Both the position numbers and the translations under genes were made by a program. From NCBI GenBank assembly GCA_019637095.1, contig JAHBWG010000094.1, forward strand, positions 1 through 33,377: a stretch of DNA of 33,377 bases, written 5' to 3'. The number at the start of each line of letters is the position of its first letter. The stretch's first letter is position 1. A model generated the notes under the pieces. It saw nothing but the letters and a program-made list of their open reading frames with translations. It did no database searches and was not told the DNA's origin. Source of the DNA: Sandaracinaceae bacterium. Lineage in GTDB: Bacteria; Myxococcota_A; Polyangia; Polyangiales; Sandaracinaceae. This document shows positions 1-33,377 of this stretch, in pieces.

Positions 1-82
1 AAATGACGAGGATCGTCCCCCTCGACCACGCTGTCTCTGAGGTCGCGCGCGAGCGAAGATCGAGCGAGGGGCTGGACACGTT

Positions 83-99
83 CCATAACGGTGTTATGG
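83..99. promoter_or_regulatory. Candidate TetR operator O1
   Basis: The sequence CCATAACggtGTTATGG has perfect 7-bp inverted arms around 3 nt. A second near-copy lies 23 bp downstream. The site is just upstream of the TetR-type gene, which fits autoregulation. No binding data can be inferred beyond symmetry, repetition and position. Confidence 0.75.
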
Positions 100-105
100 T
101 CTGGC

Positions 106-122
106 CCGTAACACTGTTATGG
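106..122. promoter_or_regulatory. Candidate TetR operator O2, covering the regulator start codon
   Basis: The sequence CCGTAACactGTTATGG matches O1 with one arm mismatch and keeps the 7-3-7 architecture. It contains the ATG of the regulator (119-121), so a bound repressor would cover the promoter end and the start codon. There is no Shine-Dalgarno sequence before this ATG. That is compatible with a leaderless or very short-leader transcript. Confidence 0.72.
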
Positions 123-721
123 ATGACGCGATCGAGCGGCTCTACGAGGCCATCGCCCGAGGCGAGCTCCGCGAGGAGGACCTCTCCACGCGCCGGATCG
201 CGGGCTTCCTCGACCGGACGACGGGCGCCGTCTACCACCGCTGGGGCTCACTCGACGGCGTGCTGTTCGCGGTGAGCCAGCGGGGCTTCGCGGCGCTGGC
301 CGAGCGGCTCCTCGCGAGCTGGACGCGGAGCAGGGACCTCGCCGACTGCGCCGAGGTCTTCGTCGCGTTCGGGCTCGAGCACCCGGTGCTCTACGCGTCG
401 ATGCTCGAGCGGCACTACGACTGGGGCGCGCTCCGGGCCGCCGGCGCGTTCGCCGGGCCGACCCCCGGCTCGGCGCTGCTCGCCCAGGTCGTGTGCTTGC
501 TGCGCGAGGCCGGCGCCGCCGAGCCCGTCGAGGACACCCGCCTCCTGATGGCGGGGCTGCACGGGATCGTGTCGTTCGCGGCGAGCGGCCGCATGAACGC
601 GGGCGAGCTCAGCGCGAGCGACCGAGACGTCGCCATCGCCACCGCGCGCGGGCTCGCCCGCCGCCTGTCGCCCGAGCGTCCGCGCGCCGCGAGGCCCGCC
701 AAGGAGAAGAAGAAGCGATGA
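119..721 (+). CDS. TetR/AcrR-family transcriptional regulator
   Basis: This 200-residue protein has the TetR layout. A helix-turn-helix lies at about residues 23-44 (STRRIAGFLDRTTGAVYHRW), where RIAGFLDRTTGAVYHRWGS resembles the recognition segment that ends in Y-x-x-F/W. An all-helical ligand or dimer domain follows, then a basic tail. Two cysteines (about C77 and C126) sit in the ligand domain. ATG 119 is the only plausible start because a TAA stop lies in frame at 86. The gene overlaps the downstream Old Yellow Enzyme gene by ATGA. The two 17-bp operators in front argue for autorepression of the pair. The arrangement resembles E. coli NemR-NemA, in which a TetR regulator senses electrophiles through cysteine; a similar inducer here is inference. 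Confidence 0.88.
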   Translation: MDDAIERLYEAIARGELREEDLSTRRIAGFLDRTTGAVYHRWGSLDGVLFAVSQRGFAALAERLLASWTRSRDLADCAEVFVAFGLEHPVLYASMLERHYDWGALRAAGAFAGPTPGSALLAQVVCLLREAGAAEPVEDTRLLMAGLHGIVSFAASGRMNAGELSASDRDVAIATARGLARRLSPERPRAARPAKEKKKR

Positions 722-1974
722 GCACCCCCAGCCTGAGCACGCCGATCGTCCTGCCGAGCGGCCAACGCCTCCCGAACCGCATCGCCAAGAGCGCGATGAG
801 CGAGCGCGTCGCGACCTCCGGCGGCCGCGTCAGCGAGGGGCTCGTGCGGCTCTACGCGCGCTGGGCCGAGAGCGGCGCCGGCCTGCTCGTCACCGGCAAC
901 GTCATGGTCGACGCGCGGGCGCTCGGCGAGAGCGGCAACGTCGTCGTCGAGGACGAGCGTGACCTCGCGGGCCTGCGCGCGTGGGCCGACGCCGCGAAGG
1001 CGGGCGGCGCGAAGATCTGGATGCAGATCAACCACCCCGGCCGGCAGTCGCCGCGCACGCTCTCGCCCGCGCCGGTCGCGCCCTCGGCGGTGCGCCTGCG
1101 CGGCGCCGGACCGGCGTTCGCGACGCCGCGCGCGCTCGAGCGGCGCGAGATCGAGGAGATCGTCGCGCGCTTCGCGACGACCGCGCGGATCGCCGAGCGC
1201 GCCGGCTTCGACGGCGTACAGATCCACGGCGCGCACGGTTACCTCGTGAGCCAGTTCCTCTCGCCGCTCGCGAACCTCCGCGACGACGACTGGGGCGGCG
1301 ACGCGACCCGCCGCATGCGCTTCCTGCTCGAGATCGTGCGCGCGGTGCGCGCGACGGTGCGCCCCGGCTTCGCCGTCGGGCTCAAGCTCAACTCGGCGGA
1401 CTTCCAGCGCGGCGGCTTCACGGAGGAGGAGTCGATGGCGGTGCTCGAGGCGGTTGGCGCCGAGGGCCTCGACCTGATCGAGGTCTCCGGCGGCACCTAC
1501 GAGTCCGCCAAGATGTTCGAGGAGACGGTGCCCGCGCGCGAGAGCAGCCGGCGGCGCGAGGCGTTCTTCCTCGACTACGTGGAGCGCGCGCGCGCGCGGA
1601 TCGCGACGCCGATCCTCCTCACGGGCGGGCTGCGCACGCGCGAGGGGATGGAGGGCGCGCTCGCCGCCGGCGTCGACGTGATCGGCCTCGCGCGCCCGAT
1701 GGCCGTCCAGCCCGATCTGCCCGCGGCGATCCTGGCCGGTCGCGCCGAGCACGCGGCGCCGGTGCGTATCGCGACGGGGATCGCGAGCCTCGACGCGCTC
1801 CTCCAGGGCGCGTGGTACCAGCTCCAGCTCGATCGGATGGGCCGGGGCCTCGAGCCCGACCCGCGCGCGAGCCGCGTGCGGGCGCTCCTCGGATACTTCC
1901 GCGCCCGCCGCGGGACGCCGCTCGCCCCGCGCGAGCCGCGCGGCGCGGCGCGCCCCTCCGTTCAGCACGCTTGA
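718..1974 (+). CDS. NADH:flavin oxidoreductase, Old Yellow Enzyme family
   Basis: This 418-residue single-domain FMN TIM barrel should reduce activated C=C bonds (enones, nitro compounds, maleimides) with NAD(P)H in the cytoplasm. Visible family motifs are NRIAKSAMSE near the N-terminus, QINHPGRQ (H106-x-G-R109), GVQIHGAHGYL with the paired H170/H173 that bind the substrate carbonyl, FLSPLANLRDDDWGG, and GVDVIGLARPM at the phosphate site. There is no C-terminal 4Fe-4S or pyridine-nucleotide domain, so it is not a 2,4-dienoyl-CoA reductase type. The start at 718 overlaps the regulator stop (ATGA), with AAGGAG at 701-706. Co-transcription with the TetR gene suggests induction by its own substrates. 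The native substrate cannot be read from the sequence. Confidence 0.93.
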   Translation: MSTPSLSTPIVLPSGQRLPNRIAKSAMSERVATSGGRVSEGLVRLYARWAESGAGLLVTGNVMVDARALGESGNVVVEDERDLAGLRAWADAAKAGGAKIWMQINHPGRQSPRTLSPAPVAPSAVRLRGAGPAFATPRALERREIEEIVARFATTARIAERAGFDGVQIHGAHGYLVSQFLSPLANLRDDDWGGDATRRMRFLLEIVRAVRATVRPGFAVGLKLNSADFQRGGFTEEESMAVLEAVGAEGLDLIEVSGGTYESAKMFEETVPARESSRRREAFFLDYVERARARIATPILLTGGLRTREGMEGALAAGVDVIGLARPMAVQPDLPAAILAGRAEHAAPVRIATGIASLDALLQGAWYQLQLDRMGRGLEPDPRASRVRALLGYFRARRGTPLAPREPRGAARPSVQHA

Positions 1975-1990
1975 GCGCGAGATCGGGGGG

Positions 1991-2038
1991 CGTCGGCATC
2001 CCGACGGGCGACGCCGGGCTCGTCGACATCCCGACGGG
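1991..2038. repeat. Two 18-bp direct repeats, each a small hairpin
   Basis: CGTCGGCATCCCGACGGG (1991-2008) recurs at 2021-2038 with one mismatch, 30 bp apart. The first copy contains a perfect 6-bp stem, CGTCGG-catc-CCGACG; the second keeps 5 of 6 pairs. The pair lies between the Old Yellow Enzyme stop and the TPR-zincin start. It could be a terminator, a tandem operator or a remnant duplication. Confidence 0.6.
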
Positions 2039-2042
2039 TGGT

Positions 2043-2048
2043 TACTCT
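2043..2048 (+). promoter_or_regulatory. Candidate -10 element (TACTCT) for a leaderless start
   Basis: TACTCT fits TAnnnT and ends 7 nt before ATG 2056, which has no Shine-Dalgarno sequence. A TCGACA at 2023-2028 is the nearest -35-like hexamer but is only 14 nt away, so the upstream half is weak. Confidence 0.45.
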
Positions 2049-2055
2049 GCGCTCC

Positions 2056-2964
2056 ATGGCCACGCCCTCGCGCGTCCTGGATCGGATCGACGAAGTGTTC
2101 GACGCGCTCGAGCGCGGCGATCTCGCGGGGGCCGAGGCGCTCATGGCGCTGCCGCGCCGCAAGGGCGCAGCGTCGCGTGAGCGGCTGTGGGCCGAGGCGC
2201 ACCTCGCGATGGCCGGCCAGGACCTCGACGCGGCGCGCGACTGGATCGCCCAGACCATCGCGGCGGACCCGAGCTGGTGGCAGCCGCACGTCGACGCGGC
2301 GCTCCTCCACTGGGAGGCGGGCGACGCGGATGGCGCGTACGCGGCGCTCGTCGCGACGCGCGACGCGCTCGACCCGCGGGACCCCGAGGGCTGGCTCGAG
2401 CTCGGCGAGCTCGCGCTCGACTTCGAGCGGCCCCGCGAGGCCGCGGACGCGCTCGCGCACGCGGTCGAGCACGACCCCGAGGACCCCGACGTGTGGTACG
2501 CGCTCGGCGCCGCGCTCCACGCGCTCGGCGAACGCGATGCGGCGACCGACGCGTGGCTGCGCACCCGCGCGCTCGATCTCGCCGGGCCCCGCCCGCCGTG
2601 GAAGCTGACGCACGCGGAGCTCGAGGCGCTGGCCGAGCGCACCTTGCGCGAGCTGCCCGCCGAGGTGCGCGACGGGCTCGTCAACGTCCCGATCCTCGTC
2701 GAGGACGCGCCGAGCGAGGCGCACGTGCGAGAGGGGATCGATCCGCGCCTGCTCGGGCTCTTCACCGGCACGCCGTTGCCCGAGAAGGGCGAGTCCGGGA
2801 GCACGCCGAACGTCGACAACGCGACGCTCTACCTGCGCAACATCGAGGCGATGTGCGACGACCGCGAGCAGCTCGAGGAGCAGATCTGGATCACGCTCTT
2901 GCACGAGACCGCGCACTTCTACGGCCTCGAAGACGAGGACCTCGAAGCGCTCGGCCTCGGGTGA
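2056..2964 (+). CDS. TPR-repeat protein with C-terminal zincin (HExxH) domain
   Basis: This 302-residue protein has two parts. Residues about 1-185 are helical repeats with TPR spacing, including GWLELGELALDFERPREAAD and VWYALGAALHALGERDAATD. Residues about 195-302 resemble the small Zincin_1 (PF06262) metallopeptidase family. They end in LLHETAHFYGLEDEDLEALG, with H283, E284 and H287 as the HExxH motif and acidic residues shortly after as likely third ligand. There is no signal peptide, so the protein is probably cytoplasmic. Start 2056 is preferred over GTG 2038 because the TPR region begins right after it and a TAnnnT box is placed for it. The stop is only 4 nt from the stop of the convergent lipoprotein gene. 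Peptidase activity and substrate are unproven; many Zincin_1 proteins have no known substrate. Confidence 0.85.
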   Translation: MATPSRVLDRIDEVFDALERGDLAGAEALMALPRRKGAASRERLWAEAHLAMAGQDLDAARDWIAQTIAADPSWWQPHVDAALLHWEAGDADGAYAALVATRDALDPRDPEGWLELGELALDFERPREAADALAHAVEHDPEDPDVWYALGAALHALGERDAATDAWLRTRALDLAGPRPPWKLTHAELEALAERTLRELPAEVRDGLVNVPILVEDAPSEAHVREGIDPRLLGLFTGTPLPEKGESGSTPNVDNATLYLRNIEAMCDDREQLEEQIWITLLHETAHFYGLEDEDLEALGLG

Positions 2965-2968
2965 TGCG

Positions 2969-4534
2969 CTACTGGCAGGTGCCGTCGGTGCAGGCGCCGC
3001 TCGCGCAGCGCGTGGTCGCCGCGTCACAGAGCTCGCCGAGCGCCACGACCGGGCGCACGGTCACCCCGAGCTCGTGCGGGATCGTGCCCATCGCGAGCCC
3101 GCGGTAGCGCTCGACGATCACGTAGTAGCTGCCCAGGGCGAGGTCGCGCAGCTCGACCGAGGAACGGACGTTGCCCATCGCGACGTCGTCGTTGCAGGCG
3201 AGCACGCTGCCCGAGTCGGGGCACGCGGCGCGCACGAGCACGATGGTGTCCGTCGAGCCCGTGCCCGGGAGGTCCGTCGTGACGAGCAGGTCGAAGCGCG
3301 CGAGCGGGACGTCGACCTTGTAGATCGCCTCGGCGCCGATCCCGGCCTGCGCGTCGCCGGCGACGCACGAGGGGTCGATCTCCATCAGCCCGCGGCCGGC
3401 GCCCGTCGCGCCCATGCGGGTGACCGTCGCGCCCATCTCGGCCGTCGCGGGCACCGTGATGTCGATCGCGCGGTCGCACAGCCCCGCGACCGCCGCGCTC
3501 GGGATGCACGCGCCGCCGCTGCAGACCATCTCCGGCCGGCAGTAGGTCTCCGCGTCGCACGCCTCGCCGAGGCCGACGAGCACCGCCTCCTCGATCGGGC
3601 GCATGAGCATCGGGCTGGTCGCCCACGCCGCGTCGTACGCGCGCAACCCGACGCGCGACGCCTGCACCGCGCGCAGGTACGGGCCGAGGTTGAGATCGGC
3701 GGCGCGCACCCACACGCCGCCGGTCCACGTGGTGCCGAGCGCCGGCGGGTCGTCGAAGCGGACGATGAGCACGTCGCCGTCCTCCGTGGCCTCCCCGTCG
3801 CCGAAGATGTCGAGCAGGTCGCCGTCGGGTCCGTAGAAGTTCATCGCGACGCCGCGAACGTCCGCGTCGCCGTCCGTCCCCGTGGCCTGGATGCGCACGT
3901 CGTCGAGCACGAGGCGCAGCGAGCCGTCGGTCAGCGCCGGCGCGTCCCCGCGGCGCACGGTGAACGCGATCTCGACCGTGCCGCGGTCGACCGTCATCTG
4001 GCTCGCGGGCGGCTGGCTGAAGCCCGTCACGATGAAGTAGTGCGTGCTGCCGCCGCGCACGGTGATCGCGCCGGTCGAGCGGTACTCGCCCATCGCCGTG
4101 TCGTCGAAGCAGCGCGGGGGGAAGCCGCCCGTCGGGGCGCGCTCGCACGTCTCGCGCACCTGCACGACCGTGTTGAAGCGCGCGTCGGTGCCCGGCAGGT
4201 TCGTGGTGAACTCGACGGCGTAGGTCGAGGCCGGGTCGCCGGGGACGGAGAGCGCGACCACCTCCTGCGGCGCCCAGCGCAGCTCCGCCTCGGTGTTGCC
4301 GCACACGAGCCCGAGGTCGCGCGGGCGCGTCTCGGTCATCGCGGTGTCGAACGTCACGCGCACCGTCGCGTCGAGGATCGCGTCGAGGGGGGTGACCTCG
4401 CTGCACGTGAAGGACGGGCCCGCGTCGAGCCCGACGCTCGCGTCGAGGAGGCCTCCGTCCGAGGCGGGCGCGACGCCGTCGCAAGCACCGGCGAGCGAGG
4501 CGAGCAGCACACAGAGAGAGCGGCGCGGGAGCAT
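2969..4534 (-). CDS. Large lipoprotein with two PPC-like beta-sandwich regions
   Basis: This 521-residue exported protein has signal peptide MLPRRSLCVLLASLAGAC, lipobox LAGAC and Asp at +2, followed by a low-complexity Asp/Gly/Ala tether. Two segments share a pattern: a dipositive start, LPGT(D/G) followed by T-(V/I)-V-x-V-R, a Cys, an acidic turn (CFDD / CNDD), an M-G-x-x-R-S strand and a final aromatic strand. This looks like bacterial pre-peptidase C-terminal (PPC) beta-sandwiches at about residues 70-190 and 380-500. A Cys-rich linker lies between them and another ends the protein. Start 4534 is chosen for the signal peptide and the upstream GAGGTG Shine-Dalgarno; longer readings would bury the signal. 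It is divergent from the Cys-rich lipoprotein gene at 4698. No catalytic motif is visible; a surface-binding or structural role is inference. Confidence 0.85.
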   Translation of the reverse strand: MLPRRSLCVLLASLAGACDGVAPASDGGLLDASVGLDAGPSFTCSEVTPLDAILDATVRVTFDTAMTETRPRDLGLVCGNTEAELRWAPQEVVALSVPGDPASTYAVEFTTNLPGTDARFNTVVQVRETCERAPTGGFPPRCFDDTAMGEYRSTGAITVRGGSTHYFIVTGFSQPPASQMTVDRGTVEIAFTVRRGDAPALTDGSLRLVLDDVRIQATGTDGDADVRGVAMNFYGPDGDLLDIFGDGEATEDGDVLIVRFDDPPALGTTWTGGVWVRAADLNLGPYLRAVQASRVGLRAYDAAWATSPMLMRPIEEAVLVGLGEACDAETYCRPEMVCSGGACIPSAAVAGLCDRAIDITVPATAEMGATVTRMGATGAGRGLMEIDPSCVAGDAQAGIGAEAIYKVDVPLARFDLLVTTDLPGTGSTDTIVLVRAACPDSGSVLACNDDVAMGNVRSSVELRDLALGSYYVIVERYRGLAMGTIPHELGVTVRPVVALGELCDAATTRCASGACTDGTCQ

Positions 4535-4622
4535 GAGCACCTCGTCGGGCGAGCGGCCCGGAGAAGAAGGGCACCGCCTTAGCACGAGGCGCCCCCCTCG
4601 CGCCCGCGGGCCACGGGGGTTT

Positions 4623-4639
4623 GACTCGGCGCCCGAGTC
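4623..4639. promoter_or_regulatory. 17-bp palindrome overlapping a -35-like TTGACT
   Basis: GACTCGGcgcCCGAGTC has perfect 7-bp arms and a 3-nt centre. TTGACT (4621-4626) overlaps its left half and could be the -35 box of the lipoprotein-thioredoxin operon starting at 4698. No good -10 is seen 17 nt on (CAACTA). A repressor site or a leader hairpin are both possible. Confidence 0.45.
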
Positions 4640-4697
4640 GATGCAACTACCCGGCGCGCGCCGAGGGCTGGCGCGCTCAGGGGCCATCGAGAGGATC

Positions 4698-5645
4698 ATG
4701 ATCCAGCGTGAAGCGTGGCGGCTGCTCTTCGGTGGCGCGCTCGTGCTCGTCGCGAGCTGCGACGGGGGCGGCGGCACACCGGACGCGGGCGCCCAGGACG
4801 GCGGCCCGATGCTGCTCCCGAGCGAGCTGTTCGGGCCGTGCGAGGCGGACTCGCAGTGTCCGGGCGAGGGCGCGGTCTGCCGGCGCGCGGTCGACGGCTA
4901 CCCCGGCGGCTACTGCACCGTGCCGTGCGAGGACCGCACGCCGTGCGACACCTTCGGCGTCTACCACCACTGCGCGCGCCGCGCGGGCGAGACGCGCTCG
5001 TTCTGCGAGCAGCGTTGCCTCAACGGCATCGACTGCGGCCGCACCGCCTACACCTGCGCGGGGGAGCTGCCCCCGTCGGGCGGCGTCTGCATCGGCGTGT
5101 GCACGACCGACGAGGACTGCGGCGGCGGCTCGGTGTGCGATCCGTACACCGCCGTCTGCACGACGCGCGTGAACGAGACGGGCGCGATCACGGGCGAGCG
5201 CTGCGCGTCGAACGACGCGTGCCGCTCCGGCCAGTGCGTCCTCGAGGAGAGCGCGTCCGGCCTGCCGAGCGGGTGGGTCGAAGGCTACTGCGTCTCGAGC
5301 TGCATCCTGCCCCCCGGCTACAACAGCAACGACTTCTTCGCGGGCGAGGCGTTCCCGAACGGCGGCTGCCCCGGCGACGCGATCTGCCTGCCGGCGGACT
5401 TCGCGAACACCGCGCGCGGCGATCTCGGGCGTTGCTACGACCAGTGCAACGTCGACACGGACTGCCGCACCGGCTACGCGTGCTTGACCGAGATCCAGCT
5501 CGCGAGCGGCGGCACGTCGCGCTACTCGAACGGCCTGTGCGTCCCGGGCGACTGCCGCAGCTCGGGTTGCCCCGACGGATACACCTGTCGGTCGGTGACG
5601 GACACCTCGGGGAACGCGCGTAACGTGTGCGGCCGCGGCGCGTAG
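4698..5645 (+). CDS. Cys-rich lipoprotein with Dickkopf/EGF-like repeats
   Basis: This 315-residue lipoprotein has signal MIQREAWRLLFGGALVLVASC, then CDGGGG and a PDAGAQDGG tether. The mature part holds 32 further cysteines in repeated C-x5-C / C-x3-C units such as CEADSQCPGEGAVC, CTTDEDC and CNVDTDCRTGYAC. These are typical of disulfide-stabilised surface proteins in myxobacteria. GAGAGG at 4690-4695 supports ATG 4698. It is the first gene of a same-strand run with two thioredoxin-fold proteins and a beta-barrel, so it may depend on them for disulfide formation or isomerisation. That functional link is inference. No enzyme motif is visible. Confidence 0.85.
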   Translation: MIQREAWRLLFGGALVLVASCDGGGGTPDAGAQDGGPMLLPSELFGPCEADSQCPGEGAVCRRAVDGYPGGYCTVPCEDRTPCDTFGVYHHCARRAGETRSFCEQRCLNGIDCGRTAYTCAGELPPSGGVCIGVCTTDEDCGGGSVCDPYTAVCTTRVNETGAITGERCASNDACRSGQCVLEESASGLPSGWVEGYCVSSCILPPGYNSNDFFAGEAFPNGGCPGDAICLPADFANTARGDLGRCYDQCNVDTDCRTGYACLTEIQLASGGTSRYSNGLCVPGDCRSSGCPDGYTCRSVTDTSGNARNVCGRGA

Positions 5646-5659
5646 CGGCACTTGGCTTG

Positions 5660-5708
5660 CTCTCGTGCACGCGCGAGAGTCTCTGTGTGAGCCGCACGGT
5701 CGGTGCGG
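5660..5708 (+). promoter_or_regulatory. Two tandem hairpins in the lipoprotein-thioredoxin gap
   Basis: CTCTCGTG-cacg-CGCGAGAG (5660-5679, 8 bp with one G-U) is followed by TCTCTGTGT and then by CCGCAC-ggtcg-GTGCGG (5692-5708). The second ends 4 nt before the GGAGG of the next gene. The first could be a partial terminator that lowers downstream expression. The second could affect ribosome access. Confidence 0.5.
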
Positions 5709-5722
5709 GTTCGGAGGATCGA

Positions 5723-6352
5723 ATGGGATCGGACATCCAAGGGCGGCTCGTGGCGCTCGCCGTGGCGAGCGCGCTCGGGCTCGCGGGCTGCGACGGGAGC
5801 ACCCCGAGCGGGGGCACCGACGCGGGGCCGGACATCATGCTGCCGGACACCGGCGCGGCGGGCTGCTCGGTCCCGACGAGCGGCTTCGGCACGAGCGTCG
5901 GCCGCAACTTCAGCCCGATCACGCTCACGAGCTGCGACGGCTCGAGCTACGAGTTCTACGGGACCGCCGAGGGCTACTGCGACGCGAGCTTGACCGTCGT
6001 CATGATCGCCGCCGGTTGGTGCGGCCCCTGCCGGCGCGAGGCGATGCTGATGGAGACGTTCCTCACGCAGCGCTACGCCCCGCATCGCGTGCGTGTCCTG
6101 GTCGCGATCACGCAGAACAACGACTACGAGGCGCCCTCGCTCGCGTTCTGCGAGGGGTGGGTGGCGCAGTACGCGCTCACGAACCCGGTGACCATCGATC
6201 CGACGCAGGAGACGCAGGTCTACTTCCCCGGCAACGCGCTGCCGGCGACGCTGATCGTCGACGCGACCGGGCGGATCGTCCACCGCGAGTACGGGGTGAG
6301 CAACGACCTCGAGACGGTCCGCGCCGAGCTCGATCGGCTCCTCGGGCTCTGA
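5723..6352 (+). CDS. Thioredoxin-fold (TlpA/AhpC-TSA-like) lipoprotein
   Basis: This 209-residue lipoprotein has signal MGSDIQGRLVALAVASALGLAGC, CDG after the lipobox and a GGTDAGPD tether. The thioredoxin-like domain spans about residues 50-205, with active site WCGPC (C100, C103) on a beta-alpha junction (VVMIAAGWCGPCRREAMLM). A proline-containing strand (GNALPATLIVDATGRIV) matches the cis-Pro loop. Extra cysteines at about residues 60-90 are unusual for TlpA proteins and could give a second redox pair. GGAGG (5713-5717) precedes ATG 5723. The protein should act in the periplasm or on a membrane surface as a disulfide reductase or isomerase. It is the second gene of the envelope operon and has a relative, without a lipid anchor, two genes on. 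Confidence 0.9.
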   Translation: MGSDIQGRLVALAVASALGLAGCDGSTPSGGTDAGPDIMLPDTGAAGCSVPTSGFGTSVGRNFSPITLTSCDGSSYEFYGTAEGYCDASLTVVMIAAGWCGPCRREAMLMETFLTQRYAPHRVRVLVAITQNNDYEAPSLAFCEGWVAQYALTNPVTIDPTQETQVYFPGNALPATLIVDATGRIVHREYGVSNDLETVRAELDRLLGL

Positions 6353-6361
6353 CCGCCGGCG

Positions 6362-8110
6362 ATGGATCTGCGGCGCGAGCGGCGAGGCGCGCCTCGGCGA
6401 CGGCTCGCCGCGCCGGCGTTGCTCGCGCTCGTCGTGCTCGGGGCGAGCGCCGCGCGCGCGCAGAGCGACCTGAGCTTCGAGCTCCCGGGCGTCGGGCGCA
6501 CGACGTTCTCGCTGACGAGCACGACGACGCTCCGCTACCGCGGCGAGAACTACGACGCGAACCGCTTCGACGACGACTTCGGCTCGCTCTACCAGCGCTT
6601 CGACGTGGCCCTGCAGGCCGACGAGCTGCGCGCCGAGGCGCGCATCGACCTGTTCGTGCCGCACACCGTGCTCGTCGAGTCGCGCTGCGTCGGCCGGCCG
6701 CTCGGCGTGGACGACCCCTCCTGCTACCTCGACTGGGACCTGCGCCCCGAGCGCCTGACGCTGCGCTGGGAGCCGAGCGAGTGGGTGGTCGAGGCGGGCG
6801 ACACGCAGCTCGTGCTCGGCCGCGGCGTCGCGCTCGCCTTCCGCAAGGTCGACCTGCTCGCGGTCGACAACGCGCTGCGCGGCGGCCACGTCCGCTACCA
6901 AGGGAGCAACTTCCGTTTCGGTGCGCACGGGGGCCTCGCCAACCCGCAGAACATCGACCCGATCGACCTGCGCATCGTGCGCGAGCCTCAGGACGTGGTC
7001 GTCGGCGGCAACATGGCCGTCGTCGCGCCCGCGCCGCTCGGCGTCACCCTCGGGGTCCACGCGCTGCGCGTCGGCTTCGAGGACGTCGACTCGATCGACG
7101 GCGTCACGCGCTCGCGCTTCACCGATCGCGCGGTCGACGTCGCGGGCTGGAGCGCCGAGGCGGCGGGCCTCGCGGACGGGCAGCTCGCCCTCTACTTCGA
7201 GGCGAACGGCCTGCGCCGAACGCAGCGCCTCGTCGACCAAGCGCGCTCCGAGACGGGGCGCGGCGTGTACGCCTCGGCGCAGCTCCAGCTCACCGAGCTC
7301 ACGATCCTCGTCGAGTGGAAGGACTACACGAACTTCCTCGTCGCGCCCGAGACGACGGAGGCCAACGCGCGCCGGATCTACAGCGCCGCGCCGCCCGTCG
7401 AGTACGACGGCCCGCAGCGGCTGCGCGGGATCGGCAACCAGCGCGGCGGCGCGATCCGCATGGACTACGCGTTCCTGCCCGGGCCGTGGAGCTTCTCGGT
7501 CAACAGCGCGCTCTACGCGTTCAACGAGGAGCCGCACCGCGACCCGTTCGAGGGTGTGCTCGTCTCGCACTCGTGGATGACGCTCGCCAAGCGTCAGGAG
7601 TACGGCGGGGACCTCAACTGGAGCCTCGACCTCCAAGGCGGCGCGCGCTTCGAGACGCTCCTGCACGACCACGACGCGCGCTTCCGCAGCGGGGACATCG
7701 ATCGCTGGATGATCCACGGGCGCCTCGACATCACCGTCGGCAGCGGCGATCACGCGTTCGACTTCATCGTCGACCACCGGCACGAGCGCGAGATCCGCGG
7801 CGACGTCGCCGAGTTCCAGATCGGCGGCGCGTCGGTCACCTACACGTTCGGCATCCCGTTCACGCTGACGCTCTCGCTGCGTTGGACCGACTACCAGCCG
7901 GGCGTGGTGGTGAGCCGCGGCCGGCGCGAGTACAACTTCTTGGGCGGCGAGTTCTATCCCTCGCTCGAGGTCCGCTGGACGTTCGAGCCCGGGACGTACC
8001 TGTCGCTGTTCGCCGGGCAGACGCCGGGCGGTCAGCTTTGCTCCGGAGGCGTCTGCCGCGACGTCCCCACGTTTGAAGGATTCCAGCTCACCTTCGTCGG
8101 TAGGCTCTGA
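6362..8110 (+). CDS. Outer-membrane beta-barrel protein (DUF6029-like)
   Basis: This 582-residue protein has a basic N-terminus, a hydrophobic stretch and the cleavage site ARAQ, so it is exported by Sec. The rest is dominated by alternating polar/aromatic strands, for example TTTLRYRGENYDANRF, FSVNSALYAFNEEP and YLSLFAGQTPGGQLCSGG. This is the usual pattern of a porin-like outer-membrane barrel of about 18 or more strands. The overall look resembles DUF6029 proteins; that match is from memory and not verified. A conserved-looking Cys pair lies near the C-terminus (LCSGGVC) and another near residues 105-120. It starts 9 nt after the thioredoxin-lipoprotein stop and is followed 15 nt on by a second thioredoxin gene. 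Substrate and transport role are unknown. Confidence 0.75.
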   Translation: MDLRRERRGAPRRRLAAPALLALVVLGASAARAQSDLSFELPGVGRTTFSLTSTTTLRYRGENYDANRFDDDFGSLYQRFDVALQADELRAEARIDLFVPHTVLVESRCVGRPLGVDDPSCYLDWDLRPERLTLRWEPSEWVVEAGDTQLVLGRGVALAFRKVDLLAVDNALRGGHVRYQGSNFRFGAHGGLANPQNIDPIDLRIVREPQDVVVGGNMAVVAPAPLGVTLGVHALRVGFEDVDSIDGVTRSRFTDRAVDVAGWSAEAAGLADGQLALYFEANGLRRTQRLVDQARSETGRGVYASAQLQLTELTILVEWKDYTNFLVAPETTEANARRIYSAAPPVEYDGPQRLRGIGNQRGGAIRMDYAFLPGPWSFSVNSALYAFNEEPHRDPFEGVLVSHSWMTLAKRQEYGGDLNWSLDLQGGARFETLLHDHDARFRSGDIDRWMIHGRLDITVGSGDHAFDFIVDHRHEREIRGDVAEFQIGGASVTYTFGIPFTLTLSLRWTDYQPGVVVSRGRREYNFLGGEFYPSLEVRWTFEPGTYLSLFAGQTPGGQLCSGGVCRDVPTFEGFQLTFVGRL

Positions 8111-8125
8111 GGACCGGGAGCTCTC

Positions 8126-8665
8126 ATGCGTCGTCTGCGTCTCGTCATCCCCGCCGCGCTCGCCCTCGCGGCCGCGCTCGCTCTGCCGGCCGGCGCCCCC
8201 GCGCCCGCCGAGGCGCGCGTCGGCGGCCGGCCGCCGCCGTTCGTGCTGCCCGCCGCGGCGGGGGGCCCGACGAGCGCGCCCTTCCGCATGGGTGACCACC
8301 TCGGGCAGCGCCCGGTGGCGATCCTCTTCTGGGCGACGTGGTGCCAGCCGTGCCAACAGGAGCTGCCGTTCTACGAGTCGCTCTACCAGCGCTATCGCGA
8401 GCAGGGCTTGCGCGTCGTCGCGATCAGCATGGACTCGCAGGCGACGATCATGCGCGCGGGCCCGAACGCGCGGCGGCTCAACGTCACGTTCGACGTGGTG
8501 ACCGACGTCGACACGCGCGTCACGACGCAGCTCAACCCGCGCCGCGCGGCGCCCTTCAGCATCTGGGTCGATCGCGCGGGGCGGATCGTGCGCGAGCAGG
8601 AGGGCTTCAGCCCCGCCGAGCAGAACGCGGTCGCGCAGGGCATCGCCGAGCTCGTCGGTCGCTGA
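8126..8665 (+). CDS. Periplasmic TlpA-family thioredoxin
   Basis: This 179-residue protein has a cleavable signal (MRRLRLVIPAALALAAALAL up to about PAEA). The TlpA/ResA-like fold follows: a PPPFVLPAAAG N-terminal strand, VAILFWATWCQPCQQELPFY with active-site C73 and C76, a VVAISMDS strand, and APFSIWVDRAGRIV carrying the cis-Pro-like segment. It contains only the two active-site cysteines, which fits a simple dithiol/disulfide role. GGGAG before ATG 8126 is the ribosome site. It is the last gene of the 4698-8665 run and meets a lipoprotein gene tail to tail. A reductant such as a DsbD/CcdA protein is not in the window. Confidence 0.9.
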   Translation: MRRLRLVIPAALALAAALALPAGAPAPAEARVGGRPPPFVLPAAAGGPTSAPFRMGDHLGQRPVAILFWATWCQPCQQELPFYESLYQRYREQGLRVVAISMDSQATIMRAGPNARRLNVTFDVVTDVDTRVTTQLNPRRAAPFSIWVDRAGRIVREQEGFSPAEQNAVAQGIAELVGR

Positions 8666-8666
8666 G

Positions 8667-8679
8667 GGCGCCTCGCGCC
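8667..8679. terminator. Short GC hairpin between convergent genes
   Basis: GGCGC-ctc-GCGCC lies 1 nt after the thioredoxin stop and 5 nt before the stop of the minus-strand lipoprotein gene. It has no T-run, so it is at best a weak bidirectional terminator. Confidence 0.35.
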
Positions 8680-8684
8680 GTCGA

Positions 8685-9197
8685 TCACTGGCCGGTGAGG
8701 ATCTCGAGCGGGTTCGGCAGCGTGCCGGGGCGCGAGCCGGTGGACCCGCTCTCGCCCGACTCGCCGCTCGAGCCGCCGCGGCGGCTCGTGGCCGGCGTCG
8801 TCCCCGTGGCCGCGCGCTCGACCGGGCCCAGGAGGGTGCCCAGGAGCGAGTCGTCGGTCCGGCCGCGGCGCCCGCCGCGGGTCGTCCCCGTCGCGCCGGT
8901 GGCCGCCGGCGTCGTCGCGCCCGCCGCGGGCTCGGCGCCCGGCACCGCCACGTCCTCGGGCACCGCGGCGACCTCGGTCCCGCCCGCGGCCGGCTCGGCG
9001 GTCACGGTCGCGCCGTGGCACTCCGCGAGCTGGCCCTCGAGCTCGGCGACGCGCGCGCGCAGCGCCGCGACGTCCTCTTCGCTCTCGCCCGCGGTCACCG
9101 CCACCGGCGCGACCGGCTCGGGGTCTGCGACCGCGTCGGGCTCTTCGCAGCCGACCAGGAGGGAGAGCGCTCCGAGCCACCACCAACGGGTCCTCAT
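8685..9197 (-). CDS. Small lipoprotein with a coiled-coil segment
   Basis: This 170-residue lipoprotein has signal MRTRWWWLGALSLLVGC. A heptad segment VAALRARVAELEGQLAEC lies at about residues 43-60 and probably forms a short coiled coil, like Lpp or YbgF N-termini. The remainder is low-complexity Ala/Gly/Thr with a GGRRGR basic patch and no recognisable domain. The C-terminus is LPNPLEILTGQ. A TACAGT box 6 nt before the ATG suggests its own leaderless promoter, although it lies 59 nt downstream of the CapA-like gene on the same strand. Function is unknown; a structural envelope role is a guess. Confidence 0.75.
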   Translation of the reverse strand: MRTRWWWLGALSLLVGCEEPDAVADPEPVAPVAVTAGESEEDVAALRARVAELEGQLAECHGATVTAEPAAGGTEVAAVPEDVAVPGAEPAAGATTPAATGATGTTRGGRRGRTDDSLLGTLLGPVERAATGTTPATSRRGGSSGESGESGSTGSRPGTLPNPLEILTGQ

Positions 9198-9203
9198 GCG
9201 CCT

Positions 9204-9209
9204 ACTGTA
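9204..9209 (-). promoter_or_regulatory. Candidate -10 (TACAGT) for the coiled-coil lipoprotein
   Basis: Read on the minus strand, TACAGT is followed by 6 nt and then ATG 9197, the spacing expected if transcription starts at the A of ATG. No Shine-Dalgarno sequence is present; the -35 region is poor. Confidence 0.5.
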
Positions 9210-9256
9210 CGCCGTTTTCGCCTGCTCGCTCCCCTGCACGAGCGCGCGCGCGCGGA

Positions 9257-10567
9257 TCACTCGTCGAGCAGCGTCACCGCGCTGCCGAGCGCGGCCGCGA
9301 TCGCGGGGCGGCGCTCCGCGCGGGTCGCCTCGTCGGCGTCGGTCAGCGGCCCGACGTGGACGTCGAGCAGCGCCGCGCGGCGGGAGGCCACGTCGACGTA
9401 GTTGTTGTGGGTCCAGAGCGGCACCGCCTCGAGGCGCTCGATGCGCACGCGGCCGTCGTCGTCGAGGGCGACCCGGGTCCGCAGCCAGGCGCCGTCGCGG
9501 ACCGTCGGCAGCACCACCGCGGGGTGCAGGTCGCGCGGGATGCGTCGCCCGACGAAGTAGCGCAGACCCTGGTTGCTCACGAGGTTGCCGAGCGAGTACG
9601 CGACGACGGCCTCGCCGCGCGGCGACTCGAGCCGCTCGACCTCCTGGAGCACGTGCGGGCCGTGGCCGATGATCACGTCGGCGCCCGCGTCGACGAGCAG
9701 GCGCGCGCGGCTCCGCTGCGGCGCGAGCGGGCGCTGGATGTAGTCGTGGCTCCAGTGGATCGAGACGACCACCACGTCGGCCTGCGCGCGCGCGCGGGCG
9801 AGCGCGGCGCGGGCGAGCGCGTCGTCGTAGCGCGCGACCCACACGCGGCCCCCCTCCGCGCCGGCCGCGCCTCGGTTGACCCGCTCCGTGAACGCGAGGA
9901 ACGCGACGCGCACGCCGTCGCGCTCGAGGAGCACGGGGCCGGGCGCCTCGTCGAGCGTCGCCGCCGCGCCCGCCGCGCCGACGCCCGCGGCGGCGAGCGC
10001 CGCGAGCGTGTCGCCGAGCCCCGCCGCCGTCTGATCGTAGGAGTGGTTGTTCGCGACGCTCACCGCGTCGATCCCCGCGTTGCGCAGCCCCTCTGCGACG
10101 TCGCCGGGCGCGCCGAGCACGGGCGGCTCGCCGGTCTCCGGCGGGATGCGCTCCGAGAGCGGCGTCTCGAGGTTCGCGAGGGCGACCTCGTCCTCGCCGA
10201 TGATCGCGCGCAGGCGGCCGAAGACGTGATCCCAGCCCGCCGGCTGCTCGCGCGCGGAGCGCACGACCTTGATGTGGCAGAGGATGTCTCCGCTCGCGCC
10301 GATCGTGACGGCGCGAGGGCGCGGCGCGGCGGGCGGCGCGGGCTCGGGGCGCTCTCCAGCGTCCGCGCGCGGCGCGGGCGGCGCACCCTCCGCGTCGTTG
10401 AAGCTCGGCGCGGCCGCCGGCGGCGCGGTCCGCACGCGCGGCGCGGGCGTCGTGGCGCACGCGAGGGCGACGAGCGCGCTCGTCACGGTGAGCGCGAGCG
10501 CGCGCCCGAGCGCGCCGCGCGGCGCCACGGGGACCGAGGGCGCGTCGTCGTCGATCGCGCCCCTCAC
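9257..10567 (-). CDS. CapA-family protein (poly-gamma-glutamate capsule synthesis-like)
   Basis: This 436-residue protein has an N-terminal hydrophobic segment (ALALTVTSALVALAC, an imperfect lipobox), a Pro/Ala-rich linker and then the CapA metallophosphatase-like domain from about residue 95. Family signatures are GASGDILCH, ALANLETPLS, VSVANNHSYDQ, VVVSIHWSHDY, DVIIGHGPHVLQ and VAYSLGNLVSNQG; these supply the Asp, Asn and His metal ligands. The GTG start at 10567 overlaps the stop of the ATP-grasp gene (GTGA), so the two are translationally coupled. CapA/PgsA proteins act at the outer face of the membrane in poly-gamma-glutamate synthesis or release. Here the usual Mur-ligase-like CapB and the CapC partner are not seen. 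Coupling to an ATP-grasp ligase suggests another amide-linked polymer or peptide; that is inference. Confidence 0.88.
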   Translation of the reverse strand: MRGAIDDDAPSVPVAPRGALGRALALTVTSALVALACATTPAPRVRTAPPAAAPSFNDAEGAPPAPRADAGERPEPAPPAAPRPRAVTIGASGDILCHIKVVRSAREQPAGWDHVFGRLRAIIGEDEVALANLETPLSERIPPETGEPPVLGAPGDVAEGLRNAGIDAVSVANNHSYDQTAAGLGDTLAALAAAGVGAAGAAATLDEAPGPVLLERDGVRVAFLAFTERVNRGAAGAEGGRVWVARYDDALARAALARARAQADVVVVSIHWSHDYIQRPLAPQRSRARLLVDAGADVIIGHGPHVLQEVERLESPRGEAVVAYSLGNLVSNQGLRYFVGRRIPRDLHPAVVLPTVRDGAWLRTRVALDDDGRVRIERLEAVPLWTHNNYVDVASRRAALLDVHVGPLTDADEATRAERRPAIAAALGSAVTLLDE

Positions 10568-11556
10568 GGCAGCGTCGCGCGCAGCACCCGCGCCTCCGCG
10601 GCCACGGCCGCCTCGTGGTGACCCAGCCGCGCGATCGAGACGAGCAGCGGCGACGCGTTGATCTCGATGAACACCGCGTCGGCCGGGTCCGCGGCGAGCG
10701 AGGGGAGCTTGAGGTCCACGCCGAAGTGCCGCAGCCCGAGCGCGCGCGCCGCGCGCAGGCAGTGCGCGCGCAGCGCGTCCCCGATCGCCGGCAGGAGCGT
10801 GGCGGTGCAGCCCGCGTTGAGGTTCCTGATCGGGCTGTCGAGGTCGAGCACCTCGCCCGCCGCGAGCACGCCGTCCCAGCGCCAGTCGTTCGCCGCGAAC
10901 ACCTCGGCGACGCGCCAGCTCGACAACAACGCTTGCTCGGTCGCGAACCGCGGATCGAGCGCGCCGATCAGCGCGCCGATGGTGCTCGCTCCGTCGCCGA
11001 CCACGCGGATCGGGCGCCGCTCGTAGCCGAGGAGGTAGTCGCCGTCGAGGAAGTCGAAGCGGAAGTCGGTGCCCTCGATGCGCTCCTGCGCGAGCGCGAT
11101 CGGGCCGAGCTCCCAGCACTCGTCGATCGCCGCCTCGAGCTCCGTCTCGTCCTCGACGAGCACCACGCCGCGCCCGTGGCTCAGCGCGTTGGGCTTGACC
11201 ACGAGCGGGTAGCCGCACGCCTCGGCGAGCGCGTGCGCCGGCGCGTAGCCCGCGTGTGTCGGGTAGCGCTGCCCGAGCAGGTGCGCCTCGGCCATGCAAC
11301 GCGCCGTGCGCGGCACGGCGAGGCCCTCGCGCGCCATGAGCACCCCGGCGTAGTGCTTGTCCTCGGCGAGCCGCGCGGCGACCGCGTCGTTGAGCGCGGA
11401 GCGGCCGCCGATCAGCACCTTGCGCGCGCCGTCGGGGCGTCGCAGCTCGAACAGGTAGCCGCAGTCGTCGAGGACCTCGATCGACCAGCCCAGCCGCGCG
11501 GCCGCGTCGCGCGCGAGTGACGTCGGCGTCGTTGTCGCTATGCTGCCGTCCATCAT
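10564..11556 (-). CDS. ATP-grasp ligase, cyanophycin synthetase/GshAB-like
   Basis: This protein of about 330 residues carries the ATP-grasp core without a Mur-ligase domain. Visible pieces are YPLVVKPNALSHGRGV (ATP-binding Lys and glycine-rich loop), ALAQERIEGTDFRFDFLDG (the acidic E-x-x-E-G-x-D-x-R motif), ERRPIRVVGDGASTIGALI (very like the cyanophycin synthetase and GshAB segment), and HFGVDLKL followed by VFIEINASPLL with the metal-binding Glu and Asn. Such enzymes join a carboxylate to an amine through an acyl-phosphate. The start is ATG 11556 or the next codon, 11553; it overlaps the divergent gene's ATG at 11555. The stop overlaps the CapA-like start by GTGA. Substrates cannot be assigned; an amino-acid polymer exported or processed with CapA is a plausible guess. 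Confidence 0.85.
   Translation of the reverse strand: MMDGSIATTTPTSLARDAAARLGWSIEVLDDCGYLFELRRPDGARKVLIGGRSALNDAVAARLAEDKHYAGVLMAREGLAVPRTARCMAEAHLLGQRYPTHAGYAPAHALAEACGYPLVVKPNALSHGRGVVLVEDETELEAAIDECWELGPIALAQERIEGTDFRFDFLDGDYLLGYERRPIRVVGDGASTIGALIGALDPRFATEQALLSSWRVAEVFAANDWRWDGVLAAGEVLDLDSPIRNLNAGCTATLLPAIGDALRAHCLRAARALGLRHFGVDLKLPSLAADPADAVFIEINASPLLVSIARLGHHEAAVAAEARVLRATLP
11517..11544 (+). promoter_or_regulatory. Candidate promoter for the DUF3105 lipoprotein, inside the ATP-grasp gene
   Basis: GTGACG (11517-11522), 16 nt, TATGCT (11539-11544) would start transcription at about 11551, four bases before ATG 11555. It lies wholly within the 5' end of the divergent ATP-grasp coding region. 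Confidence 0.45.
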
Positions 11557-12157
11557 GCGCTGCTGGGCCCTCGCCGCGCTCCTCGCGTGCTCTTGTACCA
11601 CCTCCCCCGCGGGTCCGCGCGAGGACGAGCGCGTCGAGCGGCCCGCGCGCCCGCCGCTCGCGCCCTTCGACGAGTGCGTGGTGACCACGTACCGCGAGCC
11701 GGCGACGTCGGCGGCGCACGTCCCCGTCTGCTCCTCGCTGCCGCTCGCGAGCCACCCGCCGACCGGCGGCGAGCACTTCGGCACGTGGGCGGCGTTCGGC
11801 GTCTACGACGCGCCGATCCCGTGGGGCTTCCTGATCCACTCGATGGAGCACGGCGCCGTGGTGCTCGGCTACCGCTGCGAGGAGCCGTGCCCCGAGGTGG
11901 TGAGCGAGCTCGTCGCGATCGCCGAGGGCATCGACGATCCGCGCTGCCGCGGCGAGGACTTCCCGCGGCGCGTCATCGTCGCGCCGATGCCCGACCTCGA
12001 CGTGGCGCTCGTCGCGCTCGCGTGGGAGCACGGTTACCTCGCGACGTGCCTCGATCCGCCGTCGCTGCGCGCGTTCGTCGACGCGCGCTACGGCCGAGGC
12101 CCCGAGGACACCTGCTTCGCGGGCGCCGATCGCGCCGCCGACGGCTGGTGCCCGTGA
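11555..12157 (+). CDS. DUF3105-family lipoprotein
   Basis: This 200-residue protein has signal MRCWALAALLACSC (lipid Cys likely at ACSC or LLAC). The domain shows the DUF3105 pattern: HPPTGGEHFGTWAAFGVYDAPIP, then LIHSMEHGAVVLGYRC, then a central VIVAPMPDLD strand and a C-terminal Cys pair. The paired S-M-E-H and H-P-P-T-G residues could bind a metal, but no function is established. An upstream ATG at 11540 would add MLPSI before the signal; 11555 gives a cleaner signal peptide. The start codon overlaps the divergent ATP-grasp start (CATCATG). Eight or more cysteines suggest disulfides in an oxidising compartment. Confidence 0.85.
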   Translation: MRCWALAALLACSCTTSPAGPREDERVERPARPPLAPFDECVVTTYREPATSAAHVPVCSSLPLASHPPTGGEHFGTWAAFGVYDAPIPWGFLIHSMEHGAVVLGYRCEEPCPEVVSELVAIAEGIDDPRCRGEDFPRRVIVAPMPDLDVALVALAWEHGYLATCLDPPSLRAFVDARYGRGPEDTCFAGADRAADGWCP

Positions 12158-12191
12158 CGCTGCGCCGGAGCTCGGAGGGGTCGGAACGGCC

Positions 12192-13277
12192 TCACAGGGC
12201 TTGCAGCAACAACGACCCGACCGTGTAGCCGGCGCCGAAGGCGCACAGCACCCCGATCTGGCCCGGCGCGAGCTCGCGGTGCGTGTCGAGGGCGAGGAGC
12301 GCGCCCGCGGCGGCGGTGTTCGCCGTCGTCTCGAGCACCATCGGGAACTTGTCCGCGGCGCGCGGCCCGACGAGCCGCTCGCCGATCGCGCCGTTGAGGC
12401 GCGCGTTCGCCTGGTGGAGCCAGAACCGCGTGACGTCGCTCGGCGTGAGGCGGTGTCGGTCGAGCTGCTCCTCGATCACGCTCGGCACGAGCTTGACGAT
12501 GTCGCGGAAGACGCGCCGGCCCTCCTGGTAGAAGAGCTTGTCGGCCGCGTCGCGGCGCGCCTCGTCGCAGCGGTTCAGGAACCCGCAGTTGTTGCGGACG
12601 TTGTTCGAGTACCGGCTCACGAGGCTCGCGTCGAGGATGGCGAGGCCGCCCGGCGCGCGCGCGGCGTCCGCCGCCTCGATCACCACCGCCGCGCCCGCGT
12701 CGCCGAGGATGAAGTGGCTGTCGCGGTCGCGGAAGTTCGCGTACGCGCTCGGCAGCTCCGGCACGCACACGAGCGCCGAGCGCGCCCGCCCCATCGCGAT
12801 GGCGTCGTTCGCGAGCTGCATCGCGTAGGCGCCGGAGCTGCACCCGACCGAGCAGTCGAACGCGAAGCCGCGCGCGCCGAGGGCCGCCTGGATCTCGATC
12901 GCGATGGAGGGATAAGGCCGCTGTAAGCTCGAGGCGCCCACGATCACGAGATCGATCTCGGTGGGATCGACGCCCGCGTCCGCGATCGCCTTGCGGGCCG
13001 CGGCGAGGCCGAGCTCGGCCTGGACCGAGAGCTCCTCGTCGGCGCGGTCCGGGATGCGCGGCGCCATCCGCGACAGGTCGAGGATGCCGCTCGCGTCCCA
13101 GAAATGCCGGGCGCGGATGCCGGAGACCTGGTCGATGAAGGCGGGGCTCGACTCGGGCGCGTCCGGGTCCTCGCCGCGCGCCCAGCGGTTGAACGTTCCG
13201 CAGAGCTCCTCGTTCGTGACGAGCGCGGGCGGCAGGTGCGAACCGACGCCGGTGATGCGGGGTTGGGTCACGGGCAC
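12192..13277 (-). CDS. Beta-ketoacyl-ACP synthase III, PA3286 (FabH2-like) type
   Basis: This 361-residue thiolase-fold enzyme should condense an acyl-CoA or acyl-ACP with malonyl-ACP. The catalytic triad is visible as C146 (SVGCSSG), H288 (FWLHQAN) and N320 (TTANTAAAG). Extra blocks such as FIDQVSGIRARHFWD, NFRDRDSHFILGDAG and SNNVRNNCGFLNRC closely recall the longer Pseudomonas PA3286 enzyme, which feeds medium-chain acyl-CoA from beta-oxidation into fatty acid synthesis, rather than the about 317-residue E. coli FabH. Start is GTG 13277 or GTG 13271. It stands alone, with no other fab genes near it, and meets the DUF3105 gene tail to tail. An acyl-CoA-shunting role is inferred from family; polyketide-type starter use is an alternative. 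A palindrome lies just upstream. Confidence 0.92.
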   Translation of the reverse strand: MPVTQPRITGVGSHLPPALVTNEELCGTFNRWARGEDPDAPESSPAFIDQVSGIRARHFWDASGILDLSRMAPRIPDRADEELSVQAELGLAAARKAIADAGVDPTEIDLVIVGASSLQRPYPSIAIEIQAALGARGFAFDCSVGCSSGAYAMQLANDAIAMGRARSALVCVPELPSAYANFRDRDSHFILGDAGAAVVIEAADAARAPGGLAILDASLVSRYSNNVRNNCGFLNRCDEARRDAADKLFYQEGRRVFRDIVKLVPSVIEEQLDRHRLTPSDVTRFWLHQANARLNGAIGERLVGPRAADKFPMVLETTANTAAAGALLALDTHRELAPGQIGVLCAFGAGYTVGSLLLQAL

Positions 13278-13309
13278 GCGTGTACTCGACTTCGGGACGA
13301 TTCGCCAGA

Positions 13310-13322
13310 TGAACGATGTTCA
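13310..13322. promoter_or_regulatory. Palindrome TGAACgatGTTCA upstream of the KAS III gene
   Basis: Perfect 5-bp arms lie around 3 nt, 33 nt upstream of the GTG start, in one of the few AT-richer stretches of the window. TGAAC/GTTCA half-sites recall operators of TetR-type lipid regulators such as DesT, although the spacing here is shorter. It lies in the divergent gap to the gene at 13443. Confidence 0.45.
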
Positions 13323-13442
13323 CGACTGAAAACACAGCGTGAGATCTCGTCCCGCACGCGCCACCGCTGGCTCGACCCCGGGCGCGGCGCAACCCGCCGG
13401 TTGACGGGCCGCGCCGCCCCATAGGAGCGTTCGCCCGACCCG

Positions 13443-14330
13443 ATGAGCGAGCCCGAGCCCGACGACGACGGCGCGCGCCGCGCCCGGGCGCCCCTGCCCG
13501 CGTGGTGGGGGCGCGCGGCCGGGGTCGGCCTGCTCGCGCTCGCTGCCGTCCTGGCCGCGATGAGCGGGGGCTCCTTCCTCTCCTTCGTCCTCGGCATGGC
13601 GGGGCTCGCGCTCGCGGCGTTCGGCGCCAGCGCGACGCCCGTCGTCGAGGGCGAGCTCGCGCCGCCCGAGCCGAGCCCCGCCGAGGGCGGCGGCGAGGAC
13701 GAGAGGACCACGAAGGCGCGCCTCGCGCTCGCGACGCTCGGCGGCGGCTCGCTCGCGCTGGGGCTCGGGTGGGTCGGGGTGACCGCGCTGAGCGAGGAGC
13801 GGGCGGCGATCGCGTGGGCGCCCGTCGTCGCCGGCGCGGCGCTCCTCGTCGCCGCGGCGGTGTGGGAGGCGTCGCGCGCGCTCGCGCCGGTCGCGCTCCG
13901 CGCGCTCGGTCCGTCCGGCCCGACCGCGCAGGGGCTGGTCGCGCTCGGCGTCGCGGCCGCCCTCGCCGTCCAGATCGTGGTGCCGGCGACCTACTACCTC
14001 GGCGACGACCCCTTCGACGAGCGCTTCGCCTGGCGCATGTTCAGCGCCGTCCGGGTCTACCGCTGCGAGCTCTCCGCGCTCGACTTCGACGGCGGCAGCG
14101 GCACGCCGGTGCGCCTCGACGCGACGATCCACGCCGGCTGGATCACCACGATGCGCCGCGGCCGCGAGTCGGTGATCCGCCGCTACCTGCGCTGGCGCTG
14201 CGAGGCCGCCGCGGTCACCGGGGCGCGCGTCACCAACCGCTGCACGACCCCCGAGGGCGAGCGCGTGCCCGACGTGGTGCGCGAGATCGACTGCGCGAGC
14301 GGCGCCCTGCGCGCGATGGAGATCGAGTGA
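13443..14330 (+). CDS. Polytopic membrane protein paired with HTTM protein
   Basis: This 295-residue protein has a Pro/Arg N-terminus, then about five hydrophobic helices (around residues 22-60, 95-117, 122-143 and 158-185), and a soluble C-terminal part of about 105 residues. The C-terminal part begins RFAWRMFSAVRVYRCEL and has four cysteines. The F-x-W-R-M-F segment resembles the piece that follows the membrane domain in vitamin K-dependent gamma-carboxylase (SWDMMVH) and in the small partners of bacterial HTTM proteins. AGGAG (13424-13428) precedes the start, though at a long spacing. The stop overlaps the HTTM gene start (GTGA), so the two are likely to act together. No enzymatic residue can be assigned. 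Confidence 0.8.
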   Translation: MSEPEPDDDGARRARAPLPAWWGRAAGVGLLALAAVLAAMSGGSFLSFVLGMAGLALAAFGASATPVVEGELAPPEPSPAEGGGEDERTTKARLALATLGGGSLALGLGWVGVTALSEERAAIAWAPVVAGAALLVAAAVWEASRALAPVALRALGPSGPTAQGLVALGVAAALAVQIVVPATYYLGDDPFDERFAWRMFSAVRVYRCELSALDFDGGSGTPVRLDATIHAGWITTMRRGRESVIRRYLRWRCEAAAVTGARVTNRCTTPEGERVPDVVREIDCASGALRAMEIE

Positions 14331-15805
14331 AGGAGGCGCTCGACGCGCTGAGCCGTCGTGCGCTCGCGGTGCCCGTCGCCGCGGTGCGGCCCTACCTCTT
14401 GCTCAAGCTCACCCTCGTCCTGCTCGCGGTCGACATGTGGCTCACCCGCGCGAGCCACGCGGGGCGCTACGGGGCCGGTGGGTTCAACGTCGCGCACTGG
14501 GCGTGGCTCGACGCGGCGCAGCCGCCGATCGAGCCCGCGTACTACGTCGGCGCGTGCGTGCTCACGAGCGCGCTCTGTCTCGCGATCGCGTTCGCGGATC
14601 GCCCCCCACGCTGGCTGCTCGCGCTCGCCTGCCTCGTCCACACGTGGAGCTGGGCGATGAGCATGCTCGACAGCTACCAGCACCACTACCTCCTGAGCAT
14701 CGTGCTCGCGGCGATGGTCTTCTTCCCGCCGCTGCGCGCCGACGAGGCGCTGCGCGCGTCCGAGGCGCCCGCCGCCGCCCCCGCGGCCAAGCCCGCCAAG
14801 CGCAAGAAGCGCAAGAAGCCTGCCCCCGACGCGCCGCCGCCTCGCGCGTCCGGTCATCCGTTCGTGCGCGCGTGGAGCTACACGCTCCTCTGCGCCTCGA
14901 TCGCGATCGTCTACGCGTACACCGCGTTCTCCAAGGCGGATCCCGAGTGGCTCGCCGGCGCCGCGCTCCGCCAGGTCATGCAGTATCCGGCGGACGGCGT
15001 CGTGCCCGGCCCCGGCGCGAACGTCGCCATCCGCACCTTCCACGGGATCATCGAGGGGCTCGGCGAGCACGGCGCGCTCTTCTGGTTCGTGATGGGCCAC
15101 TCGGTCGTCGTCGTGCAGATCGTCGTCTGTGCCGGCTACCTCCTCGCGCCGTGGCGCGACGCCGCGCGCAGCCGGGTCACGCAGGCGTTCTTCTTCGTCG
15201 CGCTCGGCACCGCGCTCTCGTTCCACGTCGGCGCGGAGCTGATGGGGCTCGAGATCGGCTGGTTCAGCTACTACATGGTCGGCTACGCGCTGATCGCGAT
15301 GCTGCCGGGTGGCCTGCTCGTGCGCGTCGCCCGCGCGATGTTCTGGCTCGTGCTGGACCTGCGCCGCGAGCGCGACGCGCTCCCCCCTTGGGCGCCGCTC
15401 GCGCTCGCCGGCGTCGCCGCGCTCGCGCTGGTCTCGGCCGGCTGGACCGCGGATCTGCCCGGCGCGCGCGAGGCGTCGGTGCTCGCCGCGGTGCTGCTCG
15501 GCGCCGGCGTCGTCGCGGCGCTCCTCCGCGCCGGGGACGCGCGCGCGATCACCGGCTACGCGGTGGGCGCGCTGCTCGCCGCGCTCGGCTTCGCCCTCTG
15601 CGTCCAGCTCTCGGAGCTCCGCTGGGATTACTGGCGCAACGTCGGCGGCGATCATCGGCGGCGCGGCGAGGTCGAGCAGGCGTACGCCGCGTACGTGAAG
15701 GCCAACCGCTACGCGCCCGACGGGCAGGATCGGCGGCGCCAAGAGGACGAGATGCGCGCGATCCTCGAGCAGCGCGGCCTCTTGCCGAGACGGGGCGGGC
15801 GGTGA
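14327..15805 (+). CDS. HTTM-domain membrane protein (gamma-carboxylase-like)
   Basis: This 492-residue protein has about ten or more hydrophobic helices. Segments typical of the HTTM (horizontally transferred transmembrane) domain are WSYTLLCASIAIVYAYTAFS with KADPEWLAGAALRQVM, an LFWFVMGHSVVVVQIV helix, and FHVGAELMGLEIGWFSYYM. A KRKKRKK loop at about residues 160-166 lies between the first and second helix groups. After the last helix is a short TPR-like stretch (RRRGEVEQAYAAYVKANRYAP). The family includes vitamin K-dependent gamma-glutamyl carboxylase, but catalytic residues of the eukaryotic enzyme cannot be confirmed here. GTG start 14327 and stop 15805 both sit in 4-nt overlaps with neighbours, so it is the middle of a three-gene chain. 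Confidence 0.82.
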   Translation: MKEALDALSRRALAVPVAAVRPYLLLKLTLVLLAVDMWLTRASHAGRYGAGGFNVAHWAWLDAAQPPIEPAYYVGACVLTSALCLAIAFADRPPRWLLALACLVHTWSWAMSMLDSYQHHYLLSIVLAAMVFFPPLRADEALRASEAPAAAPAAKPAKRKKRKKPAPDAPPPRASGHPFVRAWSYTLLCASIAIVYAYTAFSKADPEWLAGAALRQVMQYPADGVVPGPGANVAIRTFHGIIEGLGEHGALFWFVMGHSVVVVQIVVCAGYLLAPWRDAARSRVTQAFFFVALGTALSFHVGAELMGLEIGWFSYYMVGYALIAMLPGGLLVRVARAMFWLVLDLRRERDALPPWAPLALAGVAALALVSAGWTADLPGAREASVLAAVLLGAGVVAALLRAGDARAITGYAVGALLAALGFALCVQLSELRWDYWRNVGGDHRRRGEVEQAYAAYVKANRYAPDGQDRRRQEDEMRAILEQRGLLPRRGGR

Positions 15806-16995
15806 GCGTCGCGCGCCGCGACGGAGACCGGCTGCTCTTGCCCGGCCTCGCGACCGCGCACTCGCACGCGTTCCAGCGCGCGCTCCGCGGCCGGGCCCAG
15901 CGCGCGCGCGGCTCGTTCTGGAGCTGGCGCGGCCTGATGTACGAGCTCGCGAGCCGCGTCTCGCCCGACGACGTCCACGCCCTCTCGCGCTTCGCGTTCG
16001 CCGAGCTCGCGCGCGCCGGCGTCACCGCGGTGGGCGAGTTCCACTACCTGCACCACCAGCCCGACGGAACGCCGTACGCGGAGCGCACCGCGCTCGCCGA
16101 CGCGGTCATCCGCGCCGCGCTCGAGGTGGGCCTGCGCATCGCGCTCTTGCGCGTGATCTACGAGCGGCCCGGGCACGGCCGCGCGCCCGAGGGCGCGCAG
16201 CGCCGCTTCGTCGACGCGTCGCTCGACGACGCGCTCGGCGACGTCGAGGCGCTCGCGGCGCGCTGGAGCGGCGAGCCGCGCGTCCGCGTCGGCGTCGCGC
16301 CGCACAGCGTGCGCGCGGTGACGCTCCCATCGATCGTCGAGGCCGCGCGCTTCGCCGAGGCGCGCGCGATGCCTTTGCACATGCACGTGAGCGAGCAGCG
16401 CCGCGAGATCCACGAGTGCCTCGCCGAGCACGGCGCGCGGCCGGTGCGCCTGCTCGCCGACGCGGGCGTGCTCGGCCCGCGGTTCGTCGCGGTCCACGCC
16501 ACGCACCTCGCCGCCGACGAGGTGCGCGCGCTCGGCGGCTCGTTCGCGTGCCTCTGCCGCACGACGGAGCGCGACCTCGGCGACGGCCTGCCGCCCACGC
16601 GCGAGCTCGTCCGGGCGGGCGCGCGCCTCTGCTTCGGCGTGGACAGCCACGCGTCGAGCGATCCGTTCGAGGAGATGCGCGCGGCGGAGCTCGACGAGCG
16701 CTCGCGCACCGAGCGGCGCGCGCTCCTCGAGGCGCCGGTCTTGCTCGAGGCGGCGAGCGCGGGCGGCTACGCGGCGATCGGGATGGCCGGCCTCGAGCGC
16801 GAGGACGAGGTCGCGCTCGACGCGCGCGACGACGCCCTCGCGGGCGCGCGTGACGCGACGCTCGACGACGCGGTCGTCTTCGGCGCTGGCCCGCGCGCGG
16901 TGCGCTCGGTGTGTGTCGGCGGCGCGGCGCTCGCGCTCGACGCGACGCGCGCCCGCGAGGAGTTCGAGCGCCGACTCTCGGCGTTGGCCCTCTGA
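15802..16995 (+). CDS. hutF: HutF-like formimidoylglutamate deiminase (amidohydrolase)
   Basis: This 397-residue protein is an amidohydrolase of the N-formimidoyl-glutamate deiminase type, a step of histidine breakdown that yields N-formylglutamate and ammonia. Signatures are PGLATAHSHAFQRAL (metal ligands H20, H22), SFWSWRGLMYELA, VTAVGEFHYLHH, PLHMHVSEQ, VAVHATHL, and ACLCRTTERDLGDG with GVDSHASSD. It is shorter than typical HutF proteins (about 450 residues) because the N-terminal beta segment before PGL is only about 12 residues. The GTG start overlaps the HTTM stop (GTGA) and no earlier in-frame start is evident without entering that gene. No other hut gene is nearby and the pairing with an HTTM protein is odd. 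A related amidohydrolase with another substrate cannot be excluded. Confidence 0.83.
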   Translation: MSVARRDGDRLLLPGLATAHSHAFQRALRGRAQRARGSFWSWRGLMYELASRVSPDDVHALSRFAFAELARAGVTAVGEFHYLHHQPDGTPYAERTALADAVIRAALEVGLRIALLRVIYERPGHGRAPEGAQRRFVDASLDDALGDVEALAARWSGEPRVRVGVAPHSVRAVTLPSIVEAARFAEARAMPLHMHVSEQRREIHECLAEHGARPVRLLADAGVLGPRFVAVHATHLAADEVRALGGSFACLCRTTERDLGDGLPPTRELVRAGARLCFGVDSHASSDPFEEMRAAELDERSRTERRALLEAPVLLEAASAGGYAAIGMAGLEREDEVALDARDDALAGARDATLDDAVVFGAGPRAVRSVCVGGAALALDATRAREEFERRLSALAL

Positions 16996-17018
16996 GGGGT
17001 TCGTGCGAGCATGCGGAC

Positions 17019-17930
17019 ATGGTGAAGCGCGCGTACGAGATCTGGGCCGAGAGCTTGCTCGGCAAGGTGCTCGGCGAGCGCTATCGGTTGAACCACGTCA
17101 TCGGCCGCGGCTCGTTCAGCGTGGTGTTCCACGCGACGCACACGTGGACGGAGCGGGCGGTCGCCGTGAAGCTGCTCCGGCTCGACATCGCGAGCTCGCA
17201 CGACGCGATGGCCAAGCGCTTCCTGCGCGAGGCGAAGGCGGCCGCCGCGCTGCGACACAAGAACGTCGTCGACGTGCTCGACATGGGCGAGGCCGAGGGC
17301 ACGGCGTTCATCGCGCTCGAGCTGCTCGTGGGCGAGGAGCTCTCGGTGCGCCTCGCCCGCGAGGGCCGGCTCCCGCTCGACGAGACGCTGCGCATCCTGC
17401 TGCCCGTCTTCGACGCGCTGCACGCGGCGCACGCGCGCGGCATGATCCACCGCGACGTGAAGGCGGAGAACGTGTTCCTGCACGACGAGGAGGGCGAGCT
17501 GGTCCCGAAGATCCTCGACTTCGGCACGGTGCGCACCGCGTACACCGAGGGCGAGACGCCGCTGACGGAGGCGGGCGCCATCCTCGGGACGCCGCACTAC
17601 ATGGCGCCCGAGCAGATCACCACGGCGTCGGTGACGGGGAAGGCCGACGTGTGGTCGTGCGGGGTGCTCGCGTTCCGCATGCTCTCGGGTCGCTTCCCGT
17701 TCGATGGGCCCAACCCGACGATCGTGCTCGCGAACGCGTTCACGCAGCCGGCGCCCTCGCTCGCGAGCGTGGCGCCCGAGCTCGCGCCCGGCGTGGTCGA
17801 GGCGGTCGATCGCGCGCTGGCGAAGTCGCCCGAGGCGCGGCACGAGGACATGCACGCCTTCATGGATGCGCTGCTCGCAGGCGCCCGCGAGGTCGGGCTC
17901 CACCCGGTGGACCCACGCAAGCGAGGTTGA
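17019..17930 (+). CDS. Hanks-type serine/threonine protein kinase, soluble
   Basis: This 303-residue protein is little more than a kinase domain. It has glycine loop IGRGSFSVVFHA, ATP-binding K51 (VAVKLL), catalytic loop HRDVKAENVF with D146, metal-binding DFG (D167), GTPHYMAPEQ in the P+1 region, and ADVWSCGVLAFRMLSGRFPF. The Arg before the catalytic Asp marks an RD kinase that may need activation-loop phosphorylation. There is no membrane segment or sensor domain, unlike many PknB-type kinases, so it is probably cytoplasmic. It starts 23 nt after the HutF-like gene. It is followed after 6 nt by a Pro-rich tail-anchored protein that may be its substrate or membrane partner (inference). ATG 17019 is chosen since alternative starts are out of frame or leave non-kinase sequence. 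Confidence 0.93.
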   Translation: MVKRAYEIWAESLLGKVLGERYRLNHVIGRGSFSVVFHATHTWTERAVAVKLLRLDIASSHDAMAKRFLREAKAAAALRHKNVVDVLDMGEAEGTAFIALELLVGEELSVRLAREGRLPLDETLRILLPVFDALHAAHARGMIHRDVKAENVFLHDEEGELVPKILDFGTVRTAYTEGETPLTEAGAILGTPHYMAPEQITTASVTGKADVWSCGVLAFRMLSGRFPFDGPNPTIVLANAFTQPAPSLASVAPELAPGVVEAVDRALAKSPEARHEDMHAFMDALLAGAREVGLHPVDPRKRG

Positions 17931-17936
17931 CGGTCG

Positions 17937-18647
17937 ATGAGCTCCGATCCCAGCGACGAGGACGAGGCACCCGCGACGGTCGTCGCCGGGGCGTCGTTCG
18001 ACGAGCTCCTGGCGCAGCGCGGGGAGCCCCCGGTGTTCACGCCGAGCGTCGGCTGGGGCGACGACATGGCGTACGCGGCGACCGCGATCAGCGCGTCCTA
18101 CGACGAGCAGGTCCGCGAGCGCGGCGGCGAGCTGCCGGCGAGCGAGCCGCCGCCGGCGTATGCGCCGCCACCGGTCGCGCCGCGGCCGGAGGCGAGCCGG
18201 CCGCAGGCGGCGTACGCGCCGCCGCCCGCCGCGCCGCCGATGGCGTTTCCGCCGCCCGCGGCCTCGCCGCCGCTGACCTCGCCCGCCCCGCACGCGCCGC
18301 AGGGCCAGCCGCCGCTCGCCAAGACGATGGCGCTCGACATGTCGCAGAGCCCGCTCGCGTACCTCGCGCCGCCGGCGCAGCCGGCGCCCGGGTCGTGGCC
18401 CTCGGCGCCGGCGGCGTCGCCGATGCCGGCGCGTCCGGCGCCCGGGTCGTGGCCATCGGCGCCGGCGGCGTCGCCGATGGCGGCGCATCCCGGGCCCGCG
18501 TGGTCGCCTCCGGCGCCGGTCGCGGCGCCCGCGCCGTCGGGCCAGCCGAGCCGCTTCGTGCTCTTCGCGGTCACGTTCGGCGTCGTCTTCCTGCTGGGCA
18601 GCCTCTGCTTCGGTGGCGCCGCCGCGTATCTGCTGTTCGCGCGCTGA
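17937..18647 (+). CDS. Pro/Ala-rich tail-anchored membrane protein
   Basis: This 236-residue protein has an acidic N-terminus, a long low-complexity Pro/Ala region (about residues 60-205) and one hydrophobic helix at the C-terminus (RFVLFAVTFGVVFLLGSLCF to YLLFAR). This topology places nearly all of it in the cytoplasm. It includes a 54-bp tandem duplication. Short Thr motifs (EAPATVVAGAS near the start and LAKTMALDM at mid-chain) resemble candidate kinase target or FHA-binding sites; this is inference. The gene directly follows the Ser/Thr kinase by 6 nt, so the pair is likely to be one unit. The stop codon lies at the edge of the inverted-repeat element. Only composition and context support the functional guess. 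Confidence 0.72.
   Translation: MSSDPSDEDEAPATVVAGASFDELLAQRGEPPVFTPSVGWGDDMAYAATAISASYDEQVRERGGELPASEPPPAYAPPPVAPRPEASRPQAAYAPPPAAPPMAFPPPAASPPLTSPAPHAPQGQPPLAKTMALDMSQSPLAYLAPPAQPAPGSWPSAPAASPMPARPAPGSWPSAPAASPMAAHPGPAWSPPAPVAAPAPSGQPSRFVLFAVTFGVVFLLGSLCFGGAAAYLLFAR
18381..18488 (+). repeat. 54-bp tandem repeat, two copies
   Basis: The unit begins CCGGCGCCCGGGTCGTGGCC at 18381 and again at 18435, with one C/A difference in the first 45 bases. It encodes an 18-residue Pro/Ala/Ser repeat (PAPGSWPSAPAASPM plus a variable tail) in the tail-anchored protein. Confidence 0.85.
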
Positions 18648-18801
18648 AGGTCTGTCGATGAATCGGACCGAGCACCGGGGTCGAGGTGGGTCCAGCCGCA
18701 AGGCGACGCGAGGAGTCGTGCGAATAGCACGGCGACGAGCGGCAACGCCGCGGATGGGCCCGCATCGGCCGCGGGGCGACGGGAGATTCATCGACAGACC
18801 T
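18648..18801. mobile_element. 154-bp element with perfect 17-18-bp terminal inverted repeats (MITE-like)
   Basis: AAGGTCTGTCGATGAATC (18647-18664) is repeated as its exact reverse complement at 18785-18802. TGA occurs directly outside both 17-bp ends (18645-18647 and 18802-18804), as a 3-bp target duplication would. The interior holds smaller hairpins: GTCGTGC-gaata-GCACGGC, and a CCGCGG-based stem near 18750-18777. No transposase or convincing ORF lies inside. It could be a non-autonomous transposon relic, a structured RNA or a long-stem terminator for the kinase unit. Removing it would leave the upstream stop codon intact. Confidence 0.6.
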
Positions 18802-18820
18802 TGAACCTTCGGCGCCGCCG

Positions 18821-18848
18821 TTGATCGGGCTGGGCCCGACGCTATCCT
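18821..18848 (+). promoter_or_regulatory. Candidate promoter TTGATC-16-TATCCT
   Basis: TTGATC (18821-18826) and TATCCT (18843-18848) form a good sigma-70-like pair. The predicted start is near 18855, exactly the A of a mini-ORF ATG upstream of the zinc-ribbon protein gene. Confidence 0.55.
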
Positions 18849-18854
18849 GATCGC

Positions 18855-18887
18855 ATGGGCGTGGTCGTCGGACGCCTCGATGCTTGA
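18855..18887 (+). CDS. Possible 10-codon leader ORF
   Basis: ATG 18855 reads MGVVVGRLDA and stops at TGA 18885-18887, overlapping the main start by 8 nt (ATGCTTGA). It sits at the predicted transcription start, so it could be translated leaderless and couple translation to the main gene. It is too short to judge by coding statistics. Confidence 0.25.
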   Translation: MGVVVGRLDA

Positions 18888-19845
18888 CTTTCGTCGCTGC
18901 GGGGGCTGCGGGACGCGCTTCGCGCGCGAGCGCCAGAGCTGCCCGAGCTGTGGCGCGTTCGCGCTCGGCTTCGCGGAGCTCTTCCGTGGCCAACGGCTCG
19001 CGGCGACGGGTGGCATCCCGCTCCTCGCGTTCGTCATCGCGTTCCTGCTCGAGGGCCACTACGCCAGCGCGATCGCCGGGCTCGGGCTCTCGCCGATCGT
19101 CGTGGCGACCGCGTGGCTCGCCTACCGCCGCGCGTTCCGCGACCCGAGCTCGTTCGCCGCGCGCATCACCGACGTCGAGCGCCGGCTCGAGGAGCTCGAT
19201 CACGATCTCGAGGACACCGATCGCCGCCTCGCCGCGGCGCGTGCGGAGCTCGACGAGGAGCCGGGCGCGCGCGCGCGCGTGCTGCTCGAGCGCGAGGTGG
19301 AGCAGGACCGCCGCCTCCAGATCGCGCAGCGCCGCCTCGTCTCCACGCTCGAGCGCCGGCTCGAGCAGCTCGAGATCGAGCGCTTCCGTGTCCGGCTCGC
19401 GTACTTCGAGGCGTGCCGGGACGCGCGCGTCGACTCGAGCGCGATCGCGGCAGAGCTCCAGGCGTGCATCCGCGCGACCCCGACCGAGCGCGGGCGCGCG
19501 TGGGAGCCCGTGCTCGAAGAAGCGCAGCTCCTCCACCGCCAGCTCTCGCGCGGGGTCGCGCGCCTCGGCGCGGCGCGCCGGCTCGACCCGTTCGCCTTCA
19601 CCGACGTGGAGAGCGACCCGCTCGTGCCGCCCTCGCCGTCGACCACCGCCGGGCCGCTCGACGGCGAGACGGACCTGCACCTCGAGCGCATCGAGCGCGG
19701 GTTCGACGCGCTCGAGGAGATCGCGGCCGAGCTCGTCGGGGACCCCGACGCGAGCGGTGTGCGGCTGCGGGTCGACGACGACGTGATGGCGGCGCTCGAG
19801 GAGGAGGTGCCCGCAGCTCGGCCGCGGCGCAAGCGGACCGTCTGA
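18880..19845 (+). CDS. Zinc-ribbon, two-helix membrane protein with coiled coil
   Basis: This 321-residue protein starts with a zinc ribbon, CGGCGTRFARERQSCPSCG (C-x2-C ... C-x2-C). Two hydrophobic helices follow at about residues 43-58 and 63-86. A long Arg/Glu-rich region (residues about 95-170) has heptad spacing for a coiled coil, and an acidic, Pro-containing C-terminal part ends in a basic PRRKRTV tail. No known family is recognised. The layout suggests an inner-membrane protein with a cytoplasmic coiled coil. It follows the inverted-repeat element and has its own candidate promoter. No good Shine-Dalgarno sequence precedes ATG 18880, so expression may depend on the overlapping mini-ORF. 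Function unknown. Confidence 0.8.
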   Translation: MLDFRRCGGCGTRFARERQSCPSCGAFALGFAELFRGQRLAATGGIPLLAFVIAFLLEGHYASAIAGLGLSPIVVATAWLAYRRAFRDPSSFAARITDVERRLEELDHDLEDTDRRLAAARAELDEEPGARARVLLEREVEQDRRLQIAQRRLVSTLERRLEQLEIERFRVRLAYFEACRDARVDSSAIAAELQACIRATPTERGRAWEPVLEEAQLLHRQLSRGVARLGAARRLDPFAFTDVESDPLVPPSPSTTAGPLDGETDLHLERIERGFDALEEIAAELVGDPDASGVRLRVDDDVMAALEEEVPAARPRRKRTV

Positions 19846-19860
19846 GGCCGCCGCCGCCGA

Positions 19861-19878
19861 ATGTACGAATTCGTACAT
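19861..19878. promoter_or_regulatory. Perfect 18-bp palindrome, candidate operator
   Basis: ATGTACGAATTCGTACAT reads the same on both strands and is strikingly AT-rich for this window. It lies in the 76-nt gap between the zinc-ribbon gene and the CAP lipoprotein gene. Its centre is about 52 bp upstream of the predicted start of the latter, where an activator could contact RNA polymerase. Its regulator is unknown. Confidence 0.7.
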
Positions 19879-19886
19879 CGCCGCCG

Positions 19887-19915
19887 GTGACGACCGGGTG
19901 GCCCTTCGCTATCGT
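19887..19915 (+). promoter_or_regulatory. Candidate leaderless promoter GTGACG-17-TATCGT
   Basis: GTGACG (19887-19892) and TATCGT (19910-19915) are 17 nt apart. The -10 ends 6 nt before ATG 19922, placing the start point on the initiation codon. No Shine-Dalgarno sequence is present. Confidence 0.55.
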
Positions 19916-19921
19916 CGCGGC

Positions 19922-21079
19922 ATGGCGCGAGCTCGCGCGGCCGTCGTGGCCCTCCTCGTCTTGGGCGGTTGCACCGGGACCCTCTCGGTCGGGAACGGCG
20001 GCGACGCCGGCTACGACTCGGGCGTCTGGCTCTTGCCGGACGACGACGGGGGCACGCCGCCGGGGACCGACGCGGGCACGCCGCCGCCCGGGACCGACGC
20101 CGGCACGCTGCCCGGTACCGACGCGGGCCCGCCGCCGATGACCGACGCGGGCCCGCCGCCCGGGCCTTGCGACGGCGTGACCTGCATGGCGAACGCGCGC
20201 TGCGAGCCGACGACGGGGAGCTGCGTCTGCGAGCCCGGCTTCACGCGCATGGCCGACACGTGCGTGGCGCTGCCTCCGGGCGATCCCGCGGGCCGCACGC
20301 GCGACGAGGTCTGCGCGGCCTGGAACATGGGGCGCATGGAGCGCGCGGCGACGCCGTGGGTCGCGGGCCCGACGATGTGCGATCCGGGCCGGATGGACCC
20401 CGAGGCGATCGACGACACGCTGCGGCGCGTCTCGATGTATCGCTGGCTCGCGGGGCTCGGCCCGGTGAACCACGACAGCTCGCGCCACTCCGAGCTCATG
20501 GAGTGCGCGCACATGATGAGCGTGAACAACCGCCTCTCGCACAGCCCGGGCACCGACTGGACCTGCTACACGGCGGGCGGCGCGGCGGCGGCGGGGCGCA
20601 GCAACATCGCGCTCGGCTACCGCACGCCGGGCTCGGCGATCGAGGGCTACATGGCAGATCGCAACACGCCGAGCCTCGGGCACCGGCGCTGGATCCTCGG
20701 CGAGCGGCTGACCGCGGTGGAGATCGGGTTCGCCGGTCGCGGACAGTGCCTCGGGGTGTTCGGTGGCGGCGGCACCTCCGAGCGCGCGTGGACCGCCTAC
20801 CCGAACCAGGGCTTCGCGCCGATCGAGACCGCGCAGAACACGTGGTCGTTCCACGTGAACCACTTCTCGCTCGGGAGCGCGAGCGCGACGGTGGTGCGCG
20901 TGAGCGACGGCGCCGAGCTGCCGGTGAGCTCCTACCTCACGGGCGGGGGCGGGCCGCCGCCGACGGTCGGCTTCACGCCGATGGGCTGGACGCCCGCGGT
21001 CGGCGAGACCTACCGCGTGACGATCACCGGCACCTCGCGCGGCGACATCGTCTACGAGACGACGCTCGTCGGCTGTTGA
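19922..21079 (+). CDS. CAP (SCP/PR1)-domain lipoprotein with EGF-like module
   Basis: This 385-residue lipoprotein has signal MARARAAVVALLVLGGC. Next comes a Thr/Pro/Asp tether with repeated P-G-T-D-A-G units (residues about 45-80). One EGF-like Cys module follows (CDGVTCMANARCEPTTG then CVCEPGF), then a CAP domain from about residue 130. CAP residues are ECAHMMSVNNRLSHSPG (H and N-x-R-x-S-H), GRSNIALGY and TPSLGHRRWILGE, followed by a C-terminal beta region of about 110 residues. Bacterial CAP proteins are secreted and may bind lipids or sterols; catalytic activity is unproven. ATG 19922 is chosen over 19898 because the signal peptide and the TAnnnT box fit it. An 18-bp palindrome lies upstream and a hairpin terminator at its stop. 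Confidence 0.88.
   Translation: MARARAAVVALLVLGGCTGTLSVGNGGDAGYDSGVWLLPDDDGGTPPGTDAGTPPPGTDAGTLPGTDAGPPPMTDAGPPPGPCDGVTCMANARCEPTTGSCVCEPGFTRMADTCVALPPGDPAGRTRDEVCAAWNMGRMERAATPWVAGPTMCDPGRMDPEAIDDTLRRVSMYRWLAGLGPVNHDSSRHSELMECAHMMSVNNRLSHSPGTDWTCYTAGGAAAAGRSNIALGYRTPGSAIEGYMADRNTPSLGHRRWILGERLTAVEIGFAGRGQCLGVFGGGGTSERAWTAYPNQGFAPIETAQNTWSFHVNHFSLGSASATVVRVSDGAELPVSSYLTGGGGPPPTVGFTPMGWTPAVGETYRVTITGTSRGDIVYETTLVGC
20050..20164 (+). repeat. Degenerate tandem repeat encoding P-G-T-D-A-G tether
   Basis: Units of about 24-30 bp built on ccgccg..gggaccgacgcgggc recur four to five times. The repeated peptide is (P)PGTDAG with drift to PMTDAG. Variable copy number between strains would be expected. 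Confidence 0.7.
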
Positions 21080-21113
21080 GCTCGGTCGTTTTCGTGGATG
21101 GTCTCCGAGCTCA
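21077..21113. terminator. Bidirectional hairpin terminator built from both stop codons
   Basis: TGAGCTCGG (21077-21085) pairs perfectly over 9 bp with CCGAGCTCA (21105-21113) around a 19-nt loop that contains a T-run. The outer bases are the TGA of the CAP gene and, on the other strand, the TGA of the convergent lipoprotein gene. Confidence 0.65.
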
Positions 21114-21455
21114 GGGCAGGCAGAGCGCGAGGTCCATCCCGCTGACCGGGGTGCACACGAAGTCCGCGTAGCAGTCGGCGGAGCGCGCGCACGGCGCCGC
21201 GCAGAAGCGCGTCGCGGACGGGTCGCCGTCGAGCGCGAGGCAGACGCCGCCGAGCGGACAGTCGGCGTCGGTCGCGCACCCGCGCGAGCAGAGGTTCCCC
21301 TCCGCCCGCGAGCCGTCCGTGCGATCGAAGAGCAGGCGGTAGCAGGCGTCCGCGTCCTCTGCGCAGTCCGCCTCGTCGGTGCACCCTGCGTACGTCGGCG
21401 CGTTCGCTCCGCAGCCGGCGAGCGCGAGCGCCACGAGCGCGACGAGCGCCTTCAC
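21111..21455 (-). CDS. Small Cys-rich lipoprotein
   Basis: This 114-residue lipoprotein (GTG start) has signal VKALVALVALALAGC and 12 further cysteines in a mature part of about 99 residues, arranged in repeats such as CTDEADC, CATDADCPLGGVC and CARSADCYADFVC. The repeats are like those in the larger Cys-rich lipoprotein at 4698. It is probably a disulfide-rich surface or periplasmic protein. The start overlaps the upstream lipoprotein stop by GTGA, so the two are co-translated. No catalytic motif is seen. Confidence 0.8.
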   Translation of the reverse strand: MKALVALVALALAGCGANAPTYAGCTDEADCAEDADACYRLLFDRTDGSRAEGNLCSRGCATDADCPLGGVCLALDGDPSATRFCAAPCARSADCYADFVCTPVSGMDLALCLP

Positions 21456-22003
21456 TGGCGCATCGAGCCGGCCGCGGCCGTGGTGACGAAGGTGCCGTGG
21501 GGGAAGTGCCGGTAGTGCTCGACGGTGAGCGTCGGCCCGCTCTCCTCGGTGCCCGCGTCCGTGACGCGCCCGTAGACCTTGAGGAGCGAGCCCGTCCAGA
21601 GCCGCTCGGTTCCGTCCACGAGGTCCTCGGGCCGCACGGTCATCAGCACCTGGAAGGGGCCGATGGTGCGCTGCGAGACGGTCACGCGGCACGTGTGGTC
21701 GCGCTCGTCCTGGCAGAGGTGCCGCTCGCGGTAGGTGCGGTACTGCAGCGTCAGGCGCGCCTCGCCGGTGGCCGCGTTCAGCTCGTCGATCGCCGAGACC
21801 GTCCCCCACCACGCGATCAGCGCCTCGGAGTGCCGGTCGGGGAAGCGGCGCACGTCCTGGTAGGACAGCTCCACCGCGCGCTCGAGGAACGGCCCCTCGT
21901 CCCCGTAGGGCTGGTAGGTGCGCGCGTAGCTGTAGCGATTGCCCCCGCAGCCCGCGATCGCGCCGGCGAGCAGGAGGCCGACCAAGAGGGGTGCGCCTCG
22001 CAT
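21452..22003 (-). CDS. Lipoprotein of unknown function
   Basis: This 183-residue lipoprotein has signal MRGAPLLVGLLLAGAIAGC. The mature region contains WWGTVSAIDELN, LTLQYRTYRERHLC and LLKVYGRVTD strands that look like an OB-like or Slp-type small beta-barrel; this resemblance is weak. Two cysteines could form one disulfide. A GTG at 22021 would add six residues; ATG 22003 gives the normal signal. On the minus strand a TACCGT box lies 9 nt before the ATG. It is divergent from gcvPB and first in a two-gene unit with the small Cys-rich lipoprotein. Confidence 0.75.
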   Translation of the reverse strand: MRGAPLLVGLLLAGAIAGCGGNRYSYARTYQPYGDEGPFLERAVELSYQDVRRFPDRHSEALIAWWGTVSAIDELNAATGEARLTLQYRTYRERHLCQDERDHTCRVTVSQRTIGPFQVLMTVRPEDLVDGTERLWTGSLLKVYGRVTDAGTEESGPTLTVEHYRHFPHGTFVTTAAAGSMRQ

Positions 22004-22023
22004 CGAGGGCGAACGGTACACGG

Positions 22024-22052
22024 TTGCGCGCCGAGAGCCACACCCCTAACGT
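22024..22052 (+). promoter_or_regulatory. Candidate gcvPB promoter TTGCGC-17-TAACGT
   Basis: TTGCGC (22024-22029) and TAACGT (22047-22052) are 17 nt apart. They predict a start near 22059, just before AGGAGG (22067-22072). This is one of the few conventional promoter plus Shine-Dalgarno layouts here. Confidence 0.55.
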
Positions 22053-22078
22053 TCGCCCGCCCACCCAGGAGGTCGTGC

Positions 22079-23578
22079 ATGCCCGGTCAGGCCCGTGCGG
22101 GAGTCCACTTCGTCGAGCCGCTCATCTTCGAGCGCGGCGCGCCCGGCCGCTCCGGCGCCTCGGTGCCCCCCCTCGACGTGCCCGCGGCCGACCCGCGCGC
22201 CCTCTTCGGCGACCGCTTCCGCGACGCGCCGGCGGCGCTGCCCGAGGTCAGCGAGCCCGAGGCGTTCCGCCACTACGTGCGGCTGAGCCAGGCGAACTTC
22301 TCGATCGACTCGAACATGTACCCGCTCGGGTCGTGCACGATGAAGTACAACCCGAAGGTCGACGAGCACGTCGCGCGGCTGCCCGGCTTCGGCAAGCTCC
22401 ACCCCTACGCGCCCGAGCGGATGATCCAGGGCGCGCTCGAGCTGATGTACCGCCTCGAGCGCGGGCTCGCGGAGGTCTGCGGGCTCGACCGCGTGACGCT
22501 CCAGCCGGCGGCGGGCGCGCAGGGCGAGCTCACCGGCCTGATGATGATCCGCGCGTGGCATCAGGCGCAGGGGCGCTCGCCCAAGAAGGTGCTCGTGCCG
22601 GAGACCGCGCACGGGACCAACCCCGCGTCGTGCGCCCTCAACGGGCTCGAGGCGGTCGCGTTCCCCGCCGGCGCCGACGGGGTCGTGAGCGCCGACGCGC
22701 TCGCGCCGCTCGTCGACGACGGCGTCGCGGCCATCATGCTGACGAACCCGAACACCGTGGGCCTGTTCGAGCGCGAGCTGCCGCGCATCGCGCAGATGCT
22801 CCACGACAAGGGCGCGCTCGTGTACGGCGACGGCGCGAACCTCAACGCGCTGATGGGCCGGACGAGGCCGGGCGACCTCGGGATCGACGTCATGCAATTC
22901 AACTTGCACAAGACGTTCACGACGCCTCACGGCGGCGGTGGCCCCGGGTGCGGTCCGGTCGGCTACAAGAAGACGCTCGCCCCCTTCGCGCCGACGCCGA
23001 CCGTCGAGCGCCGCGACGACGGCAGCTACCACCTCGACTTCGCGCGGCCCGACAGCGTCGGTCGGCTCCGCTCGTTCTACGGCAACTTCGGGATGATGGT
23101 GCGCGCGTATGCGTACCTGCGCGAGATGGGGGCCCAGGGCCTGCGCGCGGCCACCGACCTCGCCGTGCTCAACGCGAACTACCTCCGCGCCGTCCTGGGC
23201 GAGACCTGGCACGTCCCGTTCGACCAGGTGTGCATGCACGAGGTCATCCTGAGCGACCGGAACCTGAAGGACACCGGCGTCACGACGATGGACGTCGCCA
23301 AGCGCCTCTGTGACTACGGCTTCCACCCGCCGACCGTGTACTTCCCGCTCGTCGTGCGGGGCGCGATGTTGATCGAGCCGACCGAGACCGAGACGAAGGA
23401 GACGCTCGACGAGTTCGCCGCCGCGATGGAGGCGATCCGCCGCGAGGCGCACGAGGAGCCCGAGACGGTGAAGACTGCGCCGCACCTCAGCGCCCTGCGC
23501 CGGCTCGACGAGACGCGCGCGGCGCGCTCCCCCGTCCTGCGCTGGCGGCCCGCGACGGAGCAGAGCCCGGCGCGCTGA
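22079..23578 (+). CDS. gcvPB: Glycine dehydrogenase (decarboxylating) subunit 2
   Basis: This 499-residue protein is the PLP-binding half of the two-subunit glycine cleavage P-protein, which decarboxylates glycine and passes the aminomethyl group to GcvH. Signatures are YPLGSCTMKYNPK near residue 85, LQPAAGAQGELTGL, ETAHGTNPASC and the PLP lysine K278 in NLHKTFTTPHGGGGPG. The length fits GcvPB, not the fused P-protein of about 950 residues. The start has the best Shine-Dalgarno of the window (AGGAGG, 6 nt before ATG). GcvPA, GcvT and GcvH are absent here, so the subunit partner must be elsewhere or just outside. It is divergent from a lipoprotein pair. Confidence 0.95.
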   Translation: MPGQARAGVHFVEPLIFERGAPGRSGASVPPLDVPAADPRALFGDRFRDAPAALPEVSEPEAFRHYVRLSQANFSIDSNMYPLGSCTMKYNPKVDEHVARLPGFGKLHPYAPERMIQGALELMYRLERGLAEVCGLDRVTLQPAAGAQGELTGLMMIRAWHQAQGRSPKKVLVPETAHGTNPASCALNGLEAVAFPAGADGVVSADALAPLVDDGVAAIMLTNPNTVGLFERELPRIAQMLHDKGALVYGDGANLNALMGRTRPGDLGIDVMQFNLHKTFTTPHGGGGPGCGPVGYKKTLAPFAPTPTVERRDDGSYHLDFARPDSVGRLRSFYGNFGMMVRAYAYLREMGAQGLRAATDLAVLNANYLRAVLGETWHVPFDQVCMHEVILSDRNLKDTGVTTMDVAKRLCDYGFHPPTVYFPLVVRGAMLIEPTETETKETLDEFAAAMEAIRREAHEEPETVKTAPHLSALRRLDETRAARSPVLRWRPATEQSPAR

Positions 23579-23605
23579 ATGCCGGTCCCCTCGGCGCGGT
23601 CTACG

Positions 23606-23636
23606 GGGTACTCTTTCGGTCCTCGTCGCCGTACCC
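23606..23636. other. GGGTAC...GTACCC inverted repeat
   Basis: Perfect 6-bp arms flank 19 nt between gcvPB and the secreted-protein gene. It could be a weak terminator for gcvPB or an operator for the next gene; TACTCT and TACCCT inside it are possible -10 boxes. Confidence 0.35.
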
Positions 23637-23652
23637 TGGGAGTCTGTCGCCG

Positions 23653-24210
23653 ATGCATCACCCGCTCCGGACCTCGCTCGCGTCGTTCGCCGCCGGCACG
23701 ATCCTGTTCGTCGCGGCGGTCCCGTCCGCCCAGGTGCCGGGGCCGAGCCCGACCCTCAACGGCACGTGGCGCCTCGACGGCTCCGTCGAGGACGCGCGCA
23801 CCACCGTGCAGGCCGCGGTCAACCCGGCCGTCGCGCCGCTCACCCCGGACGTGCAGCGCATGGCGCGCGCGCGCATCCGCGAGTCGACCGGGATCCCGTC
23901 CCAGATCGTGATCCAGGCGAGCCCCGAGCGCATGCGGCTCGAGATCAGCGGCGAGGACGCGCACGTGTTCGAGGGCGCGCCGGGCGAGTCGCAGAACGTG
24001 TACAGCCGCTCGGGCGTGCGAGCGCAGCTCACGCAGACCTACCGCCCCGACGGCGGGATCGAGCAGCGCTTCCGCACGCTCGACGGGACGCAGTGGAACT
24101 TCTACACGCCGCAGCCCGACGGCCAGCGCCTCTACCTCGACGTCCTGATGCGCAGCCAGCGGCTCGCGCGCGACATCCGCTTCCGGCTCTCCTTCAGCCG
24201 CGCGGGCTGA
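23653..24210 (+). CDS. Secreted protein of unknown function
   Basis: This 185-residue protein has a signal peptide (MHHPLRTSLASFAAGTILFV ... PSAQ). The mature part starts LNGTWRLDGSVEDA, a lipocalin-like or META-like strand opening. It continues with several beta strands (RMRLEISGEDAHVFEG, RFRTLDGTQWNFYTP, RFRLSFSRAG). There are no cysteines. GGGAG at 23638-23642 may be the ribosome site. No family is firmly recognised; a small periplasmic beta-barrel is the best structural guess. Confidence 0.78.
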   Translation: MHHPLRTSLASFAAGTILFVAAVPSAQVPGPSPTLNGTWRLDGSVEDARTTVQAAVNPAVAPLTPDVQRMARARIRESTGIPSQIVIQASPERMRLEISGEDAHVFEGAPGESQNVYSRSGVRAQLTQTYRPDGGIEQRFRTLDGTQWNFYTPQPDGQRLYLDVLMRSQRLARDIRFRLSFSRAG

Positions 24211-24266
24211 GCGCGCGCTCGCGGCCCTTGCGTGCGGCGCGGGGCCGTGCCACCTTCCGCGCCCCC

Positions 24267-24602
24267 ATGACGAACGAAGCGACCACCACCACTCCCGAGG
24301 CCGTGCAGTGCAAGCCGGTCGAGGTGATCGTCGGCGAGAAGGGCGTCGAGCGCGCCATCAAGCACCTCAAGCGCAAGATGGCCTCCGAGGGCATCCTGCG
24401 TGAGCTCAAGCGCCGCCGGCACTACATGAAGCCGTCCGTGCGCCGCCGGAAGAAGGCGTCGGAGGCGGCGCGCCGCCGGCGCAAGCGCGAGAAGCAGCTC
24501 GGCGGCAACGGTGGCCCGCCTCAGGGCGCCGCGAGCGGCGCCCAGGGCGGTGGTGGCCCGATGGGCGGCGGTGGCGGCGGCGGCGGCGGCGGTCGCTTCT
24601 AG
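24267..24602 (+). CDS. rpsU: Ribosomal protein bS21 with extended Gly-rich tail
   Basis: This 111-residue protein contains the bS21 core: VEVIVGEKGVERAIKHLKRK, then LRELKRRRHYMKPSVRRRKK and an Arg/Lys-rich helix. bS21 binds the 30S platform beside the anti-Shine-Dalgarno of 16S rRNA. The usual length is about 60-70 residues. This one has an N-terminal extension of about 15 and a tail of about 33 residues that is mostly glycine, including ten in a row before RF. No Shine-Dalgarno sequence precedes ATG 24267; the upstream bases are C-rich. A strong hairpin follows the gene. The tail could be an RNA-contact or disordered segment; its function is unknown. Confidence 0.92.
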   Translation: MTNEATTTTPEAVQCKPVEVIVGEKGVERAIKHLKRKMASEGILRELKRRRHYMKPSVRRRKKASEAARRRRKREKQLGGNGGPPQGAASGAQGGGGPMGGGGGGGGGGRF

Positions 24603-24622
24603 CCCTCGCGGTCGCGCCCCGT

Positions 24623-24656
24623 GACGACCCTGCCGGCTCGGGCCCGCAGGGTCGTC
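24623..24656. terminator. Hairpin terminator between rpsU and glgC
   Basis: GACGACCCTGC (24623-24633) pairs perfectly over 11 bp with GCAGGGTCGTC (24646-24656) around a 12-nt loop. It lies between convergent genes and would serve both, although no T-run follows. Confidence 0.7.
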
Positions 24657-24680
24657 GTCGTTCCGTCGCGCCGCCCGAGG

Positions 24681-25952
24681 TCAGCTCCGGCGCCGCCCGA
24701 CGGGGATCTCCCAAGGCCGGCGTCGCGTGTAGACGGACAGCCCGTCCGGGACCTCGCTCCCGACGAGATCCCCGCCCTCGACGTCGTGCGCGACCTCGCC
24801 GCCCGGGTGCACCACGAAGCCGGGCGGCACCTCGCTCCCCTTGCCGACGACCGCGAGCTTCTCTCCCGGCCCTCCGACCCGCGCGCCTGCGCCGATCGTG
24901 ACGCGCTTGTCGGTGATCGCGCGCTCGAGGTGGGCGCCGCTCTGGACGACCGTGTCGTTGAGCACCACGGAGTCGCGCACGACCGCGCCCGAGGCCACGC
25001 GCACGCCGGGCCCGAGCACGCTGCGCACGACGGTCGCGCCGCTCTCGATCACGCAGCCGTGCGTCACCAGCGAGCTCTCGAGGTGCGCGGCGCCGATGCG
25101 GGCCGGCGCGCGCCGCTCGCTGCGCGTGTGGATGAGCCAGCCGAGGTCGTTGAGGTCGTACGCCGGCGGATCGCTCAGCAGATCCATGTGCGCCTCCCAG
25201 TACGAGTCGAGCGTGCCGACGTCGCGCCAGTAGCCGCGGTAGGGCCACGTGAACACGCGCTCGCCGCGCGCGATCATCTTCGGCAGGATGTCCTTGCCGA
25301 AGTCCTTGCTCGACTCCGGGTCGAGGTGGTCTTCGAGCAGCACGCGGTCGAGCACCTCGTAGTCGAAGCAGTAGACGCCCATGCTCGCGTCGCCGGGCGG
25401 CGGGTCCTTCGGCTTCTCCACGAACGAGCGCGCCCAGCCGCCGTCGTCGACCGACACGATCCCGAAGCGCGGCGCCTCCTCGCGCGTGACCGGGATCGTC
25501 GCGAGCGTCGCCGCGGCGCCCGCGGCGAGGTGCGCGTTGACCAGCTCGCGGTAGTTCATGCGGTAGATGTGATCGCCGCTCAACAGGATCACGACGTCGG
25601 GCCGGCGGTCCTTCACGAAGAGGAAGTTCTGTTGCACCGCGTCGGCCGTGCCGACGAACCAGTCGGCGAGCTCGCGCGAGCGGTACGGCGTGTAGATCCG
25701 CACGCCGCCGTGCAGCTCGCGATCGAGGTCCCAGGGCCCGCCGGCGCCGATGTGCTCGATCAGCGAGTGCGGCCGGTACTGCGCGAGGATCATCACGTCC
25801 ATGAACCCCGAGTTCACGCAGTTCGACAGGGCGAAGTCGATGATCCGGTACTTGCCCGCGAACGGCACCGCCGGCTTGGTCCGCTTCGCCGTCAAGATCC
25901 CGAGACGGGATCCTTCGCCGCCCGCGAGGATCACCGAGCACACCTTCTTCAT
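24681..25952 (-). CDS. glgC: Glucose-1-phosphate adenylyltransferase
   Basis: This 423-residue enzyme makes ADP-glucose from ATP and glucose-1-phosphate, the committed step of bacterial glycogen synthesis. The N-terminal nucleotidyltransferase has ILAGGEGSRLGILTAKRTKP and FAGKYRIIDFALSNCVNSG, followed by LLSGDHIYRMNY, FVEKPKDPP and WRDVGTLDSYWEA. The C-terminal part is a left-handed beta-helix of hexapeptide repeats ending at about residue 375. The length matches the family. GAGGTGCG-ATG is a good ribosome site. No other glg gene is in the window. Allosteric control cannot be judged from sequence alone. Confidence 0.96.
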   Translation of the reverse strand: MKKVCSVILAGGEGSRLGILTAKRTKPAVPFAGKYRIIDFALSNCVNSGFMDVMILAQYRPHSLIEHIGAGGPWDLDRELHGGVRIYTPYRSRELADWFVGTADAVQQNFLFVKDRRPDVVILLSGDHIYRMNYRELVNAHLAAGAAATLATIPVTREEAPRFGIVSVDDGGWARSFVEKPKDPPPGDASMGVYCFDYEVLDRVLLEDHLDPESSKDFGKDILPKMIARGERVFTWPYRGYWRDVGTLDSYWEAHMDLLSDPPAYDLNDLGWLIHTRSERRAPARIGAAHLESSLVTHGCVIESGATVVRSVLGPGVRVASGAVVRDSVVLNDTVVQSGAHLERAITDKRVTIGAGARVGGPGEKLAVVGKGSEVPPGFVVHPGGEVAHDVEGGDLVGSEVPDGLSVYTRRRPWEIPVGRRRS

Positions 25953-26070
25953 CGCACCTCCGCTCTGCGAGGATCACCCATGGAGCGCACGCGCGCCTAG
26001 TAGAGACCACGCCGCCGAGCGACGCCAACATCCGCGCGTGACCACGGTGTCACCTCCGCCCCTGGCGCAG

Positions 26071-26089
26071 CCTTGACCAAAGCCTTACG
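26071..26089 (+). promoter_or_regulatory. CCTT direct repeat upstream of response regulator
   Basis: CCTTGAC (26071-26077) and CCTTACG (26083-26089) are 12 bp apart, close to one helical turn, as OmpR/PhoB-type regulators often bind. Autoregulation is possible. The match is short. Confidence 0.3.
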
Positions 26090-26110
26090 TCGCGCGCGCG
26101 GTCGGGGGCG

Positions 26111-26116
26111 TACCTT
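26111..26116 (+). promoter_or_regulatory. Candidate -10 (TACCTT) of a leaderless two-component operon
   Basis: TACCTT ends 6 nt before ATG 26123, which has no Shine-Dalgarno sequence. The -35 region is poor, so an activator at the upstream CCTT repeats may help. Confidence 0.5.
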
Positions 26117-26122
26117 GGCCGC

Positions 26123-26863
26123 ATGCGTGTCACCATGGCGAGCGCGATGACCGAGCCCGCCCGCACCCCACGGATCCTGCTGGTCGAGGACGAGGCGGCG
26201 ATCCTCGACGGCCTCGACGCGCTCTTCACGAGCCAGGGCTTCGCGACCGCGCTCGCGCCCGACGGGCTCGCCGCGCTCGACCAGCTCGCCGCGCAGCGCT
26301 TCGACCTCGTGGTGCTCGATCTGATGCTCCCGCGGCTGGACGGCCTCTCCGTCCTGCGCGAGGCGCGGGGGCGCGGCGACCAGACGCCGGTGCTGATCCT
26401 CACTGCGAAGGGCGCGGAGGACGACGTGGTGCGCGGCCTCGAGGCGGGGGCGGACGACTACGTGACCAAACCCTTCGGCCTCAAGGAGCTCGTCGCGCGG
26501 GCGCGGGGCCTCTTGCGCCGCCCGCGCGACGCGTCCGAGCGCCCGCGCCGCTTCGTGGTCGGCCGCGCGCTCCTCGACCTCGACGCGCAGCACGTCCGCG
26601 AGGACGCGGAGGTCAAGCTCACCTCGCGCGAGGCGCTGCTGCTCGGCTACCTCATCGAGCGCCGGCACCGCCCGGTGACGCGCGAGGAGCTGCTCGTCGA
26701 CGTGTGGGGCTACAACGACGGGACCGTCCGCACGCGCACCGTCGACGTACACGTGCAGCAGCTGCGCGCGAAGCTCAAGGCGGTGCCCGGAGGCGAGGAC
26801 TGGCTCGAGACCGTGCGAGGGCGCGGCTACCGCTTCGTGGCGGAGCTCCGCGAGTCGTCTTGA
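26123..26863 (+). CDS. OmpR/PhoB-family response regulator
   Basis: This 246-residue protein has a receiver domain (residues about 17-130) with acidic pair E22/D23, phosphorylation site D66 (LVVLDLMLPRLDG), switch Thr in ILTAKG and conserved Lys in DYVTKPFG. A winged-helix DNA-binding domain follows (residues about 145-242: LTSREALLLGYLIERRHRPV and TRTVDVHVQQLRAKL). The starts at 26135 and 26147 would also leave the receiver whole, but the TAnnnT box fits 26123. It overlaps the histidine kinase start (TTGA), so they are a cognate pair. Confidence 0.95.
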   Translation: MRVTMASAMTEPARTPRILLVEDEAAILDGLDALFTSQGFATALAPDGLAALDQLAAQRFDLVVLDLMLPRLDGLSVLREARGRGDQTPVLILTAKGAEDDVVRGLEAGADDYVTKPFGLKELVARARGLLRRPRDASERPRRFVVGRALLDLDAQHVREDAEVKLTSREALLLGYLIERRHRPVTREELLVDVWGYNDGTVRTRTVDVHVQQLRAKLKAVPGGEDWLETVRGRGYRFVAELRESS

Positions 26864-29151
26864 CGCACCCGCGCCGAGTCCTGGCGCTCGCGGTCGGGCT
26901 CGTGGTCTCGACGCTGCTCTTGGGCGGCGGCTGGCTCGCGAGCACCTGGCGCGAGCGCGCCACGCGGCTGCGCGAGGCGGAGGCGCGGCTCCTGCGCACC
27001 GCGCACGTCGTGCGCGGCGCGGTCGACGAGAGCCTCGAGGAGCTGCGCGCGCGCGAGGACGAGCGCCCCTTCTACCACTACGGCTACTACTACAGCCCGC
27101 CCGACGTGCTCGCGATCAGCGATCCGGTGGCGATCTCGCCGCTCGCGCGCCCGCCGACGGACCCGCGCGTCGTGGGCTACTTCCAGATCGATCCGGGCGG
27201 GGCGATCCGCACGCCGTACACGCCCGACGCGGAGGGGCCGGCGCACCCGCTCTCGACGCGCGTGCGCGGCGCGCTCGAGAGCGAGGCGCTCGCGTCGCTG
27301 CGCGCGCTCGCCTCGCCGCCTCGGGCGCCGGCGGCGCCTTTGGCGCGCGCGGCGCCGCCGATCGAGGTCGAGACGTCGCTCCTGACGCTCAGCATCGGCG
27401 ACGCGCCGGCGCACCGCGGCCCGAGCCCGGCGGCGAGCCCCGAGACGGTGGCGATCGCGCAGGTCGAGCGCTCGGTCGATCTCAACACGTACGGCAACGT
27501 CCAGGCGCAGGACATCCAGCTCGCGCAGCAGGGCGACCCGATGGCGAGCCAGCGCGTGCTCGATCGCGGCCGGCAGGTGCCGAACTACAGCCGCCGCAAC
27601 GTCACGTGGGAGGACGCGCGTCAGAGCCAGCAGCAACCGCAGGCGCCGCCTCGGGCGCCCGCGCAGGCGCGGTCGCAGCCCGCGACGGCTCCGGTCGTCG
27701 CCTCGCCCGTCGCGACCGAGGCGCCGCTCGGCGCCGGCTCGCGCATGCGCCGCCCGAGCGCGGCGCAGGTGCGCGCCGCCCTCGACGCGCACCGCGACGC
27801 CGTCGTGGCGTGCGCCCCGGGGCGCGACGTCGTCGTGCGGCTGCGCGTGCGCGGCGAGGACGGCGCGCCGAGCGGCGTGAACGTGAGCGGCGTCGACGAC
27901 CCGGAGGCGGTGCGCTGCGTGCGCGACGCGCTCGCGGTCGTGCGCCTCCCCCCCTTCGAGGCGCGCGTGCTCGTCGTCGGCTACCTCTACGCGCCCGCCC
28001 GCGCCGCGCCGCCGCCCGAGCTCGCGGACGCGAGCGGCCTCGACAACATGGTCCGCCGCGCGGCCGAGGTGGACTACACCCCGATGACCTACGCCGAGCT
28101 CGGCGACGCGCTGGTCCTGCACCGCCTCGTCACGCACGAGGGCGTCTCGGTGGTGCAAGGTGTCTTGCTGGCACGCGACCGGCTCGCCGGCGAGTGGATC
28201 GCGCGCATCGTCGCGCGCCACGCGGGCGAGACGGAGCCGGCGGTCGTCGAGGCAGGGCAGGGCGAGTGCGCCGTGCGGGAGCCCGCGAGCGCGATCGTCG
28301 GCGGCGTCGAGCTCTGCTTCCCGCCGGCCGCGCTGCGCGCCGCGACCGAGGCGCTCGACCGCGAGCTCGGCTGGCAGCTCGCCGCGCTCCTCGCGCTCTT
28401 GTCGATCGCGCTGCTCGCGGCCGCCGCGATCGTCATCGCCGCGCGGCGCGCGCAGGCGCTCTCGCGCCAGAAGAGCGAGTTCGTCTCCGCGGTGAGCCAC
28501 GAGCTGCGCACGCCGCTCACGACGCTCCGCATGCACGCCGAGATGCTCGACGAGGGGCTCGTGACGGACGCGCGCCGCCCGAAGGTCCACAAGGAGCTCG
28601 TGCGCGAGTCCGTGCGGCTCGCTCGCCTCGTCGACAACGTCCTCACGCTCGCGCGCATCGAGGAGGGCCGGCGCCGCATCGAGGCGGCCGATGGCGATCT
28701 CGCCGCGCACGTCCGCGAGGTCGCCGAGGGCCAGCGCGGCCTCGTCGAGGAGCGCGGCTTCACGCTCGACGTGCGCGCGGGTGCGCCGCTCGAGGCCTGC
28801 TTCGACCGGCAGGCGGTCGAGCAGATCGTCGTCAACCTGCTCGACAACGCGCTCAAGTACGGCGCCGGCGCCGAGCGCGCGATCGAGGTGCGCGTCGAGG
28901 CGCCCTCGACGATCGTGGTGTCCGACCGCGGCCCCGGCGTCCCCGTGTCGGCGCGCGAGCGCGTGTTCGAGCGCTTCTACCGCGTCGAGCGCCCCGAGCA
29001 CGCGCACGCCCCCGGCACCGGCATCGGCCTGTCGCTCGTCGCCGACCTCGCCGTCGCCCACGGCGGACGCGCCAGCGTGCACCCCCGCGAGGGCGGCGGC
29101 CTCGAGGTCCGCGTCGCGCTCGGCGGCGCGCGGCCCGAGGCCCCGGGCTGA
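26860..29151 (+). CDS. Sensor histidine kinase with AgmX/PglI-like domain in the sensor
   Basis: This 763-residue protein has a TTG start that overlaps the regulator stop. Order: TM1 (residues about 7-28); a periplasmic region of about 470 residues with an aromatic patch FYHYGYYY; a Gln/Pro-rich linker (about 255-290); and a segment at 295-380 (VRAALDAHRDAVVACAPG ... VRCVRDALAVVRLPPFEARV) resembling the AgmX/PglI C-terminal domain common in myxobacteria. After TM2 (about 503-528) comes HisKA with H547 (SAVSHELRTPL), N-box N659/N663, G1 at about D689 (DRGPGVP) and GTGIGLS. All kinase motifs are intact. AgmX domains normally occur in motility or TonB-like proteins, so their use as a sensor is unusual. 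The ligand is unknown. Confidence 0.92.
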   Translation: MTHPRRVLALAVGLVVSTLLLGGGWLASTWRERATRLREAEARLLRTAHVVRGAVDESLEELRAREDERPFYHYGYYYSPPDVLAISDPVAISPLARPPTDPRVVGYFQIDPGGAIRTPYTPDAEGPAHPLSTRVRGALESEALASLRALASPPRAPAAPLARAAPPIEVETSLLTLSIGDAPAHRGPSPAASPETVAIAQVERSVDLNTYGNVQAQDIQLAQQGDPMASQRVLDRGRQVPNYSRRNVTWEDARQSQQQPQAPPRAPAQARSQPATAPVVASPVATEAPLGAGSRMRRPSAAQVRAALDAHRDAVVACAPGRDVVVRLRVRGEDGAPSGVNVSGVDDPEAVRCVRDALAVVRLPPFEARVLVVGYLYAPARAAPPPELADASGLDNMVRRAAEVDYTPMTYAELGDALVLHRLVTHEGVSVVQGVLLARDRLAGEWIARIVARHAGETEPAVVEAGQGECAVREPASAIVGGVELCFPPAALRAATEALDRELGWQLAALLALLSIALLAAAAIVIAARRAQALSRQKSEFVSAVSHELRTPLTTLRMHAEMLDEGLVTDARRPKVHKELVRESVRLARLVDNVLTLARIEEGRRRIEAADGDLAAHVREVAEGQRGLVEERGFTLDVRAGAPLEACFDRQAVEQIVVNLLDNALKYGAGAERAIEVRVEAPSTIVVSDRGPGVPVSARERVFERFYRVERPEHAHAPGTGIGLSLVADLAVAHGGRASVHPREGGGLEVRVALGGARPEAPG

Positions 29152-29177
29152 CGCGTCGCTCCAAATCGATCGGTGCT

Positions 29178-30632
29178 CTAGCCCCGGCGCGCGATCTCGC
29201 CCGGGCGCGCGAGGAAGGGCGCGAGCCGCTCGAGGATCGTCGCGCGCTCGGCGTAGGCCTCGACCGCGCTGATGTTCGCGACGAGATCGCAGCCCGGGTA
29301 GAGCCACTCGTCGGGGGGCGGCAGCGCGAGGTCGGCGACCGCCTCGCCCATCGCGCGGCGGTCGGCCCACGGCGCGATCGTGACCAGCGCGTCGACGCGC
29401 CACGGGTCGCTCTCGCCGAAGCGGACGCGCGGCACCTCGACGCCGGGCGGGCCGAGCACGACGGCGCGGAAGCCGTCGGCCTCGCGGAACTCTGCGACGA
29501 GCCGCTCCGCCTCGAGCTCGGCCTCTTCGCCGGGCGCCGCGCCCTCCGCGACGCGACCCTCGACGACCAGCGGGCGCAGCTCGGGCCCCCAGAGATCGGC
29601 GGCGACGGACTCCAGCATCGACTGGTGCCCGAGGTGGAGCAGCTCGAGGCCACGCTCCTCGGCGACGAGCCCGAGCTGCGTGAAGTCGAGGTCCCAGGTG
29701 ATGTCGAGCTGCCCCGGCGTCTCGAGCGGCGACTCCGCGCCGACGCGCCCGTAGACGCGCAGGTGGCTGAAGCGCGGGTCGAGCACGTGCCGGCTCGTGC
29801 CGCCGTAGTCGACCAAGAGCGCGAGGCCGAAGCGATCGGGGCCCGCGAGGATCGACGCGAGCCCGTCGACGAACGCGGGGACGCCCGCGTTGTAGTAGAG
29901 CGGCAGCGGGTCGTGCCCGAGCGCGTGCGCGTCCGCGATCAGCGGGGCGAGCGCGGCCAACAGCGCGTCGCGCGCGGGATCCGGCGCGAGCGGGACGGTG
30001 GTCTCCTCCAGCGCGAGCGCCTCGCCCGCAGCGACGGCCCGCCACAGCGTGTCCGCGCTCATCGGCGGTCGGGCGGTGACCCCCACGCGCGTGACCCCGC
30101 CCCCGCGGTGCAAGATCAGCTTGTCGCAGGCCAGGTTGGACAAGAGCTCGTTGCAGACGACCGCGCCGTAGAACGGCCCCTCCCAGCGCGGCGCGCGGGC
30201 GTCGAGCGCGATCACCTCCGCGCGACCGGCCTCGATGTGAGGCGCCAGCGCGCGGCGCTGCCGCTCGCGCAGCGTCGGGCTGCGATCGCCCACCACGTAC
30301 CGGATCCGCTCCGCGAGCGGGCCCAGCCGCGGGTCGCCGGCCCGGCTCACCAGCCGGTCGAGCGTGTCGCGGGCGAGCGCGCCGTCGCCGGCGCCGATCT
30401 CCAAGAGGGTGAGCGGCGCGTCCGGCGGGATGCGGCCGTCGCGCATCGGCGCGTCGAGCAGCCACGCGAGCGAGTCGGCGACGAGCCAGCCGAACGCCGG
30501 GCTCATGCCCTGCGGGAACGTCGAGTAGTGTGCTTCGTCTCCGAAGCGCACCACCCCCGCCCCGTAGTAGCCGAAGCGCGGATCGTAGAGGCAGCCGTCG
30601 ACGAAGTCGCGGAACGCGAGGGCCTCGCTCAC
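29178..30632 (-). CDS. MidA-family SAM-dependent methyltransferase (PF02636-like)
   Basis: This 484-residue protein resembles the MidA/NDUFAF7 family. The N-terminus FRDFVDGCLYDPRFGYYG, SPAFGWLVAD and the SAM loop LTLLEIGAGDGALARD are visible, followed by YVVGDRSPTLRERQ and VVCNELLSNL. Other MidA proteins have NE-x-LDALPV at that last site, so this one is divergent. NDUFAF7 methylates an arginine of a respiratory complex I subunit; the substrate here is unknown. GTG 30632 overlaps the plsX stop (GTGA), with GGAGG about 10 nt upstream, which decides it against GTG 30641. It ends 26 nt from the convergent kinase gene. Confidence 0.83.
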   Translation of the reverse strand: MSEALAFRDFVDGCLYDPRFGYYGAGVVRFGDEAHYSTFPQGMSPAFGWLVADSLAWLLDAPMRDGRIPPDAPLTLLEIGAGDGALARDTLDRLVSRAGDPRLGPLAERIRYVVGDRSPTLRERQRRALAPHIEAGRAEVIALDARAPRWEGPFYGAVVCNELLSNLACDKLILHRGGGVTRVGVTARPPMSADTLWRAVAAGEALALEETTVPLAPDPARDALLAALAPLIADAHALGHDPLPLYYNAGVPAFVDGLASILAGPDRFGLALLVDYGGTSRHVLDPRFSHLRVYGRVGAESPLETPGQLDITWDLDFTQLGLVAEERGLELLHLGHQSMLESVAADLWGPELRPLVVEGRVAEGAAPGEEAELEAERLVAEFREADGFRAVVLGPPGVEVPRVRFGESDPWRVDALVTIAPWADRRAMGEAVADLALPPPDEWLYPGCDLVANISAVEAYAERATILERLAPFLARPGEIARRG

Positions 30633-31660
30633 GCGCGGCACGCCTCCAGGCTCTCGCGCAGCGTGCGGACGAGCTCCATGCGGGCGGCGCGCGTCGCGAC
30701 GCGCAGCGCGTTGCCGACCGCGCGCTCGGTGCTGCGGCCGTGCGCCTTGATCGCGAGGTGGTCGAACCCGAGGATCGGCGCGCCGCCGTATTGCTCCCAG
30801 TCGGTCGCCTGCCGGAGCTTCTTCACCGCGGGCATCAGCAGGCCCAGGCCCGCCTTGTACCGCAGGCTCTGATCGCCCGCGTAGCGGCCGAGCCGCATGA
30901 CCGTCTCGGCCACGCCCTCGAGCATCTTCAGCACGATGTTGCCGGTGAAACCGCCGGTCACCACCACGTCCGCGGTGCCCTTCGGGATGTCCATCCCCTC
31001 GATGTTGCCGATGAACTCGAGGTGCTCGCCCGCGATCGCGCGCAGGCGCCGGTTCGCCTCGACGACCGCGCTCGTCCCCTTGCCGTCCTCGGAGCCGTTC
31101 GAGAGCAGCGCGACCCGCGGGCGCTCGTTCTTCGAGATCACCTTCGCGTACGCCGAGCCCATGATCGCGAACGCGACGAGATCGTCCGCGCTCACCTCGA
31201 GCGTGAGGCCGGCGTCGAGGATCAGGCTGAACGGGTCGTCCTTGGGGCCGCGCCGCCGCTCGGTCGGGTACACGGCGCCGAGCGCGGCGCGCTGGACGGT
31301 GGGCAGGCGCGCGAACGTGCGCGCGCACGCGAGAGTGACCGCGCCGGTGTTGCCCGCGCTGACGAGCACGTCGGCCTCGCCCCGGGCGACGAGCTCGGCG
31401 GCGCGCAGGATCGAGCAGTCCGGCATCGCGTCGAGCGCCTCCTTGGGCTTGTCGTCCTGCGCGACGACGCGCGCCGCGTGCACGACGCGGACGCGCGCGC
31501 GCTCGTGCGGCGTGACGAGCAGCAGCCGCCTCAGGACCGCCTCGTCGCCGACGAGCACGAGGTCGGGCGCGCCGGGCGACAGGCTCACCTGCGCCGCCCC
31601 CGCGACCGTGACCTCCGGCCCGCGGTCCGAGCCCATCGCGTCGAGCGCCACGGTGACCAT
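30629..31660 (-). CDS. plsX: Phosphate acyltransferase PlsX
   Basis: This 343-residue enzyme makes acyl-phosphate from acyl-ACP for the PlsX/PlsY entry into phospholipid synthesis. Signatures: VTVALDAMGSDRGPE at the N-terminus, VSAGNTGAV, RVALLSNGSEDGKG, EFIGNIEGMDIPKG, VVVTGGFTGNIVLKMLEG and GAPILGFDHLAIKAHG. Length fits the family (about 330-350). plsX usually lies with rpmF or fabH; here it is coupled to a MidA-like methyltransferase. There is no Shine-Dalgarno sequence; a TAGTCT box lies 8 nt before ATG 31660. Confidence 0.96.
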   Translation of the reverse strand: MVTVALDAMGSDRGPEVTVAGAAQVSLSPGAPDLVLVGDEAVLRRLLLVTPHERARVRVVHAARVVAQDDKPKEALDAMPDCSILRAAELVARGEADVLVSAGNTGAVTLACARTFARLPTVQRAALGAVYPTERRRGPKDDPFSLILDAGLTLEVSADDLVAFAIMGSAYAKVISKNERPRVALLSNGSEDGKGTSAVVEANRRLRAIAGEHLEFIGNIEGMDIPKGTADVVVTGGFTGNIVLKMLEGVAETVMRLGRYAGDQSLRYKAGLGLLMPAVKKLRQATDWEQYGGAPILGFDHLAIKAHGRSTERAVGNALRVATRAARMELVRTLRESLEACRA

Positions 31661-31668
31661 GCGGCGCC

Positions 31669-31698
31669 AGACTACCAAGCCCGGCGGCGTCGCGTCAG
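31669..31698 (-). promoter_or_regulatory. Candidate plsX promoter CTGACG-18-TAGTCT
   Basis: On the minus strand CTGACG (31698-31693) and TAGTCT (31674-31669) are 18 nt apart. The -10 ends 8 nt before ATG 31660, giving a leader of two bases or less. The -35 overlaps the end of the upstream VTT gene. Confidence 0.55.
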
Positions 31699-32345
31699 AA
31701 CAGCGCGCCGAGCCACGCCGCGAGGTCGAGCGAGACGATCCAGTCGAAGAAGATCGCCATCAGCGGGATCGGCAGCGCGAGGCCGAGCGCCGAGCCCAGG
31801 AGGTAGTCGCGGAAACGCACCTTGCTCATCGCGAGGCCGTAGTTCAGCGCGGGCGCCATCCAGAAGATCAGCCGGAGGATCGCGACCGTCAGGACCGGGC
31901 GCTCGTCGAGCCGGGCGAGCAGGCGCTTGACGAACGGTCGCTTCACCTCGCCGAGCGGCTGGCCGCCGATCCCGCGCACGACGAAGAAGCTCGCGGTCAC
32001 GCTCGCGAGCGCGCCGAGGTACGCCGCGAGCGCGCCGAGGGCGCTGCCGTACGCGACCGACGCGGCGCCGACGAACACCGCGCCGGGGATGTGGAGCAGC
32101 TCGCCGACCGCGAACGCGACGACGAAGCCGACGAAGCCGAGCGGACCGGCCGCCTCCATCATCCGGCGGATCGTCTCGACGTCCACCGACTCGGTCAGGC
32201 CGGTCACCTTCGCGACGATCAGCGAGCCGACGAAGAACACCGCGAGGGCGACGAGGCGCCAGCGGCTCGAGCGCCGCGCGGGCGCAGCTTCTTCTGCCGC
32301 GGCCGCGTCTGCCGCCTCCACGGCCTCTACCCTCGCCTCGCCCAT
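31695..32345 (-). CDS. VTT-domain (TVP38/TMEM64, DedA-like) membrane protein
   Basis: This 216-residue protein has an acidic/Ala-rich cytoplasmic N-terminus, then five or so hydrophobic helices. The core VTT motif is visible as FAVGELLHIPGAVFVGAASVAYG, followed by a re-entrant-type segment, ASFFVVRGIGG and a C-terminal pair of helices. Such proteins are proposed lipid scramblases or undecaprenyl-phosphate flippases; the role here is inference. GAGGGGG before ATG 32345 supports that start over an upstream one. It is separated from plsX by 34 nt. Confidence 0.87.
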   Translation of the reverse strand: MGEARVEAVEAADAAAAEEAAPARRSSRWRLVALAVFFVGSLIVAKVTGLTESVDVETIRRMMEAAGPLGFVGFVVAFAVGELLHIPGAVFVGAASVAYGSALGALAAYLGALASVTASFFVVRGIGGQPLGEVKRPFVKRLLARLDERPVLTVAILRLIFWMAPALNYGLAMSKVRFRDYLLGSALGLALPIPLMAIFFDWIVSLDLAAWLGALF

Positions 32346-32422
32346 GCGCACCCCCTCATAGGCCCGGCGCCGGGTGATCACAACCCCCGAGCTTCACGGG
32401 CGTGCGGTGCTGTCGCTCGCGA

Positions 32423-32438
32423 GGTGACATGGATCACC
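32423..32438. promoter_or_regulatory. CRP/FNR-type palindrome GGTGA-N6-TCACC
   Basis: GGTGAcatggaTCACC keeps the GTGA-N6-TCAC core and spacing of CRP-family sites, with G/C in place of the outermost T/A. A GTGATCAC palindrome lies nearby at 32374-32381. It is in the 144-nt divergent gap; its centre is about 60 bp before ATG 32490. Confidence 0.45.
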
Positions 32439-32489
32439 CGCGCACCGCGCGCGCTCACCGGTCCAGGCCTTGCACCGTGCGTCGCTGCG

Positions 32490-33377
32490 ATGAGCCGACA
32501 CGCTACCGCTCGACGGGCCGGTGAGCCCGCGCCCCTCCTGCTCGTATGCGACGACCGCGCGCGCGGCCGCGCTCTCGCCGCCGCGCTCGGCCGGCCCGAC
32601 ACGCCCGTCTTCGACGCGGCCGCGGTCGGGGGGTGGGAGGTGGTCCCCGCGGACACGGTCGTGCTCTTCGAGCGCGCGCCCGATCTGTCGCGCACGCGCC
32701 GTCGCCTACGCTTCGCGCGCGGCGCGCGCGTGATCGTGGTGGTGTGGCCGGAGCAGCCGCGGCTCGTCGAGCTCGTGCTGCGCGAGAAGGGCGTCGCGCT
32801 CGCGTGGCCGGGCTCCGTCGAGGCGCTCGCCGCGGAGCTCCGCCGCTGCCTCGAGGGCACCGAAGGCAGCGTGCTCGTCGAGCCGCGCCGGCTCGCCGAC
32901 GGCCTGTGCGACGAGCTCTCGCGCCGCCTGCAGCGCAACGCGCCGCACCTGCGCCTCGCCGACGAGACGCGCGTCGAGGCGCTGCTCGACAAGTTGACGT
33001 GCGCCATCCTCGAGGAGGCGCGCGCGATCGAGGCCGCGCCGGTCGCGGACCTCGACTGGGAACACCTCTCGACGGCGGTGCAGACGCCGGAGGAGTCCGC
33101 GGTGGTGCGTCGGCGCGCGGCGGTCGGTGCGCCGAACCGCGACCCGCTGCCCGCGGTGCCGCCGCCCGCGCCCGACCCGCTCTCGATCATGGAGACGCGG
33201 CCCTACAGCTCGCCGACGTCCGAGCAGATCGAGCTCGCCCTCCACGTCGAGCTGCTCGACGACGATCCGCGTGACGATGACGAGGACGCGCGCGCGCCGT
33301 CGCGCCCGCCGCCGCTGCCCGCGCGCCCGTCCGTCCCCGCCGTCGCCCTCGACGGACGGCGCGGGCCGCCGCGAGCG
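32490..33377 (+). CDS. Receiver-like N-terminal domain protein, partial (runs off the window)
   Basis: The 296 codons have no stop before the window edge, so the protein continues. The N-terminus reads APLLLVCDDRARGRALAAAL, a receiver-domain-like first strand with two Asp. The later strands VVLFERAPDLSRTR and RVIVVVWPEQPR have no clear phosphorylation Asp in the usual place, so it is probably a degenerate receiver. After about residue 125 the chain is helical, and from about 200 it is Pro/Asp-rich, with a TRPYSSPTSEQIELALHVEL segment. No Shine-Dalgarno sequence is visible. A CRP-type palindrome lies upstream. The function is not recognisable. Confidence 0.75.
   Translation, partial: MSRHATARRAGEPAPLLLVCDDRARGRALAAALGRPDTPVFDAAAVGGWEVVPADTVVLFERAPDLSRTRRRLRFARGARVIVVVWPEQPRLVELVLREKGVALAWPGSVEALAAELRRCLEGTEGSVLVEPRRLADGLCDELSRRLQRNAPHLRLADETRVEALLDKLTCAILEEARAIEAAPVADLDWEHLSTAVQTPEESAVVRRRAAVGAPNRDPLPAVPPPAPDPLSIMETRPYSSPTSEQIELALHVELLDDDPRDDDEDARAPSRPPPLPARPSVPAVALDGRRGPPRA

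Follow-up and report, generated by a model that had tools for sequence, protein, structure and literature searches.

A palindromic unit at the stop codon of a kinase partner gene

The window, by which we mean the whole stretch of 33,377 nucleotides analyzed here, carries a gene for a Ser/Thr protein kinase (Pkinase domain, PF00069; positions 16911 to 17930, + strand), given for context only, and after it an open reading frame (ORF) for a protein of 236 amino acids with a hydrophobic C-terminal segment (17937 to 18647, + strand). The stop codon of this second gene is the TGA at 18645 to 18647, and a 154-bp unit, AGG...CCT (18648 to 18801), begins directly behind it. The left end of the unit reads AGGTCTGTCGATGAATC (18648 to 18664, + strand); its exact reverse complement occupies 18785 to 18801 (− strand), where the right end reads GATTCATCGACAGACCT, and is followed by a further TGA (18802 to 18804, + strand) that directly repeats the first. 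An earlier note, made from the letters alone, had described perfect terminal inverted repeats, a TGA outside both ends, and a location exactly at the stop of the kinase partner gene; all three were borne out, with a repeat length of 17 bp. The left TGA is presumed to be a copy of the target site, with the stop codon of the 236-amino-acid gene as the insertion point. When the tip pattern was searched across the window with up to 3 mismatches, the only two matches were the ends of the unit (chance expectation, 0.02).

The earlier note had also listed internal hairpins. Over its full length, the unit forms one extended hairpin with imperfections (−110.8 kcal/mol, z = −9.2 versus shuffles). The + strand bears this structure; the fold of the − strand is much less stable (−84.8 kcal/mol, z = −5.1) because the U-G pairs and a G-A motif are present on one strand only. 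The inner part of the unit (18694 to 18754, + strand) is the conserved structured core described below (model R2, 61 nt), which reads GCAAGGCG..GA.GA-hairpin-GA.GA..GCAACGC and combines a tandem G-A motif with covarying stems. The earlier statement that the unit has no coding capacity was not literally correct, since a 48-codon ORF (18658 to 18804, + strand) runs to the distal TGA, with AAGG-N7-ATG in the tip. However, its start codon or frame is gone in most of the 17 full-length copies described below, including copies with 98% identity, and we therefore judged the ORF to be accidental and not a gene.

Copies in the same genome and in relatives

A search of the genome from which the window derives (9.25 Mb in 197 contigs) returned 44 matches, some of which were reverse-strand self-matches. 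About 30 recognizable copies lie at unrelated loci; 17 of them are near full length (88 to 100% identity), and the others are truncated or decayed. The tip, with up to 2 mismatches, matched 56 times in this genome, compared with 0 matches for a reversed-pattern control. A covariance model recovered the element family in five genomes belonging to the same family-level group, with 14, 9, 4, 3, and 2 matches; relatives carry the element at other loci. The arms covary by lineage, reading AAGGTCTGTCGATGAATC in the window's genome, AGAGACTGTCGGTGAATC in genome G005, AAGGTCTGTCCCGAAATC in G006, and (A)AGAGGTGTCTCGAAACC in G001, and each lineage's arm has a near-exact complement at the opposite end.

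In three further assemblies (G023, G054, and G008), many matches to the core are no more than 100 bases away from a contig end; assembly is therefore probably interrupted at the repeats, so that their copy numbers are too low. Solo tips (TGAAGGTCTGTC) were seen directly 3′ of apparent stops at five loci of the window's genome (L072, L073, L074, L077, and L049), without the rest of the element; these are either remnants of decayed copies or a motif of gene ends in its own right.

Target and flanking triplets

In the window's genome, eight copies are flanked by TGA on both sides or by TCA on both sides. Across the window's branch, TGA or TCA borders the young copies at both ends; in older copies, one end has TGA and the opposite one CGA(G). 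The class B copies of this genome (e.g., L005, L011, L013, L018, and L021) have TGA at one end and consistently CTCGAG at the other, and plain duplication does not account for the recurrence of the same C there. In the branch represented by genome G186, TA was read on both sides of 12 of 14 complete copies, with variable neighboring bases, while in the CTAG branches TA frequently lies within CTAG. Taken across branches, these flanks point to a target motif that is short and contains a T, with an exact form that is branch specific.

We also counted the copies in which a tip coincides exactly with the TGA stop of an ORF whose base composition is coding-like. A strict gene caller gave 18 such cases among the 30 copies in the window's genome, and a lax caller gave 23 among the 30. 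The null frequency was estimated at 0.10 to 0.14; the gene caller found 68 to 75% of 400 kb to be coding; it under-calls genes, so nulls of 0.2 and 0.3 were also tried. Even with a null of 0.3, the excess was significant, both for 18 of 30 copies (P value = 6 × 10−4) and for 15 of the 17 full-length copies (P value = 1 × 10−6). Several copies in this genome lie between convergent genes, and the orientation of the core relative to the stop varies. In other branches some members abut TAG, TAA, or TGA, with only a few doing so in G186. The simplest account of the abutment is a target motif combined with survival, in which the TGA of a stop codon is copied, leaving the gene intact.

Empty sites among relatives

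The comparison of relatives yielded one exact empty site, in a pair of genomes (G005 and G008) from a sister branch of the CTAG type, which shares the core with the window's own branch and has other tips. When the flanks of the G005 copy (L124) were joined, 280 of 280 bases were identical to G008; the occupied site reads CTAG-element-CTAG, and G008 has a single CTAG. Flank identity extends over 1,183 bp on the left and at least 1,400 bp on the right. The insertion in this one clean pair was precise, and the element family has therefore moved. A comparison of the complete genomes G001 and G006 gave three further copies (L101, L107, and L104) that one genome has and the other, congeneric genome lacks at the orthologous site, with short junction differences. 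All four cases are insertion polymorphisms, each of which may represent a gain or a precise loss.

A fifth copy (L097) was rejected as a clean empty site against G001: the gene end is kept and the element is absent there, but the downstream sequence is unrelated. The upstream protein at L097 ends normally, like the ortholog that has no element behind it. Together, the roughly 30 copies at unrelated loci and the insertion polymorphism seen in relatives, empty sites included, upheld the earlier proposal of a MITE-type mobile element, and they do not describe a single-copy sequence conserved at the same locus, the situation named beforehand as contrary to it.

A structured core conserved across the phylum

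When 22 elements taken from six genomes were aligned, 94.9% of the cells at paired positions were paired, and 16 pairs had two-sided changes, a level reached in 0 of 500 shuffles. The fold was derived from the same sequences, which makes a partner-sliding control weaker evidence than the shuffles. Between families, only the inner ∼60 nt are conserved, as a hairpin with tandem G-A motifs. The core model matched 44 of 282 Myxococcota genomes, many of them with 5 to at least 19 copies, and the core-bearing elements inspected elsewhere in the phylum are also palindromes of ∼160 bp, with unrelated arms. Across 31 core sequences, covariation was 0.541 compared with 0.135 after shuffling, and cells with two-sided changes numbered 124 compared with 39, in an alignment that was fitted to the model and so favors it.

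The letters CAAGGCG and GCAACGC are kept in the core, as are G-U/G-T pairs in the strand-specific fold. GA on both sides frames one pair that is C-G in 21 sequences and G-C in 8; this arrangement is predicted to form tandem sheared G-A motifs. A core that is strand specific and strongly covarying also lends some support to the structured RNA that had been offered as an alternative, and a stem-forming noncoding RNA carried as cargo is possible. The element had no match in Rfam, where only chance miRNA matches outside it were returned, nor in plasmid and phage BLAST searches, and we found no description of the family in the literature with an open license. An exact 18-mer match in a Nitrospirae metagenome-assembled genome was set aside as a single match in an unrelated sequence context that has no core, and so were three viral-contig matches to an 18-mer of the core, in which the core model found nothing.

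Search for a parent transposase

The ends had not been linked to a known insertion sequence (IS) in the earlier note, and searches by tip pattern and at DDE_Tnp_1 loci likewise found no parent IS. In G000 and G006, no two tips lie at IS distance from each other, and no tip pair surrounds a transposase in the complete G186 genome. The search of IS loci covered those of the DDE_Tnp_1 type in nine genomes; these had no local tips, and ISs with DDE_Tnp_1 were rejected as parents on that ground. IS630-type genes are natural candidates for TA targets. The fragmentation of the window's genome into 197 contigs bears on the failure to find a parent there.

Neither tip nor core lies near the Y1/IS200-type genes or near a RAYT-like tyrosine transposase gene in the window's genome (L095, positions 232 to 1317, contig C62; 361 amino acids; Y1_Tnp, 23 bits), and these genes were accordingly rejected as partners. 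The RAYT-like protein is distant from the known RAYT family (NF047646, 39 bits, E value = 6 × 10−10, cutoff of 80). A GxxExxY gene (PDDEXK_3) was also rejected as an autonomous partner, as a fragment of it lies inside one decayed copy only (L028, 1165 to 1560, contig C162 of the window's genome), where a GAATC motif flanks the insert on both sides, and the intact gene has no tips. Two adjacent copies in G186 were likewise set aside, as they enclose an esterase-like gene and not a transposase.

A probable non-autonomous mobile element and its possible enzymes

We consider it very probable that the unit is a non-autonomous mobile palindromic element, MITE- or REPIN-like, belonging to a Myxococcota-wide superfamily defined by the conserved strand-specific hairpin core; that it is mobile, non-autonomous, and palindromic is well supported. 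A transposase acting in trans would recognize the folded core, the ends, or both, and the unit would be inserted at a short T-containing target (TGA or TCA here and, in other lineages, TA that is often part of CTAG) that is copied on both sides. Insertion at a TGA stop would regenerate the stop and leave the gene intact, and this, in a GC-rich genome, would leave the ends of genes as the chief places where an insertion is tolerated. The process would require no host function, and an incidental effect on 3′-end transcription or mRNA stability is possible. The element is best read as selfish, with stop codons presumably surviving as harmless targets, and its landing there illustrates a way for selfish DNA to establish itself in a densely packed genome while its genes stay unbroken. 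Four findings count against this explanation: the searches by tip pattern (G000, G006, and G186) and at DDE_Tnp_1 loci of nine genomes gave no autonomous element sharing these ends, the TGA/CGA(G) ends of older copies are not a clean duplication, the interior of an ordinary MITE would not be expected to hold a conserved and strand-specific core, and the one clean empty site comes from the CTAG-type sister branch and not from that of the window.

Bacterial palindromic repeats are usually recognized by their tip sequence (MITEs) or as a short tagged palindrome (REPs). For the present element two modes of recognition remain, one based on the tips, by a DDE transposase as for a MITE, and one based on the core of a single strand, as for a REPIN. 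The first, a sub-hypothesis about the enzyme that we hold to be plausible but somewhat short of even odds, is that of a conventional MITE derived from a DDE IS (IS630/mariner-like for TA, IS5-like for TNA) that was lost or unassembled, with the core as a passive relic. The perfect terminal repeats, the TA and TGA direct repeats, and the precise empty site agree with it. So do repeats at five loci of the window's genome (L031, 1500 to 1630; L043, 1400 to 1520; L080; L081; L082; contigs C22, C195, C115, C129, and C137), which have the same tips (AGGTCTGTCGATGAATC/GAGGTCTGTCGAT) around a different interior with GGCCTGGCCTCGAACGGCGCCGTCGG, as expected if the transposase recognizes tips, and which are probably a second element family with the same ends. 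Against it stand the parent IS that the searches by tip pattern and at DDE_Tnp_1 loci did not find and the pattern of conservation: the arms diverge by lineage and the core is kept phylum-wide with compensatory changes, which is the opposite of a passive interior and not expected of an ordinary MITE. With the core kept and the tips free, the evidence leans toward a role for the core.

Known bacterial MITEs (ERIC, Correia/NEMIS, RUP, QMITE) resemble the element in being 100 to 200 bp long and intergenic, with terminal inverted repeats, no protein, TA-type target copies, and a stable transcript hairpin (PMC2229807, PMC10969869). The element differs from them in that it is GC-rich, uses one defined target triplet at stop codons, and has no parent IS that we could find, as well as in its conserved core and diverging tips.

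The second sub-hypothesis on the enzyme, which seems to us possible but doubtful, is that the element is REPIN-like and is mobilized in single-stranded form by a tyrosine (Y1/HUH) transposase of the REP-associated kind; the hairpin of one strand would be the signal, and the stop triplet would be a target beside the cleavage site and not a duplication. It would explain the strand-specific fold with its G-U/G-T pairs, the unequal ends of older copies (TGA/CGAG) are compatible with a target together with a cleavage site borne by the element, and the genome does hold the distant RAYT-like gene. REP/REPIN-RAYT systems (GTAG and CGTC families) are likewise palindromic and sit at gene 3′ ends; GTAG REPs are reported to supply stops with their termini, to lie between convergent genes, and to favor GT pairs in their stems (PMC3733652). 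However, neither that gene nor the IS200-type genes have tip or core nearby, no RAYT carrying the repeat was found, TA and TGA direct repeats flank many copies, and the orientation of the core relative to the stop varies. Moreover, the element consists of one 154-bp palindrome whose terminal repeats are perfect, instead of two tagged REPs of 20 to 40 bp; by inspection, no GTAG- or CGTC-tagged REP pair occurs in the window's element family, while other branches vary.

Conservation across the phylum is confined to the folded core, with tips and targets varying, and this points to recognition based on structure. We tentatively raise a broader version of the mobile reading, one with less than an even chance of being right: a phylum-wide class of mobile elements in which the signal would be the strand-specific folded core with its tandem sheared G-A pairs, as single-stranded DNA or RNA, with arms that are free but complementary, stop-codon-like targets, and a hitherto undescribed enzyme acting in trans.

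Selection for a host-beneficial structure at gene 3′ ends, such as a bidirectional terminator or mRNA stabilizer that spread and was kept because it works there, is improbable. Exact stop abutment, copies between convergent genes, and a very stable hairpin fit such a role, but presence or absence differs among close relatives, decayed copies are common, we noticed no U-tract at the ends, and both orientations relative to the gene occur. One copy, moreover, was read as lying within the apparent signal-peptide start of a lipoprotein gene (L101, G001 2948255 to 2948409) that is intact in G006. Least of all do we favor a translational-coupling cassette like the mycobacterial MIRUs, which are described as small mobile repeats that insert at start codons at gene boundaries, with the gene surviving and an internal ORF coupled to it (PMC12548453), because, despite insertion at a stop and the ORF with its AAGG-N7-ATG in the window copy, the ORF is unconserved, the element is palindromic, and many neighbors are convergent, leaving no downstream gene to couple.

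The Betaproteobacterial repeat element (BRE, bprJ) was compared by description only. In the part of its account available to us, BREs form tandem arrays, and no terminal repeats are described there, unlike the present element; both are GC-rich and multicopy, and the BRE, at ∼90 bp, is class-wide and transcribed and shows signs of mobility (PMC3110155).
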